A DNA stretch of 64,000 nt from Candidatus Nanopelagicaceae bacterium (GTDB taxonomy: Bacteria; Actinomycetota; Actinomycetes; Nanopelagicales; Nanopelagicaceae): positions 37,470-101,469 of the forward strand of contig CANGLK010000001.1 in the NCBI GenBank assembly GCA_947454735.1. Reading direction: 5' to 3'. The position numbers were made by a program, and so were the translations under genes. This document shows, in pieces, positions 1 to 64,000 of this stretch. The notes under the pieces were generated by a model that made no database searches, was not told where the DNA came from, and saw nothing but the letters and a program-made list of their open reading frames with translations. Numbering within the stretch: position 1 is the first letter of the stretch; each line of letters starts with the position of its first letter.

Positions 1-3000
1 CAACAACACCCGCAGATCCTTGTCGTCCAACTCCAGATGTACTAGATCCGTTGTAAGCGACAGATCCACCCCAGCCATTGTTTGCAGTTGTTGTTCCAGT
101 AATTGCTGACCAGGTCGTATAAGAATTGTTATAGCCGCCTCGCCCGTATTCGATTGAAGCGATTGAATCGACATAACCAGAACCAGGGCTTCCTTGGCTT
201 CCATTCCCACATGTACCAAGTACAGCGGCACCACGCGCGCCGCCACCTGCGCCACCCCAACCCCATGTGCCGAGGCCACCGTTATATCCAGAGGAAACTG
301 TTCCGCCTGCAGCACCGTTATCGGTACAGACACCCGCAATTCCACCGCCACCGCCACCGGTTGCAATAGATGCATCTCCTGCTCCAGAGCCTGCACCTAC
401 ATACCCAAAACTTCCACCGCCTCCACCACCCATCGCAGTGAGAGTTGATTGAGATGAAATTACAACAACCGAGGATCCTCCATTACGTATCGATGCATCA
501 TTTGCAATCGAAGATGCATAAATACCACCGGTTCCGACCTTTACGGAGACTGTGGTCCCAGGAAGATAAGTCTGATTGCCACTGAAATTAACTCCACCGC
601 CGCCACCTGCACCACCCGGACTACTGGTGTCAGAGACAGATTTTCCAGCACCACCTCCGCCACCAACGACAATCGTCGTCGCCGACGAAAGGTTTGATGG
701 AACTTTCCATCCGCCAGTCTGTGTGATGTAAGTCCGCGGAAAAGTTAAAGTCGTATAAGGGCCAGAGGTAGTTGTGACCTTGACATCTGTAAATGAATTT
801 GTACCGGCAAGAACCAAATCCGAACGCGATGGCCCAGATTGGGCAAGATTGGGAACATTAAATGTGCTCGTTCCTGTTCCGCGATTAAAATCCCAATAGA
901 ACTGCAGCTGTGGACTTGTTGCATCGTTCGAGTGAATATCGGCAAGGATTTGAGAGGCAGTACGCGCCACTTTCCAGATTTTTTCTTCATCTATCTGCCC
1001 ATACATTCGCTCATATGTGTCCAAGCGAGTTCCGATATAGGTCCATTGATTGTTTTGATCATAAAGAACATCGGCTGCGGAATAAGTGACAGTACCCGAG
1101 CGATATGGATTGCCGGACTTTGTCCAGGCCCACTGCCCATCCACATAGAGATCGAAGGAGTCTGCAGTGTTGGCTATCCCTCGCTTCACAACTGTGTAGT
1201 TATGCCACTCATTAATCGGAGCTTTGATTCCAGTATCTATATATTCCCATGCCGAACTTGAGCCATACATGGCATACCAGATCGTGCCATTGTGAACGCT
1301 AAGCAAGAGGGTATTTTCTCGCGCAAAGAATCCACACCAAACGCCGTTGATGACGGCACAGGTGCTGGCAGGTTTCACCCAAGCTCCGACTGTGAATGTG
1401 TCATTCATTCTCTCGCCATAGCCATACTGGGTGTACATATATTGATTGCCATCAAATGTGGCCGCGGTATCAGTCTCTGCATTCTGACTATCTGTTTCAA
1501 GTGATAAGCCATAAATCTTTGCGAGATAGATCTCCATAGAGCGAATCTCGCCAGCTGAAAGAACGCGGTTGAATGCAATGAGGTCTAAGAACTGCCAACT
1601 AGATTCTTCATTCGCGTATGCATTGATTCCAAGCCCTGTCGGCCCAGTTGTTGAGTTATAAATTTGGGAGGCGTTAACGTTGTATGAAACATCTCGCCCA
1701 TTAGCCCGATACATCTTTACTTGATCGGTTGAAAGGAGCCACTTGTAATCCGCGCTGACCTGCGGAGTCATCCAATCATTTACGTGGTAAGCGGCTTTAT
1801 ACCTATCCGATGCATAATGACCAGATAGCCAGTTGTTGCTGGCCGTTATGATGCGTCGCTGAGTTCCGCCAGTTGCATAACGTGCGATATGGAAAATCGT
1901 ATACGTCGGAATATTGGTTGAGACAAAGGTTGCCTTAGCTCCCGTATCACCGGCAGCAGAAAGGTTTGTCTTGGTGGAGCCAGTGGCATTAACGCCATCG
2001 GTCGTTCCAGTAGTCGTGATACTCGGTGAACCAGTGACTGCGCCGGCTGTATAGGTTCCCGATGAATCGACCCAACCTTTTCGATTTGAATCTAAAACTT
2101 GAAGTTCATTTGGAGTCCAACGACCTGCAACAGAAGCAGCAAGTGCGGATGGGAATGAATCTGCCGCATTGGTTGCATAACGGATGAGGATTACACCTGA
2201 TCCACCTTTGCCACCTGAAACTCTGTACCCAGTACCGACTGCTGTACCTCCGCCGCCGCCGCCGCCGGATGCAGCTACTCCATTACTTCCAGGTGAATTC
2301 ACTCCGCCCGAAGATTCGGTCGCACCCGCTCCACCGCCATCTGATGCCGTTCCGCCGCTCATTGCCGAGGCTGATGAGTTTGTGAAAATTCCACCACCGC
2401 CGCCACCAGCGTATGTATTTTGTGTTCCATAAAAATAGTTGGAGACGCCACGTTTACCGGCACCGCCAACTGTGTTTACTGCAGTTGATGCAGTGCCACC
2501 CAAGCCACCGGCAAATGCACCCGATTGCGGCGTAGCAACGGTTCCTGGTGTTTGGCTAGGTCCGGAATTTCCTGTTGCACCTCCAAGTGCATAGAAAACG
2601 TTTCCCGAGGATGTCACAACAGTTGTCGAATCCCCTGCAAAAGCCTTAGAGATGAAATTCCACGAAGTTCCTGCGCCTCCGTAACCAGCCTTTACTCGCA
2701 GTGATGTGTTTGGGGTGACCGGTACAGCCGATCGCGATAATGCCGCGCCGCCATTTCCACCTACGCCGCCATCGCCGGCTCCACCGCCACCGCCGCCGAC
2801 TAAGAAGAGATCTACGACAGAAACTGTTGCGGGCACAGACCAGGTGCAATCACCCGTGTTTGTAATTTTTACAACTGTATAGATATCGACTACTTGCGCG
2901 TCGGTTGCGCAATTACTAACCGCGTCATAATTAAAGACATAGGTGATAGCACCCGCTCCGTTTGGGGTGGTGCTTTGATTGGATACTGCTGATTGCGCAT

Positions 3001-3835
3001 TCGAAGCTACAAAATTCGCTCCCGGAGATCCACCAAATCCTTGACATTCGCTTCCAGTCGTTGGCTGAGGGCTCGCGCCTCCCACTCCACCGTTCCAACC
3101 GCCGCCGCCTCCGCCGCCGCCTCCGCCGTCAGCGTTACCGCAACCACCACCGTATGTTCCAGCCCCGCCAAGAGCTAAGGTTGTGTAGTTGTAGGGAGTT
3201 GCCGCCGGTTGTGCCCCTGGACCAGATCCTCCGGCACCGCCGCCTGCCCCTGCAGCAATAAGTGCAACATCTTCATTAATGGCAACCATTGAACCGGCAC
3301 CGCCACCTCCACCGCTACCGGATGTTCCGGTACTTCCAGCGTTTCCACCTTTTCCTCCACTGATAGTGATAAGACTCGAGTAGACCCCATTAAATTTAAA
3401 TGCTGGTGTTAGTGAATTATTTGTCTGCGTTTCAATGGATGTCTGTCCTGCTATTCCGCCACCGCTGTTTTGAGCATCATTTGCACCGTTACCACCTGCG
3501 GAACCTGGAAAGAAGGTAATTCGATCACCGGGAGAAACGCTAAAAGTTCCACTTGCGAAACCGACATTTGAACCCGCCAATCCAAGGCTGCTGGCATCTT
3601 TTCCTCCACTACCACCTGCGCCACCACGAGCGGTTAACGTTACGGAAGAGACGCCTGCTGGAACCACAACGTCAGAACCGCGTGTGGCACTTGTATATGT
3701 AACTTCGACCGCCTCAGCCTTTTGAGAAAGCGCCTTGGGAATAAGAACTGGCGCTGCAATGCTTTGCACCAATGTGAGGGCGAGAATTGTGACGAGGGAT
3801 CTGGCGATACGCCGAGAGTTCAGCACGCGCGACAT
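1..3835 (-). CDS. Giant glycine-rich secreted surface protein with LamG/concanavalin-like modules; C-terminus runs off the left edge
   Basis: Not in ORF track because it has no stop in the window. Translation from ATG (complement 3833-3835) gives MSRVLNSRRIARSLVTILALTLVQSIAAPVLIPKALSQKAEAVEVTYTSATRGSDVVVPAG... with a signal peptide, many GGGGGGG tracts and LamG-like text (FTVGAWVKPASTCAVINGVWCGFFARENTLLLSV...YVDGQWAWTKSGNPYRSG). Frame spot-checked at about 707, 1124 and 2195 and found consistent. Confidence 0.85.
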   Translation of the reverse strand, partial: MSRVLNSRRIARSLVTILALTLVQSIAAPVLIPKALSQKAEAVEVTYTSATRGSDVVVPAGVSSVTLTARGGAGGSGGKDASSLGLAGSNVGFASGTFSVSPGDRITFFPGSAGGNGANDAQNSGGGIAGQTSIETQTNNSLTPAFKFNGVYSSLITISGGKGGNAGSTGTSGSGGGGGAGSMVAINEDVALIAAGAGGGAGGSGPGAQPAATPYNYTTLALGGAGTYGGGCGNADGGGGGGGGGGWNGGVGGASPQPTTGSECQGFGGSPGANFVASNAQSAVSNQSTTPNGAGAITYVFNYDAVSNCATDAQVVDIYTVVKITNTGDCTWSVPATVSVVDLFLVGGGGGGAGDGGVGGNGGAALSRSAVPVTPNTSLRVKAGYGGAGTSWNFISKAFAGDSTTVVTSSGNVFYALGGATGNSGPSQTPGTVATPQSGAFAGGLGGTASTAVNTVGGAGKRGVSNYFYGTQNTYAGGGGGGIFTNSSASAMSGGTASDGGGAGATESSGGVNSPGSNGVAASGGGGGGGTAVGTGYRVSGGKGGSGVILIRYATNAADSFPSALAASVAGRWTPNELQVLDSNRKGWVDSSGTYTAGAVTGSPSITTTGTTDGVNATGSTKTNLSAAGDTGAKATFVSTNIPTYTIFHIARYATGGTQRRIITASNNWLSGHYASDRYKAAYHVNDWMTPQVSADYKWLLSTDQVKMYRANGRDVSYNVNASQIYNSTTGPTGLGINAYANEESSWQFLDLIAFNRVLSAGEIRSMEIYLAKIYGLSLETDSQNAETDTAATFDGNQYMYTQYGYGERMNDTFTVGAWVKPASTCAVINGVWCGFFARENTLLLSVHNGTIWYAMYGSSSAWEYIDTGIKAPINEWHNYTVVKRGIANTADSFDLYVDGQWAWTKSGNPYRSGTVTYSAADVLYDQNNQWTYIGTRLDTYERMYGQIDEEKIWKVARTASQILADIHSNDATSPQLQFYWDFNRGTGTSTFNVPNLAQSGPSRSDLVLAGTNSFTDVKVTTTSGPYTTLTFPRTYITQTGGWKVPSNLSSATTIVVGGGGGAGKSVSDTSSPGGAGGGGGVNFSGNQTYLPGTTVSVKVGTGGIYASSIANDASIRNGGSSVVVISSQSTLTAMGGGGGGSFGYVGAGSGAGDASIATGGGGGGIAGVCTDNGAAGGTVSSGYNGGLGTWGWGGAGGGARGAAVLGTCGNGSQGSPGSGYVDSIASIEYGRGGYNNSYTTWSAITGTTTANNGWGGSVAYNGSSTSGVGRQGSAGVV

Positions 3836-3942
3836 CTGCACACTTAACTCCCTCGCCTTTGATATTAGGCTCGCATTCTAGGAGATGGGGTGACCCCAGC
3901 CAAGCCAAAGGCAGTCACTTGAGAAGGCCTGAAAAGCAGCGA

Positions 3943-6900
3943 TTAAGGCGCCATTGTCAGCGGCAGCTCTGAAACGGCTATTCCATTGGGCGTAATGACC
4001 ATTACCTTGCCGGTCGTAGCACCCACTGGAACTGTGACTGTGATCTGAGAGTTGCCACCGTTGATCGTGAAGCCGCTCGCCACAACATTGCGCCAGAATT
4101 TCACGGTGATCGATGCAATATCAGCTTGATTGAAGCCGGCGCCGTTGATGAGAATCTGCGTGGTGCCGGCCGTTGCGGTGTAGGTAGAGAGAGATGTGAT
4201 CGTTGGAGCTACATTGGCATCGACAGTAATTGAGGTGGCGCCACCTAAAGCAACGGTACTTCCACCAGATGGCGCAGGCGCCGGTTGGTTAGCTACAAAG
4301 AGCAGGAAGTAAAGGGTCGAGTTTGCTGTAGCCGTCTCGTAATTTCGATCTTGAGCTTTTGTGGCATAAAGCTGACAGGTGCCAACAGTTGTAGAGGTAA
4401 CCGTGTCGCCCGAAATCGTGCAACCAGATGCTGTTCCTGCTGTAACTGTTTCGGTGAGTGCACCTGTTCCGGAACCACCAAAGATCATGACTTTATAAGG
4501 AACTCCGAAAGTTGCACCGTACTGCGCGATAACTAGAGGTTGCTGCTGTGCGCGATTGATGAGCAGCGTACCGTCAGTGTAGATAACACCTTGATAATCA
4601 GAAAGCGAACCTGATGTTAAAGCAAGTGCAGATGCTTGGACCGTGTAGGTGCCTGCATCTGTTGGCGGCGTCGAGTATGTAACGATGCCAACTTGTGATT
4701 CGGAGAATGCACGAATAGGACGCATATAATTCTTTCCGCTTTCACTCTTTACCGTTGCACCGATACCCCAGCTAGAAGTGACAAGAGAACCGATGTAGCC
4801 GGTATCTGATGCCTGGAAAGAACCCCAATATCCCCACTTTGCAAGGTCATTTACTAATCCAAGCATTGTTCTCACACTGCTATCGGCCATTAAAGCTAAC
4901 TCGGTGTTGTTAGGTACATACCAATTTGTAAATCCACCGCCGCGGTATGCACGTGCGTTATAGATAGCGCCACCAGTACAAACATTTAACCTGGTGTCGT
5001 AGGTGTTGGAATATCCATATCCGAGACCGTTCCAAAATCCAGTAAATGTTGTTCCATCGATTGAAGGTGTTGCCTCGCACCACTTGGTTACGTTGCTTGC
5101 TTGGTTATCCGCTCCCCCAGACCAATTCGCGGGTGCCGCCTCTAAATAGCGTCCCCATGATTGCTGTGTGGCTGCGACATAGAAAACTTTTCCGCCACCA
5201 GGTCCGGTATCGCCAACAACACAGGTTCCACCTTGTGCGCAAGTAGCTCCGGATGCGCCGAGACCTACATAGTTAATTGTGACCGGACTTGCTCCCACTG
5301 AATTGGAAAGCGCAAGTCCTGTGACGGTAACTGTCGGCGAGACTGCAGCGGGATATCCAGTGTAGGTAAGTGGAGTGATTGCATTAACAGAGACCGTAAG
5401 GGTGTCTGCCTTACTGAGAGAGACGTTTACAGAAGTCGAAGTGGCAGATTCGTAATTGTTGCCTCGGGCTATGCGCGCAGTAAAGGAACATATTCCCGAA
5501 GATTTTATCGCCTGCAGATTTGCAGTGGAAACGGTACAAGAATCAGTACTGGTTGTTACATAGGTAACGCTTCCATCTCCCGAACCCGCACTAGGAGTTG
5601 AACTCAAAGCGCCAGTTGCTCCAAATTTAAGCGGTGAAGGTGAAACAGATGCAGAGATAGTTCGCGTCGCTCTATTAACAGTTAACGTGGAAGTTTCGTA
5701 GATGACCGCGGTATATGAATCTGAGTTAGTGATCACAGCCGAAGGGGCAATCAAATAACTGCCAGCATTACTTGGCTTTGTCGCAGATGGACCGTAAGAC
5801 GTCGATGAATTCTCTGTTCCCGAGTAAGTCCATGAGATTGAAGTGACGGTGTCACTATTTTGAAGACCTGAGATTGTGTATCCAGGTGTATAACTCAAAA
5901 CATTTCCGGTGTAAGTATCGCTCCGAGCGAGTGAAGTAACAGTGATCGTGTCAGCCTTACTCACCACGATTGCAATGCCATATTGAGTAGTTGCACCCTT
6001 TGTATCAGTGGCGGTCATCGTCTCGTAATAAGTACCGGGGCCAAGCGTTTTAGCCAGAGTCAGCGTTGCCTGATTAGCGGTTGCGCCGTTCCATGTAATA
6101 CCCGACCTGTTATTTGGGGTGAAGGTAAAGGTTTTATTGCCGGTTCCGGTTCCCGCAACAGCAGTGAAAGTATCAACGTGTGTTGCACCATATTTCTGAG
6201 CCGTATAACTTCCCGAAATTCCAATCCTCGGATTGATTGTTATATAGACCGCAGAGCTCGTATCAACTATCGAAAGTCCAACGGTATCTGAGTCGGTTAC
6301 AATCACTCGATACTGGTAACGATTTCCACTTGTTGTCGTCTCGAGTATTGGAGTTGAGTAAGTCTGAGTCGTAAATCCAGATCCTGTCGAAATGTTGACC
6401 CACGTTGTTCCCGTATCACTCGATGATTGCCAACGATAGCTACGTGTCAACGGTGAGATCGGATCGGCAGAGACCGTAATGGTGTCGATTAACCCAGCAG
6501 TTGTTGTGTCAGATGTTGGCTGAGTAAATATTGGCTTGCTTGCCGTGATCCATCGGACCACAACAACACCTGATCCACCGAATCCACCTATCGCTCCCGA
6601 TGTAGATCCGCCACCGCCGCCACCGCCAGTATTTGCTCCACCAAATTTTCCTGCCTGAGAGTTTGTAATTCCGCCTGCGCCACCGCCGCCATTTCCGCCT
6701 GCACCGCCGCCGGTAGAGGCCGCCCATCCGCCACCGCCACCGCCACCGCCAAAAGTTTGAGAAGGTGTCGTTACATCGGATGAAATACCAGCACCGCCTG
6801 CCGTGCCCGAAGAGGTGTTGCTTGGCGCACCTGCTCCACCTGCGCCACTTGTGCCGCTTGCCGTTGTTATCGCCGTTCCACCTGCCTGGCTTGTCGAGTA

Positions 6901-9183
6901 ATTACCCCCAGGATTTCCACCTTGCACAGTCGTAGTAGCAAATTTGGAATTTCCACCAACTGTAGCCGCACCGCCGGTCGAACTAGCGCCAACTCCACCG
7001 ACGCCCACTATGACTGCTTGAACTCCACTTAAAACTAGTCGGCCTTGTGTTAAGACGCCACCTCCGGATCCGCCGCCTCCCGAGTTATACCCACCACCGC
7101 CTCCGCCACCAACTATTAGGGCCGAGAGCGAGTTAACCGTGGAAGGAATTCTCCAACCCCCATTTGCCGTGATGTAAGTGCGGTAAAAGGTGCGAGTTGC
7201 ATATGGATCAATGTTTGAAAGTGATGAAACCACATCAGCATCCCAGATTGTTGAATCAGTAATAGTCAGGTCGCTTGCTATACCGGCTCCTGGTACTTGG
7301 TTGTATGTTGTCGTACCGGTTCCTTCATTAAAATTCCAATAATTTAGGAGCCCTGCTGTTGAGGTTTCGTTGGAATTCATATCTGCCGATACGCTTGCCG
7401 AACGGTCTGTATTCCAAATTCGAACTTCATCTAGAGAGCCCACGAGAGCTTGATAATTATTTGAACGCACTCCCAGATAAAGCGGGTTTGAGTTCGCTGC
7501 CTGAGTTGCTGGGCTGCAAGAAGAATCAATCGTGGAGCGAAGTTGACCATTAATATAGATTTTGACATTGACGCCGTTTCGAACCAGTGCAACGTGCGAC
7601 CATCTACCTGAAGTCACTTGTGTATCAGCCGGAAATTTTCCACCACCACCATCACAGTAGGCGCTTCCGCTGCCTATGTAATAGATAATCTTTCCGCTAT
7701 AAATCTGAATTAAATATGAGTTCTCAACGGCCGCAATAGTGCATGGCGCCGCTAAATCACATGTCGATGATGGCTTGACCCAAGCCTCTATAGTCATAGT
7801 TGAAACTGTGCCAGGAATAATTGTGGTGGAATTGGATGCACTTACATACTTAGTTCCGGTTGTAGTAAGTGCCGTATCAGTATCTCCCAATAAGTAGGGC
7901 GCCGTTACTGTGAGAGTTGCAGCTGAAGAATTTGAAGTTGAAACCAAGGTGCCGGCGGCATCCGTAACCACATATCGATATTGGTTCCCATTCATATCTC
8001 GCGTAAACGTTGGAGTTGTATAAGAATCCGCGTTTGAACTAGGAATATCTGTCCACGATCCACCTGGAACGAGTACCTGCCATTTCTTTGTGCGAGTAGC
8101 GCCAGAAATAGTTCCTAAAGTTGCTGCGGTGAATGTTGTCGTTGATCCGATAATTCCGGTTGCATTTGAAGGATTCGATGTAATTGAGATTACTGGGATG
8201 TACTTAATATAGACAACGCCATCACCACCCCGACCACCTGCTGTTCTTGCATTGGTTCCATTGATACCACCATCGTTACAGGCAGCTCCCGCTCCACCGC
8301 CGCCACCCAAGCCATTTGTGCCAGGCTGACCAAGGTCCGAACCAACGTTGACAGTGTGGCGCGCTCCTCTTCCACCACCACCTGCACCTCCTGCCAAACC
8401 GCCGAAGGTCGGATCACCGACGTTGTTGGTGCAAATACCACCGCCGCCACCGCCGGCGAAAGTGATAGAGGTTCCGGTGAATGAGGAGGTGACGCCATCG
8501 AATCCGATACCACCAAATCCTGTTGTATAGCCCGCAGTTTGGCTTGAGTTTGTTCCACCGTAGCTGTAACTGGTTCCGCCTGTAAGTGCGGTTCCGCTAG
8601 TGCCGCCAGAGCCACGAGCGGCATTGTTCGATGCAGATTGCCAACCAACTCCACCTGCACCACCACCTGCGCTATATGTTGTGCCATTGATAACAAATGA
8701 GGTTGTATTTCCAGAATAACTTCCGGTACCCGCAGTCCAAGAACCTCCCGCGCCACCAAGTCCAACAGTTGCAGTTCCGCTCACACCTCCTGCTACAGAG
8801 ACTCCCGTTGCTTGGCGAACTTCACCGCCACCGCCACCGCCACCGCCATCGGTTCCGCCACCGCCACCGCCACCAACTACAAGAATGTCGATCGCAGTTA
8901 CTCCGGTTGGGACAGTCCAAGTAGTTCCGGTGTTGAATTTCATCAGGCAGAAAGTATTCACTTCAAAAGTTGCAGTCACATAAGTAGTTTCGCCGACTGC
9001 TGATGCACATGTTCCACTTGACGTTGAAGAACCGACATTTCCCGCCGCTGCGTAGGCGGTAGGGAATTGCGAAGGCAGCGCTACCTGCAAGAGAGCAAGA
9101 GTGAGGATTGTTGCGAGAGAACGAGATATACGCTTGCGGGATAGATGGCCCGCGACAGATACTTTCATTCTCTTAAAACTCAT
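3943..9183 (-). CDS. Giant glycine-rich secreted surface protein (1746 aa): signal peptide, Gly-rich blocks, LamG domain, MBG-like repeats, DUF1566-like module, C-terminal IPT/TIG-like domain
   Basis: ORF track; signal peptide RSLATILTLALLQVALPSQFPTAYAAA; TIEAWVKPSS...LDEVRIWNTDRS (LamG); GDTGPGGGKVFYVA...MRPIRAFS (DUF1566-like); APTITSLSTYTATAGTTQILINGAGF (IPT/TIG). Confidence 0.9.
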   Translation of the reverse strand: MSFKRMKVSVAGHLSRKRISRSLATILTLALLQVALPSQFPTAYAAAGNVGSSTSSGTCASAVGETTYVTATFEVNTFCLMKFNTGTTWTVPTGVTAIDILVVGGGGGGGTDGGGGGGGGEVRQATGVSVAGGVSGTATVGLGGAGGSWTAGTGSYSGNTTSFVINGTTYSAGGGAGGVGWQSASNNAARGSGGTSGTALTGGTSYSYGGTNSSQTAGYTTGFGGIGFDGVTSSFTGTSITFAGGGGGGICTNNVGDPTFGGLAGGAGGGGRGARHTVNVGSDLGQPGTNGLGGGGGAGAACNDGGINGTNARTAGGRGGDGVVYIKYIPVISITSNPSNATGIIGSTTTFTAATLGTISGATRTKKWQVLVPGGSWTDIPSSNADSYTTPTFTRDMNGNQYRYVVTDAAGTLVSTSNSSAATLTVTAPYLLGDTDTALTTTGTKYVSASNSTTIIPGTVSTMTIEAWVKPSSTCDLAAPCTIAAVENSYLIQIYSGKIIYYIGSGSAYCDGGGGKFPADTQVTSGRWSHVALVRNGVNVKIYINGQLRSTIDSSCSPATQAANSNPLYLGVRSNNYQALVGSLDEVRIWNTDRSASVSADMNSNETSTAGLLNYWNFNEGTGTTTYNQVPGAGIASDLTITDSTIWDADVVSSLSNIDPYATRTFYRTYITANGGWRIPSTVNSLSALIVGGGGGGGYNSGGGGSGGGVLTQGRLVLSGVQAVIVGVGGVGASSTGGAATVGGNSKFATTTVQGGNPGGNYSTSQAGGTAITTASGTSGAGGAGAPSNTSSGTAGGAGISSDVTTPSQTFGGGGGGGGWAASTGGGAGGNGGGGAGGITNSQAGKFGGANTGGGGGGGSTSGAIGGFGGSGVVVVRWITASKPIFTQPTSDTTTAGLIDTITVSADPISPLTRSYRWQSSSDTGTTWVNISTGSGFTTQTYSTPILETTTSGNRYQYRVIVTDSDTVGLSIVDTSSAVYITINPRIGISGSYTAQKYGATHVDTFTAVAGTGTGNKTFTFTPNNRSGITWNGATANQATLTLAKTLGPGTYYETMTATDTKGATTQYGIAIVVSKADTITVTSLARSDTYTGNVLSYTPGYTISGLQNSDTVTSISWTYSGTENSSTSYGPSATKPSNAGSYLIAPSAVITNSDSYTAVIYETSTLTVNRATRTISASVSPSPLKFGATGALSSTPSAGSGDGSVTYVTTSTDSCTVSTANLQAIKSSGICSFTARIARGNNYESATSTSVNVSLSKADTLTVSVNAITPLTYTGYPAAVSPTVTVTGLALSNSVGASPVTINYVGLGASGATCAQGGTCVVGDTGPGGGKVFYVAATQQSWGRYLEAAPANWSGGADNQASNVTKWCEATPSIDGTTFTGFWNGLGYGYSNTYDTRLNVCTGGAIYNARAYRGGGFTNWYVPNNTELALMADSSVRTMLGLVNDLAKWGYWGSFQASDTGYIGSLVTSSWGIGATVKSESGKNYMRPIRAFSESQVGIVTYSTPPTDAGTYTVQASALALTSGSLSDYQGVIYTDGTLLINRAQQQPLVIAQYGATFGVPYKVMIFGGSGTGALTETVTAGTASGCTISGDTVTSTTVGTCQLYATKAQDRNYETATANSTLYFLLFVANQPAPAPSGGSTVALGGATSITVDANVAPTITSLSTYTATAGTTQILINGAGFNQADIASITVKFWRNVVASGFTINGGNSQITVTVPVGATTGKVMVITPNGIAVSELPLTMAP

Positions 9184-9227
9184 GATGGTGCAATTTTAGG
9201 CGGTTGTTCTAGCTAAGGGAAGTTTCA

Positions 9228-10349
9228 CTACTTCGCAGATTCGGTGGCTGCTAACTGGCCACAGGCGCCATCGATTTCACGGCCACGAGTATCGCGGACG
9301 GTGACAGGGACTCCATATGACTCTAGAACGCGGACGAATTCGGCCTCATCCTCACGGCGCGATGCGGTCCACTTCGATCCAGGAGTTGGATTCAGTGGAA
9401 TCAAGTTCACATGCGCTGCACGATTTTTGAGCATTCTACCCAAGAGATCTGCGCGCCAAGCCTGATCGTTGATGTCGCGGATTAGCGCATACTCGATTGA
9501 GTAACGGCGTCCGGTCTTCTTCTCATAAGCATCTGCTGCAGCGAGAATTTCGCGCACCGGGAAACGATTATTGATTGGAACTAGAGAATCACGGAGCTCG
9601 TCATCTGGTGTGTGGAGTGAGATTGCAAGGGTGCAGTTGATTCCCTCTTCCATCAACTTTTCTACGCCGTTGACTAAGCCAACAGTCGAAACAGTGACAG
9701 AGCGAGCCGAGATTCCAAGCCCATCTGGGTTGGCATCAACGATGTTATGAAGGGTGCGGATCACTGCGTTGTAGTTAGCAAGTGGCTCACCCATGCCCAT
9801 GAAGACAATATTTGAAAGTCGTGTTGGCCCGCCAGGAAGTTCACCGTTGGCACATGCGCGAGCCGCAGCAACAATTTGATCGGTAATCTCGGCAGCAGTC
9901 AGGTTTCGCTTGAGGCCACCTTGCCCGGTTGCACAGAATGGACAGTTCATTCCACATCCTGCTTGTGAAGAGATACAGACCGTTACGCGATCTGAGTAAC
10001 GCATCAAAACTGATTCGACGAGAGTGCCATCATGTAACTTCCACAAATCTTTACGAGTCATTCCACCATCAGTCGTGCGGGTCGTGACAATCTCCATAAG
10101 TTTTGGAGTAAGCGCATCAGCAATTGCTTGGCGTTGATCTGCAGGAATATCGGTCCATGTTGATGGATCGTTATTGAGATGTGAGAAGTAGTGTGTTGCA
10201 ACCTGGGCTGCACGGAAAGGCTGCAGGCCTAGCTCTTTAGCGAAGTTCTTACGATCTTCCGGCGAGAAATCAGCAAGATGCTTTGGTGCCTTCTTCTTCT
10301 GAACCGGTTCATCAAAGATTAATTTAAGTTCTTCATTGGTGCGGCTCAT
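9228..10349 (-). CDS. rlmN: 23S rRNA (adenine(2503)-C(2))-methyltransferase RlmN, radical SAM
   Basis: [34 protein letters not shown] and [10 protein letters not shown] motifs. The ATG at 10349 overlaps the cdsA stop (4 nt), so I prefer it to the track start at 10397. Confidence 0.95.
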
Positions 10350-11206
10350 AGCAGTCCTGAATCCTGTGCACGACGCACGAGTTCGAGTGCGAGCCACAGA
10401 GTTGGAGCTGCATAAAGAATTGAGTCGATACGGTCGAGGACTCCCCCGTGGCCTGGCAACAAGTCACCCATATCTTTGATTGCTAAATCACGCTTAATTG
10501 CAGATTCGATGAGATCTCCCGAAGTTCCAGAGATAACGACAGCAAGACCTGCGAGTGCGCCTATCCAAATCTGGGCATCAAGGATGAAGTGGAATGCAAG
10601 TGCACCCGCGAAAGTTGTGAAGACTAAAGATCCAGCGAAACCTTCCCAAGTCTTCTTTGGAGAAATCTTTGGCGCCATCGTGTGCTTACCAATAGCCAAG
10701 CCAGTGAAGTAGGCAAAGGTGTCATTGCATGCAATGAGAACAACAAAGGTCATCATCCGTTCAAAACCATTATGTGGTCGAGCAAGGAGAATCAAGAAGC
10801 CGGCTAGGAAGGGAATGTAGATAAGCGTAAGCGCATAGGCAGATGCGTTTCGGATGAAGTGCTCTGGGCCTTTGGGAAGAAGAAGTGCAAGTAACCAAGG
10901 AAATGCAATCGCTGTGGCAACTGCCAAACCATTTACTCCAGCAAACCATGCAGCTGAGGCCATCCCGACTGATGCAATTGATAGCGCCGGGAAGGAGAGA
11001 TTGATATCTGCGCTCTTGAGCGCATTGACCATTTCACGTACGCCGAGAACCATTGCAAGGCCAACAATTCCAGCGAAGATGACACGGTAGTAACTGAGTG
11101 AGAACCAGACGATTGCAAATAAAGTTACAGAGACGCCAATCGATGGAAGAAGCTTTCTTCCGGCGCGCTTATTAATCGCGTCATTGATGGCGTGTAGATC
11201 AGACAT
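10346..11206 (-). CDS. cdsA: Phosphatidate cytidylyltransferase
   Basis: Multiple TM segments and CdsA signature [12 protein letters not shown]...[34 protein letters not shown]. Confidence 0.95.
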
Positions 11207-11221
11207 AGGTAAGTGCGAGGT

Positions 11222-11785
11222 TTAGACCTCGAGGAGCTCAGCTTCTTTATGCTTTAAAAGTTCATCAATCTTTACAACGTGGTCTGATGTGATCTTCTCA
11301 AGTTCCTTCTCACCACGTGAGAGGTCATCCTTTGAGATATCGCCATCTTTCTCCGCCTTCTCCATCGCCTCTTTTGCAGCGCGACGGATATTGCGCATTG
11401 AAATTTTAGAATCTTCAGCCTTGGTCTTTGCAACCTTGATGTAATCCTTGCGGCGCTCTTCAGTCAACTGCGGAAGTGAAACGCGGATAACTGATCCATC
11501 TGATGCTGGGTTTACGCCGAGGTCTGAATCGCGAATCGCCTTCTCGATTGATGCCATCGCACCTTTATCGAATGGAGAGACAAGTGCGAGACGGTTCTCT
11601 GGAATCTGGATTGATGCAAGCTGTGAGAGAGCGGTGTATGTGCCGTAGTAATCAACCATGATCTTGTTGAACATACCTGGGTGCGCGCGACCTGTGCGGA
11701 TCGCTCCGAAGTCATCCTTTGCAACTTCAACAGCCTTAGCCATCTTCTCTGTTGCCTCTTTGAGTGAGGTTGCTACATCTGCCAT
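11222..11785 (-). CDS. frr: Ribosome recycling factor
   Basis: IRTGRAHPGMFNKIMVDYYGT...LTEERRKDYIKVAK. Confidence 0.97.
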   Translation of the reverse strand: MADVATSLKEATEKMAKAVEVAKDDFGAIRTGRAHPGMFNKIMVDYYGTYTALSQLASIQIPENRLALVSPFDKGAMASIEKAIRDSDLGVNPASDGSVIRVSLPQLTEERRKDYIKVAKTKAEDSKISMRNIRRAAKEAMEKAEKDGDISKDDLSRGEKELEKITSDHVVKIDELLKHKEAELLEV

Positions 11786-11818
11786 GGTTTTTCTCTCTTC
11801 TTGCTCTCGTGGCTCTCG

Positions 11819-12541
11819 TTAGTTAACGAGAGTTCCAATCTTTTCGCCGCGTACAGCACGACCAATATTGCCGTGTGACATCAAGTCAAAGACGACGATA
11901 GGAAGCTTGTTTTCGCGACAGAGACTAAATGCTGCGGCATCTGCAACAGCAAGTGACTTCTGAAGAACTTCATCATATGAAATCTCATCAAATTTAATTG
12001 CGCTCTTATCCTTACGAGGATCAGCGTTATAGACGCCATCGACGCCAGACTTTGCGAGCAAGAGTGCATTTGCACCAATCTCAAGAGCGCGCTGAGCTGC
12101 GACTGTATCTGTTGTGAAGAATGGCATTCCTGCGCCTGCGCCGAAAATTACAACGCGGCCTTTTTCAAGGTGGCGGATTGCGCGAAGTGGAATATAAGGC
12201 TCTGCGACCTGTCCCATTGTGATTGCTGTCTGAACGCGAGTATCGACACCTTCACGTTCAAGAAAATCTTGAAGAGCTAGACAGTTCATCACTGTTCCGA
12301 GCATGCCCATGTAATCGGCACGTGCGCGCTGCATTCCGCGCTCTGAAAGTTCTGCTCCTCGGAAGAAGTTACCGCCACCGACAACGATGGCTACCTCTAC
12401 TCCCCCGCGAACAACATCTGCGATCTGCTTTGCAACATCAACAAGAACATCGGGATCGAGACCGACGCCCTTACCTCCACCAAAAACTTCTCCCGAAAGC
12501 TTAAGGAGCACCCTCTGATATGAACCGCGGGTTCCTGTCAT
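11819..12541 (-). CDS. pyrH: UMP kinase
   Basis: [13 protein letters not shown]...[10 protein letters not shown]...[11 protein letters not shown]. Confidence 0.97.
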
Positions 12542-12582
12542 GAGAGTGCTCCTCTTCGCTTTAATTCGGTATTCGAATGGTA

Positions 12583-13410
12583 TTACTGGCCGACGCGGAA
12601 GCGGTGGAATGCCTTAACGGCGGTTCCTGCTTCATCAAGAATCTGCTGAACAGTCTTCTTTGCATCCTTTGCGAAAGCCTGCTCGAGAAGTGAAACTTCC
12701 TTTACAAAGCCTGTGATGCGGCCTTCAACGATCTTTGAAAGAGCAGCTTCTGGCTTTCCTTCTGCCTTTGCTGTCTCTTCTGCAACGCGACGCTCGTTCT
12801 CAATAAGGTCAGCTGGGACCTCATCGCGGTTAACGAACTTCGGTGCAAATGCTGCGATGTGCTGTGCAACGTCGCGACCGACCTCTGCTGCTTCCTTCGC
12901 AAGTGAGACGAGAACGCCTACCTGTGGTGGAAGGTCAGGAGATGTCTTGTGAAGGTAGAGACCAACTGGACCGTTGATTACTGCAACGTTACGGATCTCA
13001 ATCTTCTCACCAAGTGTTGCGTTTCCTTCGTCGATAACTTCCTGAACAGTCTTACCTGTTGAAGTCTTAGCTGCGAGGAATGAAGCAACATCAGGAGTCT
13101 TTACCTCGAGAAGTGTTGCAACAAGATCGTCACCAAGTGCGATAAAACGCTCGCCCTTTGCAACGAAGTCAGTCTCACAGTTGAGCTCAAGCATTACGCC
13201 TGTCTCGCCTGAAACCTTTGCGACAACGAGACCGTTTGAAGTCAAACGACCTTCGCGCTTTGTAACGCCCTTAAGGCCCTTTACGCGAATGATTTCGACA
13301 GCCTTGTCGTAATCACCATCTGCTTCATCAAGTGCCTTCTTGCAATCGAGCATTCCTGCTGCAGTTGCTTCGCGAAGACGCTTTACATCATCTGCTGTGT
13401 AGTTAGCCAT
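12583..13410 (-). CDS. tsf: Translation elongation factor Ts
   Basis: [37 protein letters not shown]; adjacent to rpsB. Confidence 0.97.
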
Positions 13411-13415
13411 TTGAA

Positions 13416-14219
13416 TTATGCCTCCGGTGTTGCAACTGGGGCAGCTGCATCTACAGCTGGAGTTGCCTTATCGAGAATGTCCTTCTCCCAATCAGCAAGT
13501 GGTTCTGCTGCAGGAGTAGCTGGTGCTGCATTTGCAGAGCGAGCCTTCAAGCCATCTGCAATTGCATCTGTAATAACGCGTGTGAGAAGTTCGATTGAAC
13601 GAATCGCATCGTCGTTACCTGGAATCTTGTAATCAACTTCATCTGGATCGCAGTTTGTATCGAGGATCGCGATAACTGGAATACCAAGCTTCTTCGCTTC
13701 CTGAATTGCGAGGTGCTCCTTCTTTGTATCTACAACCCAGATAGCTGAAGGAAGCTTTGTCATGTTACGGATACCGTCAAGGTTCTTGAAGAGCTTCTCG
13801 CGCTCACGGCGGAGCATCAAGAGCTCCTTCTTTGTGAGGAGAAGATCGTTCTTCTCTTCGAGAGCTTCGAGCTCCTTGAGGCGCTGAATACGCTTCAACA
13901 CTGTTGGGAAGTTTGTAAGCATTCCACCCAACCAGCGCTCTGTAACTGTTGGCATGCCAACGCGAGCTGCTTGGTTGATGATTGGTGTGTGTGCCTGCTT
14001 CTTTGTTCCGACGAACAAGATGTGTCCGCCCTTAGCAACAACATCCTTTGTGAAGGCATATGCCTGATCGATCAAAGGAAGTGATTGCTGGATATCGATG
14101 ATGTAGATGCCATTGCGTTCTGTGAAGATAAAACGCTTCATTTTTGGATTCCAACGACGAGTCTGGTGTCCGAAGTGGACTCCGCTGTCGAGGAGTTCGC
14201 GCATTGTTACTGATGCCAT
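13416..14219 (-). CDS. rpsB: 30S ribosomal protein S2
   Basis: [48 protein letters not shown] Shine-Dalgarno at about 14229-14235. Confidence 0.98.
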
Positions 14220-14237
14220 GGCGGCACGCTCCTTCTT

Positions 14238-14264
14238 AGGTTTTCGCGCATGCGCGAAGAACCT
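14238..14264 (-). promoter_or_regulatory. Near-perfect hairpin in the rpsB 5' leader, 2-3 nt upstream of the Shine-Dalgarno
   Basis: aggttttcgcgcatgcgcgaagaacct; the core TTCGCGCATGCGCGAA is self-complementary and is flanked by AGGT/ACCT. Confidence 0.6.
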
Positions 14265-14548
14265 GCTCGGTTAATGGCTTAACGATTTGTTAGGCCCGTC
14301 GCACCTACAACGCCGACCAGTGTGACCCGGACCGAAGTGGCTCTCATTCCTCGTAAACGATTCATGAATAAGTGCTGAGATGTCACAAATCTTTCGATCT
14401 GTGCAGGGATGAGTCTACCTGAGGCGCGATAGTGCCCGCGCCACCTCTTTCTGGCCCAAAAAGGCCAAAATGGGAGACCGAAGAGCTCATTATGAGATTA
14501 AGTGCTCGCTCTCTGAGCCACACGAGAGTTAAGTGACATCATGGCTAA

Positions 14549-15106
14549 ATGAGTGAGCGAAGCAAGTATGCGATGCGATACACAGTCATTGCAGTTTCTG
14601 CAGTGGCGATCTCAGTGGCAGTTGGCGCCCTCATCCTTCACAGCCATAACCAAAAAGCCTGGCGGGCAGATGCCCTCGCAGGAAAAGTTGCGCTCTCACA
14701 GACCCAGCTCGAATCACTCGTGAGGCAAGAGAGCCTAACCGCATATTGGGCTGGTCCAAGACCCGGCTATCTCTATTCGATTGATGCGACAGCGAAAGAC
14801 CGAATCTTTCTGCAGTACATACAAGAAGATAAAAATACTAGCAATGTGATTGCCAATTCACGTGTTATTGCAACATATATTTCAAAAGATGGATTTTCAC
14901 GAACAGTCGCTGCTGCAACTCGAAGTGGCAATGCAGGATTTAGAAACCCGAACGGCAGTGTTGTCTTCTATGACAAGAATAGGAATACCGATGTCTATCT
15001 CGCCTTTCCTGGCGAAGAAGTTCAGATTGAGATATTTGATCCTCTTGCCGGTCAAGCTTTAAGTCTTGCAATTCTGCAAGACCAAATTAATAAGATCGGA
15101 GCATGA
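14549..15106 (+). CDS. Hypothetical membrane-anchored protein (single N-terminal TM, extracytoplasmic domain)
   Basis: ORF track; TM VIAVSAVAISVAVGALIL; 1-nt spacing to the collagen-like gene suggests an operon. Confidence 0.7.
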   Translation: MSERSKYAMRYTVIAVSAVAISVAVGALILHSHNQKAWRADALAGKVALSQTQLESLVRQESLTAYWAGPRPGYLYSIDATAKDRIFLQYIQEDKNTSNVIANSRVIATYISKDGFSRTVAAATRSGNAGFRNPNGSVVFYDKNRNTDVYLAFPGEEVQIEIFDPLAGQALSLAILQDQINKIGA

Positions 15107-15107
15107 G

Positions 15108-16253
15108 ATGTCACCACTTGCTAGCACTAAGGTAATGATGATCTTTAGTGGAGTTGCAATAACGATTGCTGCAGGCTCTGCGAGCTTCGCTCTATCTGAA
15201 GCAACCGGTAGAACTCATCTTCTCGCTCAAGCAGCACAGAGCTACGCACTCAACGCTGCAATATGCCAGACAGGTGCAACAGGCTCATCAGGGGCAGATG
15301 GAGTAAATGGCGAATCTGGCACAGCCGGCGCCAAAGGCGAGACAGGCACATGTGGACCTACAGGTGCAACGGGAGCAAAAGGGTTGGATGCTCAATGGTC
15401 GGAAGTCTCGCAAGATATCGTTCCATCAGAGGATAATAAATTTACTATCGGAACTTTGGCCAAGCGCTGGAAGTCACTTCAGCTAGGACCAGGAACGCTC
15501 TATATTCAAGATCAAGTTACCGGTGCGCAAGCAGGTCTTACGGTCAATGCGGGATCTTTGCTCCTCGATGGCGCCGACTCACTGCGTATTGGCAATGTGC
15601 AGCTAACTGCAACCGGAATTAAGTCAGTTCTTCCTGATCAAGATCTCACTATCGGTGCATTTGGCGATCAAGGATATTTATCGCTCTCTCGTGCACTTAA
15701 ATTTCCCGATGGAACAACACAATCAACTGCGATGCTCAATGGGCTCACCGGTCCGCAAGGCGCGCAAGGTCCACAAGGCGCGCAAGGTCCACAAGGCGCG
15801 CAAGGTGCAACTGGTGCAACTGGTGCAACTGGTCCACAAGGAGCTGCCGGCGTTGCAGTAAATATGAAAGGTTCTTTCCCGACAATGGCTGCATTTACAA
15901 CTGCCGCACTCGTTGGTAATCCAGGAGATGCCTGGATCATCGTTTCCGATGGTTCATTGATGGTCTGGAACACTCTCACCACATCGTGGGATGACGCAGG
16001 TGATCTACAAGGTCCACAAGGATTACAAGGACCTAAAGGCGATACGGGTGCGCAAGGAATTCAAGGTCCTAAAGGCGATACGGGTGCAACTGGCCCACAA
16101 GGTCCTGCTGGAACAATCGCTCCATATGGGAAACAATTTGTCTGCGTGAAGACCGTGGGCTTAGTTAAAAGTATGTATTGGGGAACTTGCGCTAGTCAGG
16201 GAATTACAGGAAATACAAATGAGTATTGGATACTTGCAACTTTCCCTTACTAA
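15108..16253 (+). CDS. Collagen-like secreted/anchored protein
   Basis: Gly-X-Y runs (GAQGPQGAQGPQGAQGATGATGATGPQGAAG; GPQGLQGPKGDTGAQGIQGPKGDTGATGPQGPAG). Internal ATG at 15108 follows the upstream stop at 15104-15106 and precedes a TM/signal, so it is preferred to 15066. Confidence 0.85.
   Translation: MSPLASTKVMMIFSGVAITIAAGSASFALSEATGRTHLLAQAAQSYALNAAICQTGATGSSGADGVNGESGTAGAKGETGTCGPTGATGAKGLDAQWSEVSQDIVPSEDNKFTIGTLAKRWKSLQLGPGTLYIQDQVTGAQAGLTVNAGSLLLDGADSLRIGNVQLTATGIKSVLPDQDLTIGAFGDQGYLSLSRALKFPDGTTQSTAMLNGLTGPQGAQGPQGAQGPQGAQGATGATGATGPQGAAGVAVNMKGSFPTMAAFTTAALVGNPGDAWIIVSDGSLMVWNTLTTSWDDAGDLQGPQGLQGPKGDTGAQGIQGPKGDTGATGPQGPAGTIAPYGKQFVCVKTVGLVKSMYWGTCASQGITGNTNEYWILATFPY
15750..15830 (+). 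repeat. Tandem repeats: 18-bp unit GGTCCRCAAGGCGCGCAA x3, then 9-bp unit GGTGCAACT x3, encoding Gly-X-Y triplets
   Basis: Read directly: units 15750-15767, 15768-15785, 15786-15803, then 15804-15830. Confidence 0.9.
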
Positions 16254-16279
16254 TCGCTGGGATTATTTCTCAGCTAGTT

Positions 16280-17191
16280 CTATGCTCGAGGATGTGCCTG
16301 CTTGAAAGCTTGACGCAAGCGGTCGGTCGAAACGTGGGTGTAAATCTGAGTCGTAGCCAATGATGAGTGGCCGAGGATTTCTTGAACGGTGCGCAGGTCG
16401 GCGCCACCTTCTAATAGATGAGTCGCTGCCGAATGGCGCAGCACATGTGGACCCATTCGTTCGACTCCCTCAAGTGCTGAGAGAGCCTCATAAACAATTG
16501 TGCGGACAGCTCGTTGATCGATGCGCTTGCCACGTGCACCTAGGAAAAGTGCGCGGGCAGATTTATCGTTTGCCAATTGCGGACGTGCCTCGTTGATGTA
16601 GGTGTTGAGAGCTCTCACAGCAGGTGCGCCCATAGGAATCATTCGCTCCTTATTACCCTTACCTAACACTCGAATCGTGTTGCGATGGAAATCTAAATCC
16701 TCTAAATCAAGTCCACATATTTCAGAGACGCGAGCACCTGTTGCATAGAGGAGTTCAACGATTGCAACATCGCGAATCGATGTCGGTGTATCAAACTCAG
16801 CGGCGCGAGTTGCCATCGAATCGAGCGCTGTCACCGCATCTCCTTGAGTAAGAACTCCCGGCAGAGTGCGGTGAGGCTTTGGTGTTGCAAGAGTTGCTCC
16901 TACATCACTAGTTATATATCCGCGCTTGGTTGCCCACTTGGTAAAGAGACGAACAGATACTGCTCGACGTGAAAGCGTTGTGCGCGCTCCCCCACGAACT
17001 TGCTGTGTTGCAAGCCATGATCGTATGAGCGGAAGATTCACATCAGTAATCTCTGTCACGCCGTTATTTGCAAGATGCTCAACAAATGAATCGAGATCAC
17101 CGAGATAGGCACGAACCGTGTGAGTAGATAGAGCTTTCTCATTGACGAGATAGTGCGAATACGTATCTCTGATTTCGTCAAAGGTTGGCAT
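16280..17191 (-). CDS. xerC: Site-specific tyrosine recombinase, XerC-like
   Basis: LLYATGARVSEICGLDLEDLD...GKGNKERMIPMG...HVLRHSAATHLLEGGADLRTVQEILGHSSLATTQIYTHVS; located near rpsB/tsf as in many actinobacteria. Confidence 0.9.
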   Translation of the reverse strand: MPTFDEIRDTYSHYLVNEKALSTHTVRAYLGDLDSFVEHLANNGVTEITDVNLPLIRSWLATQQVRGGARTTLSRRAVSVRLFTKWATKRGYITSDVGATLATPKPHRTLPGVLTQGDAVTALDSMATRAAEFDTPTSIRDVAIVELLYATGARVSEICGLDLEDLDFHRNTIRVLGKGNKERMIPMGAPAVRALNTYINEARPQLANDKSARALFLGARGKRIDQRAVRTIVYEALSALEGVERMGPHVLRHSAATHLLEGGADLRTVQEILGHSSLATTQIYTHVSTDRLRQAFKQAHPRA

Positions 17192-18164
17192 CGCGCGCTC
17201 CTTTAACTCTGTTAATCATAAATTCTACTTCTGGGGTTGTATTAATTATATGAAGCTCTGTCTCAGGGTGGACCGCTTGCCAGACCCTAAAGACCTGATC
17301 TGCAAAGCCTTGGCCAATGCCTTTTACGTGAGTGAAATCAAGGTCAACATCTTTAAATTTTTCCAACCCACCAAGTAGCCGTTTTGCTTCACTTCTAGAG
17401 ACAAAGTCCTTGCCGATTTCAAAGAGTTTAATTACTGGTCGGCTCCTACTGAATTCGTGCTCCTCTGTGAATTCTTGGAAAACACCGATTGAGGTCAGAC
17501 GTGGTTCGGTAAGGATTTCGAATATGACTCGCGTGCCTGAATCCACATCACTTGGAAGCACTGCGAAATCATCTTTATCATTATCGCAGAGCCACTTGAT
17601 GGACTGCGATTCAAGAGTGAACTTATCGACCATTTTTGAGGTGAAGAAGATCCCTTCGCCCGTATGTGCTTGCGGGGCACTGGTGCGCTTTCCTTTAGTG
17701 AGTTCACCTATAGATTCGAGTGGACTTTCGAGTCCAAAATTCTCTTGAATACGCGAAAAGACGCCAACACCGTCATCGATGATTGAAAAAATCCAACGGT
17801 CGCTCCTCTTTTCAAATGTGATGTGAACGCTATCTCCGCTCGAGTGGTCGATTGCATTATTGAGCATCTCCGTAAATGAGTAGAGAGCGATATCAACGGC
17901 CGGTTCATCCGATGAAATCGAAAGATCGGCAGTCAACTGGCTCCATACGCGGTCTTCTTCAAGTCCTACGAGCTGGAACTCTCGATTCCAGGAATCTCCT
18001 GCTTCAGCGCCCAGGGTTTTCTTGACCTCAGCGATATCGAAACGGCGTTGACCGCCCGAAGTGAGAGTGAATGGAATCTTGCCTGTACGCGACCAATTGC
18101 GAATGGTGTTCTCGTGGACAGCTAAAGCTCTCGCCAGCGCCCCAATACCTACCAATTTCGCCAC
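17178..18164 (-). CDS. HTH (MerR/excisionase-like) + HATPase (GHKL) + C-terminal DUF4325/STAS-like protein
   Basis: N-term MAKLVGIGALARALAVHENTIRNWSRTGKIPFTLTSGGQRRFDIAEVKK; ALYSFTEMLNNAIDHSSGDSVHITF...DDGVGVF (ATPase N and G1 boxes); SRSEAKRLLGGLEKFKDVDLDFTHVKGIGQGFADQVFRVW (DUF4325). GTG start; 14-nt overlap with xerC. Confidence 0.85.
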   Translation of the reverse strand: MAKLVGIGALARALAVHENTIRNWSRTGKIPFTLTSGGQRRFDIAEVKKTLGAEAGDSWNREFQLVGLEEDRVWSQLTADLSISSDEPAVDIALYSFTEMLNNAIDHSSGDSVHITFEKRSDRWIFSIIDDGVGVFSRIQENFGLESPLESIGELTKGKRTSAPQAHTGEGIFFTSKMVDKFTLESQSIKWLCDNDKDDFAVLPSDVDSGTRVIFEILTEPRLTSIGVFQEFTEEHEFSRSRPVIKLFEIGKDFVSRSEAKRLLGGLEKFKDVDLDFTHVKGIGQGFADQVFRVWQAVHPETELHIINTTPEVEFMINRVKGARDANL

Positions 18165-18174
18165 TTCTACCCCA

Positions 18175-18246
18175 AAACCTTACAAATATGGAGAGAGAAT
18201 AGCTCAAACCTAACAAGTATGGAAGATGAAACCTAACATTTGTGAG
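18175..18246 (-). promoter_or_regulatory. Three direct repeats AAACCTWACA... in the promoter region of the HTH-ATPase gene (candidate operators)
   Basis: + strand: aaaccttacaaatatgga (18175-18192), aaacctaacaagtatgga (18206-18223), aaacctaacatttgtgag (18229-18246). Confidence 0.7.
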
Positions 18247-18248
18247 GC

Positions 18249-19835
18249 TTAAGGCTTGAGGCCCTGACGTAAGAGGCCAAAGGTCAACGCGTCTTCAAGT
18301 GCCATGGCAGATGCAGCAATCACATTCTCATGGACTCCGACAGTGTTCCACTCGCCCTTGCCATCTGATGTCTCAATCAATACGCGAGTAATCGCACCGG
18401 TACCGAGGCGACCTTCAAGGATGCGGACCTTGTAATCAGTAAGTTCAAGAACTGAAATCTGTGGGTATAGCTCATTGAGACCATCACGAAGTGCGGTGTC
18501 GAATGCGTTAACCGGACCATTTCCTGAACCAGAGCATGTGATCTCTTTACCTTGCGCAGTAACGGTGACCTCTGCCTTTGTAATAATTGTTCCATCAGCG
18601 CCATGCTCTGTTGTTGTGAGCCAGTGATCGATAGAGAAGAACGATGGGCGCTTGCCAGTTGATTCTTCAAGGAGAAGAAGTTCGAATGATGCATCAGCTG
18701 CTTCAAATGTGAAGCCCTGTGCCTCCATCGCCTTAACTTTTTCAACGATTCGAGTAATGAGTTCGCGGTCTCCCCCGAGGTCAACGCCGAGCTCTTGTGA
18801 CTTTAATTCGATGGATGCACGCCCTGCCATATCTGAGACAAGCATTCGCATATCGTTACCAACAGATGCGGGATCCTCATGCTGATACAACATTGGATCT
18901 ACCTTGATTGCAGAGGCATGTAGCCCTGCCTTGTGAGCAAAGGCTGATACACCAGTGTACGGCTGACGTGGTGATGGAGAAATATTTGTGACTTCGGCGA
19001 CCGCGTGTGAGATGCGGAACGCCTCACGGAGTGCATTTGGCGGAAGTACTTCCTTCTTCTTCTTCAACTCTAAGTTTGCGATGATGGTGACGAGGTCAGC
19101 ATTACCTGTGCGCTCACCATAACCATTGAGAGTTCCTTGAACGTGGGTTGCTCCGGCGGCAACGGCAGCCATTGAGTTAGCAACTGCGCATCCTGTGTCG
19201 TTATGGCAGTGAATACCAATACGAGCAGATGTGGCACCGATGACATCATGGACAACATCTGCAATCTCATCCGGCAACATTCCACCATTGGTGTCGCAGA
19301 GCGCTGCGACATCAGCACCTGCCTCCATCGCAACACGGATAACTTCAAGCGCGTATGCACGGTTGGCGCGGTATCCATCGAAGAAGTGCTCGGCATCAAG
19401 GAATACTCGCTGGCCTTCTGCGCGAAGATGTGAAACAGAGTCACGAATCATCGCGAGGTTCTCATCGAGAGTTGTCTTCAGTGCAAGATCTACATGGCGG
19501 TCATATGACTTAGCAACGAGAGTGACAGCCGCAGCGCCCGAATCACGAAGAGCTGCAAGGAGAACATCATCTGCCGCCTTAACATTGGGGCGACGGGTTG
19601 CACCAAAGGCTACAAATGTTGCGTTCTTAAGTTTAAGTTCCTTCTTGGCAAGCGCGAAGAATTCGGTGTCCTTTGGATTAGCTCCCGGCCAACCGCCTTC
19701 AATAAAGCCGACACCAAGATCATCTAGATGGCGCGCGATAGTCAGCTTGTCATGAACAGAGAGATTGAGTCCCTCTTGCTGCGCACCATCACGAAGGGTG
19801 GTGTCGTAGATATGAAAGCTGTCATCAATTGTCAT
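18249..19835 (-). CDS. cimA: (R)-citramalate synthase (CimA-type, LeuA family)
   Basis: HIYDTTLRDGAQQEGLNLSVHDKLTIARHLDDLGVGFIEGGWPGANPKDTEFF...HCHNDTGCAVANSMAAVAAGATHVQGTLNGYGERTGNADL. Confidence 0.88.
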   Translation of the reverse strand: MTIDDSFHIYDTTLRDGAQQEGLNLSVHDKLTIARHLDDLGVGFIEGGWPGANPKDTEFFALAKKELKLKNATFVAFGATRRPNVKAADDVLLAALRDSGAAAVTLVAKSYDRHVDLALKTTLDENLAMIRDSVSHLRAEGQRVFLDAEHFFDGYRANRAYALEVIRVAMEAGADVAALCDTNGGMLPDEIADVVHDVIGATSARIGIHCHNDTGCAVANSMAAVAAGATHVQGTLNGYGERTGNADLVTIIANLELKKKKEVLPPNALREAFRISHAVAEVTNISPSPRQPYTGVSAFAHKAGLHASAIKVDPMLYQHEDPASVGNDMRMLVSDMAGRASIELKSQELGVDLGGDRELITRIVEKVKAMEAQGFTFEAADASFELLLLEESTGKRPSFFSIDHWLTTTEHGADGTIITKAEVTVTAQGKEITCSGSGNGPVNAFDTALRDGLNELYPQISVLELTDYKVRILEGRLGTGAITRVLIETSDGKGEWNTVGVHENVIAASAMALEDALTFGLLRQGLKP

Positions 19836-20914
19836 TACTTCACCGCAACGTTCCAGTTGTGAGTATCAGCAATTGTTCCGTGTTGGATTGCAAGCATGTG
19901 ATTGCGAATCTGCATTGTGATTGCGCCAGGCTTTCCATCACCGGTGACCCATGTGCCCATCGCTGACTTTGCTTGACCGACAGGTGAGATAACGGCAGCG
20001 GTTCCGCAAGCGAAGATTTCAGTAATCTCACCTGATTGAACCCCATCGCGCCAATCATCAACCGAGAGCATCACTTCTTCGGTCTTATAACCAAGATCTG
20101 CTGCAACAGAGAGAATAGAGTCGCGAGTAATTCCTGGGAGCAGTGTTCCGGTTAGCTTTGGCGTAATAACTGTTGCATCAGCGCCCTTGCCCTTTACGAA
20201 GTAAAGGTTCATGCCGCCCATCTCTTCAATCCACTTACGCTCTTTTGCATCAATCCATACAACTTGATCGCAGCCTTCAGCAGCTGCTGCTTTCTGTGCG
20301 ATGAGAGATGCTGCGTAATTTCCGCCGCACTTGGCCTCACCTGTTCCACCTTGTGCTGCGCGAACATACTCAGTTGAGATCCAAACAGATACTGGCTTTG
20401 AGGGATCGAAGTATGCACCTGCTGGAGTTGCAATAAGAATGTACTTCGCCTTATTTGATGGGCGCACACCGAGACCGACTTCAGTTGCGATCATAAATGG
20501 ACGAATATAGAGAGACTCGCCTACTTCATTTGGAACCCAACCTGCATCTTGCTTTACAAGTGCATCCACTGTCTCAAGAAAGAGAGCCTCTGGCATCTCA
20601 GGGAGTGCAAGTCGCTTGGCGGAGTTAGCGAAACGTCGTGCATTAGCTTCTGGACGGAATAATGAGATAGATCCATCAGGTTGGCGGTAAGCCTTCATTC
20701 CCTCGAAGATCTCTTGGCCGTAATGGAAAACTGCCGTTGCTGGATCAAGAGTTAAAGGTCCATATGGAACGAGCTCTGGCTCTGACCAACCACTTTCTTG
20801 CGACCAATCACAAACAACCATGTGATCGGTGTAGTACTTACCGAATCCACCTTCAGCAATCAGCGCGTTGCGCTTTTCTACCGGAACGGCGTTGGGATTG
20901 AGTGTGATCTTCAT
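19835..20914 (-). CDS. ilvE: Branched-chain amino acid aminotransferase
   Basis: LFRPEANARRFANSAKRLALPEMP...EEMGGMNLYFVKG...EIFACGTAAVISPVG. Confidence 0.96.
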   Translation of the reverse strand: MKITLNPNAVPVEKRNALIAEGGFGKYYTDHMVVCDWSQESGWSEPELVPYGPLTLDPATAVFHYGQEIFEGMKAYRQPDGSISLFRPEANARRFANSAKRLALPEMPEALFLETVDALVKQDAGWVPNEVGESLYIRPFMIATEVGLGVRPSNKAKYILIATPAGAYFDPSKPVSVWISTEYVRAAQGGTGEAKCGGNYAASLIAQKAAAAEGCDQVVWIDAKERKWIEEMGGMNLYFVKGKGADATVITPKLTGTLLPGITRDSILSVAADLGYKTEEVMLSVDDWRDGVQSGEITEIFACGTAAVISPVGQAKSAMGTWVTGDGKPGAITMQIRNHMLAIQHGTIADTHNWNVAVK

Positions 20915-21955
20915 TTACTTCACCAATGCGACGAGCGCTGCGCCAACCTCAGTAGTACTGCGCTTGGCATCTCCGCGGTTAAGTAGATCCTGAGCTACCG
21001 CCTTTTCCACATCGCGTGCAGCTTCGTTAAGTCCAAGGTGATCGAGCATCATCGCAACAGACATGATTGTCGCAGTTGGATCTGCGATGTTCTTACCTGC
21101 GATATCTGGTGCAGAGCCATGTACTGGCTCGAACATTGAAGGGTACTTGCCTGTTGGATTGATATTGCCTGAAGCAGCAAGACCAATTCCGCCACAGATT
21201 GCCGCCGCGATATCGGTCAAGATATCTCCAAAGAGGTTATCTGTGACAACGACATCGAAGCGCTCTGGGTTTGTCACAAAGAACATTGATGCCGCATCAA
21301 CATGAAGGTAATCAGTTGTGATTGCAGGATATTCCTTAGCAACCTCGTTGAATGTACGAGTCCACAGACCACCCGCGCGTGTAAGAACATTGTTCTTATG
21401 TACAAGCGTCAGCTTCTTGCGCTCACGCTTTGAGGCGCGCTCAAACGCATCGCGAATTACACGCTCTGCACCACGGCGAGTATTAAGTGATTCTTCAGTT
21501 GCAATCTCTGCATCAGTTCCTTCAGCAAGTGTTCCACCGGCGCCAACATAAGGACCTTCTGTACCTTCGCGAACAACGACGAAGTCGATAGGTGCCTTTG
21601 TTGCAAGTGGACCGGTGACGCCAGGCATTAACTTTGCAGGGCGAAGGTTGATGTAGTGATCGAAGGCAAAACGGAGCTTCAAAAGCAATCCGCGCTCGAG
21701 CACACCTGATGGAACTGTTGGATCTCCAACAGCGCCAAGCAGGATTACATCTGCCTTTGCTAGCTCTGCCATGACTGAGTTTGGAAGAACTTCACCAGTG
21801 CGATGCCAGTAACCAGCGCCGAGGTCGTAGTTGGTCTTATTGAAAGTGACGCCGTACTTTGCAGCAACGGAATCAAGAACTTTAAGACCCTCCCCTACAA
21901 CTTCAGTACCGATTCCATCGCCTGGAATGACTGCAAGGTTGAATGACTTGGACAT
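20915..21955 (-). CDS. leuB: 3-isopropylmalate dehydrogenase
   Basis: [21 protein letters not shown]...[39 protein letters not shown]. Confidence 0.93.
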
Positions 21956-21962
21956 ATTTAAA

Positions 21963-24594
<2,632 letters not shown>

Positions 24595-24621
24595 TTAGTC
24601 GTTTCTTCTGAGTTCTAGTTG

Positions 24622-24906
24622 TTAGTTCTGATAATCGGGTTGTGTATCTTTGACTGGCTTCTTCTCTCCATTAACGAGCTCTTCAATGCTGATAACACTA
24701 ATGAGCTTGTCCAATTGAGCGATAACTTGCTCGAGAGAGTGGCCTTCTAGGTTGACCTGGATGACCATCTTCGAAACTTCTGGGTTTGTTGTGGGACCGA
24801 CAACCAAGGTGTCGATGTTGTATGCGCGACGAGCAAAGAGCCCTGAAACACGTGCGAGTACGCCTGGTTCGTTTTCAACGAGAACTTCAAGTGTGTGAAT
24901 AGACAT
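24622..24906 (-). CDS. ilvN: Acetolactate synthase small subunit, short form (94 aa, ACT domain only)
   Basis: HTLEVLVENEPGVLARVSGLFARRAYNIDTLVVGPTTNPEVSKMVIQV, then a short unrelated tail KKPVKDTQPDYQN. Confidence 0.93.
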   Translation of the reverse strand: MSIHTLEVLVENEPGVLARVSGLFARRAYNIDTLVVGPTTNPEVSKMVIQVNLEGHSLEQVIAQLDKLISVISIEELVNGEKKPVKDTQPDYQN

Positions 24907-26672
24907 TAGAGCTCCTGTGAATCCCAGTCAGGCGCAGTAGCGCGGGCGATCATGATTTCATCGTTCGATGTTCCAGCAGCAACCATCGGCCAGACCATCG
25001 CATCGCGATGCACACGGAAATCAACAACAACCGGTTGATCGTTAATAGACATCGCCTTCTCGATAGTTGCATCGAGATCTTCTGGACGTTCGCATGAAAG
25101 TCCCACACAACCCATCGCTTCTGCAAGCATTGGGAAATTTGGAACGCGCTTTGATTCAAGTGAAGTATTTGAGTAACGACCTTCATAGAACAAGGTCTGC
25201 CATTGGCGAACCATTCCGAGGGATTCGTTATTGATAATCGCAACCTTGATAGGAATATTATTAAGAGCACATGTGACAAGCTCTTGATTTGTCATCTGGA
25301 AACATCCATCACCATCAATTGCCCAGACAGTTGAATCAGGTGCGCCAACCTTTGCGCCCATTGCAGCAGGAAGGCCGTAACCCATTGTTCCTGCGCCACC
25401 TGAGTTAAGCCATGTGCGTGGATGTTCGTAAGAGATAAATTGTGATGCCCACATCTGATGCTGGCCAACGCCAGATGTAAAGATGGTGTCAGTGCCAGAG
25501 ATCTGACCGATGCGCTCGATTACCGCCTGTGGTGAGAGTGAACCATCATCAGGAAGTGTGTAACCCACTGGATATGAGCTCTTCAACTTCAAAATCGATG
25601 CATTCCATGGCGTTAAATCAGGATGGTTCTTGGCAAGAGCAGCCTTCAGCGCAGGGATTAACGCAGAGATGGTCTCGCGGAGGTCTCCGATAACAGGAAC
25701 ATCGGCAAATTTATTCTTATTGATCTCTGCAGGGTCGATATCTGCGTGAATTACCTTTGCATTGACTGCAAATGAAGAGAGCTTGCCGGTCACGCGATCA
25801 TCAAAGCGCGCACCTAGGGTGATGAGAAGGTCTGCCTTTTGAAGTGAAGTAACAGCGGCAACACTTCCGTGCATACCTGGCATACCAAGATGCAATGGAT
25901 GTGAATCAGGGAATGCTCCACGTGCCATCAACGTTGTCACAACTGGAGCGCCAAGAAGTTCAACTAATTGTGCAAGCTCTTTAGATGCATTGGCCTTGAT
26001 AACTCCCCCACCAACGTAGAAGACAGGCTTCTTCGATTGCGCAATCAGCGCTGCTGCATCTGCGATTGATTGGTTATCTGGAGTAATACGTGGGTTGTAG
26101 CCGGCGAGTTCAATCTTTGATGGCCAATTGAAAGTTGTCTGCGCTTGAAGCGCATCCTTTGCAATATCGACAAGTACGGGACCTGGACGACCTGTTGTCG
26201 CGATATGGAAAGCCTGTGCGATAGCTCCAGGAATATCTTCTGCTTTTGTAACGAGGAAGTTGTGCTTTGTAAAAGGCATTGTGATGCCGCGAATATCTGC
26301 CTCTTGAAAAGCATCTGTTCCGATTGCAGCCGATGGAACTTGACCCGTAATCGCAACGAGTGGAACAGAGTCCATTCCTGCATCCATCAACGGCGTGACT
26401 AGATTTGTTGCACCAGGACCTGATGTTGCAATACAGACACCTGCGCGACCAGTTACCTGGGCATAGCCAGTTGCAGCATGTCCTGCGCCTTGTTCATGGC
26501 GAACCAAGATGTGGCGAATTGTTGAATCAAAGATCGGATCATAGGCAGGAAGAATGGCGCCGCCGGGCAGACCGAACATCACATCTACATTTGCTGCTTC
26601 AAGGCTTTTCACCAATGAAGTAGCTCCGTTCATTGCTGTGCCGTTCGCTGTTGGAACGTGTTGTGTGGCCAT
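24906..26672 (-). CDS. ilvB: Acetolactate synthase large subunit
   Basis: [20 protein letters not shown]...[34 protein letters not shown]; ThDP motif [12 protein letters not shown]. Confidence 0.97.
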
Positions 26673-26729
26673 CTTCTTGCTCCTTTCTATCTCGATCGAT
26701 ATTTACAAAAGCTTTGTTAAATGAAAAAA

Positions 26730-26747
26730 CCCTCAGATATCTGAGGG
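26730..26747 (-). terminator. Intrinsic terminator in the ilvB leader (attenuator)
   Basis: Self-complementary CCCTCAGATATCTGAGGG followed on the minus strand by TTTTTT (26724-26729), upstream of the ilvB start. Confidence 0.85.
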
Positions 26748-26770
26748 CGCGCATGCTGTGAGGGCATGCG

Positions 26771-26815
26771 CTATCGAATCACCACCACTGATGAAGAAAC
26801 GATTGTTGAACGCAT
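26771..26815 (-). CDS. ilvB-operon leader peptide MRSTIVSSSVVVIR (14 aa)
   Basis: Minus strand ATG CGT TCA ACA ATC GTT TCT TCA TCA GTG GTG GTG ATT CGA TAG; Val/Ile-rich, followed by competing hairpins and a terminator. Confidence 0.85.
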   Translation of the reverse strand: MRSTIVSSSVVVIR

Positions 26816-26821
26816 GCCCGT

Positions 26822-26851
26822 ATTCTCGCGTAGAGCGAGCGCATGAGTCAA
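26822..26851 (-). promoter_or_regulatory. Putative sigma-A promoter of the ilvB leader (TTGACT-N18-GAGAAT)
   Basis: -35 TTGACT (complement 26846-26851), -10 GAGAAT (complement 26822-26827), ATG 6 nt downstream, suggesting a leaderless leader peptide. Confidence 0.55.
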
Positions 26852-26854
26852 GGG

Positions 26855-26893
26855 TTGAGATGCACGTCTCAATTATTGAAACGTAAGTCTCAT
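26855..26893. promoter_or_regulatory. Two operator-like palindromes TTGARA-N6-TCTCAW, 21 bp apart
   Basis: TTGAGATGCACGTCTCAA (26855-26872) and TTGAAACGTAAGTCTCAT (26876-26893), immediately upstream of the -35. Confidence 0.55.
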
Positions 26894-26934
26894 ATGTTCG
26901 AAGGCTTGCCTTGCGAACCATCAATATTGCGCCC

Positions 26935-28608
26935 CTAGTCGCAGACTGCGCCCTTTGAGGCAGAGCCAACGAGCTTGGAATACTTATGTAGGACTCCGCG
27001 GGAGTACTTATGTGGCAGAGGCTTCCATCCCACCTTGCGAGCTTCAAGCTCTGCTGGCTCGACTAAGAGATCGAGTCGGCGATTAGGGATATCGATGCGA
27101 ACGCGATCGCCATCCTTAATGAATGCAATCGGCCCCCCATCAACGGCCTCAGGTGCAACGTGTCCTACACATAAGCCCGTCGATCCTCCAGAGAAACGTC
27201 CATCGGTGAGAAGGAGGGTGGACTTTCCAAGACCTGCACCCTTGATTGCACCTGTAATCATCAACATCTCGCGCATACCCGGTCCGCCCTTTGGGCCTTC
27301 ATAGCGAATGACGACTACATCGCCTGCCTGAATGGTTCCATTCTCAAGAGCATCCATCGCAGCTTGTTCGCGCTCAAAGACGCGAGCAGGTCCTTCAAAG
27401 GTTTCGATTCCAATCCCCGCTGTCTTACATACAGCGCCATCGGTAGCAAGTGATCCACCGAGAATTGTGATTCCGACATCTGTAGATAGAGGTGAAGAGA
27501 TCGGATGCAAGACGTTGCCATCTGCAAGAGGTGGATTGATATCGGCCAAGTTCTCAGCCATTGTCTTACCTGTCACAGTCATGCAATCACCGTGGAGGTA
27601 ACCGGCATCGAGCAACATGCGTAGGACTACTGGAATTCCGCCGACCTTATCGACATCTGACATAACGTACTTACCGAATGGCTTGAGGTCGCCCAATAGT
27701 GGGACCTTAGAGCCGATGCGGTGGAAATCTTCGAGAGTCAGATCGACATCTGCCTCATGTGCAATTGCAAGTAAGTGCAAGACAGCATTTGTTGAACCAC
27801 CGAGTGCCATAACTGCTGTGATGGCATTTTCAAACGCCTTCTTCGTCAAGATATCGCGAGTGGTAATTCCCTTAGCGATCAAGTTAACAACTGCAGCACC
27901 GGCAGCTTCTGAGTAACCATCGCGACGACGATCGACTGCAGGAGGTGCAGCAGAACCTGGAAGAGAGAGACCAATCGCCTCTCCTACTGTCGCCATTGTG
28001 TTCGCTGTATACATTCCGCCACATGCACCTTCGCCGGGGCAGATTGCCTTCTCAATTTCATCAACGCGCTCTTTGGTAATTAATCCACGGGCACATGCAC
28101 CGACTGCTTCAAAGGCATCGATGATTGTTACATCTTTTCCATCAACCTGACCTGGAAGAGTAGAACCTGCATAGACAAAAACTGCTGCAACATCGATACG
28201 TGCAGCTGCCATCATCATTCCTGGCAATGACTTATCGCAACCTGCAAACATCACCATTCCATCGAGACGCTCTGCCTGCATCACTGTCTCCACTGAATCT
28301 GCGATGACCTCGCGAGAGACAAGCGAGAAGTGCATTCCTTCGTGGCCCATTGAAATTCCATCAGAGACAGAGATAGTTCCGAACTGCATAGGGAATCCAC
28401 CAGCATCGATCACGCCTTTACGTGATGCGGTTGCAAGACGAGCCAATGAGAGGTTGCATGGTGTGATCTCATTCCATGAAGAGACGACGCCAATCTGTGG
28501 CTTTACCCAATCTTCATCACCCATTCCAACTGCGCGGAGCATTCCTCGAGCTGGTGCGCGCTCGAGACCATCGGTTACAAGACCTGAGCGGGGTTTCATC
28601 GTCGACAT
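26935..28608 (-). CDS. ilvD: Dihydroxy-acid dehydratase
   Basis: [26 protein letters not shown]...[23 protein letters not shown]...[19 protein letters not shown]. Confidence 0.97.
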
Positions 28609-28737
28609 GCGGTGATTCTATCTCTCATGTCTCAACGTGAGAAGTCGATACGGTTAAGTTAGAATTTCACTATTCAAGATGGATTCTTGATTCGTAACTT
28701 ATATCCGAAGCAGTACCTAACTTATTGGAGATTTTTC

Positions 28738-30222
28738 GTGCCAAACCAAGACCGCGACGCTCAAGGCCACATTAAGGGCCAAGCACCTGATCGCTGGAGA
28801 ACGCTATTCGTAGTTGCGATTTCGCAGCTGATGCTCGTTCTCGATAGCTCAATCATGAACATTGCAATTCCAAAAGCCCAAGTTGCACTCGATATCTCTG
28901 ATGCAAATCGTCAATGGATTATCACCGCATACACACTGGCATTCGGTTCACTTCTTCTTCTCGGCGGTCGCATCGGCGATTACGTCGGCCGTAAGAAGAT
29001 CTTCATCATCGGTCTGCTTGGCTTCGCAGCAGCATCATCCCTTGGTGGCTTTGCTACAAACCAAGGCATGCTCTATGGATCTCGCGCACTTCAAGGTGTT
29101 TTTGGTGCCCTTCTTGCGCCAGCTGCGCTTTCGATTATTTCTCAGACATTTACAGTTCCAGCAGAGCGCGCAAAGGCATTCGGTGTCTTTGGTGCGATCT
29201 CTGGTGGCGGTGCAGCAATCGGGCTCATCGTGGGCGGAACTCTCACCGAGTTCGCATCTTGGCGATGGTGCCTCGGCGTTAACGCACCTATCGCGATCAT
29301 CGCTGGAATTCTTGCACTTAAATTTGTACATGAGTCCAAGGCTGAGGGCGATAACTCATATGACATCCCAGGCGTTATCACGGCAACGCTCGGGCTCTTC
29401 TCGCTTACTTATGGCTTTAATGAAGCCGCTACAAAGGGTTGGTCTTCAACACAGACTATTTCATTCTTCATTGCAGCCGCAGTTCTATTGGTCGCATTCG
29501 TTGTAATCGAGTCAAAGGTTTCAAACCCATTGATGCCACTTCGCGTAATCAAAGATCGTAACCGCGGCGGTTCATATCTCGGCTCGCTCGTAGTAGGTGC
29601 CGGCTTGTTCTCAATGTTCCTCTTCCTTGGTCTCTATCTTCAGAAGATTCTTGGCTTTAGTCCATTGAAGTCAGGTTTTGCATTCTTGCCATTTACAGCA
29701 GGAATCATCATCTTCGCGGGTATCGCATCACAACTTCTACCGAAGTTTGGTCCTAAGCCACTCATGGTTCCTGGACTTGTTGCTGCTGGTATCGGCCTTC
29801 TCTTGCTCACACGCATCACGCCAGAGACTTCATATGCAACACATGTTGTTCCATCACTTCTCATTATGTCGAGCGGTATGGCACTTGTCTTTATCCCGCT
29901 GACATCAACTTCACTTCATGGCATTTCAGGCCATGACACAGGCGTTGCATCTGCGATGGTCAATACTTCACAGCAGATCGGTGGATCACTCGGTACAGCG
30001 CTACTTAATACAGTCGCTGCAACCGCTGCGACTTCCTATGTAGTTGCAAATAAAGTCGCCCAGAGCGATCCAGTTGGAAATGCATTCGCGGCGACGCATG
30101 GATTTACTACTGCATTTAAGTTCAGCGCAGCGCTGCTCTTTACAGGCGCAGTAGTGCTCTTCTTCTTTATCAACATCGGCAAGGATTCACTTGTTGAAAC
30201 TGAAGGCGCAGGAATGCACTAA
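28738..30222 (+). CDS. MFS transporter, DHA2 (EmrB/QacA-like) drug:proton family
   Basis: VVAISQLMLVLDSSIMNIAIPKAQVALDI...GGRIGDYVGRKKIF. GTG start at 28738 with TTGGAG upstream (track start 28687). Confidence 0.9.
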   Translation: MPNQDRDAQGHIKGQAPDRWRTLFVVAISQLMLVLDSSIMNIAIPKAQVALDISDANRQWIITAYTLAFGSLLLLGGRIGDYVGRKKIFIIGLLGFAAASSLGGFATNQGMLYGSRALQGVFGALLAPAALSIISQTFTVPAERAKAFGVFGAISGGGAAIGLIVGGTLTEFASWRWCLGVNAPIAIIAGILALKFVHESKAEGDNSYDIPGVITATLGLFSLTYGFNEAATKGWSSTQTISFFIAAAVLLVAFVVIESKVSNPLMPLRVIKDRNRGGSYLGSLVVGAGLFSMFLFLGLYLQKILGFSPLKSGFAFLPFTAGIIIFAGIASQLLPKFGPKPLMVPGLVAAGIGLLLLTRITPETSYATHVVPSLLIMSSGMALVFIPLTSTSLHGISGHDTGVASAMVNTSQQIGGSLGTALLNTVAATAATSYVVANKVAQSDPVGNAFAATHGFTTAFKFSAALLFTGAVVLFFFINIGKDSLVETEGAGMH

Positions 30223-30233
30223 TAGCTCTAAAT

Positions 30234-30267
30234 AAAAAACCCGCCGATGAATGTCGGCGGGTTTTTT
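30234..30267. terminator. Bidirectional intrinsic terminator between the MFS gene and gatB
   Basis: AAAAAACCCGCCGATGAATGTCGGCGGGTTTTTT, 8-bp stem with A and T tracts. Confidence 0.92.
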
Positions 30268-30278
30268 ATATCTAAAAG

Positions 30279-31778
30279 TTATTGACCTAAGAATTTAAGT
30301 AAGAGCTCACGAACCTTGGCAGCATCTGCCTGGCCCGCAGTCTCCTTCATGACTGCACCGATGAGAGCACCTGCAGCTGGCAGGTGTCCCCCGCGAACTT
30401 TCTCTGCAGTATCAGCTTGAGCTGCACAGACCTTCTCGATTGCAGCCATGAGAGCGCCATCATCGTTAACAACTTTGATACCGCGCTTTGCAACAACTTC
30501 AGAGGGAGTTCCCTCTCCTGCAACGACGCCTTCAACGACTTGGCGAGCCAACTTATCTGTCAGCTCACCTGATGCGACGAGATTAATCAACTCTGCAACA
30601 TGTGCGGGAGTAATTGCGAGTTCATCAATTGCGACACTCTTATCGTTTGCAATTCGTGAGACTTCACCGAGCCACCAAGTGCGAGCCTTCGCTGGATCTG
30701 CACCGAGTAGCACTGTTGCTTCAACGATATCGAGAACATCGGCATTGACCATTGCTGCAAATTCTTTATCCGGAACGGCCCACTGCTTTTGCAAACGCTT
30801 GCGACGAATAGATGGACGCTCAGGCAATTGGGCGCGAAGAGTCTCAATCCATGCAGCTTCTGGCTTTACTGGAACCAAGTCTGGATCTGGGAAGTAACGG
30901 TAATCCTCTGCCTGCTCCTTTGAGCGGCCTGAGCGAGTAAGTCCGGTGTCCTCTTGGAAGTGGCGAGTCTCTTGCTTCACCTTTCCGCCAGTCTCAAGAA
31001 TCTCAGCGTGACGCAACATCTCACCGCGGATTGCTCGTTCGACAGAGCGAAGTGAGTTGACGTTCTTTGTCTCTGAACGCGTTCCGAGTTCAGTTGCATC
31101 TTTGAGCATCAACGACACATTGGCATCACAGCGAAGTGATCCCTGCTCCATCTTTACATCTGATACACCGAGGCCACGAAGAATGTCGCGAAGCTCTGCC
31201 ACATATGCCTTTGCAACTTCAGGTGCGTACTTTCCTGTACCAGGAACAATCTTGGTCACGATCTCAACCAGAGGAATTCCTGCACGGTTGTAATCGAGCA
31301 GTGAGTAATCAGCGCCATGGATGCGACCAGTTGCACCACCTACGTGAAGTGACTTTCCTGTGTCTTCCTCCATGTGTACGCGCTCGATCTCGATGCGGAA
31401 CTGCTTTGGACCTTCATCGGTATCGATCTCAACATCGACATAACCATCGAAACAGATTGGTTCGTCATATTGTGAAATCTGGAAGTTCTTCGGCATATCT
31501 GGATAGAAGTAGTTCTTGCGAGCAAAGCGGCTATATGGCGCAATGCTGCAATTGAGTGCAAGGCCAATTTTGATTGATGACTCAATCGCCTTCTCATTAA
31601 CAACCGGAAGTGCTCCAGGAAGCGCTAAACAGACAGGACATGTCTGAGTATTTGGCTCTGCACCGAAGACTGTTGAACAAGAGCAGAACATCTTTGACTC
31701 TGTGTTGAGTTCTACGTGGACTTCAAGTCCCAAGACTGGGTTGTACTTTTCAATAACCTCGTCGTAGTTCAGCGCCAT
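30279..31778 (-). CDS. gatB: Aspartyl/glutamyl-tRNA(Asn/Gln) amidotransferase subunit B
   Basis: [23 protein letters not shown]...[12 protein letters not shown]. Start MALNYDE at 31778 overlaps the gatA stop. Confidence 0.96.
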
Positions 31779-33277
31779 TAGTTGGCACCTCCCTTCAAGG
31801 CTGGAGCTTTTGTAATCAGCGTGCCGCCCCATTTGGATGAGAGAGCAGCTTCAAGTGCTGCACCTGCCTGGTAGAGGCGCTGATCCTGCATTGCTGGTGC
31901 CATAATTTGGAAACCAACTGGCAAGTTATCTTCATCTGCAAGTCCTGCAGGAAGTGACATTCCACAGATACCTGCAAGGTTCACCGGAATCGTTGCAACA
32001 TCACCAAGATACATAGCCATTGGGTCATCGACCTTCTCGCCAATCTTGTAAGCAGTAGTTGGTGCAGTTGGTGAGACCAAGACATCGGCTGCTGCAAATG
32101 CCTTCTTGTAATCCTCAATAATGAGGGTACGAATCTTCTGTGCGCTGCCGTAATAAGCATCGTAATAACCAGATGAGAGGGCATAGGTACCAAGGATGAT
32201 GCGGCGCTTTACCTCACGGCCAAAACCAGCATCACGTGTTGCTGCCATCACTGCTTCAGCAGATGCTCCACCTTCATCACCTGTGCGAAGTCCATATCGC
32301 ATCGCATCAAAGCGAGCGAGGTTAGATGAGCACTCTGAAGGTGCGATCAAGTAATAGGCAGCGAGTGCGAATTCAAAGCTTGGGCAATCGACTTCGACGA
32401 TCTCTGCGCCAAGAGATGCAAGGAGATCGAGTGATTCTGTAAAGCGCGTCTGCACGCCCTTCTGATATCCCTCGCCCTGCAATTGCTTGATGACACCAAT
32501 CTTCATTCCCTTAACGTCACCACTCTTTGCAGCAGCAACGACTGAAGGAACAGAAGCGTTGATTGATGTCGCATCCTTTACATCGTGACCTGCGATGATC
32601 TCGTGCAACATCGCGGTATCGAGAACTGTGCGACCGAATGGTCCTGCCTGATCAAGAGAAGATGAGTAAGCAATCAATCCGAAGCGAGAGACTGCTCCAT
32701 AAGTTGGGCGAACTCCGACGATTCCTGTAAGCGCTGCTGGTTGGCGAATCGAACCACCAGTATCTGAACCAATTGCAAGTGGAGCTTCAAAGGCAGAGAC
32801 TGCAGCTGCTGATCCTCCTGATGATCCACCCGGTGTACGAGTGAGATCCCATGGATTAAATGTTGGTCCATAACCACTGTTCTCAGTCGATGAACCCATC
32901 GCGAACTCATCCATATTTGTCTTACCAAGGATGACAACGCCTGCATCTTTCAACTTTGATACAACGGTTGAGTCATATGGAGGCTTCCAGCCCTGCAAAA
33001 TCTTTGATCCGGCAGTTGTTGGAACGCCTTTCTGCGCAAGGACGTCTTTAAGCGCAAGTGGAATTCCAGCAAGTGGTGAAAGTGACTTTCCTGCTGCACG
33101 GTTTGCATCTACAGCAGCCGCTTGCGCAAGTGCACCTTCCTTATCAACGTGAAGAAAAGCTTTGACATCGCCATCGACTGCGGTGATGCGATCAAGGTGT
33201 GATTGTGTGAGCTCTACTGAAGAGACTTCTTTGTTGGCGAGTGAAGTCGCCATCTCTGCGGCTGTCTTAAAGATCAT
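31778..33277 (-). CDS. gatA: Aspartyl/glutamyl-tRNA amidotransferase subunit A
   Basis: [24 protein letters not shown]...[34 protein letters not shown] (amidase signature). Confidence 0.97.
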
Positions 33278-33280
33278 GGC

Positions 33281-33577
33281 TTACTCCTCTCCCAAAATCT
33301 GTGGAACGCGGAAACGCTGCTCTTCCTGTGCAGGTGCGCCTGAGAGAGCATCTGCTGGAGAGAGGCTTGGGAGTACAACGTCAGGACGTGCAATATTTTC
33401 AAGTGGCTGTGGGTGGGATGTTGCCTTCACGCCATCGAGGTTGAGCTCTTGTACTCGAGCTACCGCATCAAGGATTGTGCCGAACTGTGAAGAGAGTTCT
33501 ACGAGTTCTTCCTCGGTCATCTCGATTCGTGCTAACCCTGCCAACTTTGCGACTTCATCGCGAGAGAGTGTGCTCAT
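33281..33577 (-). CDS. gatC: Aspartyl/glutamyl-tRNA amidotransferase subunit C
   Basis: LSRDEVAKLAGLARIEMTEEELVELSSQFGTIL. Confidence 0.95.
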   Translation of the reverse strand: MSTLSRDEVAKLAGLARIEMTEEELVELSSQFGTILDAVARVQELNLDGVKATSHPQPLENIARPDVVLPSLSPADALSGAPAQEEQRFRVPQILGEE

Positions 33578-33613
33578 GCACGCAGTCTATAAAATTAGGG
33601 TCAAATAACCGAA

Positions 33614-34882
33614 TTAGATGCGAATCTGCCCATTTCCCGTAACAATCCATGTGGCAGTTGTCATCGCCTCAAGCCCCATTGGGCCACGGGCATGGAGCTT
33701 CTGATTGGAGATGCCGATCTCTGCTCCGAATCCCATCTGCTCACCATCTGTAAAACGAGTAGATGCATTAATCATGACTGCGGCGCAATCAGCGAGTGCG
33801 ATAAATCGATCAGCGTTTGCCTGATTCTCGGTAACGATTGCCTCAGTGTGATTTGTGCCGTACTTGGCGATGTGATCTGCTGCAGCATCGACTGAGTCAA
33901 CCACTGCAACGTTCATCTCGAGAATTCCGTATTCAGTAGACCAATTCTCCTCGATTGCAGGAGTTGAAGTGATGCCAAATTTTTCAGCAACCTTCTGAAC
34001 GGTCGAATCTCCATGCAAGGCAACGCCTGCATCAGTCAGAGCCTTGAGGGCAAGCGGCAAGAATGTTGGCGCGATTGCTTTATGGACAAGGAGTGTCTCT
34101 GCAGCGTTACAAACAGATGGGCGATGAATCTTTGAATTGAGAACGATTGGAAGAGCCTTTGCGACATCTGCAAATTCATCAACGAAGACGTGACAGACTC
34201 CCGCGCCAGTCTCAATAGTAGGAACTGTTGCCTCATCGACAACCATGCGGATCAGCTGTGCACTTCCACGAGGAATTACAAGATCAACTCTGCCGCGCGC
34301 AGTAAGAAGCGCCTTCACAGTTGAACGGTCATCTGATGGGATCAACTGCAAAACTTCTGGGTCAATACTCGTTGTTGCAAGCGCATCCTTCATAACATTA
34401 ATTAGGATTTCGTTGCTATTGCGGGCCGTTGAAGAACCTCGAAGCAGCGCTGCATTTCCTGACATCAATAGAATTACCGCTGCATCAACAGTGACATTGG
34501 GACGAGCTTCATAGACCATTCCCACAACGCCAAATGGGACCGTCGTTTGACGTAAGTGAAGTCCGTTAGGAAGAGTTGATTCTTTGAGTGTGCGACCAAG
34601 TGGATCTGGAAGTGCAGCAACCTGACGTGCACCATCTGCCATCCCTGCGATGCGCGAATCAGTAAGAAGTAATCGGTCCTGCATTTGTGGGTGCATATCT
34701 TCTGCACGTGCTGCGATCATGTCGAATTCATTTGCAGCGAGAATTTCAGATGAGCGAGCCTCCAGCGCCTGAGCGATTGCCTCAAGGGCAGCCTTGCGTT
34801 CGGTTCCGCTTGCAGTAGATAGAGAACGCGCAGCCTTGCGCGCTTTATCCGCTAACTCTCCAACTAATACCGCTGAATCCAT
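33614..34882 (-). CDS. proA: Gamma-glutamyl phosphate reductase
   Basis: VGMVYEARPNVTVDAAVILLMSGNAALLRGSSTA...RFTDGEQMGFGAEIGISNQKLHARGPMGLEA. Confidence 0.97.
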   Translation of the reverse strand: MDSAVLVGELADKARKAARSLSTASGTERKAALEAIAQALEARSSEILAANEFDMIAARAEDMHPQMQDRLLLTDSRIAGMADGARQVAALPDPLGRTLKESTLPNGLHLRQTTVPFGVVGMVYEARPNVTVDAAVILLMSGNAALLRGSSTARNSNEILINVMKDALATTSIDPEVLQLIPSDDRSTVKALLTARGRVDLVIPRGSAQLIRMVVDEATVPTIETGAGVCHVFVDEFADVAKALPIVLNSKIHRPSVCNAAETLLVHKAIAPTFLPLALKALTDAGVALHGDSTVQKVAEKFGITSTPAIEENWSTEYGILEMNVAVVDSVDAAADHIAKYGTNHTEAIVTENQANADRFIALADCAAVMINASTRFTDGEQMGFGAEIGISNQKLHARGPMGLEAMTTATWIVTGNGQIRI

Positions 34883-34915
34883 GACATCAAGTCTACTTGG
34901 GGCTACCCTGCAGAT

Positions 34916-36082
34916 GTGTCTACATTAGCCAAGGTCGTCCGCAATACAGTCATAGTTCTACTCGCTCTCTATCTCGCCCTCTTCGGCTTAACGAAGGCGA
35001 TTCGATATCCAGAGCCGATTGCAGCAATTAAGTTAGGCCTTGCACCTGCATCCAAGACTCCTGACTTGATGCCGAGCCACGTAATCAAGGCAGGCGCCAA
35101 AGTCAGTAATTGGCAAATGGGCGCGCCAGAGAAGTTTAGTGAAGTCATCTACAACGGTAAGAAAGTCACCTTTCAAGATTTTCTTGATGCAACCCATACA
35201 AATGCATTCCTAGTTATTCGTGGCGGCAAGATCACATACGAGTATTACAAAGATAAGAAGTTTGCGTCTATGCGACTCCCTTCTTACTCTGTCGGAAAGA
35301 CGATGACTTCACTCGTTGTTGGCCAACTCATAGATCAGGGCAAGCTAAAAGAGTCAGATACCTTCGTGAAGTACTTCCCTGAATACAAGACCGGCGGAAG
35401 CTTCGACAAGATTACGATTCAACAGCTACTCGATATGCAATCCGGTGTGGGAGTCTCAGATAATTACCCAGCGGGTCCTTCAGGTTGGGGAGTTGCAATC
35501 GCACAGATGTATGCGAGCACCGATATTCCATGGTTCTTAAAGCACAATCGCAAGATGGATTTCGAGCCAGGAACTCAATCAATCTACCGAAGTGTGGATC
35601 CTCAGATGATTGGAATGGTCATCCAGAAGGTCACGGGCCAATCAGTATCTGATTACTTCAGCAAAAACATCTGGCAGGTAGTTGGCGCAGAGCACGATGC
35701 AACCTGGAACGTCGATAAGGTCGGCGGATATGAGAAGACATTCTGCTGCTTCAACGCCTTTGCTCGTGACTATGCACGCATCGGTCAATTGGTGATGAAT
35801 GACGGTGTCGTTCCTGAAACTAAGCGCCAGGTCATCAGCACTGCGTGGATGAAGCGACTCACATCCCCCGTTACTCGCCTTGATTACAAGTGGGGTTATG
35901 GCGCATATATGTGGCATCCATATCAGGGCGTCTCACTTATGCTTGGCCTTCATGGACAATTTGTCTATGCAGATATTGCCAATAACACTCTGATTGTTAA
36001 ATTATCTGATGAACCGACAGATACAGATAATTTATCGCCGATGGTAGCTGCGGTGTTGAAGCAGGTCTCTGAGAAGAAATAA
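34916..36082 (+). CDS. Serine hydrolase of the beta-lactamase/PBP-like family, membrane-anchored
   Basis: LPSYSVGKTMTSLVVGQLIDQGKL (SxxK) with N-terminal TM; GTG start; candidate -10 TACCCT at 34904-34909. Confidence 0.88.
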   Translation: MSTLAKVVRNTVIVLLALYLALFGLTKAIRYPEPIAAIKLGLAPASKTPDLMPSHVIKAGAKVSNWQMGAPEKFSEVIYNGKKVTFQDFLDATHTNAFLVIRGGKITYEYYKDKKFASMRLPSYSVGKTMTSLVVGQLIDQGKLKESDTFVKYFPEYKTGGSFDKITIQQLLDMQSGVGVSDNYPAGPSGWGVAIAQMYASTDIPWFLKHNRKMDFEPGTQSIYRSVDPQMIGMVIQKVTGQSVSDYFSKNIWQVVGAEHDATWNVDKVGGYEKTFCCFNAFARDYARIGQLVMNDGVVPETKRQVISTAWMKRLTSPVTRLDYKWGYGAYMWHPYQGVSLMLGLHGQFVYADIANNTLIVKLSDEPTDTDNLSPMVAAVLKQVSEKK

Positions 36083-37453
36083 CTATCTGAGAGTTGTTCG
36101 CTTAGATATAAATATTGTGGAAGCTGCCTGAGAACCGGTATAGCCAGCTGCGGCGTTGCTAAATACGGCAAGAACCGTTTGGAATCCGCCAAACGTTGGC
36201 TTCCATGTACAAGTGGCACTGAATAACCCAGAGCCCGTCGTTACCTTTTTATAGCACCCTGCAATGCGCTTTCCATTGGTAGTAAAGGTGTAGAAACCAT
36301 TGAGATTTGATGTTGCCGTGATTGAAACTGCTACACCTTTCTTCGCGGTGCTTGCCAGAGATATCGAAGTTGTCGAATTTGCAATTAGTGGTGTTACTGG
36401 AGCATTGACGAAAATCGTCAATGCGAAATAAATCGGCTGAGAACATGTAGGACCGGTAGTTCCACAAAAAGTCCAGTCACCATTTCCAGATGTAGGTGTT
36501 CCATTTCCAAAACCAATATCTACATTCGTTACCGCATGATCGTTCCAGGCAAAGATAGTGCTCAGGCTCGCAGAATTGGTGACATCATGTACTTGGAAGG
36601 ATCCATAACCAGATGCTCCTGCAGAAGTATCGTTGACATCGTAACTTCCGCCATCTCCTGCCGGGGTTAATGTCGAGAGAGCCTGAGCATAATTCCATGG
36701 CCATATTTCAAGTCGGCCAATACCACCGGTTCTATTTGTAATCGTTGTTGGATAGTTGACCGTGTTGTAAATACTCGAGTACACATTTAAATCTGAGACG
36801 TTAGTCTGGATTGTTCCCCCAGAAGTCGGTGAAAGCACTTGTAGATTGCTAATTGTGGGAGCAATTGTGGCGCTCGTTGTAGTTTCAACAGGTGCACCAG
36901 ATGCGGCCCATTTATAGAAATCAACATCGGCATAGTTCAACGTGCCTGCAGTAAAACTATCCTCCATTCGATACCTAATTCTTGTGAAAGAGAGAGATGG
37001 ATTTGACGGCGCGAAATCTCCAGACGTCACTCCGTAACCGCTCTCATAAACAATGTCATTACCGCTTCGAGTCTTTGTCACCGTGCGATAAAGTTTCGTC
37101 CACGGATATCCGGGTGTACCAAATCCTGATGTAGCTGAGGCGGTTACTCGAACATAGGTTGCAGTTTGGCTTAAACCGAGAATGTCATAGGTGTATGTTG
37201 ATCCAGAAACTGTTGCTGAAGTAATCCAAGTTCCAGATGTTCCCGATGATGAGTACTCCAACTTATAGCCAATTATTCCAGTGGCGAGATCAATGGGTGC
37301 GCTCCAAGCCACTCGGACGCCTCCGGCTATTGCGCTCTGAGTAATATTTGTTGGAGCACTTGGGAGTGTACTTACTGCATATGCCGCTGGTTCGATGAAA
37401 GTCAGCAAAGATATAAAGAGAGCCCCTAAGAGAAATCTAATTCTGAGGCGCAT
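36083..37453 (-). CDS. Secreted protein with fibronectin type III-like domain
   Basis: Signal peptide MRLRIRFLLGALFISLLTFIEPAAYA; FN3-like PSAPTNITQSAIAGGVRVAWSAPIDLATGIIGYKLEYSSSGTSGTW. Confidence 0.8.
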   Translation of the reverse strand: MRLRIRFLLGALFISLLTFIEPAAYAVSTLPSAPTNITQSAIAGGVRVAWSAPIDLATGIIGYKLEYSSSGTSGTWITSATVSGSTYTYDILGLSQTATYVRVTASATSGFGTPGYPWTKLYRTVTKTRSGNDIVYESGYGVTSGDFAPSNPSLSFTRIRYRMEDSFTAGTLNYADVDFYKWAASGAPVETTTSATIAPTISNLQVLSPTSGGTIQTNVSDLNVYSSIYNTVNYPTTITNRTGGIGRLEIWPWNYAQALSTLTPAGDGGSYDVNDTSAGASGYGSFQVHDVTNSASLSTIFAWNDHAVTNVDIGFGNGTPTSGNGDWTFCGTTGPTCSQPIYFALTIFVNAPVTPLIANSTTSISLASTAKKGVAVSITATSNLNGFYTFTTNGKRIAGCYKKVTTGSGLFSATCTWKPTFGGFQTVLAVFSNAAAGYTGSQAASTIFISKRTTLR

Positions 37454-37465
37454 GACGGTAATTTA

Positions 37466-38581
37466 CTAAAGAAGAACTAAATCGTCACGGTGCACAAGCT
37501 CGCGCTCATATTCAGCACCGAGGGAAGCTGCGAGTTCCTTGGTAGAGCGACCGAGCATCTGTGGGATCTCAGTTGAATCAAAGGCTACGAGGCCTCGTGC
37601 AATTACCTTGCCGTCCTTCCCTGCTAGTTCGACCGTATCGCCAGCTGAGAATTCACCTTCAACTGCAGTCACGCCAGCCGGAAGAAGCGAAACTCCCTTT
37701 TCGAGAATTGCAGTGACTGCGCCTGCATCGAGAATTAAACGACCGCGTGCAGAAGAAGCATGAGCAAGCCATAAGAGTCGCGCATTGGTGCGCTCTGCCT
37801 GTGCATGGAAAATTGTTCCGAACTCTTTGCCTGCAAGTGCATCTGCAGATTGCGAAAGTGAAGTTAGGAGCATTGGCGTTCCGGCAGATGTAGCGATTCG
37901 CGCTGCTTCAATCTTGGTCACCATTCCACCGCTTCCTACTCCGGCAGAGCCTGCTCCCCCAACTTCAACTCCATCGATATCCGCAAAGTCTGCGACCTCA
38001 TGAATTGCCTTTGCGCCATCTTGCGAAGGATGGGCGTCATAGAGCGCATCTACATCTGAAATTAGTACAAGTAAATCCGCCTGAACGAGAAGTGCTACGA
38101 GCGCTGCTAAACGATCGTTATCTCCAAAACGAATCTCAGCTGTTCCAACCGAGTCATTCTCATTAATGATTGGGACAACGCCGAGGGCAAGTAAACGAGA
38201 GAGCGTCTGCTGCGCAGTGTTGTAGTGAGAGCGGCGAACAATATCTTCAGTTGTCAGTAACACCTGCGAGGAGACAATGGAGTGCGCCGAGAAGAGTTCG
38301 TTGTACTTTGCAATCAAGAGGCCTTGACCAACTGAGGCAGCTGCTTGCTGAGTTGGGAGATCCTTTGGGCGTGCAGTGAGCTTGAGTGGTGCAAGGCCTG
38401 CTGCAATCGCACCCGATGAGACGATGAGAACTTCTGCGCCACGTGCGCGTAGAGATGTTGCGAGATCTACGATCTTGCCGACAGCTGATGCATCGAGAGC
38501 TGAACCTGCAGATCCTGTCAGCGAAGAGGAACCGACCTTGAGGACGATGCGCTTGGCTTCAGTAACCGCATTACGGTTCAT
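37466..38581 (-). CDS. proB: Glutamate 5-kinase (with PUA domain)
   Basis: RIVLKVGSSSLTG...VSSGAIAAGLAPL...NENDSVGTAEIRFGDNDRLAALVA. Confidence 0.96.
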   Translation of the reverse strand: MNRNAVTEAKRIVLKVGSSSLTGSAGSALDASAVGKIVDLATSLRARGAEVLIVSSGAIAAGLAPLKLTARPKDLPTQQAAASVGQGLLIAKYNELFSAHSIVSSQVLLTTEDIVRRSHYNTAQQTLSRLLALGVVPIINENDSVGTAEIRFGDNDRLAALVALLVQADLLVLISDVDALYDAHPSQDGAKAIHEVADFADIDGVEVGGAGSAGVGSGGMVTKIEAARIATSAGTPMLLTSLSQSADALAGKEFGTIFHAQAERTNARLLWLAHASSARGRLILDAGAVTAILEKGVSLLPAGVTAVEGEFSAGDTVELAGKDGKVIARGLVAFDSTEIPQMLGRSTKELAASLGAEYERELVHRDDLVLL

Positions 38582-38584
38582 TAC

Positions 38585-40120
38585 TTACTCCTCCACCGCA
38601 TTATCGTCGTAGTTGTCGCCTAGCTCTTCTGCATCTTCAGCTACTGCTTCTGCAATCTCTTCAACGCGAGGAGTATGTGGATCTGCGACCTTGTACTCCC
38701 ACTGCTCTGCGATTTCTTCATCAGAGAGAATGTCCTTCTCACGCTCAGGGGCGTTCCAGGTGTTCTCAAGACGTGAATCCTCGCCACGGCGATGAAGGAA
38801 TCCTGCGAGCTGCTCGGCGCCTGCCTCAATTGTTGGCTCCCAATCGAAGACAACTTCATTGATACCTGAACCGATGCGAACTTCAGAACCTGCTACTGCG
38901 CCTGCCTTGTAGAGAGCCTTCTCAACGCCAAGTTGTGCGAGGCGATCTGCAAGGTAACCAATTGCTTCTGCATTCTTAAAGTTTGTTTGAAGGACCCAGC
39001 GATAGACCTTTGCACCACGAACTGAGAATGATCCGTCGCCATTGACCTGCACGGTAAAACCAGAGTCATCGACTGCAGTTGGACGCAAGATGATTCGCGT
39101 GCGCTCATCAGCCTTTGCGGCAATACGCTCTGCCTGAACAAGGCGAGCCATTGCATACATAAGATCTTGCAATCCTTCGCGCGATGCTGCAGAGACTTTA
39201 TAAACATCGTATCCGCGCTCTTTGAGTTGATCCTCGACCATATCTGCCATTGCAGATCCATCGGGAAGGTCGATCTTATTGAGAGCAACGATGCGCCTAC
39301 GTCCTTCAAGGCCACCGTAGAGTGCGAGCTCATTTTCAATTGCATCTAAATCATCAATTGGATTGCGATCGGTTTCAAGTGTTCCGCAGTCGAGAACATG
39401 GACAAGTGCAACGCAACGTTCAACGTGGCGAAGGAATTGAAGGCCAAGGCCCTTTCCCTCTGATGCTCCTGGAATAAGTCCAGGAACATCTGCAACGGTG
39501 AAGCGAGTATCGCCGGCTTGAACAACACCAAGGTTTGGAACAAGAGTTGTAAATGGATAATCAGCGATCTTTGGGCGCGCAGCAGAGATAGCAGCAATCA
39601 AAGATGACTTGCCTGCAGATGGGAATCCAACGAGTGCAATATCAGCAACTGATTTAAGTTCAAGTGTAAGGATGCGATCTTCACCTGGCTCGCCAAGGAG
39701 CGCGAAACCTGGTGCGCGACGCTTCGATGAAGCGAGTGAGTTATTTCCGAGTCCACCCATTCCGCCGCGAGCAGCAAGGAATGTTGTACCAATGCCAACG
39801 AGGTCAGCGATCTGCACGCCATTTTCGTAGACAACTGTTCCATTAGGAACAGGAAGAATTACATCTTCCCCATAAACACCATCTTTGCGATCGCCAAAAC
39901 CTTGATGGCCAGAAGTCGCCTTGCGATGTGGTGAGTGGTGGAAATCGAGAAGCGTTGTGACAGATGAATCAACGACGAGAATGACATCTCCACCGCGTCC
40001 ACCGTTACCACCATCAGGGCCGCCAAGTGGCTTGAACTTCTCACGCTTTACAGAGACGCAACCATCTCCGCCTTTTCCGCCTGAAGCAAAGAGCTGCACG
40101 CGATCAACGAATGTTGTCAT
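38585..40120 (-). CDS. obgE: GTPase Obg/CgtA
   Basis: [41 protein letters not shown]...[37 protein letters not shown]. Confidence 0.97.
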
Positions 40121-40168
40121 CGAACTTCTCCTTTTCTTCCGGGGACTTACTTAGAAGCTTGCATGTAA

Positions 40169-40201
40169 TAAAAAAGCGGACCGCGCTAAATGCGGCCCGC
40201 T
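40169..40201 (-). terminator. Intrinsic terminator downstream of rpmA
   Basis: Minus strand AGCGGGCCGC-ATTTAGC-GCGGTCCGCT followed by TTTTT; one G-U pair in the 10-bp stem. Confidence 0.85.
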
Positions 40202-40219
40202 CCTTTAGAGAAACCTAAA

Positions 40220-40474
40220 TTAAACTGCTGGGACTACATTCACTACGCGACGACCGCGAGCGCGACCGAACTCAACAGATCCTGCTGCGAGTGCGAAGAG
40301 AGTGTCATCCTTACCGCGACCAACGTTTGCACCTGGGTGGAAGTGTGTTCCCCGCTGGCGTACGAGGATCTCGCCTGAGTTAACTAGCTGTCCACCGAAG
40401 CGCTTGATGCCAAGGTACTGTGGATTTGAATCGCGACCGTTACGTGTCGAGGAGACACCCTTCTTACTTGCCAT
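40220..40474 (-). CDS. rpmA: 50S ribosomal protein L27
   Basis: [60 protein letters not shown]. Confidence 0.98.
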
Positions 40475-40488
40475 TTGTGTCTACCCCT

Positions 40489-40803
40489 TTACTTTGCACC
40501 GCTGATTGCGGTGATCTTGACTAGTGTGTGCTGAGCACGGAAACCTTGACGGCGACGGTGACCTGTCTTGTTCTTGTAACGAAGGATGTCGATCTTTGGA
40601 CCCTTTGTCTCTTCAAGAATCTCACCAGTAACTGTTACGCCTGAGAGAACCTTTGGATCTGTTGTGACGTTTGCGCCATCAACAACGAGGAGCGTCGTGA
40701 AGTTCACTGATGCGCCAACCTTTGCATCAATACGGTCAACAGTGATGGTCTCGCCAACTGTTACCTTCTCCTGGCGACCGCCAGCTTTTACGATTGCGTA
40801 CAC
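40489..40803 (-). CDS. rplU: 50S ribosomal protein L21
   Basis: MYAIVKAGGRQEKVTVGETITVDRI...RYKNKTGHRRRQGFRAQHTLVKI. Confidence 0.98.
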   Translation of the reverse strand: MYAIVKAGGRQEKVTVGETITVDRIDAKVGASVNFTTLLVVDGANVTTDPKVLSGVTVTGEILEETKGPKIDILRYKNKTGHRRRQGFRAQHTLVKITAISGAK

Positions 40804-40902
40804 GCTTCTACCTCTAGTTCTACTTAGATATTACGCTCGAGGGGGTGCCTCGGGCAGACGCTAAGGATACGGATTTCGTACCCATAGGGTCAAATTGGGG
40901 GT

Positions 40903-43131
40903 TTAGGCCGTTATTACGCCTGAACTGGCAGCGCGACGACGTCGCTTGCCCTTCGGGGTGGTGACGGCATCTGGCTCAGACTCCCCTGGGACCTCATCAT
41001 TGAGAGTCTCGTGGAATTCATGCTCAGTAGCTGATTCCTCTTCAACATCTGGGTGATGGGCGCTCTGTGAGTTGATCTGAGGCATTGGAGCCTTCATCTT
41101 CACTGGATCCATGTGGATATGGATTCCGCGACCATTACATGAATCACATGTTGTTGAGAAAGCTTCGATGAGTCCCTGTCCGACGCGCTTACGAGTCATC
41201 TGGACAAGTCCGAGTGAGGTTACTTCAGCAACCTGGTGCTTGGTGCGATCGCGGCCAAGACATTCCACTAAGCGACGAAGGACTGCCTCACGGTTTGATT
41301 CGAGCACCATATCGATGAAGTCGATAACAACGATTCCACCGAGGTCGCGAAGACGTAGTTGGCGAGCAATCTCTTCAGCTGCTTCAAGGTTGTTCTTTGT
41401 AACAGTCTCTTCGAGGTTTCCGCCCTTACCGATGAACTTACCGGTGTTAACGTCGATTACAACCATCGCTTCTGTGCGATCGATAACGAGGGATCCTCCT
41501 GATGGAAGATAAACCTTGCGATCGAATGCCTTAGCGAGTTGTTCTTCAACGCGGTAATCAGCGAACAAGTCGCCATTGCCTGCGTACTTTTCAAGACGTG
41601 GTGACAACTCTGGTGCAATTGAACCGAGGTAAGAGCTGATCTCTTCCCATGCTTCATTTCCCTGAATTGTGAGCTTGCGGAAATCTTCATTGAAGATATC
41701 GCGGATAACGCGAACAGCAAGATCTGGCTCTGAGAGCAGAAGTGCTGGTGCGTGGAAGTTTGGATTCTCTGACTTCTGATAGATATCTTCCCATTGCGCC
41801 TTCAAGCGCTCGACATCTGCAGTGAGTTCAGCTTCTGAAACACCTTCAGCTGCTGTACGAACAATGACGCCAGCAGTATCTGGGATGAGATTCTTCAAGA
41901 TTGATTTAAGGCGTGTGCGCTCTGACTCTGGAAGGCGCTTTGAGATACCTGACATTCCACCACCGGGAACGAAGACAACATATCGACCAGGTAATGAGAT
42001 CTGGCTTGTAAGGCGTGCGCCCTTTTGTCCGATTGGATCCTTAGTGACCTGTACCAATACTGGCTGACCTGTCTTAAGAACCATTTCAATCTTACGTGGC
42101 TCAGATTCAGAGATACCTGCAGCATCCCAATTCACTTCACCTGCATAGAGAACCGCGTTACGGCCCTTTCCAATATCAACGAATGCTGCCTCCATTGAAG
42201 GAAGAACGTTCTGCACGCGACCGAGATAGACGTTACCGACATAAGAAACGTTCGCATTTCGGTTGACGTAGTGCTCGACCATTACATTATCTTCGATGAC
42301 AGCAATCTGAATACGATCGCCGATCTGACGTACAACCATCTCGCGATCGACATTCTCACGTCGAGCTAAGAAATCTGCATCTGTAAGGATTGTGCCGCGA
42401 CGACGATATGGCTCGCGGTATGAATCTCCACGATCGCGTCCGCCGCGTTCGCGTGAATTTCGTGAGTTGCGATCGCGTGTTGAACGTTCACGTGTTGGGC
42501 GCTCTGACTTTTCACGAACTTCGCGGACCTTAACAACGGTGACAACACCATCTTCATCGATGGTCTCCCCCGGTGTGACGCCTTCGCCAGTTGCACGGCG
42601 ACGGCGACGGCGACGATGTGTTGTTCCATCTGCATCGGTGGTCTCTTCAGTATCGTCAGATGAATCTTCAGAATCAGTTAATCCCTCTGCATCTTCGGCG
42701 CCCTCTACGCCATTTGGCTTCCGGCGTCCGCGGCCGCCACGACGGCGACGGCGATTGCGTGATGAACGGCTCTCTGAATCAGATGCTGGAGAATCCTGTG
42801 AATCGGAATCGCTGCTCTCAGAAAGTGGAGCTTCCTTCTCGACAGCTTCTTTCGCTGGCTTAGCTGTTGCTTTGCGAACCTTCGCAGGTGCCTTCTCAGG
42901 AGTTGGAGCTTGGAAGAGAGGAACTGGAACAGCTGCCTTCTTACGTGTCTTAGGCGCAGCTGGTTCTGCAGGTTCAGTGAATCCAGCTTGAGTTACTGAC
43001 GAAACATCCGCGCTCGTATCTTTACCTGGAACCCCTGCCTCAGAAAGATTCGCAGTTGGCTCGGACGCCCCTGCCTTCTTTGCCGACTTTTTTACTGCGC
43101 GCTTGCGCGGAGTTTTTGGCTCAATAGCCAT
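40903..43131 (-). CDS. rne: Ribonuclease E/G family
   Basis: NVYLGRVQNVLPSMEAAFVDIGKGRNAVLYAGEV (S1); VIDVNTGKFIGKGGNLEETVTKNNLEAAEEIARQLRLRDLGGIVVIDFIDM. Long low-complexity N-terminal extension. Confidence 0.95.
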   Translation of the reverse strand: MAIEPKTPRKRAVKKSAKKAGASEPTANLSEAGVPGKDTSADVSSVTQAGFTEPAEPAAPKTRKKAAVPVPLFQAPTPEKAPAKVRKATAKPAKEAVEKEAPLSESSDSDSQDSPASDSESRSSRNRRRRRGGRGRRKPNGVEGAEDAEGLTDSEDSSDDTEETTDADGTTHRRRRRRRATGEGVTPGETIDEDGVVTVVKVREVREKSERPTRERSTRDRNSRNSRERGGRDRGDSYREPYRRRGTILTDADFLARRENVDREMVVRQIGDRIQIAVIEDNVMVEHYVNRNANVSYVGNVYLGRVQNVLPSMEAAFVDIGKGRNAVLYAGEVNWDAAGISESEPRKIEMVLKTGQPVLVQVTKDPIGQKGARLTSQISLPGRYVVFVPGGGMSGISKRLPESERTRLKSILKNLIPDTAGVIVRTAAEGVSEAELTADVERLKAQWEDIYQKSENPNFHAPALLLSEPDLAVRVIRDIFNEDFRKLTIQGNEAWEEISSYLGSIAPELSPRLEKYAGNGDLFADYRVEEQLAKAFDRKVYLPSGGSLVIDRTEAMVVIDVNTGKFIGKGGNLEETVTKNNLEAAEEIARQLRLRDLGGIVVIDFIDMVLESNREAVLRRLVECLGRDRTKHQVAEVTSLGLVQMTRKRVGQGLIEAFSTTCDSCNGRGIHIHMDPVKMKAPMPQINSQSAHHPDVEEESATEHEFHETLNDEVPGESEPDAVTTPKGKRRRRAASSGVITA

Positions 43132-43295
43132 ATGCAAATACCTTCATTTCAAAATCTAAGTGGCTCATCATGGTGAAAAGCTTCTGGTCTTAAGCCGCGA
43201 GGCGCGATAGAGATCGCTGGCCGCGCTCAAGATGTGCCCTAAGTATGGCAGAGGAAAGGCGGAATCTCCTACTTATTGCCAATTTATACGAGAAA

Positions 43296-44456
43296 TTAAC
43301 CCTGGTGGCGAGCGTGAACGTTCTGCAAAAGACCAAAGCCAATCAAATTAGCGAACATGCTCGATCCACCATATGACATAAATGGAAGGGGAACTCCGGT
43401 CATCGGCATCAAGCCTAAAGTCATCCCAATGTTTTCAAAGGTCTGAAATGCAAACCATGCAATGACTCCTGTGCAGACCATCTGTCCGTAAGGGTCAGTG
43501 GATCGTCGAGCAATTGCAAAGGCTCGCATCAAAATAATTATGTAGAGAAGAACAATAAATCCGCTTCCCAAGAAGCCAAGCTCTTCACCTGCAACGGTAA
43601 AGATGAAGTCAGTTTGTTGCTCAGGAACGAAGCGACCATTTGTCTGCGGCCCATCAAATAGACCTGTGCCGAGAAATCCACCAGAGCCGACGGTGATACG
43701 TGCTTGGCGAAGTTGATAACCAGAGCCTTGTGTATCTGCATTGGGATCAACAAAAGATTGAAGTCGCTTGACTTGATACTGGCTGATAATGCCAGCCTTT
43801 GTTGCAACAAAGCCGCCGGCGAGAGCAAGTATTAATAGACCTGCGACCCATTTTGTAGGCGCTCCAGAGACGGCGAGGATTGCAACTACTGATGCGCTAA
43901 TAATGAAAACGGTTCCCATATCGGGTTGTAGCAAGATCAGAAGGATAGGAAGGGCGGCAACTGCAAGTGCGCGAAGGATGTCACGAACAGTTGGTTCATC
44001 TGAGTTATGCGTGCGCTCTGCAAGCAGCATTGAAATTCCAACAATAATAGAAATCTTTGCAAGCTCTGCAGGTTGAATTTGGAATCCACCTGGAAGTGGT
44101 ATCCAAGCCTTTGCGCCGTTGACTGTGCTACCCACTCCTGGCAGTAGGACGAAAAGGAGCCCAAGCACACCGAGCCCCCACAGAAATGGCGTGTATGCAC
44201 GGAGTAACCGGTAATCAATCACCGTAGTTCCCCACGCAAGCATGATTCCGATGGCGATATTAATAATGTGGCGCTTGAGGTAATACTGAGGATCAAGGCC
44301 ATTTGCCGCATACCAATTTCGAGTTGCTGCGTACACCAGCAGAGTGCCCATCAAGAGCAAGATTGCTACAGCGGCAGTGAGGACTGGATCGAAGCCTGCA
44401 AAGGCAGATCGTCTGCGCGCCTTGCGGTAAGGATTACGGTAGAGAAGTGAACTCAT
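43296..44456 (-). CDS. rodA: Rod-shape SEDS protein RodA (FtsW/RodA/SpoVE family)
   Basis: Polytopic; LQPDMGTVFIISASVVAILAVSGAPTKW...GFIVLLYIIILMRAF...MTGVPLPFMSYGGSSMFANLIGFGLLQNVH. Confidence 0.95.
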   Translation of the reverse strand: MSSLLYRNPYRKARRRSAFAGFDPVLTAAVAILLLMGTLLVYAATRNWYAANGLDPQYYLKRHIINIAIGIMLAWGTTVIDYRLLRAYTPFLWGLGVLGLLFVLLPGVGSTVNGAKAWIPLPGGFQIQPAELAKISIIVGISMLLAERTHNSDEPTVRDILRALAVAALPILLILLQPDMGTVFIISASVVAILAVSGAPTKWVAGLLILALAGGFVATKAGIISQYQVKRLQSFVDPNADTQGSGYQLRQARITVGSGGFLGTGLFDGPQTNGRFVPEQQTDFIFTVAGEELGFLGSGFIVLLYIIILMRAFAIARRSTDPYGQMVCTGVIAWFAFQTFENIGMTLGLMPMTGVPLPFMSYGGSSMFANLIGFGLLQNVHARHQG

Positions 44457-46549
44457 TTCTTCTTCTCCCCCGCTGGTCGCGTAGCTGGTGAAATCTTAGG
44501 TAACTTCACAGGCGGCTTACCTGTGGGAAAGAGCTCTGCTGCTGGGTCAACTTTATTGCCTTTTACTCCAAAGAGAGTCTCATAAATCTTGCGAATACCT
44601 ACCGCTGATGTACTTGCACCGAAACCACCTTGGCTCACCATCATTACGGCGACATAACGTGGCTTTGCAACCGGTGCGAAGGATGCATACCAAGCAGAGT
44701 CATCTTTTGCTCGACCGTTGGGGTTCTTACCGAAGACTTGAGCAGTTCCAGTCTTTCCTGCAGTTGCGACGGGGAAACCAGCAAATGCTCCGGCTGAAGT
44801 TCCAGAGACAGTTACCTCATGGAGCGCATCATGCAAGAAGGCAATAGTTGAAGGAGATACTCCGATACTGCCCAGCGCTTCAGAGCTAAAGGTCTTAATA
44901 ACCTTGCCATTATTAGAGATGATTGCTTTGGCAACTGTCGGTTTCCAGATAGTTCCGCCATTTGCGATTGCTGCATACATCTGTGCCAACTTAATTGGTG
45001 TAATGACAGTGTCACCTTGGCCGATAGAGAAGTTCACCGCATCTCCTGCGCGGACCTTATCTCCATCGACGCAATTCTCTTTGGCCAGCTGAATCAAGAA
45101 TGGTGTCTGCTGTGACTTATTGGTGCGCTCTACATAATGGCAGTAGAAATCCTTATTCTGCGCATACCAAGCTCGACGCCATTCACGATCTGCAAGTCGG
45201 CTCTTCGACTCAGATGGAAGGTCAACGCCGGTCTTCTCACCCATCTGGAAACGCTTTGCTGTATTGAAGAAGTAATCATGGGCGCTGGATTTCGGTTTAA
45301 GTCCACCATCTCGTAACCATTCATCGAATGCAATTCGATACCAAATCGTGTCACAAGATACTGCGATTGCCTTCTTCATCGAGATTGTTCCTTGAGCTTT
45401 ACCCTCAAAGTTATTGAACGTTCTCGTACCAACATCAACGCTTGCAGGACATTGATAAGTTGTATTAAGCGAGTAGCCCGCATCGCTTGCAGCGACTACT
45501 GAGAGCGCCTTAAATGTCGAGCCAGGTGCGTAAAGTCCCTGAAGAGCACGGTTAAGTGCAGGGACGCCAGACTTTTCCGCGAAGAGATTCTGTGCCTCTT
45601 GAACAGTAAGGCCTGTCTCAAATGAATTAGGGTCGAATGTCGGATACGAAGCAAGAGCGAGAATCTGGCCATTGCTCGAATCCATGACAACAACTGCACC
45701 ACCATCTGCATAGTGTCCAGATGCTTTTGCACGACGAACTGCATCGGCGAGAGCTTGCTCGGCAGAGGCCTGAAGACGGATGTCAATACTTGTAACTAGA
45801 TGATTGCCAGGAATTGGATTTGTGTTCTGGCTTGTACTTGTGACAGCTTCTTTTCGATCAACGATAACAGTCTTGATTCCGGGTGTTCCACGGAGGTAAG
45901 AGTCATATTGAATCTCAAGTCCTGCTTTACCAATAGATTCAGATCTAAAGTAAGAACGGCCACCTGCACCGGAGAGGTCGTAATCTGTCAGTGGACCTAC
46001 ATAACCAAGAAGATGTGCGGCATTGACGCCATCGATGCCGGGATAGTTTCGAATTGCGATCGGTGTTGCAGAAATTCCTGGAAACTTATCTGATCGCTCA
46101 ACAATTTGAAGTGCAATCTGAGGATCTGCCTCTTTTGTGATTGGGATGGGCTGGAAACGTGAACCGGTCCAACACCCTGCCTTCTTCCCCTTGGGTAATT
46201 CACCACAGAGACGTGTGCGCTGCCAGGCATCAGCAAAGTTAAGCCCTAACAAATTAGCCAAATTCTTAACTACTGCATAACCCTTATCGGGTTGCTTATC
46301 AATTTTGGTGCGATCGACGGTAACGGCCAATCCAACTTTATTGAGGGCCAGAGGCACTCCTGAAGAATCCACGATTAAGCCGCGCGTTGCCGGTGTAACA
46401 ACATCACGGCTCTGAATACTCAGCGCCGCATCACGGTATTTTGGACCTGCAGCAACTTGTAAGTAGAAGAGACGTCCCATCAGCGCAAAGAGAAGCGATG
46501 CAATAAAGATTTGCAGGAAGATCAGCGAGAGGCGAGAACGTTGGTTCAT
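44453..46549 (-). CDS. mrdA: Penicillin-binding protein 2 (peptidoglycan transpeptidase)
   Basis: ALQGLYAPGSTFKALSVVAA (SxxK), SIGQGDTVITPIKLAQMYAAIANGG, TAGKTGTAQVFG (KTG). Confidence 0.95.
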   Translation of the reverse strand: MNQRSRLSLIFLQIFIASLLFALMGRLFYLQVAAGPKYRDAALSIQSRDVVTPATRGLIVDSSGVPLALNKVGLAVTVDRTKIDKQPDKGYAVVKNLANLLGLNFADAWQRTRLCGELPKGKKAGCWTGSRFQPIPITKEADPQIALQIVERSDKFPGISATPIAIRNYPGIDGVNAAHLLGYVGPLTDYDLSGAGGRSYFRSESIGKAGLEIQYDSYLRGTPGIKTVIVDRKEAVTSTSQNTNPIPGNHLVTSIDIRLQASAEQALADAVRRAKASGHYADGGAVVVMDSSNGQILALASYPTFDPNSFETGLTVQEAQNLFAEKSGVPALNRALQGLYAPGSTFKALSVVAASDAGYSLNTTYQCPASVDVGTRTFNNFEGKAQGTISMKKAIAVSCDTIWYRIAFDEWLRDGGLKPKSSAHDYFFNTAKRFQMGEKTGVDLPSESKSRLADREWRRAWYAQNKDFYCHYVERTNKSQQTPFLIQLAKENCVDGDKVRAGDAVNFSIGQGDTVITPIKLAQMYAAIANGGTIWKPTVAKAIISNNGKVIKTFSSEALGSIGVSPSTIAFLHDALHEVTVSGTSAGAFAGFPVATAGKTGTAQVFGKNPNGRAKDDSAWYASFAPVAKPRYVAVMMVSQGGFGASTSAVGIRKIYETLFGVKGNKVDPAAELFPTGKPPVKLPKISPATRPAGEKKK

Positions 46550-47067
46550 ATCCGTGATGCCGTTTCAAATACCAAGGCATGTAAACGGGAAATGATAGGT
46601 AGGAGCAATGGAGTGATAACAGCGCTCCAGAATGCTGTACCGATACATATGAATAGGACTTGAGAGATACTTCCCAGCTCTTGTCCGAGTAGTAATCCAA
46701 AGAGGGCGAATGAAAGTTGAGCACCGGCTACTCCTGCAACGACGAGGAAGACGATATTGAGCGGATTGGCACGGACGTGATCGTCGCCGTATGAGAGAAA
46801 TGAAATAACAAATGAAACGAGTATCAATACAAGTGTCCAGTGCCCCACTGGTCCAGGAGAAGTTTCAGAAAGATCCATTAAGAGTCCGGCTCCAAAACCT
46901 GTGAGTGCGCCGATCTCTGGAGTACTCATCGATGCCCATGCGAGGGTAAATATGAGAATTAAGGAGAATCCACCTGCTGGCAACCGCATCTGCGTAACGA
47001 ATCCTTCTTGAAGGAGATAAATAATTAAGAAGATTGGGAATGAGAGGAGAAATCTACGAGAGATCAT
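46546..47067 (-). CDS. mreD: Rod shape-determining protein MreD
   Basis: Polytopic protein between mreC and mrdA; GFGAGLLMDLSETSPGPVGHWTLVLILVSFV. Confidence 0.85.
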   Translation of the reverse strand: MISRRFLLSFPIFLIIYLLQEGFVTQMRLPAGGFSLILIFTLAWASMSTPEIGALTGFGAGLLMDLSETSPGPVGHWTLVLILVSFVISFLSYGDDHVRANPLNIVFLVVAGVAGAQLSFALFGLLLGQELGSISQVLFICIGTAFWSAVITPLLLPIISRLHALVFETASRI

Positions 47068-47073
47068 CGCGAC

Positions 47074-48003
47074 TTAACCCTTTGAAGATGGTGATGGGCT
47101 GGGAGTTGCCGTAACTGTGACAGTTGGAATCGGAGTTGGCTGTGGCTTTGGTGGAACAAGTGAATCGCGAGGATCGGTCGATGGCGCACTTACGACGACG
47201 GCAACAACTCCGAGAGTTGAGAAGTTTGTATAGAACTTCACATCCGCTGTCTGCGTAACTGCGCCTGCAGAGTTATCTACTGAAGTGACTTCACCGATTG
47301 GGACTCCAGGTACAAAGGGCCGCCCATTATTACTACCTCGCGCCAAAATCGCATCGCCGACCTTGACCTCGGTGGTGTTATCAAGAAGTTGCAAAACGCC
47401 TTTGCGCGTTCCTTGGCCGCTCAAAATACCAATCTGCTGTGTGCCCGCAATACGCGCACCGACGCGGAAGGATGGATCGGAGGCGAGCTGCACAACAGCG
47501 CTATTTTCATATGCAATCTTTACAACTCCAACAAGACCAAATCCAGAAATCACTGTCATATTTGTATGGATGCCAGATTTACTTCCAGCATCGATGGTAA
47601 GTGTCTGAGTAAAAGAAGTGCTTGCACCTTGTGAAATTACCTTTGCGCCGACAACTTTAAAACCACCATTGCCTGCAAGATTGAGCACGTTCTTAAGTTG
47701 ATCTAACTCTGCATCTGCGACTTTGCGATTGAGAAGTGCTTGTCGAAGCGCATCGTTATCTGCCTTTAACTTTTCAATCTGATTACGTGTACGACCCAAG
47801 TGGGTTACATCAGAGAGGAAGTTACGAAATGGCGAGAGAACCCATGATCCAGCTTTTTGTACTGGTGTCAGCGCGGTCTGTGTTCCTGTGCGAATTCCAT
47901 CGATTACTTGTACGCCTCGTAGATCGAGAGTGATCAGGAATAACGAGGTAACAATAAGGACGATGAGCAGTAAGCGACCACGATTGTCGCCACCATAACG
48001 CAC
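47074..48003 (-). CDS. mreC: Rod shape-determining protein MreC
   Basis: N-terminal TM, coiled coil, VVGAKVISQGASTSFTQTLTIDAGSKSGIHTNMTVISGFGLVGVV. Confidence 0.93.
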   Translation of the reverse strand: MRYGGDNRGRLLLIVLIVTSLFLITLDLRGVQVIDGIRTGTQTALTPVQKAGSWVLSPFRNFLSDVTHLGRTRNQIEKLKADNDALRQALLNRKVADAELDQLKNVLNLAGNGGFKVVGAKVISQGASTSFTQTLTIDAGSKSGIHTNMTVISGFGLVGVVKIAYENSAVVQLASDPSFRVGARIAGTQQIGILSGQGTRKGVLQLLDNTTEVKVGDAILARGSNNGRPFVPGVPIGEVTSVDNSAGAVTQTADVKFYTNFSTLGVVAVVVSAPSTDPRDSLVPPKPQPTPIPTVTVTATPSPSPSSKG

Positions 48004-48016
48004 GAGATGTGGACCT

Positions 48017-49048
48017 TTAGCGACGTGGCTCTGAAATCAAAACCTTTTCAAGGGCTTCGAATTCTTCAATGCACTTACCTGAACCCTCAACAACTGCATC
48101 GAGTGGGCGGTCTGCAATATGAATTGGCATTCCTGTCTCACGACGAAGACGCTCATCAAGACCCTTAAGAAGTGCGCCTCCACCTGTAAGAACGATTCCA
48201 CGATCCATAAGATCTGAGGAGAGCTCTGGTGGACACTTATCAAGCGTTCCCTTTACAGCGTTAACAATTGCGTTAACAGGCTCTTCGAGAGCCTTGCGGA
48301 TCTCTGCAGCTGTTACAACGATTGTCTTTGGAAGACCTGTTGCAAGATCGCGACCGCGAATCTCTGCATCATTTTCGCCCTGTAGTGGGTATGCAGAACC
48401 AATCGCCATCTTGATCTCTTCAGCTGTGCGCTCACCCAAAAGAAGTGAATATTCGCGCTTTACCCAGTTAATAATTGATTGATCGAGCTCATCTCCACCT
48501 ACGCGGATTGAGAGCGCTGTAACAATTCCACCGAGTGAAATAACAGCAACCTCAGTTGTTCCGCCTCCGATGTCTACAACCATGTTGCCGGTTGGCTCGT
48601 GAATTGGAAGTCCCGCACCGATTGCAGCAGCCATTGGCTCTTCAATGATGTACACCTTACGAGCGCCTGCTGCATAACCTGCATCCTTAACCGCGCGCTG
48701 CTCAACACCAGTAATACCTGAAGGAACACAGACAACGATACGTGGCTTAGCCAAGTAGCTACGCTTATGTACCTTTTGAATAAAGTAACGGAGCATGCGC
48801 TCTGTTGTGTCGAAGTCTGCGATAACGCCATCCTTAAGTGGACGGATAGCAACGATATTGCCCGGTGTACGACCAATCATCTTCTTTGCTTCGATACCAA
48901 CTGCAAGGATTCCGCCAGTATCTTGATTGACAGCAACTACTGAAGGCTCGTTAAGAACGATGCCGCGACCGCGAACATAGACGAGTGTGTTTGCAGTACC
49001 GAGATCGACCGCCATATCGCGACCGATGAAAGACATCCTGTTAGTCAT
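48017..49048 (-). CDS. mreB: Rod shape-determining protein MreB
   Basis: [29 protein letters not shown]...[34 protein letters not shown]. Confidence 0.98.
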
Positions 49049-49473
49049 TACTTACCTCCAAAGAAGATTGCAATTTCGCGGGCTGCAGATTCAACTGAAT
49101 CTGAACCATGTACGAGATTCTGTGTAACTTTTGTTCCTGCATCGCGTGCGAGATCTCCACGAATGGTTCCGGGATCTGCAACTGTCGGATCTGTTGTTCC
49201 TGCGATATTACGGAAACCTTCGATGACGCGATTGCCCTCAACGACCATCGCAACAATGGGGCCAGATAACATGAACTCAACGAGTGGTTCGAAGAATGGC
49301 TTTCCTTGGTGCTCGGCGTAGTGCTGCTCGAGGAGAGCACGGTCTGCCTGCAACATGCGCAACTGAGTGATTGTGTAACCCTTACGTTCGATGCGGGCGA
49401 TAATTTCGCCAACAAGTGAACGAGCTACGCCATCTGGCTTAACGAGGACAAGTGTCTTTTCTAAAGTACTCAC
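49048..49473 (-). CDS. ndk: Nucleoside diphosphate kinase
   Basis: [29 protein letters not shown]...[33 protein letters not shown]. Confidence 0.97.
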
Positions 49474-49492
49474 CCGCCCATTCTATTGGGCG

Positions 49493-49843
49493 TTAGGACT
49501 CCCCCGCGCCACGAGACTTTTCCGCCTCGGCGAGCAGTGCTGCGCGGAAAGCCTCCCCTTTTCGCCCAACAACGATGGCGGCAATCCAGAGCCCCGCGAA
49601 GAGGGTTCCGATAAATGCCATCGAAGGCACAACAAATGCATAGGAAATCATCAGCAATTGCAATATTGAGGCGATGATCCACCCGTAGCTCTTCTTGAGA
49701 AGGCCAGGGGTGAGAAGGAAGAGAAGGGCGAGGATTGCTCCAGCAATCAGGGCTGATGCCGAATGGTCATTCTTTGCAATCAAAATCGCAAAACTCATCA
49801 CAAAGAACTCCATGACGAGAACTGCCGAACCAAGAATGCGCAT
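49493..49843 (-). CDS. DUF4233-family membrane protein
   Basis: Small polytopic protein between folC and ndk, a common actinobacterial arrangement. Confidence 0.75.
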   Translation of the reverse strand: MRILGSAVLVMEFFVMSFAILIAKNDHSASALIAGAILALLFLLTPGLLKKSYGWIIASILQLLMISYAFVVPSMAFIGTLFAGLWIAAIVVGRKGEAFRAALLAEAEKSRGAGES

Positions 49844-51201
49844 TACTGAACGTCCTTCGCAAATCTCTTTCGGACGATTGTGCGGGCTTCGCCAACCGTT
49901 ACGACAGATCCTGTAATCAAAACTCCGACAGTATCTTCACTGAGGGGCCGAACTGAATCTTTAATCGCTTTATCAATTGCCAGCTCAAGTGTCTCTGATG
50001 AAAATACTCGCTCCGAGCCGAAAACTTCGGTCGCAATATTCTCGAGCTCAGCAACTTCCATTGATCGAGGAGATGAATTCTTTGTGACGATAATTGAATC
50101 CATAACCTTCTCGAATTCAACGAGTGCGCCGCGAACATCCTTATCGGACATGGAGGCGACGATGCCGATTACCTCATCAAAGGTGAACTCGCCTTGAATG
50201 GTCTCAGTGATTGCTCGCGCACCATGAGGATTGTGCGCAGCATCGATAATTATTGTTGGGTCACGATGAAGGACTTCGCAACGACCTGGTGATTGAACAT
50301 TTGCGAATCCTGCAATGACTGCATCGTAATCAAGCTCTTGGTCGCCGAAGAATGCTTCAACTGCGACGAGTGCGGCTGCTGCATTAGAAGCTTGGTGCTT
50401 GCCATGGAGCGGCAAGAAAATCTCTTCGTAAGTATCTTTTGAAGTCTTAATTGTGAGAAGTTGACCGCCCACTGCGAGTGCGCGAGATTCGATAATGTAC
50501 TCAACGCCTTCACGAGCGATATCTGCTCCTACTTCTGCAGCTCGCTTCAAAAGTTCAACAGCTGCTTCTGGCTGCTGTTGAGCAAGAATGACAAATCCAC
50601 CCTCTTTAATGATGCCGGCCTTTGTTTTCGCTATCTCTGCGATAGTGCTTCCCAAATATTCTGTGTGATCGAGATCGATCGGCATGATTACTGATACATC
50701 AGCATCAATCACGTTTGTGGCATCCCACTCTCCGCCCATACCTACTTCAATAACTCCCACATCAATTGGATGTTCAGCAAATGCTGCAAATGCAAGGGCT
50801 GTCATCGCTTCGAAGAATGAGATAGGTGTTTCGAACTTTGTATCCATAAAGTCGAGATAGGCAGCGATATCGTTATAGGAAAAGATCATCGCTTTAGGGT
50901 CAATTGGCTGGCCATTGATAGCGATGCGTTCGAGATAAGACTCAAGGTGCGGTGATGTAAAACGCCCTGTGCGTAAGCCCATCTCAAAGAGAAGTGAATC
51001 AATCATGCGTGAGGTTGTCGTCTTGCCATTTGTTCCACCCACATGAATCGTTGGATAGGTCAGTTGCGGAGAACCTAGAATATCAACGAGAGCTGCTATG
51101 CGTTCAAGGGTCGGCTCAATCTTTGTCTCTGGCCAACGCTTGAGAAGCGCCTGCTCGATTGCATCAATGCGCTCTTGATCGTCAGGTGTGATTGCGCTCA
51201 T
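49843..51201 (-). CDS. folC: Folylpolyglutamate synthase / dihydrofolate synthase
   Basis: IHVGGTNGKTTTSRMIDSLLFEMGLRTGRFTSPHLESYLERI...IEVGMGGEWDATNVI. Confidence 0.95.
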   Translation of the reverse strand: MSAITPDDQERIDAIEQALLKRWPETKIEPTLERIAALVDILGSPQLTYPTIHVGGTNGKTTTSRMIDSLLFEMGLRTGRFTSPHLESYLERIAINGQPIDPKAMIFSYNDIAAYLDFMDTKFETPISFFEAMTALAFAAFAEHPIDVGVIEVGMGGEWDATNVIDADVSVIMPIDLDHTEYLGSTIAEIAKTKAGIIKEGGFVILAQQQPEAAVELLKRAAEVGADIAREGVEYIIESRALAVGGQLLTIKTSKDTYEEIFLPLHGKHQASNAAAALVAVEAFFGDQELDYDAVIAGFANVQSPGRCEVLHRDPTIIIDAAHNPHGARAITETIQGEFTFDEVIGIVASMSDKDVRGALVEFEKVMDSIIVTKNSSPRSMEVAELENIATEVFGSERVFSSETLELAIDKAIKDSVRPLSEDTVGVLITGSVVTVGEARTIVRKRFAKDVQ

Positions 51202-53775
51202 CTACTTTAACGCAGCCAACTGTGCAGTGATGCGCTCGATATCAGCAGTTGTAGCCGCTTGACGTTCGCGAATCTCTGCAACGACGTTCTCTGGGGCCTT
51301 GGCCATAAATCCTTGGTTGTTGAGTTTTACCTCTGCAGTTGCAAGATCTTTCTTTGCTGTTGCGAGATCTTTCTCAAGTCGCGTGCGCTCTGCCTCAACA
51401 TCAACCGCTCCAGATAAATCGAGCTCGCACTTAATTGCACCAATCTCAACTGAAGCGCTGGCAGTGAAATCTACGAGTTCGAGCTTAAGGAGAAATGCCA
51501 TCGCAGATGAATACTGTGCAACATCTGCAGGTGCGATAAAGCGACCAGGAATCTTCTGGCTTGGCTTAACGCCCTGATCGTTACGGAAGCGACGCACCTC
51601 TGTAATTACACGTTGCAACTGTGTAATGAGCTCTTCAGCTGACTTATCGAGGTGGGAGACATCAACGATTGGCCATGAGGCGTTCATGAGGGTCTCTCCC
51701 CCAGTAAATGTTGTCCAGAGCTCTTCGGTAATAAATGGCATGACGGGATGCAAGAGACGGAAGAGTTGATCGAGCACAAAGCCGAGAACGCGCTGAGTTG
51801 ATTGCGCATTTCCAGATGCAAATGCCTCTTTCGAGAGTTCGAGATACCAGTCGCAGAGATCATCCCAAGCAAAGTGATAGATGACTTCACTTGCACGAGC
51901 GAACTCGTATGTTGAGAGCAGCTCTGTGTACTGCGCTGTTGTCTCTGAAAGACGGGAGAGAATCCACTTATCGATTGCATTGAGTGAATCAACAGCCGGG
52001 AGATCGCCCTCGACGGTTGCACCATTCATCATTGCAAAACGAGTTGCATTCCAGAGCTTGGTTGCAAAGTTACGTGAACCTGCAATCCAATCTTCTGCCA
52101 ATGCTTGGTCCTTACCTGGATTTGATCCACGAGCAAGTGTGAAGCGAAGAGCATCTGCCCCGTACTTATCGATAAATTCAAGTGGGTCAACAACGTTGCC
52201 CTTGGACTTTGACATCTTCTTACCGAATTGATCACGAACAAGACCGTGCAGGACGATTGTTCCAAATGGAGGAACTCCATCCATTGCAAAGAGTCCGAAC
52301 ATCATCATGCGCGCTACCCAGAAGAACAAGATGTCGTAACCAGTTACGAGAACGCTTGTTGGGTAGAACTTCTTCAAATCTTCTGTCTGGTTTGGCCAGC
52401 CGAGAGTTGAGAATGGCCATAGAGCAGATGAGAACCAAGTATCGAGAACATCTGGATCTTGTTCATATCCTGCTGGCGCGCTTTCTCCTGGCCCGACAAC
52501 GATTACTTCACCATTTGGTCCATACCAGACAGGGATGCGATGGCCCCACCAGAGCTGTCGTGAGATACACCAGTCGTGCATTCCATCAACCCACTCGAAG
52601 TAACGTGGTGCAAGTTCTTCTGGTTCAATCTTTACGCGACCATCGCGAACAGCATCTCCTGCCGCCTTTGCAAGGGGTGCAACTTTTACGAACCACTGCT
52701 TTGAAAGACGTGGTTCTACAGTTGTATCGCAACGTGAACAGTGACCGACAGCATGGATGTATGGACGCTTCTCAGCAACAACGCGTCCAAGCTCCTTAAG
52801 CTTTGCAACAACTGCTACACGTGCTTCAAATCTATCCATTCCATCGAACTCAGTGCCAGTTCCATCCATAACACCGTGTTCGTTCATTATGACAACGAAA
52901 GGTACGTTGTGGCGTACAGCCATTTCAAAGTCATTTGGATCGTGGGCAGCAGTTACTTTAACGGCGCCTGTACCAAAATCAGGATCTACAAGTTCATCAG
53001 CAATGATTGGGATCATGCGGTTAACAAGTGGCAGAAGAACTTCAGTGCCAATCATGTGCTGGTAGCGAGGGTCATCTGGGTGAACAGCAACTGCGCCATC
53101 GCCCATCATCGTTTCAGCGCGAGTTGTTGCAACAACGATGCTCTGCTCGCCATCACCGTAACGAACTGAAACAAATTCGCCTTCATCATCTTGGTGCTCA
53201 ACTTCAATATCTGAAAGCGCTGTGAGACAACGTGGACACCAATTGATGATTCGCTCTGCGCGATAGATAAGTTCTTGGTCATACAACTTCTTAAAGATTG
53301 TAAGAACTGCTTGTGAAAGGGTCTCATTCATGGTGAATGCTTCACGAGACCAGTCAACTGAGTCACCAAGGCGCTTCATCTGACCGAGAATCTGTCCACC
53401 TGATTCGGCCTTCCACTCCCAAACCTTCTTTACAAACTCTTCACGACCGAGATCGTGGCGTGTGAGGCCTTGAGCTGCAAGCTGCTTCTCAACAACGTTC
53501 TGCGTTGCAATTCCAGCGTGATCCATTCCTGGGAGCCAGAGAGCCTCATAACCTTGCATGCGCTTCATTCGAGTCAAGCAATCTTGAAGAGTCTGATCCA
53601 GCGCGTGACCTATGTGAAGGTTGCCAGTTACGTTGGGAGGAGGGATGACGATTGTGAATGGTTCTTTTGGCGATGATGAATCTGCCGTGAAGTAACCAGA
53701 GTCGACCCAGTGCTGATAGAGACGTGGCTCAATATCGGCCGGGATAAAGGATGGAGCGAGTTCGCGCTTCGTCAT
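51202..53775 (-). CDS. valS: Valyl-tRNA synthetase
   Basis: [32 protein letters not shown]...[34 protein letters not shown]. Confidence 0.98.
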
Positions 53776-53797
53776 GAGCGCATTCTAGCCGTAGTGG

Positions 53798-55096
53798 CTA
53801 CGCGCTTTTCTCCTCAGAGTTCTTCTCACGGCGTGAAGAACGCTTAGGTAAATCGCCCGTGCGCTCTATCAAGGTAGCTGGCGCATTGGAATCGATGCAA
53901 TCCTTCTCGATGATCACCTTTGCGATATCGGTACGGCTTGGCACTTCATACATAACGCTAAGGAGCACTGACTCCATGATTGCGCGAAGGCCGCGAGCAC
54001 CAGTGCCTCGTGAGAGAGCAAGCTCTGCAACTGCATCGAGTGCATCGGCAGAGAATTCAAGTTCGACATCATCCAGGCTAAAGAGCTTCTGATACTGCTT
54101 CACAAGAGCATTCTTTGGCTCAGTAAGGATCTGCATAAGAGCAGGCTTATCGAGATTTTCAACGCTAGTGATAACTGGAAGGCGTCCGATGAATTCTGGA
54201 ATCATTCCAAACTTCAACAAATCTTCAGGCATTACATCAGCGAAGATATCTTTACGATTCTTCTGCTCTTGAGTGACGAGATCTGCATTAAATCCAACTC
54301 CAGCAGAACCGCTTCGTGCCTCGACAATCTTGTCGAGTCCGGCGAATGCACCTCCGACGATAAAGAGAACATTTGTCGTATCGATCTGAATAAATTCTTG
54401 ATGTGGGTGCTTGCGTCCGCCTTGTGGTGGAACAGATGCGACAGTACCTTCAAGAATCTTTAAGAGGGCTTGCTGAACTCCTTCACCTGAAACATCGCGA
54501 GTAATCGATGGGTTCTCTGCCTTACGAGCAACCTTATCGATCTCATCGATGTAGATGATTCCGGTCTCAGCCTTCTTCACATCATAATCAGCGGCTTGAA
54601 GAAGCTTGAGAAGAATGTTCTCTACATCTTCTCCGACATAACCAGCTTCAGTGAGCGCTGTTGCATCTGCAATTGCAAATGGAACGTTAAGCATGCGAGC
54701 GAGAGTCTGCGCCATCAGCGTCTTTCCGCAACCTGTTGGGCCAAGGAGAAGAATGTTTGACTTTGCAAGTTCGATTCCATCTTCACTACGAGATTCGCCG
54801 GATTGAACACGCTTGTAATGGTTGTACACCGCGACAGAGAGGGACTTCTTTGCGCGATCTTGTCCGATGACATATTGATCAAGGAATTCAAAGATTGATT
54901 GTGGCTTCGGCAATTCTGCCAGGCCGAGTGTGTTTGCTTCAGAAAGCTCTTCAACGATGATCTCGTTACAGAGATCGATGCACTCGTCACAGATATAAAC
55001 ACCTGGACCTGCAATGAGCTTCTTTACCTGCTTCTGAGTCTTGCCGCAGAAGGAGCACTTCAAGAGGTCGTTAGCCTCGCCGATTTTCGTGGACAT
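53798..55096 (-). CDS. clpX: ATP-dependent Clp protease ATP-binding subunit ClpX
   Basis: [33 protein letters not shown] (zinc finger); [20 protein letters not shown]. Confidence 0.98.
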
Positions 55097-55168
55097 GGGA
55101 GTAAATATAGTTTTCGCGCCACCTTTATGGGGGCTGAATTACGCCTGACTTTGTTCGCCCTAAGTGAA

Positions 55169-56425
55169 TTAACTTTGTGCTGAATCTGTATCGGGAAGAA
55201 CACGACCAGGATTTCGCATTTCAGCCACTCCGGGGACGAGAAGTACGAGATAACAAATGAGAATGTGAAAAACAATCGCCGAGATGAGGAAGGTGCGCTC
55301 CCCCATCAATAAAATTACTGGCCCCACTAAGGCCATTCCGATTGGCATCAATCCACCTGAGCCGACCATATCGATGCTAAATACACGTCCCTGCATATCT
55401 TGCGGAACTTCACGCTGTACAGCGGTGACCCAATATGCCTCCCAGCCTCCGATTGAGAGGCCTGCAATGAAATAACCAGCAATCACAACTGTTTCATTAA
55501 TAGGGAATGCAAGTACGAGCGGTGCTACAGCAAAGAGCGACCAGAGCCAGATTGCAACAAATCCTGGTCGCTTAGGCTTCATTTTGATCGCAATAATCGC
55601 GCTGATCATTCCGCCCAAACTAAATGCAGCAGCTGAGATGGCGAAGACTGAGTTGGTATGAAATTCGCGGCGAGTGATGACTGGAAGCAAAACAGTCTCT
55701 GCTGCGACGATCACCATCAATTGGAAGGATGCCATCGCAATAGATGCTGCAATCCACTTGATTTCCCAGACCAACTTAAATCCTTCTTTAAGTTCAAAGA
55801 GGAAGGTCGGCTTATCTTCAAGAATCTCTTGGCGTGGTGGTTCGTGAATTGTCAGAATCATCGATGTCGCAATTAAGAAAAATGCACCTATGAGCGCGAA
55901 GGTCCAATCTGCTCCTAGAAATGCAATTGCTAATCCGCCAAGACCTGGGCCAACAATTGTGCCGACTTTAGCCACAATTCCCTTTGCAACATTGCCAGAT
56001 GGAAGGAGGTGATCTGGCAGCAAACTTGGAACGATTGCAGAACCCGCAGGTGCACCGAATGAATCACCGAGACCCATAAGAAATACGAGTAGGCCAATTG
56101 CCCATAAAGGTAAATCATTTGCCGAGACGAAGACTAAAACTAAACAGATGATTGCTCGGAAAGTATCTGCGCCGATCATGATCCATTTACGAGGCAAGCG
56201 ATCTGCCCAGACGCCGCCAATCAACATAAAGAGAGTTCCGGCTGCGACGCGCGCAGCGAGGATTAATCCAAGGGCAGATGCATTTCCACCTTTATCAAGA
56301 ACAGTGACTGCGAGTGCGATGGGAAAGGCTGAAGCGCCCAAGACAAAGATCGCGCCAGAGATAAAGAAGTTTCGATAACCCTTGTAGGAAAAGAGAGAAC
56401 CGGGTGCGAAATATTTCTTGAGCAT
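55169..56425 (-). CDS. MFS transporter (MFS_3/enterobactin exporter-like)
   Basis: 12-TM-like; LGLILAARVAAGTLFMLIGGVWADRLPRKWIMIGADTFRAI. Confidence 0.88.
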   Translation of the reverse strand: MLKKYFAPGSLFSYKGYRNFFISGAIFVLGASAFPIALAVTVLDKGGNASALGLILAARVAAGTLFMLIGGVWADRLPRKWIMIGADTFRAIICLVLVFVSANDLPLWAIGLLVFLMGLGDSFGAPAGSAIVPSLLPDHLLPSGNVAKGIVAKVGTIVGPGLGGLAIAFLGADWTFALIGAFFLIATSMILTIHEPPRQEILEDKPTFLFELKEGFKLVWEIKWIAASIAMASFQLMVIVAAETVLLPVITRREFHTNSVFAISAAAFSLGGMISAIIAIKMKPKRPGFVAIWLWSLFAVAPLVLAFPINETVVIAGYFIAGLSIGGWEAYWVTAVQREVPQDMQGRVFSIDMVGSGGLMPIGMALVGPVILLMGERTFLISAIVFHILICYLVLLVPGVAEMRNPGRVLPDTDSAQS

Positions 56426-56455
56426 CGCACCCGGACCTTTCTATCTAATATCTGA

Positions 56456-57082
56456 TTACGCGGAAGGCTTGGCCTTTCGTGAAGCCATAACCTTATCGAT
56501 AATTCCGTACTCCACTGCTTCAGCAGCGGTGAGAATCTTGTCTCGTTCGATATCTTTTTCAATCTCTTCGACAGTCTTATTTGAGTGATTGGCCAACATT
56601 GTTTCGAGAAGTCCGCGCATACGCATTACTTCACGTGCCTGAATCTCGATATCAGATGCCTGTCCTCCGCCCTCAGATGAAGGCTGGTGAATGAGGATGC
56701 GTGAGTGCTCGAGGCCGTAACGCTTTCCCTTTGTTCCACCCGCAAGGATGATCGCTGCAGCTGATGCTGCCTGTCCCAAGCAGATTGTCTGAATATCAGG
56801 GCGAACGAATTGCATCGTGTCATAGATCGCTGTGAGCGCTGTAAATGATCCGCCAGGTGAGTTGATGTAGATCGAGATATCGCGATCTGGATCCATTGAC
56901 TCAAGCGTCAAAAGCTGGGCCATAACATCGTTTGCAACTGTGTCATCGATTGCCTGACCTAAGAAGATGATGCGCTCTTCAAAGAGCTTTGTATATGGAT
57001 CGTGGCGCTTATATCCATTTGCTGTCTTCTCATCGAATTGTGGAAGTACGTAGCGAGCTTGGAAATCTGAGATGTGGTTCAT
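56456..57082 (-). CDS. clpP2: ATP-dependent Clp protease proteolytic subunit (ClpP2)
   Basis: [65 protein letters not shown]. Confidence 0.95.
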
Positions 57083-57756
57083 TACTTCTTACCTCCAGAA
57101 ATCTGTCCATCGCTTGTTGCAATGTGATCGATAAAGCCGTACTCGAGAGCATCCTTTGCATTGAACCAGTTGTCGCGATCTGAATCGATAAGAATCTTTT
57201 CAAGTGGCTGACCTGTGTGCTTAGCATTGAGTTCAGAGAGGGTCTGCTTTGTAATCGCCATCTGCTCTGCCTGGATGCGAATATCAGTTGCTGTTCCACC
57301 GATTCCACCGAGTGGCTGGTGCATCAAGATGCGTGCATGTGGCGTTGCGTAACGCTTGCCCTTTGTTCCAGCTGTAAGAAGGAATTGACCCATTGATGCA
57401 GCCATTCCCATTGCAACTGTTGCAACATCGTTCTTGATGTAATTCATAGTGTCGTAAATCGCCATACCTGCATAGACAGATCCACCAGGTGAGTTGATGT
57501 AGAGGTAGATGTCCTTCTCTGAATCTTCTGCAGAGAGAAGAAGGAGCTGCGCGCAGATCTGGTTTGCCATCTCATCGCGGACTTCGCCTGCAAGGAAGAC
57601 GATTCGCTCACGGAGAAGGCGGCTATAAATCTGATCGCCTAGGCCGAGTGGTGTCTCAGCTGCTGATCTGTTCTGTGGGTTAAATAAATCCACGGTACTT
57701 CCTTCCGACTCTTGCACACCAGAAAAGGTGCGCTCTTCAGATTGCCTGAATTGCAT
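57082..57756 (-). CDS. clpP1: ATP-dependent Clp protease proteolytic subunit (ClpP1)
   Basis: [67 protein letters not shown]. Confidence 0.95.
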
Positions 57757-57826
57757 GTAGTGACCTTAACAACGGCAGGGCGAAAATGCTTCCCAAATTA
57801 TGAGGATTAGGGCGGAATTCGCCCCT

Positions 57827-57844
57827 GTTCGCTATTGGCTAAAG
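57827..57844. promoter_or_regulatory. Possible ClgR-like operator upstream of clpP1
   Basis: gttcgctattggctaaag; resembles the CGC-N5-GCG ClgR-type inverted repeat with about one core mismatch. Confidence 0.3.
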
Positions 57845-57845
57845 A

Positions 57846-59141
57846 TTATTCAGCAGAAGGTGGCGCTGCTGGGTTCTGAAGAGGACGGAGCTCTTCAAGT
57901 TCAATCTTTGTGCCGGCCTTGTCGACGACGGAGATGCGACCAAGAACAGATGCAAGCGCCTTCGCGCGAGTGACCTCGGCGATGACCTGTGTGATCTGTC
58001 CAGCCTTCTGGAGCTCCTGAGCAAACTGCTCTGGACCCATCCCGTAGCGCTGTGACATGCGGACGAGGTAGTCAGTGAGTTCAACCTCAGTGATCTGAAC
58101 GTCTTCTGCCTTCACGATTGAATCGAGGAGGAACTCAGACTTAATTCCGTCACGAACTTCCTTATCTACCTCTGCGCGGTGAACAGCATCTTCGAGACGG
58201 CCTTCGCCCTCGAGGTGGCTATTTACCTCTTCAAGAACCAAATCATCTGGAACCTCAATAGTGAGATCAGCAAGCAACTTCTCAACAAGGAGATCGCGTG
58301 CCTGCGCACCCTGCTCGAGCTTCTTGATGCGTGCAAGACGCTCTGTGAAATCTGCCTTGAGCTCTGCAACTGTGTCGAACTCAGATGCGAGCTTTGCAAA
58401 TGCATCATCAACAGCTGGAAGCTCGCGCTCCTTAACAACCTTGAGTGCAATCTCAACGTCGCCCTTCTCGTCATCTTTCTGACCAACGAGCTGAGTTGTG
58501 AATGTCTTTGTATCTCCAGCTGACATATCAACGAGTGCCTCATCGAGACCATCGATCATGCGGTTAGAGCCAACTTCATATGAAATGTCATTTGCCTTGC
58601 CGCCATCAACTTCTTCACCATCGATGCGCGCTGTGAGATCAACAGTAACGAAGTCACCTGACTTAGTTGCGCGCTCAACAGTGTGAAGAGTTCCGAAGCG
58701 AGCGCGAAGCTCATCAATCTGCTCATCGAGATCTGCATCAGTAACTTCTGCGTTATCAACTGTGACAGTGATCTTTGAGAAATCAGGAAGTGTTACTTCT
58801 GGGCGAACTGAAACTTCAACTGTGAAGTCGAGCTTCTCGTTATCTTTAAATTCTTTGATATCTACAACTGGGCGACCAATCACAAGAAGTGTGTGCTCGC
58901 GAGCTGCTTGACCGTAGAACTCTGGAAGAGCTGCGTTGATTGCTTCATCGAGAATTGCCGGGCGACCGATGCGCTGTTCAACCATTGCTGCAGGAACTTT
59001 TCCTTTACGGAAACCTGGAACGTTGATCTGTGATGCAAGCTTCTTGTAAGCATCTGCGATGTAAGGGCTGAGTTCTTCGAATGCAACCTCTACTGAAATC
59101 TTTACACGTGTTGGTGAAAGTGTCTCGACGTTGCTCTTCAC
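57846..59141 (-). CDS. tig: Trigger factor
   Basis: VETLSPTRVKISVEVAFEELSPYIADAYKKLASQINVPGFRKGKVPAAMVEQRIG. Confidence 0.97.
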   Translation of the reverse strand: MKSNVETLSPTRVKISVEVAFEELSPYIADAYKKLASQINVPGFRKGKVPAAMVEQRIGRPAILDEAINAALPEFYGQAAREHTLLVIGRPVVDIKEFKDNEKLDFTVEVSVRPEVTLPDFSKITVTVDNAEVTDADLDEQIDELRARFGTLHTVERATKSGDFVTVDLTARIDGEEVDGGKANDISYEVGSNRMIDGLDEALVDMSAGDTKTFTTQLVGQKDDEKGDVEIALKVVKERELPAVDDAFAKLASEFDTVAELKADFTERLARIKKLEQGAQARDLLVEKLLADLTIEVPDDLVLEEVNSHLEGEGRLEDAVHRAEVDKEVRDGIKSEFLLDSIVKAEDVQITEVELTDYLVRMSQRYGMGPEQFAQELQKAGQITQVIAEVTRAKALASVLGRISVVDKAGTKIELEELRPLQNPAAPPSAE

Positions 59142-59213
59142 AATTGACTCCTGTTGATTGAAGTTGATTTGAAGTTAGTTAGAAATTAAATAACTTCGAA
59201 CTACAAGTAATAC

Positions 59214-59289
59214 TGGTCGGGGCGGGGAGATTCGAACTCCCGATCTCCTGCTCCCAAAGCAGGCGCGCTAGCCACTACGCTACGCCCCG
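59214..59289 (-). tRNA. tRNA-Pro (anticodon TGG), CCA encoded
   Basis: CGGGGCGTAGCGTAGTGGCTAGCGCGCCTGCTTTGGGAGCAGGAGATCGGGAGTTCGAATCTCCCCGCCCCGACCA; full cloverleaf, anticodon loop TTTGGGA. Confidence 0.95.
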
Positions 59290-59361
59290 AAGGCGCAGGG
59301 GGAAGTCTAAGGCAAATTTTCACTTCTCCTTACCGACCATGTACGCTAACGCCCACACCCC

Positions 59362-59435
59362 GCGGGTGTAGCTCAATGGTAGAGTTCCAGCCTTCCAAGC
59401 TGGCTGTGCCGGTTCGATCCCGGTCACCCGCTCCA
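59362..59435 (+). tRNA. tRNA-Gly (anticodon TCC), CCA encoded
   Basis: GCGGGTGTAGCTCAATGGTAGAGTTCCAGCCTTCCAAGCTGGCTGTGCCGGTTCGATCCCGGTCACCCGCTCCA; anticodon loop CTTCCAA. Confidence 0.95.
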
Positions 59436-59443
59436 GTACATAT

Positions 59444-60409
59444 TTACGCGTGATTTATAGCGCTTTGAACGGCAACAGCAGTAAAACTCCCACTTATTTT
59501 CACTGGTCCGTTCACTTCCGTAGTCCGGCCAGCCGTCACCATGATTGTTATGCCGTAGGACACATCTATGGATTTTCCATCCAAGACTAGCTCTGCCTCT
59601 ATTGAGTTTTCGAAGATGGCATTCCCGTTTCGATATGAGGCACCATTAATTAAGGAATAGCTTGTTTGCACAATTGCGCCACTTATAGAACTTGTGGCAG
59701 AGAGCGCCAAAGGCATAAAAGCATTTGTGTTTTCATTTGGTAGATACGTATTTATGTGAATTCGTACAACATAACTCTTGCTCGATTCAAAAATATTCAA
59801 CTGAACATACTGGCTTGTTCCAACACCGCCTCTTAGGTCATTGAAATTAAGTTGCCCATAAATAACTTCTGAACTTACAGAAGTTCCTGTCTCGCCCTTT
59901 GCTCCAGTCGCACCTGCGGGACCTGCTGGACCTTGCGCACCATTTGGACCACTAGCACCTGCGGCACCTGAAATACCAGGTGCACCTGCGGCACCGGTTG
60001 CCCCTGGCAAACCTTGTTCGCCCTTCTCTCCTTTCTCTCCCTGCGGACCAACTGGACCAAAAGCTCCTTGAATTCCTTGTGGTCCAACAACTGTATTTAC
60101 ATTTGACGTTGAAACTGTTTTTCCATCTGATCCATTCCTTCCATCATTTCCTGATGGACCAGTCGGACCTTGAATGCTCTGCGGAGATGACCATCTACCT
60201 TTTGCCTTGGGTCCGTAGATCAACAAACTGCGCGTATCGATATAGAAATCTCCATCGATACCAATTGAATTCTTCGGCGCTCCCTTGCCATTGAGAATCG
60301 TATTTACAGCAGCAGAGGTGGATCTCCCCGCAGCTTCTGCAGTCAATTGCATTGGTGAGAAAGTGGCGAGAGCAAGAAGCCCCGCACCTAATAACTTCTT
60401 TCTTCGCAT
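59444..60409 (-). CDS. Collagen-like secreted protein with globular C-terminal domain
   Basis: Signal peptide KLLGAGLLALATFSPMQLTAEAAG; GIDGDFYIDTRSLLIYGPKAKGRWSSPQSIQGPTG; Gly-X-Y tract GPQGEKGEKGEQGLPGATGAAGAPG. Confidence 0.88.
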   Translation of the reverse strand: MRRKKLLGAGLLALATFSPMQLTAEAAGRSTSAAVNTILNGKGAPKNSIGIDGDFYIDTRSLLIYGPKAKGRWSSPQSIQGPTGPSGNDGRNGSDGKTVSTSNVNTVVGPQGIQGAFGPVGPQGEKGEKGEQGLPGATGAAGAPGISGAAGASGPNGAQGPAGPAGATGAKGETGTSVSSEVIYGQLNFNDLRGGVGTSQYVQLNIFESSKSYVVRIHINTYLPNENTNAFMPLALSATSSISGAIVQTSYSLINGASYRNGNAIFENSIEAELVLDGKSIDVSYGITIMVTAGRTTEVNGPVKISGSFTAVAVQSAINHA

Positions 60410-60574
60410 TAACCCTTAACTCGCTCTCCCCCGCCGAGGCGGGATTTTGATTGAGTAGAAGTGTGAAATGTCTGGATTACTCAAAGTAATCAGGCCTCCC
60501 CCTAGCCACGCTCACAGAAAGCCCAAGATTGACGCTTAGTAGTTCACAGAGAGAGCAGAGAGATTCACAAGGTG

Positions 60575-60647
60575 CCCTCAGGTTCTACCGCTACCTTTCT
60601 GAGCATGAGGGTGTTAATTACACCTAAGTCAGCAATACGGGGCTGAC
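60575..60647 (+). promoter_or_regulatory. Structured 5' leader (candidate cis-regulatory RNA) upstream of the Met/Gly-rich protein gene
   Basis: CCCTCA(60575-60580)/TGAGGG(60606-60611); GGTGT/ACACC(60610-60624), overlapping the former; GTCAGC/GCTGAC(60628-60647). Confidence 0.4.
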
Positions 60648-60668
60648 AAGACGTAAGGGACAGGAGAC

Positions 60669-61418
60669 ATGAAAATGTCATCAAAGAAAAAGGTAGTTGC
60701 AATCGCAATTACGACAGTTGCTTTAACGGCTGGATCTTTCGGCGTTGCAACTGCAGCATCAAAGACAACAAAGGTCACACGAACATCGGTATCAACTGTT
60801 GCTAACCAAGCATCATCAGGAAAGCTCGGTCGTGGCCAGGAACTAGCAACACTTCTCTCAGGACTTGTTACCAAGGGAACGATTACACAGGCACAGGCCG
60901 ATGCAATCATTGCTGCAGTAACTTCTGCAGAAACTGCACACGATGCAGCTCGCCCACCAATGGGTCCTCAAGGTCCTATAGGCGGCAAGGGCGGTCCTCT
61001 TGATGAGCACCTCACAGTTATTGCATCAACTCTAGGAATTGATACAACAACAGTTCTCACTCGCCTCAAGGCTGGTGATTCACTTGCAACAATCGCAGGT
61101 GCAAAGAAGGATGCTTTGATCACAGCGCTCGTCGCTGATGAGACTAAGCAGATCGATGCAGCAGTTACAGCTGGAAAGCTCACTGCAGCCCAGGCAACTT
61201 CACTCAAGGCGAATCTCGTTGCGCATGTAACTGAAATCGTTAATGCAACAGCTCCAATTGGTTCACCTGAGGGTGGTCAAATGGGTGGCGGCATGATGGG
61301 TGGAGATCGTGGTGGTAAGGGCGGCCGTGGACACGGTGGACCTATGGGTGGCGGAATGATGGGTGGAGCAGCTCCAACTATCCCAACACCAACAACCACA
61401 ACTTCATCAAAGGCTTAA
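60669..61418 (+). CDS. Secreted Met/Gly-rich hypothetical protein
   Basis: Signal peptide MKMSSKKKVVAIAITTVALTAGSFGVATAAS; C-term GGQMGGGMMGGDRGGKGGRGHGGPMGGGMMGGAAPTIPTPTTTTSSKA. Confidence 0.85.
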   Translation: MKMSSKKKVVAIAITTVALTAGSFGVATAASKTTKVTRTSVSTVANQASSGKLGRGQELATLLSGLVTKGTITQAQADAIIAAVTSAETAHDAARPPMGPQGPIGGKGGPLDEHLTVIASTLGIDTTTVLTRLKAGDSLATIAGAKKDALITALVADETKQIDAAVTAGKLTAAQATSLKANLVAHVTEIVNATAPIGSPEGGQMGGGMMGGDRGGKGGRGHGGPMGGGMMGGAAPTIPTPTTTTSSKA

Positions 61419-61451
61419 GGACTATCTTCATGTAGTTCCTTCATTGGGTAG

Positions 61452-61488
61452 AAAACCCGCCAAGTGTTCCATTCACTTGGCGGGTTTT
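61452..61488 (+). terminator. Intrinsic terminator downstream of the Met/Gly-rich gene
   Basis: AAAACCCGCCAAGTG-TTCCATT-CACTTGGCGGGTTTT, 11-bp perfect stem. Confidence 0.93.
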
Positions 61489-61517
61489 CGTTTGCTCCAA
61501 GCTCTTGCGTGATTTAA

Positions 61518-61967
61518 TTGCGCATGCGCATTCACATCGGTAGCGATCATGCTGGACTTGAGTTTAAGAATGAACTTATCCAGCACCTGGTTGCAGGCGG
61601 CCACGATGTAACAGACCACGGGCCATATGAATTTGAAGCCCTCGATGATTATCCAGATTTCTGCATTCCAACTGCTGAGGCAGTCTCTAAGGATGCGAGC
61701 TCACTTGGAATCGTTCTCGGCGGTTCTGGAAATGGCGAGCAGATAGCTGCTAATAAAGTGAAGGGCATCCGTGCCGCACTTGTATGGAGCGCTGAGACCG
61801 CAAAGCTTGCGCGCGAACATAACAATGCCAATGTCATCTCAGTAGGTCAGCGCCAACATACAGCGCAAGAGGTGAAAGAGTTCATCGATACCTTTATCGC
61901 AACGCCTTTTCTAGGCGATGAGCGTCATGCGCGACGCATTGCAAAGATCGCAGCCTACGAGGCTTAG
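61518..61967 (+). CDS. rpiB: Ribose-5-phosphate isomerase B
   Basis: IHIGSDHAGLEFKNELIQHLVAGGHDVTDHGPYEFEALDDYPDF...GSGNGEQIAANKVKGIRAALVW. True start may be the second ATG (61524). Confidence 0.95.
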   Translation: MRMRIHIGSDHAGLEFKNELIQHLVAGGHDVTDHGPYEFEALDDYPDFCIPTAEAVSKDASSLGIVLGGSGNGEQIAANKVKGIRAALVWSAETAKLAREHNNANVISVGQRQHTAQEVKEFIDTFIATPFLGDERHARRIAKIAAYEA

Positions 61968-62623
61968 CTCTTTATATATCTAAAATCATTTACTTGATGG
62001 TCCTTGGTAATTCCTTGACCTTCAAAACGTGTAAGGGGGCGCCACTCAGGGCGCTCCACTTTTCCGCCATCAAAGAGAGCGCTTGCAGCAAATACTTCCT
62101 CAATCCATTCCGCGTATGGAACCCAATCCGTTGCGATATGGATAAAGCCACCATCTTTTAACTTCGGTGCAATAAGTGCGAGAAAATCTGCATTGACGAT
62201 GCGTCGCTTGTTGTGGCGCTTCTTTGGCCAGGGATCTGGAAAGAAGAGATGGATGCCATCGAGTGACTTATCTTCAATCATGTCATGCAAGATTAAATGT
62301 GCATCTCCCTGAATGACGCGAAGGTTCTTCAGACCGTGTTCATGAATGAGTGCAAATAACTTTCCAACACCAGGGCGATGTACATCTACTGCGAGGAAAC
62401 CTGTCTCGGGGAAAGCTTTGCCGATGAGAGCGGTCGCCTCCCCCATGCCAAAGCCAATCTCCATAATGATCTGCTGAGAATCAGGGAAGAGTGAGGAGAG
62501 ATCAAGAAAATTAGTGCCCTGCTCGATGCCATATGAATCCCAATGGGTATCGAGGGCTAGCTGCTGTGGGCCAGTGATACGCGTGCCGCGGATTCGATAA
62601 CTGCGTACGGTGGGCTCTTCCAT
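61964..62623 (-). CDS. trmB: tRNA (guanine-N7-)-methyltransferase
   Basis: IIMEIGFGMGEATALIGKAFPETGFLAVDVHRPGVGKL...HLFFPDPWPKKRHNKRRIV. Confidence 0.96.
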   Translation of the reverse strand: MEEPTVRSYRIRGTRITGPQQLALDTHWDSYGIEQGTNFLDLSSLFPDSQQIIMEIGFGMGEATALIGKAFPETGFLAVDVHRPGVGKLFALIHEHGLKNLRVIQGDAHLILHDMIEDKSLDGIHLFFPDPWPKKRHNKRRIVNADFLALIAPKLKDGGFIHIATDWVPYAEWIEEVFAASALFDGGKVERPEWRPLTRFEGQGITKDHQVNDFRYIKS

Positions 62624-62689
62624 AGCGAGAATCTTATGGTTCGATTAGGCTCTCTACATCCACGCAAGCCCATATATAAGGAGTTAACC

Positions 62690-64000
62690 GTGCCAGGAGT
62701 AAATCTCACACGTGCAGAAGCGCAAGAACGTTCACAGCTAGTCAAGGTTCATTCCTACGATGTAGATCTCGATCTCACCGTCGGAGCTGAGAACTTCATT
62801 GTCAAGACTCGTGTGAAGTTTGACGGTCTCAAGCCTGGCGCAACTACCTTTATCGACGCTGTTGGAAAGTCTGTCATCAAGGCAGAGCTCAATGGTGAAT
62901 CTTTCGATCCAAAGTTCGATGGCGAATCAATCTTCCTTCCACCTTTGGCTGCAACCAATGATTTGTATGTCGAGTTCGAAGGCATCTACTCAAATTCAGG
63001 TGAAGGCCTCCACCGCTTCCAGGATCCTGCTGATGGAGAGGTCTATCTCTATACCCAGCACGAAGTTCCTGATGCTCGTCGCACATTTGCCTGCTTCGAT
63101 CAGCCAGATCTCAAAGCAACATTTGCAATCTCTGCAACAGTCCCCGGCCACTGGGAGGTAATTTCAAATAACCCAGTTGCCTCAAAGACAGATGTTGGCT
63201 CAGATAAGAAGTGGGTATTTACAACTACCCCACGTATCTCTACCTACCTCACTGCACTCGTTGCCGGCCCTTACTTCAAGGTCGAGAGTGAATACAAGGG
63301 TGCGAAGGTTGTTCCACTCGGTCTCTATTGCCGCAAGTCACTTGCAGAGCACATGGATGCAGAGGAGCTCTTCGATATTACTCGTCGCGGTTTCGCAGCC
63401 TTCGAAAAGGATTTCGGCCTCGCATATCCATTCGATAAGTACGATCAGATTGCAGTTGCTGAATTCAACGCTGGTGCAATGGAGAATGCAGGCTGCGTGA
63501 CATTTGCAGAGAACTACTTTGTATTCCGCTCAAAGGTCACTGATAAGGAATATAACTGGCGCGCAAATGTCATCCTCCACGAGATGGCACATATGTGGTT
63601 TGGTGACCTCGTCACAATGACATGGTGGGATGACCTATGGCTCAACGAGTCATTTGCCGAGTGGGCTTCGTATCACACGCTCGCATATGCCACTCGTTTC
63701 ACAAACTCATGGACCGTCTTCAATGCAGAGCGCAAGAACTGGGCATACCGCCAAGATCAGCTCTCATCAACTCACCCAATCGCAGTAGATATGTATGACC
63801 TCGAGGCTGTTAAGACAAACTTCGACGGAATCACATATGCAAAGGGAGCATCTGTTCTTCAGCAGCTCGTCGCATACGTTGGTCTCGATGCATTTATTGC
63901 AGGACTTAAGAAGTACTTCGAGAAGCATGCATGGGGCAATACAACTCTTAACGACCTCATCGTTGAACTTGAAGCAACTTCAGGCCGCGATCTCAAGCCA
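62690..64000 (+). CDS. pepN: Aminopeptidase N (M1 metallopeptidase), N-terminal part, truncated by window end
   Basis: GTG start after AAGGAG; VPGVNLTRAEAQERSQLVKVHSYDVDLDL...FNAGAMENAGCVTF...VILHEMAHMWFGDLVTMTWWDDLWLNESFAEW (GAMEN, HExxH). Confidence 0.96.
   Translation, partial: MPGVNLTRAEAQERSQLVKVHSYDVDLDLTVGAENFIVKTRVKFDGLKPGATTFIDAVGKSVIKAELNGESFDPKFDGESIFLPPLAATNDLYVEFEGIYSNSGEGLHRFQDPADGEVYLYTQHEVPDARRTFACFDQPDLKATFAISATVPGHWEVISNNPVASKTDVGSDKKWVFTTTPRISTYLTALVAGPYFKVESEYKGAKVVPLGLYCRKSLAEHMDAEELFDITRRGFAAFEKDFGLAYPFDKYDQIAVAEFNAGAMENAGCVTFAENYFVFRSKVTDKEYNWRANVILHEMAHMWFGDLVTMTWWDDLWLNESFAEWASYHTLAYATRFTNSWTVFNAERKNWAYRQDQLSSTHPIAVDMYDLEAVKTNFDGITYAKGASVLQQLVAYVGLDAFIAGLKKYFEKHAWGNTTLNDLIVELEATSGRDLKP

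What the first reader, a model, noticed from the sequence alone, without database searches (positions are those of the whole stretch)
26724..26820. Ribosome-mediated attenuator with VVVI leader peptide upstream of ilvB
The minus strand encodes MRSTIVSSSVVVIR* (GTG GTG GTG ATT as control codons). GGGCATGCG over the leader start (26811-26819) is perfectly complementary to CGCATGCCC after the stop (26762-26770). That segment can instead pair GCATGC/GCATGC (26764-26769 with 26751-26756). The terminator CCCTCAGATATCTGAGGG plus T6 follows. Attenuation of ilv operons by leader translation is established in enterobacteria and described for actinobacterial ilvB. This 14-aa instance is not in the ORF track.
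Basis: partly seen in the sequence, partly recalled or inferred. Interest (0 to 1): 0.72.

Follow-up and report, generated by a model that had tools for sequence, protein, structure and literature searches.

The report
Valine-sensing switch before ilvB gene
A freshwater actinobacterium carries, in front of its valine/isoleucine-making genes, a tiny valine-rich gene and two back-to-back RNA hairpins that very probably switch those genes on when valine runs short; such switches are already known in related bacteria, but the two hairpins do not compete for the same bases as the textbook mechanism requires, so how they work is still open.

Summary
MRSTIVSSSVVVIR* (26815-26771, minus) sits 99 nt upstream of ilvB and is followed by two hairpins and an intrinsic terminator. 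The genome belongs to the acI/Nanopelagicales freshwater actinobacteria. The same device lies upstream of ilvB in all readable same-genus relatives, in 74/74 distinct leaders compared, and in one genome from each of 20 further families of the class. It occurs once in this genome. So this is a member of the known actinobacterial ilvB leader-peptide attenuators, in an unreported lineage.

The -35 box lies 35-37 nt before the leader start in nearly every leader, so the leader mRNA is very probably leaderless and starts at the ATG. The GGGC of "region 1" is then not transcribed, and that pairing is not conserved. The second pairing is a conserved, covarying 8-bp hairpin (P1, 26771-26749). It abuts the terminator hairpin (P2) without sharing bases. 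Folding with a masking ribosome makes P1 depend strongly on ribosome position, but P2 forms in every state. No mutually exclusive antiterminator was found. How P1 relieves termination is unproven.

The parts
26856..26871 (-). Palindrome TGAGACGTGCATCTCA directly upstream of the -35 box; likely regulator site
   Evidence: only occurrence in the genome; TGAGA-n-TCTCA form in 39 Nanopelagicales leaders
26846..26851 (-). -35 box TTGACT
   Evidence: first base 35-37 nt before the leader start in 78 of 80 leaders
26822..26827 (-). -10 box GAGAAT, ending 6 nt before ATG; inferred transcript start at 26815
   Evidence: GAGAAT/GACAAT/GATAAT at this position in 42 of 46 Nanopelagicales leaders
26771..26815 (-). 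Leaderless leader ORF MRSTIVSSSVVVIR*
   Evidence: homologous ORFs in 74 distinct leaders
26777..26788 (-). Control codons GTG GTG GTG ATT (Val-Val-Val-Ile)
   Evidence: GTG is 10% of Val codons in neighbouring genes but about 83% of Val control codons in Nanopelagicales
26749..26771 (-). Hairpin P1: GCGCATGC (26771-26764), loop CCTCACA, GCATGCGC (26756-26749); begins with the G of the stop codon
   Evidence: folding; covariation (two pairs with double changes, 7 cells, 0/500 shuffles); position fixed in 74/74 leaders
26730..26747 (-). Hairpin P2, terminator stem CCCTCAG-ATAT-CTGAGGG, abutting P1 (26748 can pair G-U with 26729)
   Evidence: arms invariant in alignment A2; only such element in the genome
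26724..26729 (-). U-tract of the intrinsic terminator
   Evidence: conserved in relatives
24906..26672 (-). ilvB, acetolactate synthase large subunit; Shine-Dalgarno AAAGGAG at 26686-26680
24622..24906 (-). ilvN-like small subunit, 94 aa
   Evidence: position and translation; no family search run
23548..24582 (-). ilvC, ketol-acid reductoisomerase

Best explanation
This is the Nanopelagicales (acI) version of the actinobacterial ilvB leader-peptide attenuator. Transcription starts at the A of the leader ATG and ribosomes start directly on that 5' end. The three GTG codons, read by the single tRNA-Val(UAC), and the ATT codon sense charged Val/Ile-tRNA. With amino acids in supply the ribosome runs to the stop codon at the foot of hairpin P1, keeps P1 open, and the terminator hairpin P2 ends transcription before ilvB. 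When Val is short the ribosome waits on the first GTG codons, just far enough upstream for P1 to fold. P1 folded directly against P2 then lowers termination, and ilvBNC is transcribed. Shown by sequence and comparison: the ORF, codons, P1, P2, spacing and conservation. Shown by calculation: P1 depends on ribosome position. Inferred: transcript start, codon sensing in this organism, and above all that P1 reduces termination. Since P1 and P2 share no bases, that last step must be kinetic or steric, or use a pairing that folding programs miss.
For: ORF, hairpins, operon. Conservation: same-genus upstream regions, named Nanopelagicales and other Actinomycetes, 140/296 genomes of the order with a strict pattern, one locus per genome apart from a few split or mixed assemblies, no reversed-pattern control hits, 20/20 families in an independent one-per-family sample. 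Leaderless: -35 at 35-37 nt; RNA-seq start mapping reports leaderless MRTRILVLGKRVG* in S. lividans (PMC8079986), the same peptide as in L077/L097/L109/L118 here; the C. glutamicum start is 1 nt from the leader start codon (PMC11857589). Two abutting hairpins in 74/74 (39). P1 covariation (52; cis better than trans, 43). Ribosome masking: P(P1) 0.91/0.80/0.45/0.01 with the A site at first/second/last BCAA codon/stop. Codon bias (60) with only tRNA-Val GAC and UAC found in a closed relative genome. Function of homologous leaders: C. glutamicum VVV->AAA loses valine response and start-codon loss cuts expression by 80%; M. tuberculosis LVVI->AAAA gives low unresponsive expression (PMC13236596).
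Against: P2 has probability >=0.9 in every ribosome state in all 40 Nanopelagicales leaders, so folding alone gives no switch, and coaxial stacking of P1 on P2 might even help termination. In S. coelicolor, changing the ilvB leader codons was reported not to affect regulation (as cited in PMC1262725). No expression data exist for this organism. The masking model uses a fixed 27-nt footprint and ignores kinetics and pseudoknots.
Confidence: 0.78

Rival explanations
1. Classical three-structure attenuator: leader start pairs with region 2, region 2 with region 3 as antiterminator, region 3 with region 4 as terminator.
For: Exact 9-nt complementarity in this genome and the global MFE of the longer stretch. 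In C. glutamicum the corresponding hairpin is reported to overlap the terminator by GCC (PMC11857589).
Against: Region 1 is mostly upstream of the inferred start and not conserved. P1 shares no base with P2 in the window's leader and the P1-P2 gap is 0-3 nt in all 74 leaders. No leader segment pairs better in cis than in trans with either P2 arm.
Confidence: 0.08
2. Mutually exclusive antitermination through a pairing that MFE folding misses, such as the P1 loop with the 3' arm of P2 (proposed for Corynebacterium) or a 1-3 bp tug at the P1/P2 junction.
For: The loop region CCCTCA in this genome repeats the P2 5' arm; some near relatives have CCTTCA there; a few relatives share one C between P1 and P2 (e.g. 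GCACGCGCCCTCAG). Narunsky 2023 and Ryabchenko 2025 propose such models.
Against: P1 loop x P2 3' arm is no better in cis than in trans; the second clade has no such loop motif. In C. glutamicum the measured antiterminator contribution was -1.5 against -6.8 kcal/mol calculated.
Confidence: 0.3
3. P1 is only a pause or spacing hairpin that synchronises RNA polymerase with the leader ribosome; the switch lies in coupling or ribosome release, not in antitermination by P1.
For: P1 immediately precedes P2 and includes or follows the stop codon, a sensible place for a pause hairpin; P2 forms in every state.
Against: P1 access is graded by control-codon position and its distance to the control codons is fixed while the stop codon wanders 0-27 nt, as expected of a sensor element.
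Confidence: 0.2
4. P2 is simply the terminator of ilvD and the short ORF is accidental.
For: ilvD lies directly upstream in the window.
Against: The same promoter, ORF and hairpins precede ilvB in Streptomyces, Blastococcus, Jiangella and others whose sequence directly upstream shows no ilvD C-terminus; BCAA codons precede P1 in every leader.
Confidence: 0.02

Closest known systems
ilvL leader of Streptomyces lividans/coelicolor (MRTRILVLGKRVG*)
   Same: Leaderless BCAA leader ORF upstream of ilvBNC/ilvBHC, fixed -35 spacing, P1 then abutting intrinsic terminator; the identical peptide occurs in loci read here
   Different: Control codons ATT CTC GTA CTT rather than GTG GTG GTG ATT; much larger P1; codon mutations reported without effect in S. 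coelicolor
ilvB-II motif / ilvBNC attenuator of Corynebacterium
   Same: Leaderless leader ORF with VVV, hairpin P1, terminator P2, ilvBNC downstream; codon dependence shown experimentally
   Different: Reported H1 anti-antiterminator and GCC overlap of H2 with the terminator; neither is found in the window
ilvB1 attenuator of Mycobacterium tuberculosis (LVVI)
   Same: BCAA-codon uORF, short terminated transcript, starvation read-through
E. coli/Salmonella trp, his and ilv attenuators
   Same: Ribosome position on control codons decides an RNA structure before a terminator
   Different: There the 2:3 hairpin shares strand 3 with the terminator; here P1 and P2 share nothing, and the leader ORF is leaderless

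Membership tests
Actinobacterial ilvB leader-peptide attenuator | Short ORF with BCAA codon run upstream of ilvB | tested here: met
Actinobacterial ilvB leader-peptide attenuator | Intrinsic terminator between leader and ilvB | tested here: met
Actinobacterial ilvB leader-peptide attenuator | Leaderless leader ORF (start at or 1 nt from the start codon) | tested here: met
   Promoter spacing only; the start is not mapped in this organism
Actinobacterial ilvB leader-peptide attenuator | Premature transcript and Val-dependent read-through | not testable with these tools
   needs RNA ends or a reporter
Classical (trp-type) ribosome-mediated attenuator | Hairpin whose formation depends on ribosome position at control codons versus stop | tested here: met
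   P(P1) 0.91 at first control codon, 0.01 at stop
Classical (trp-type) ribosome-mediated attenuator | Antiterminator mutually exclusive with the terminator | tested here: not met
   no shared bases, P2 >=0.9 in all states; pseudoknots and kinetics not covered
Classical (trp-type) ribosome-mediated attenuator | 1:2 protector pairing by the leader start | tested here: not met
ilvB-II motif (Corynebacterium) | P1 loop able to pair with the 3' side of P2 | tested here: inconclusive
   possible in the window and some near relatives, no cis advantage overall
Rfam families (including leader and riboswitch families) | Match to a curated covariance model | tested here: not met
   no family reaches its gathering score at the leader

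The most novel reading that the evidence does not exclude
The ilvB attenuator of the whole class Actinomycetes works without a mutually exclusive antiterminator: a leaderless ORF gates a hairpin that abuts the terminator base to base, and folding of that neighbour, not competition for bases, weakens termination.
Probability: 0.35. Interest if true: 0.72.

Novelty: new member of a known kind. Interest (0 to 1): 0.42.

Why it matters
It adds the abundant, streamlined acI freshwater bacteria to the known users of ilvB attenuation. The comparison also sharpens an open question: the leaders keep two hairpins abutting with almost no gap across the class, yet no base competition with the terminator could be found. 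That fits awkwardly with textbook attenuation, with the weak antiterminator effect measured in C. glutamicum and with the old negative codon-swap result in S. coelicolor. The hypothesis is testable with spacer and compensatory mutants.

Tried and rejected
Region 1 (GGGCATGCG) as protector: not conserved, mostly outside the inferred transcript. Control codons pairing with either terminator arm, P1 loop with the P2 3' arm, and whole leader with P2 arms: no cis-over-trans advantage; power is limited because P2 and the codons hardly vary. GGAG in TTGGAGAAT as a Shine-Dalgarno site: rejected, because the position is GACAAT/GATAAT/AATAAT in relatives. P2 as ilvD terminator: rejected. Rfam: only sub-threshold matches. 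MAFFT misaligned the P1 3' arm between the two clades in A1, so covariation was counted within clades; A4 (second clade) gave only weak support, 24/500 shuffles. P1 arms were taken from each sequence's own fold, so the pairing percentages are partly circular. About 31% of shuffled P1 regions also give an end-to-end hairpin, so the 74/74 count should be judged against that. The NdgR/LtbR motif from the literature does not match the TGAGA palindrome. The first genome-contig scan failed and was repeated.

Full report
What is there. On the minus strand, 99 nt before ilvB, the sequence reads promoter - short ORF - hairpin P1 - terminator hairpin P2 - U6 - Shine-Dalgarno - ilvB. Every string in the finding is present at its coordinates. 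The operon is ilvB-ilvN-ilvC followed by serA, leuB and ilvE, with ilvD upstream (ilvN is assigned from its translation and position only). The stretch folds 5 sd better than shuffles and carries one of two terminator-like sites in 400 bp where 0.3 are expected. Rfam has no model for it.

Whose genome. The nearest named IlvB relatives are acI/Nanopelagicales records, including strain IMCC26103, SCGC AAA028-A23 and Candidatus Nanopelagicaceae bins.

Conservation. Upstream regions of ilvB in the same genus, in other Nanopelagicales, and in Jiangella, Nocardioides, Streptomyces, Frankia and Blastococcus carry the same order of parts. A strict pattern (GTGGTGATT ... CCCTCAG ... CTGRGGGTTTT) hits 140 of 296 genomes of the order, at one locus per genome apart from a few split or mixed assemblies, with no hit for the reversed control. 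An independent sample, one genome for each of 20 other families of the class, has the leader in 20 of 20; two of these (L122, L124) were recognised by eye because the parser's codon-run rule missed them. In this genome the P2 element and the upstream palindrome each occur once.

Leaderless leader. The first base of the -35 TTGAC lies 35 (26), 36 (41), 37 (11) or 38 (1) nt upstream of the leader start codon in 79 of 80 leaders, and the hexamer ending 6 nt before the start is GAGAAT, GACAAT or GATAAT in 42 of 46 Nanopelagicales leaders. That places +1 on the start codon. RNA-seq start mapping in S. lividans reports MRTRILVLGKRVG* as leaderless (PMC8079986), the same peptide as in several Streptomyces loci read here, and the C. 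glutamicum start is one nucleotide from the leader start codon (PMC11857589).

Two abutting hairpins. All 74 distinct leaders fold downstream of the BCAA codons into exactly two hairpins. P1 begins 0-7 nt (mostly 4-5) after the last control codon and ends 0-3 nt (mostly 0) before P2, while the stop codon wanders from 0 to 27 nt after the control codons. P1 regions are about 3.9 sd more stable than shuffles (93 of 7400 shuffles as stable). P1 covaries in the window's own clade: G-C to A-U double changes at two pairs, 7 cells, 0 of 500 shuffles; in a second clade support is weak. P2 arms are invariant in the window's clade, so P2 itself carries no covariation signal there.

Which pairings are real. 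Duplex energies were compared within a genome and between mismatched genomes. Only P1 arm x P1 arm and P2 arm x P2 arm are better in cis.

Ribosome positions. With a 27-nt ribosome mask, P1 has mean probability 0.91 with the A site on the first control codon, 0.80 on the second, 0.45 on the last and 0.01 at the stop (40 Nanopelagicales leaders; 0.95/0.92/0.56/0.03 in 34 others). P2 stays at or above 0.9 in every Nanopelagicales state (examples). So the anatomy makes P1 a good sensor of ribosome position, but equilibrium folding gives no P1-against-P2 competition.

Codon choice. Val control codons are GTG or GTA in 114 of 121 cases in Nanopelagicales, against about 27% in ten genes around the window, where GTG is the rarest Val codon at 10%; in the other Actinomycetes GTA dominates. 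In a closed genome of the same genus just two tRNA-Val genes were found, GAC and UAC, so both codons would be read by tRNA-Val(UAC). This fits selective-charging theory for attenuator codons (PMC1183508). The leaders are related, so the binomial value is not a proper probability.

How it probably works. Shown: ORF, codons, spacing, P1, P2 and their conservation. Calculated: P1 opens and closes with ribosome position. Taken from homologous leaders: codon dependence and starvation read-through (C. glutamicum; M. tuberculosis). Inferred: in this organism a ribosome waiting at the GTG codons lets P1 fold and P1 reduces termination at P2. The last step has no structural explanation yet. The published models postulate a small overlap or a loop pairing, and in C. 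glutamicum the measured antiterminator effect was far below the calculated one. In S. coelicolor codon changes were reported without effect (cited in PMC1262725).

Verdict. The class-wide abutting, non-competing hairpins are the part worth following.

Noticed in passing
window 26856-26871 (minus), and the same place in relatives: A conserved 16-bp palindrome (TGAGAT-n4-ATCTCA in acI; TGAGAC-n4-GTCCCA-like in Streptomyces) lies just upstream of the -35 box, looks like a regulator site, and is the only one in the genome. It does not match the published NdgR/LtbR motif.
   Followed up: partly
L203 69-144 (own genome, contig C13) and L198 56-131 (relative G280): A tRNA gene to which ARAGORN assigns a four-base anticodon (gacg / ggcg), apparently with an enlarged anticodon loop; it scores well above the Rfam tRNA cut-off in both genomes.
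   Followed up: partly
window 24622-24906 (minus): The putative IlvN is only 94 aa, about the size of an ACT domain alone.
   Followed up: no
L134 (relative G280): ARAGORN calls a possible permuted tmRNA overlapping tRNA-Ala; probably spurious.
   Followed up: no
window 30235-30265: Strong GC-rich hairpin with T- and A-runs between the convergent MFS transporter and gatB-like genes, probably a bidirectional terminator; gives weak chance Rfam hits such as Thr_leader.
   Followed up: no
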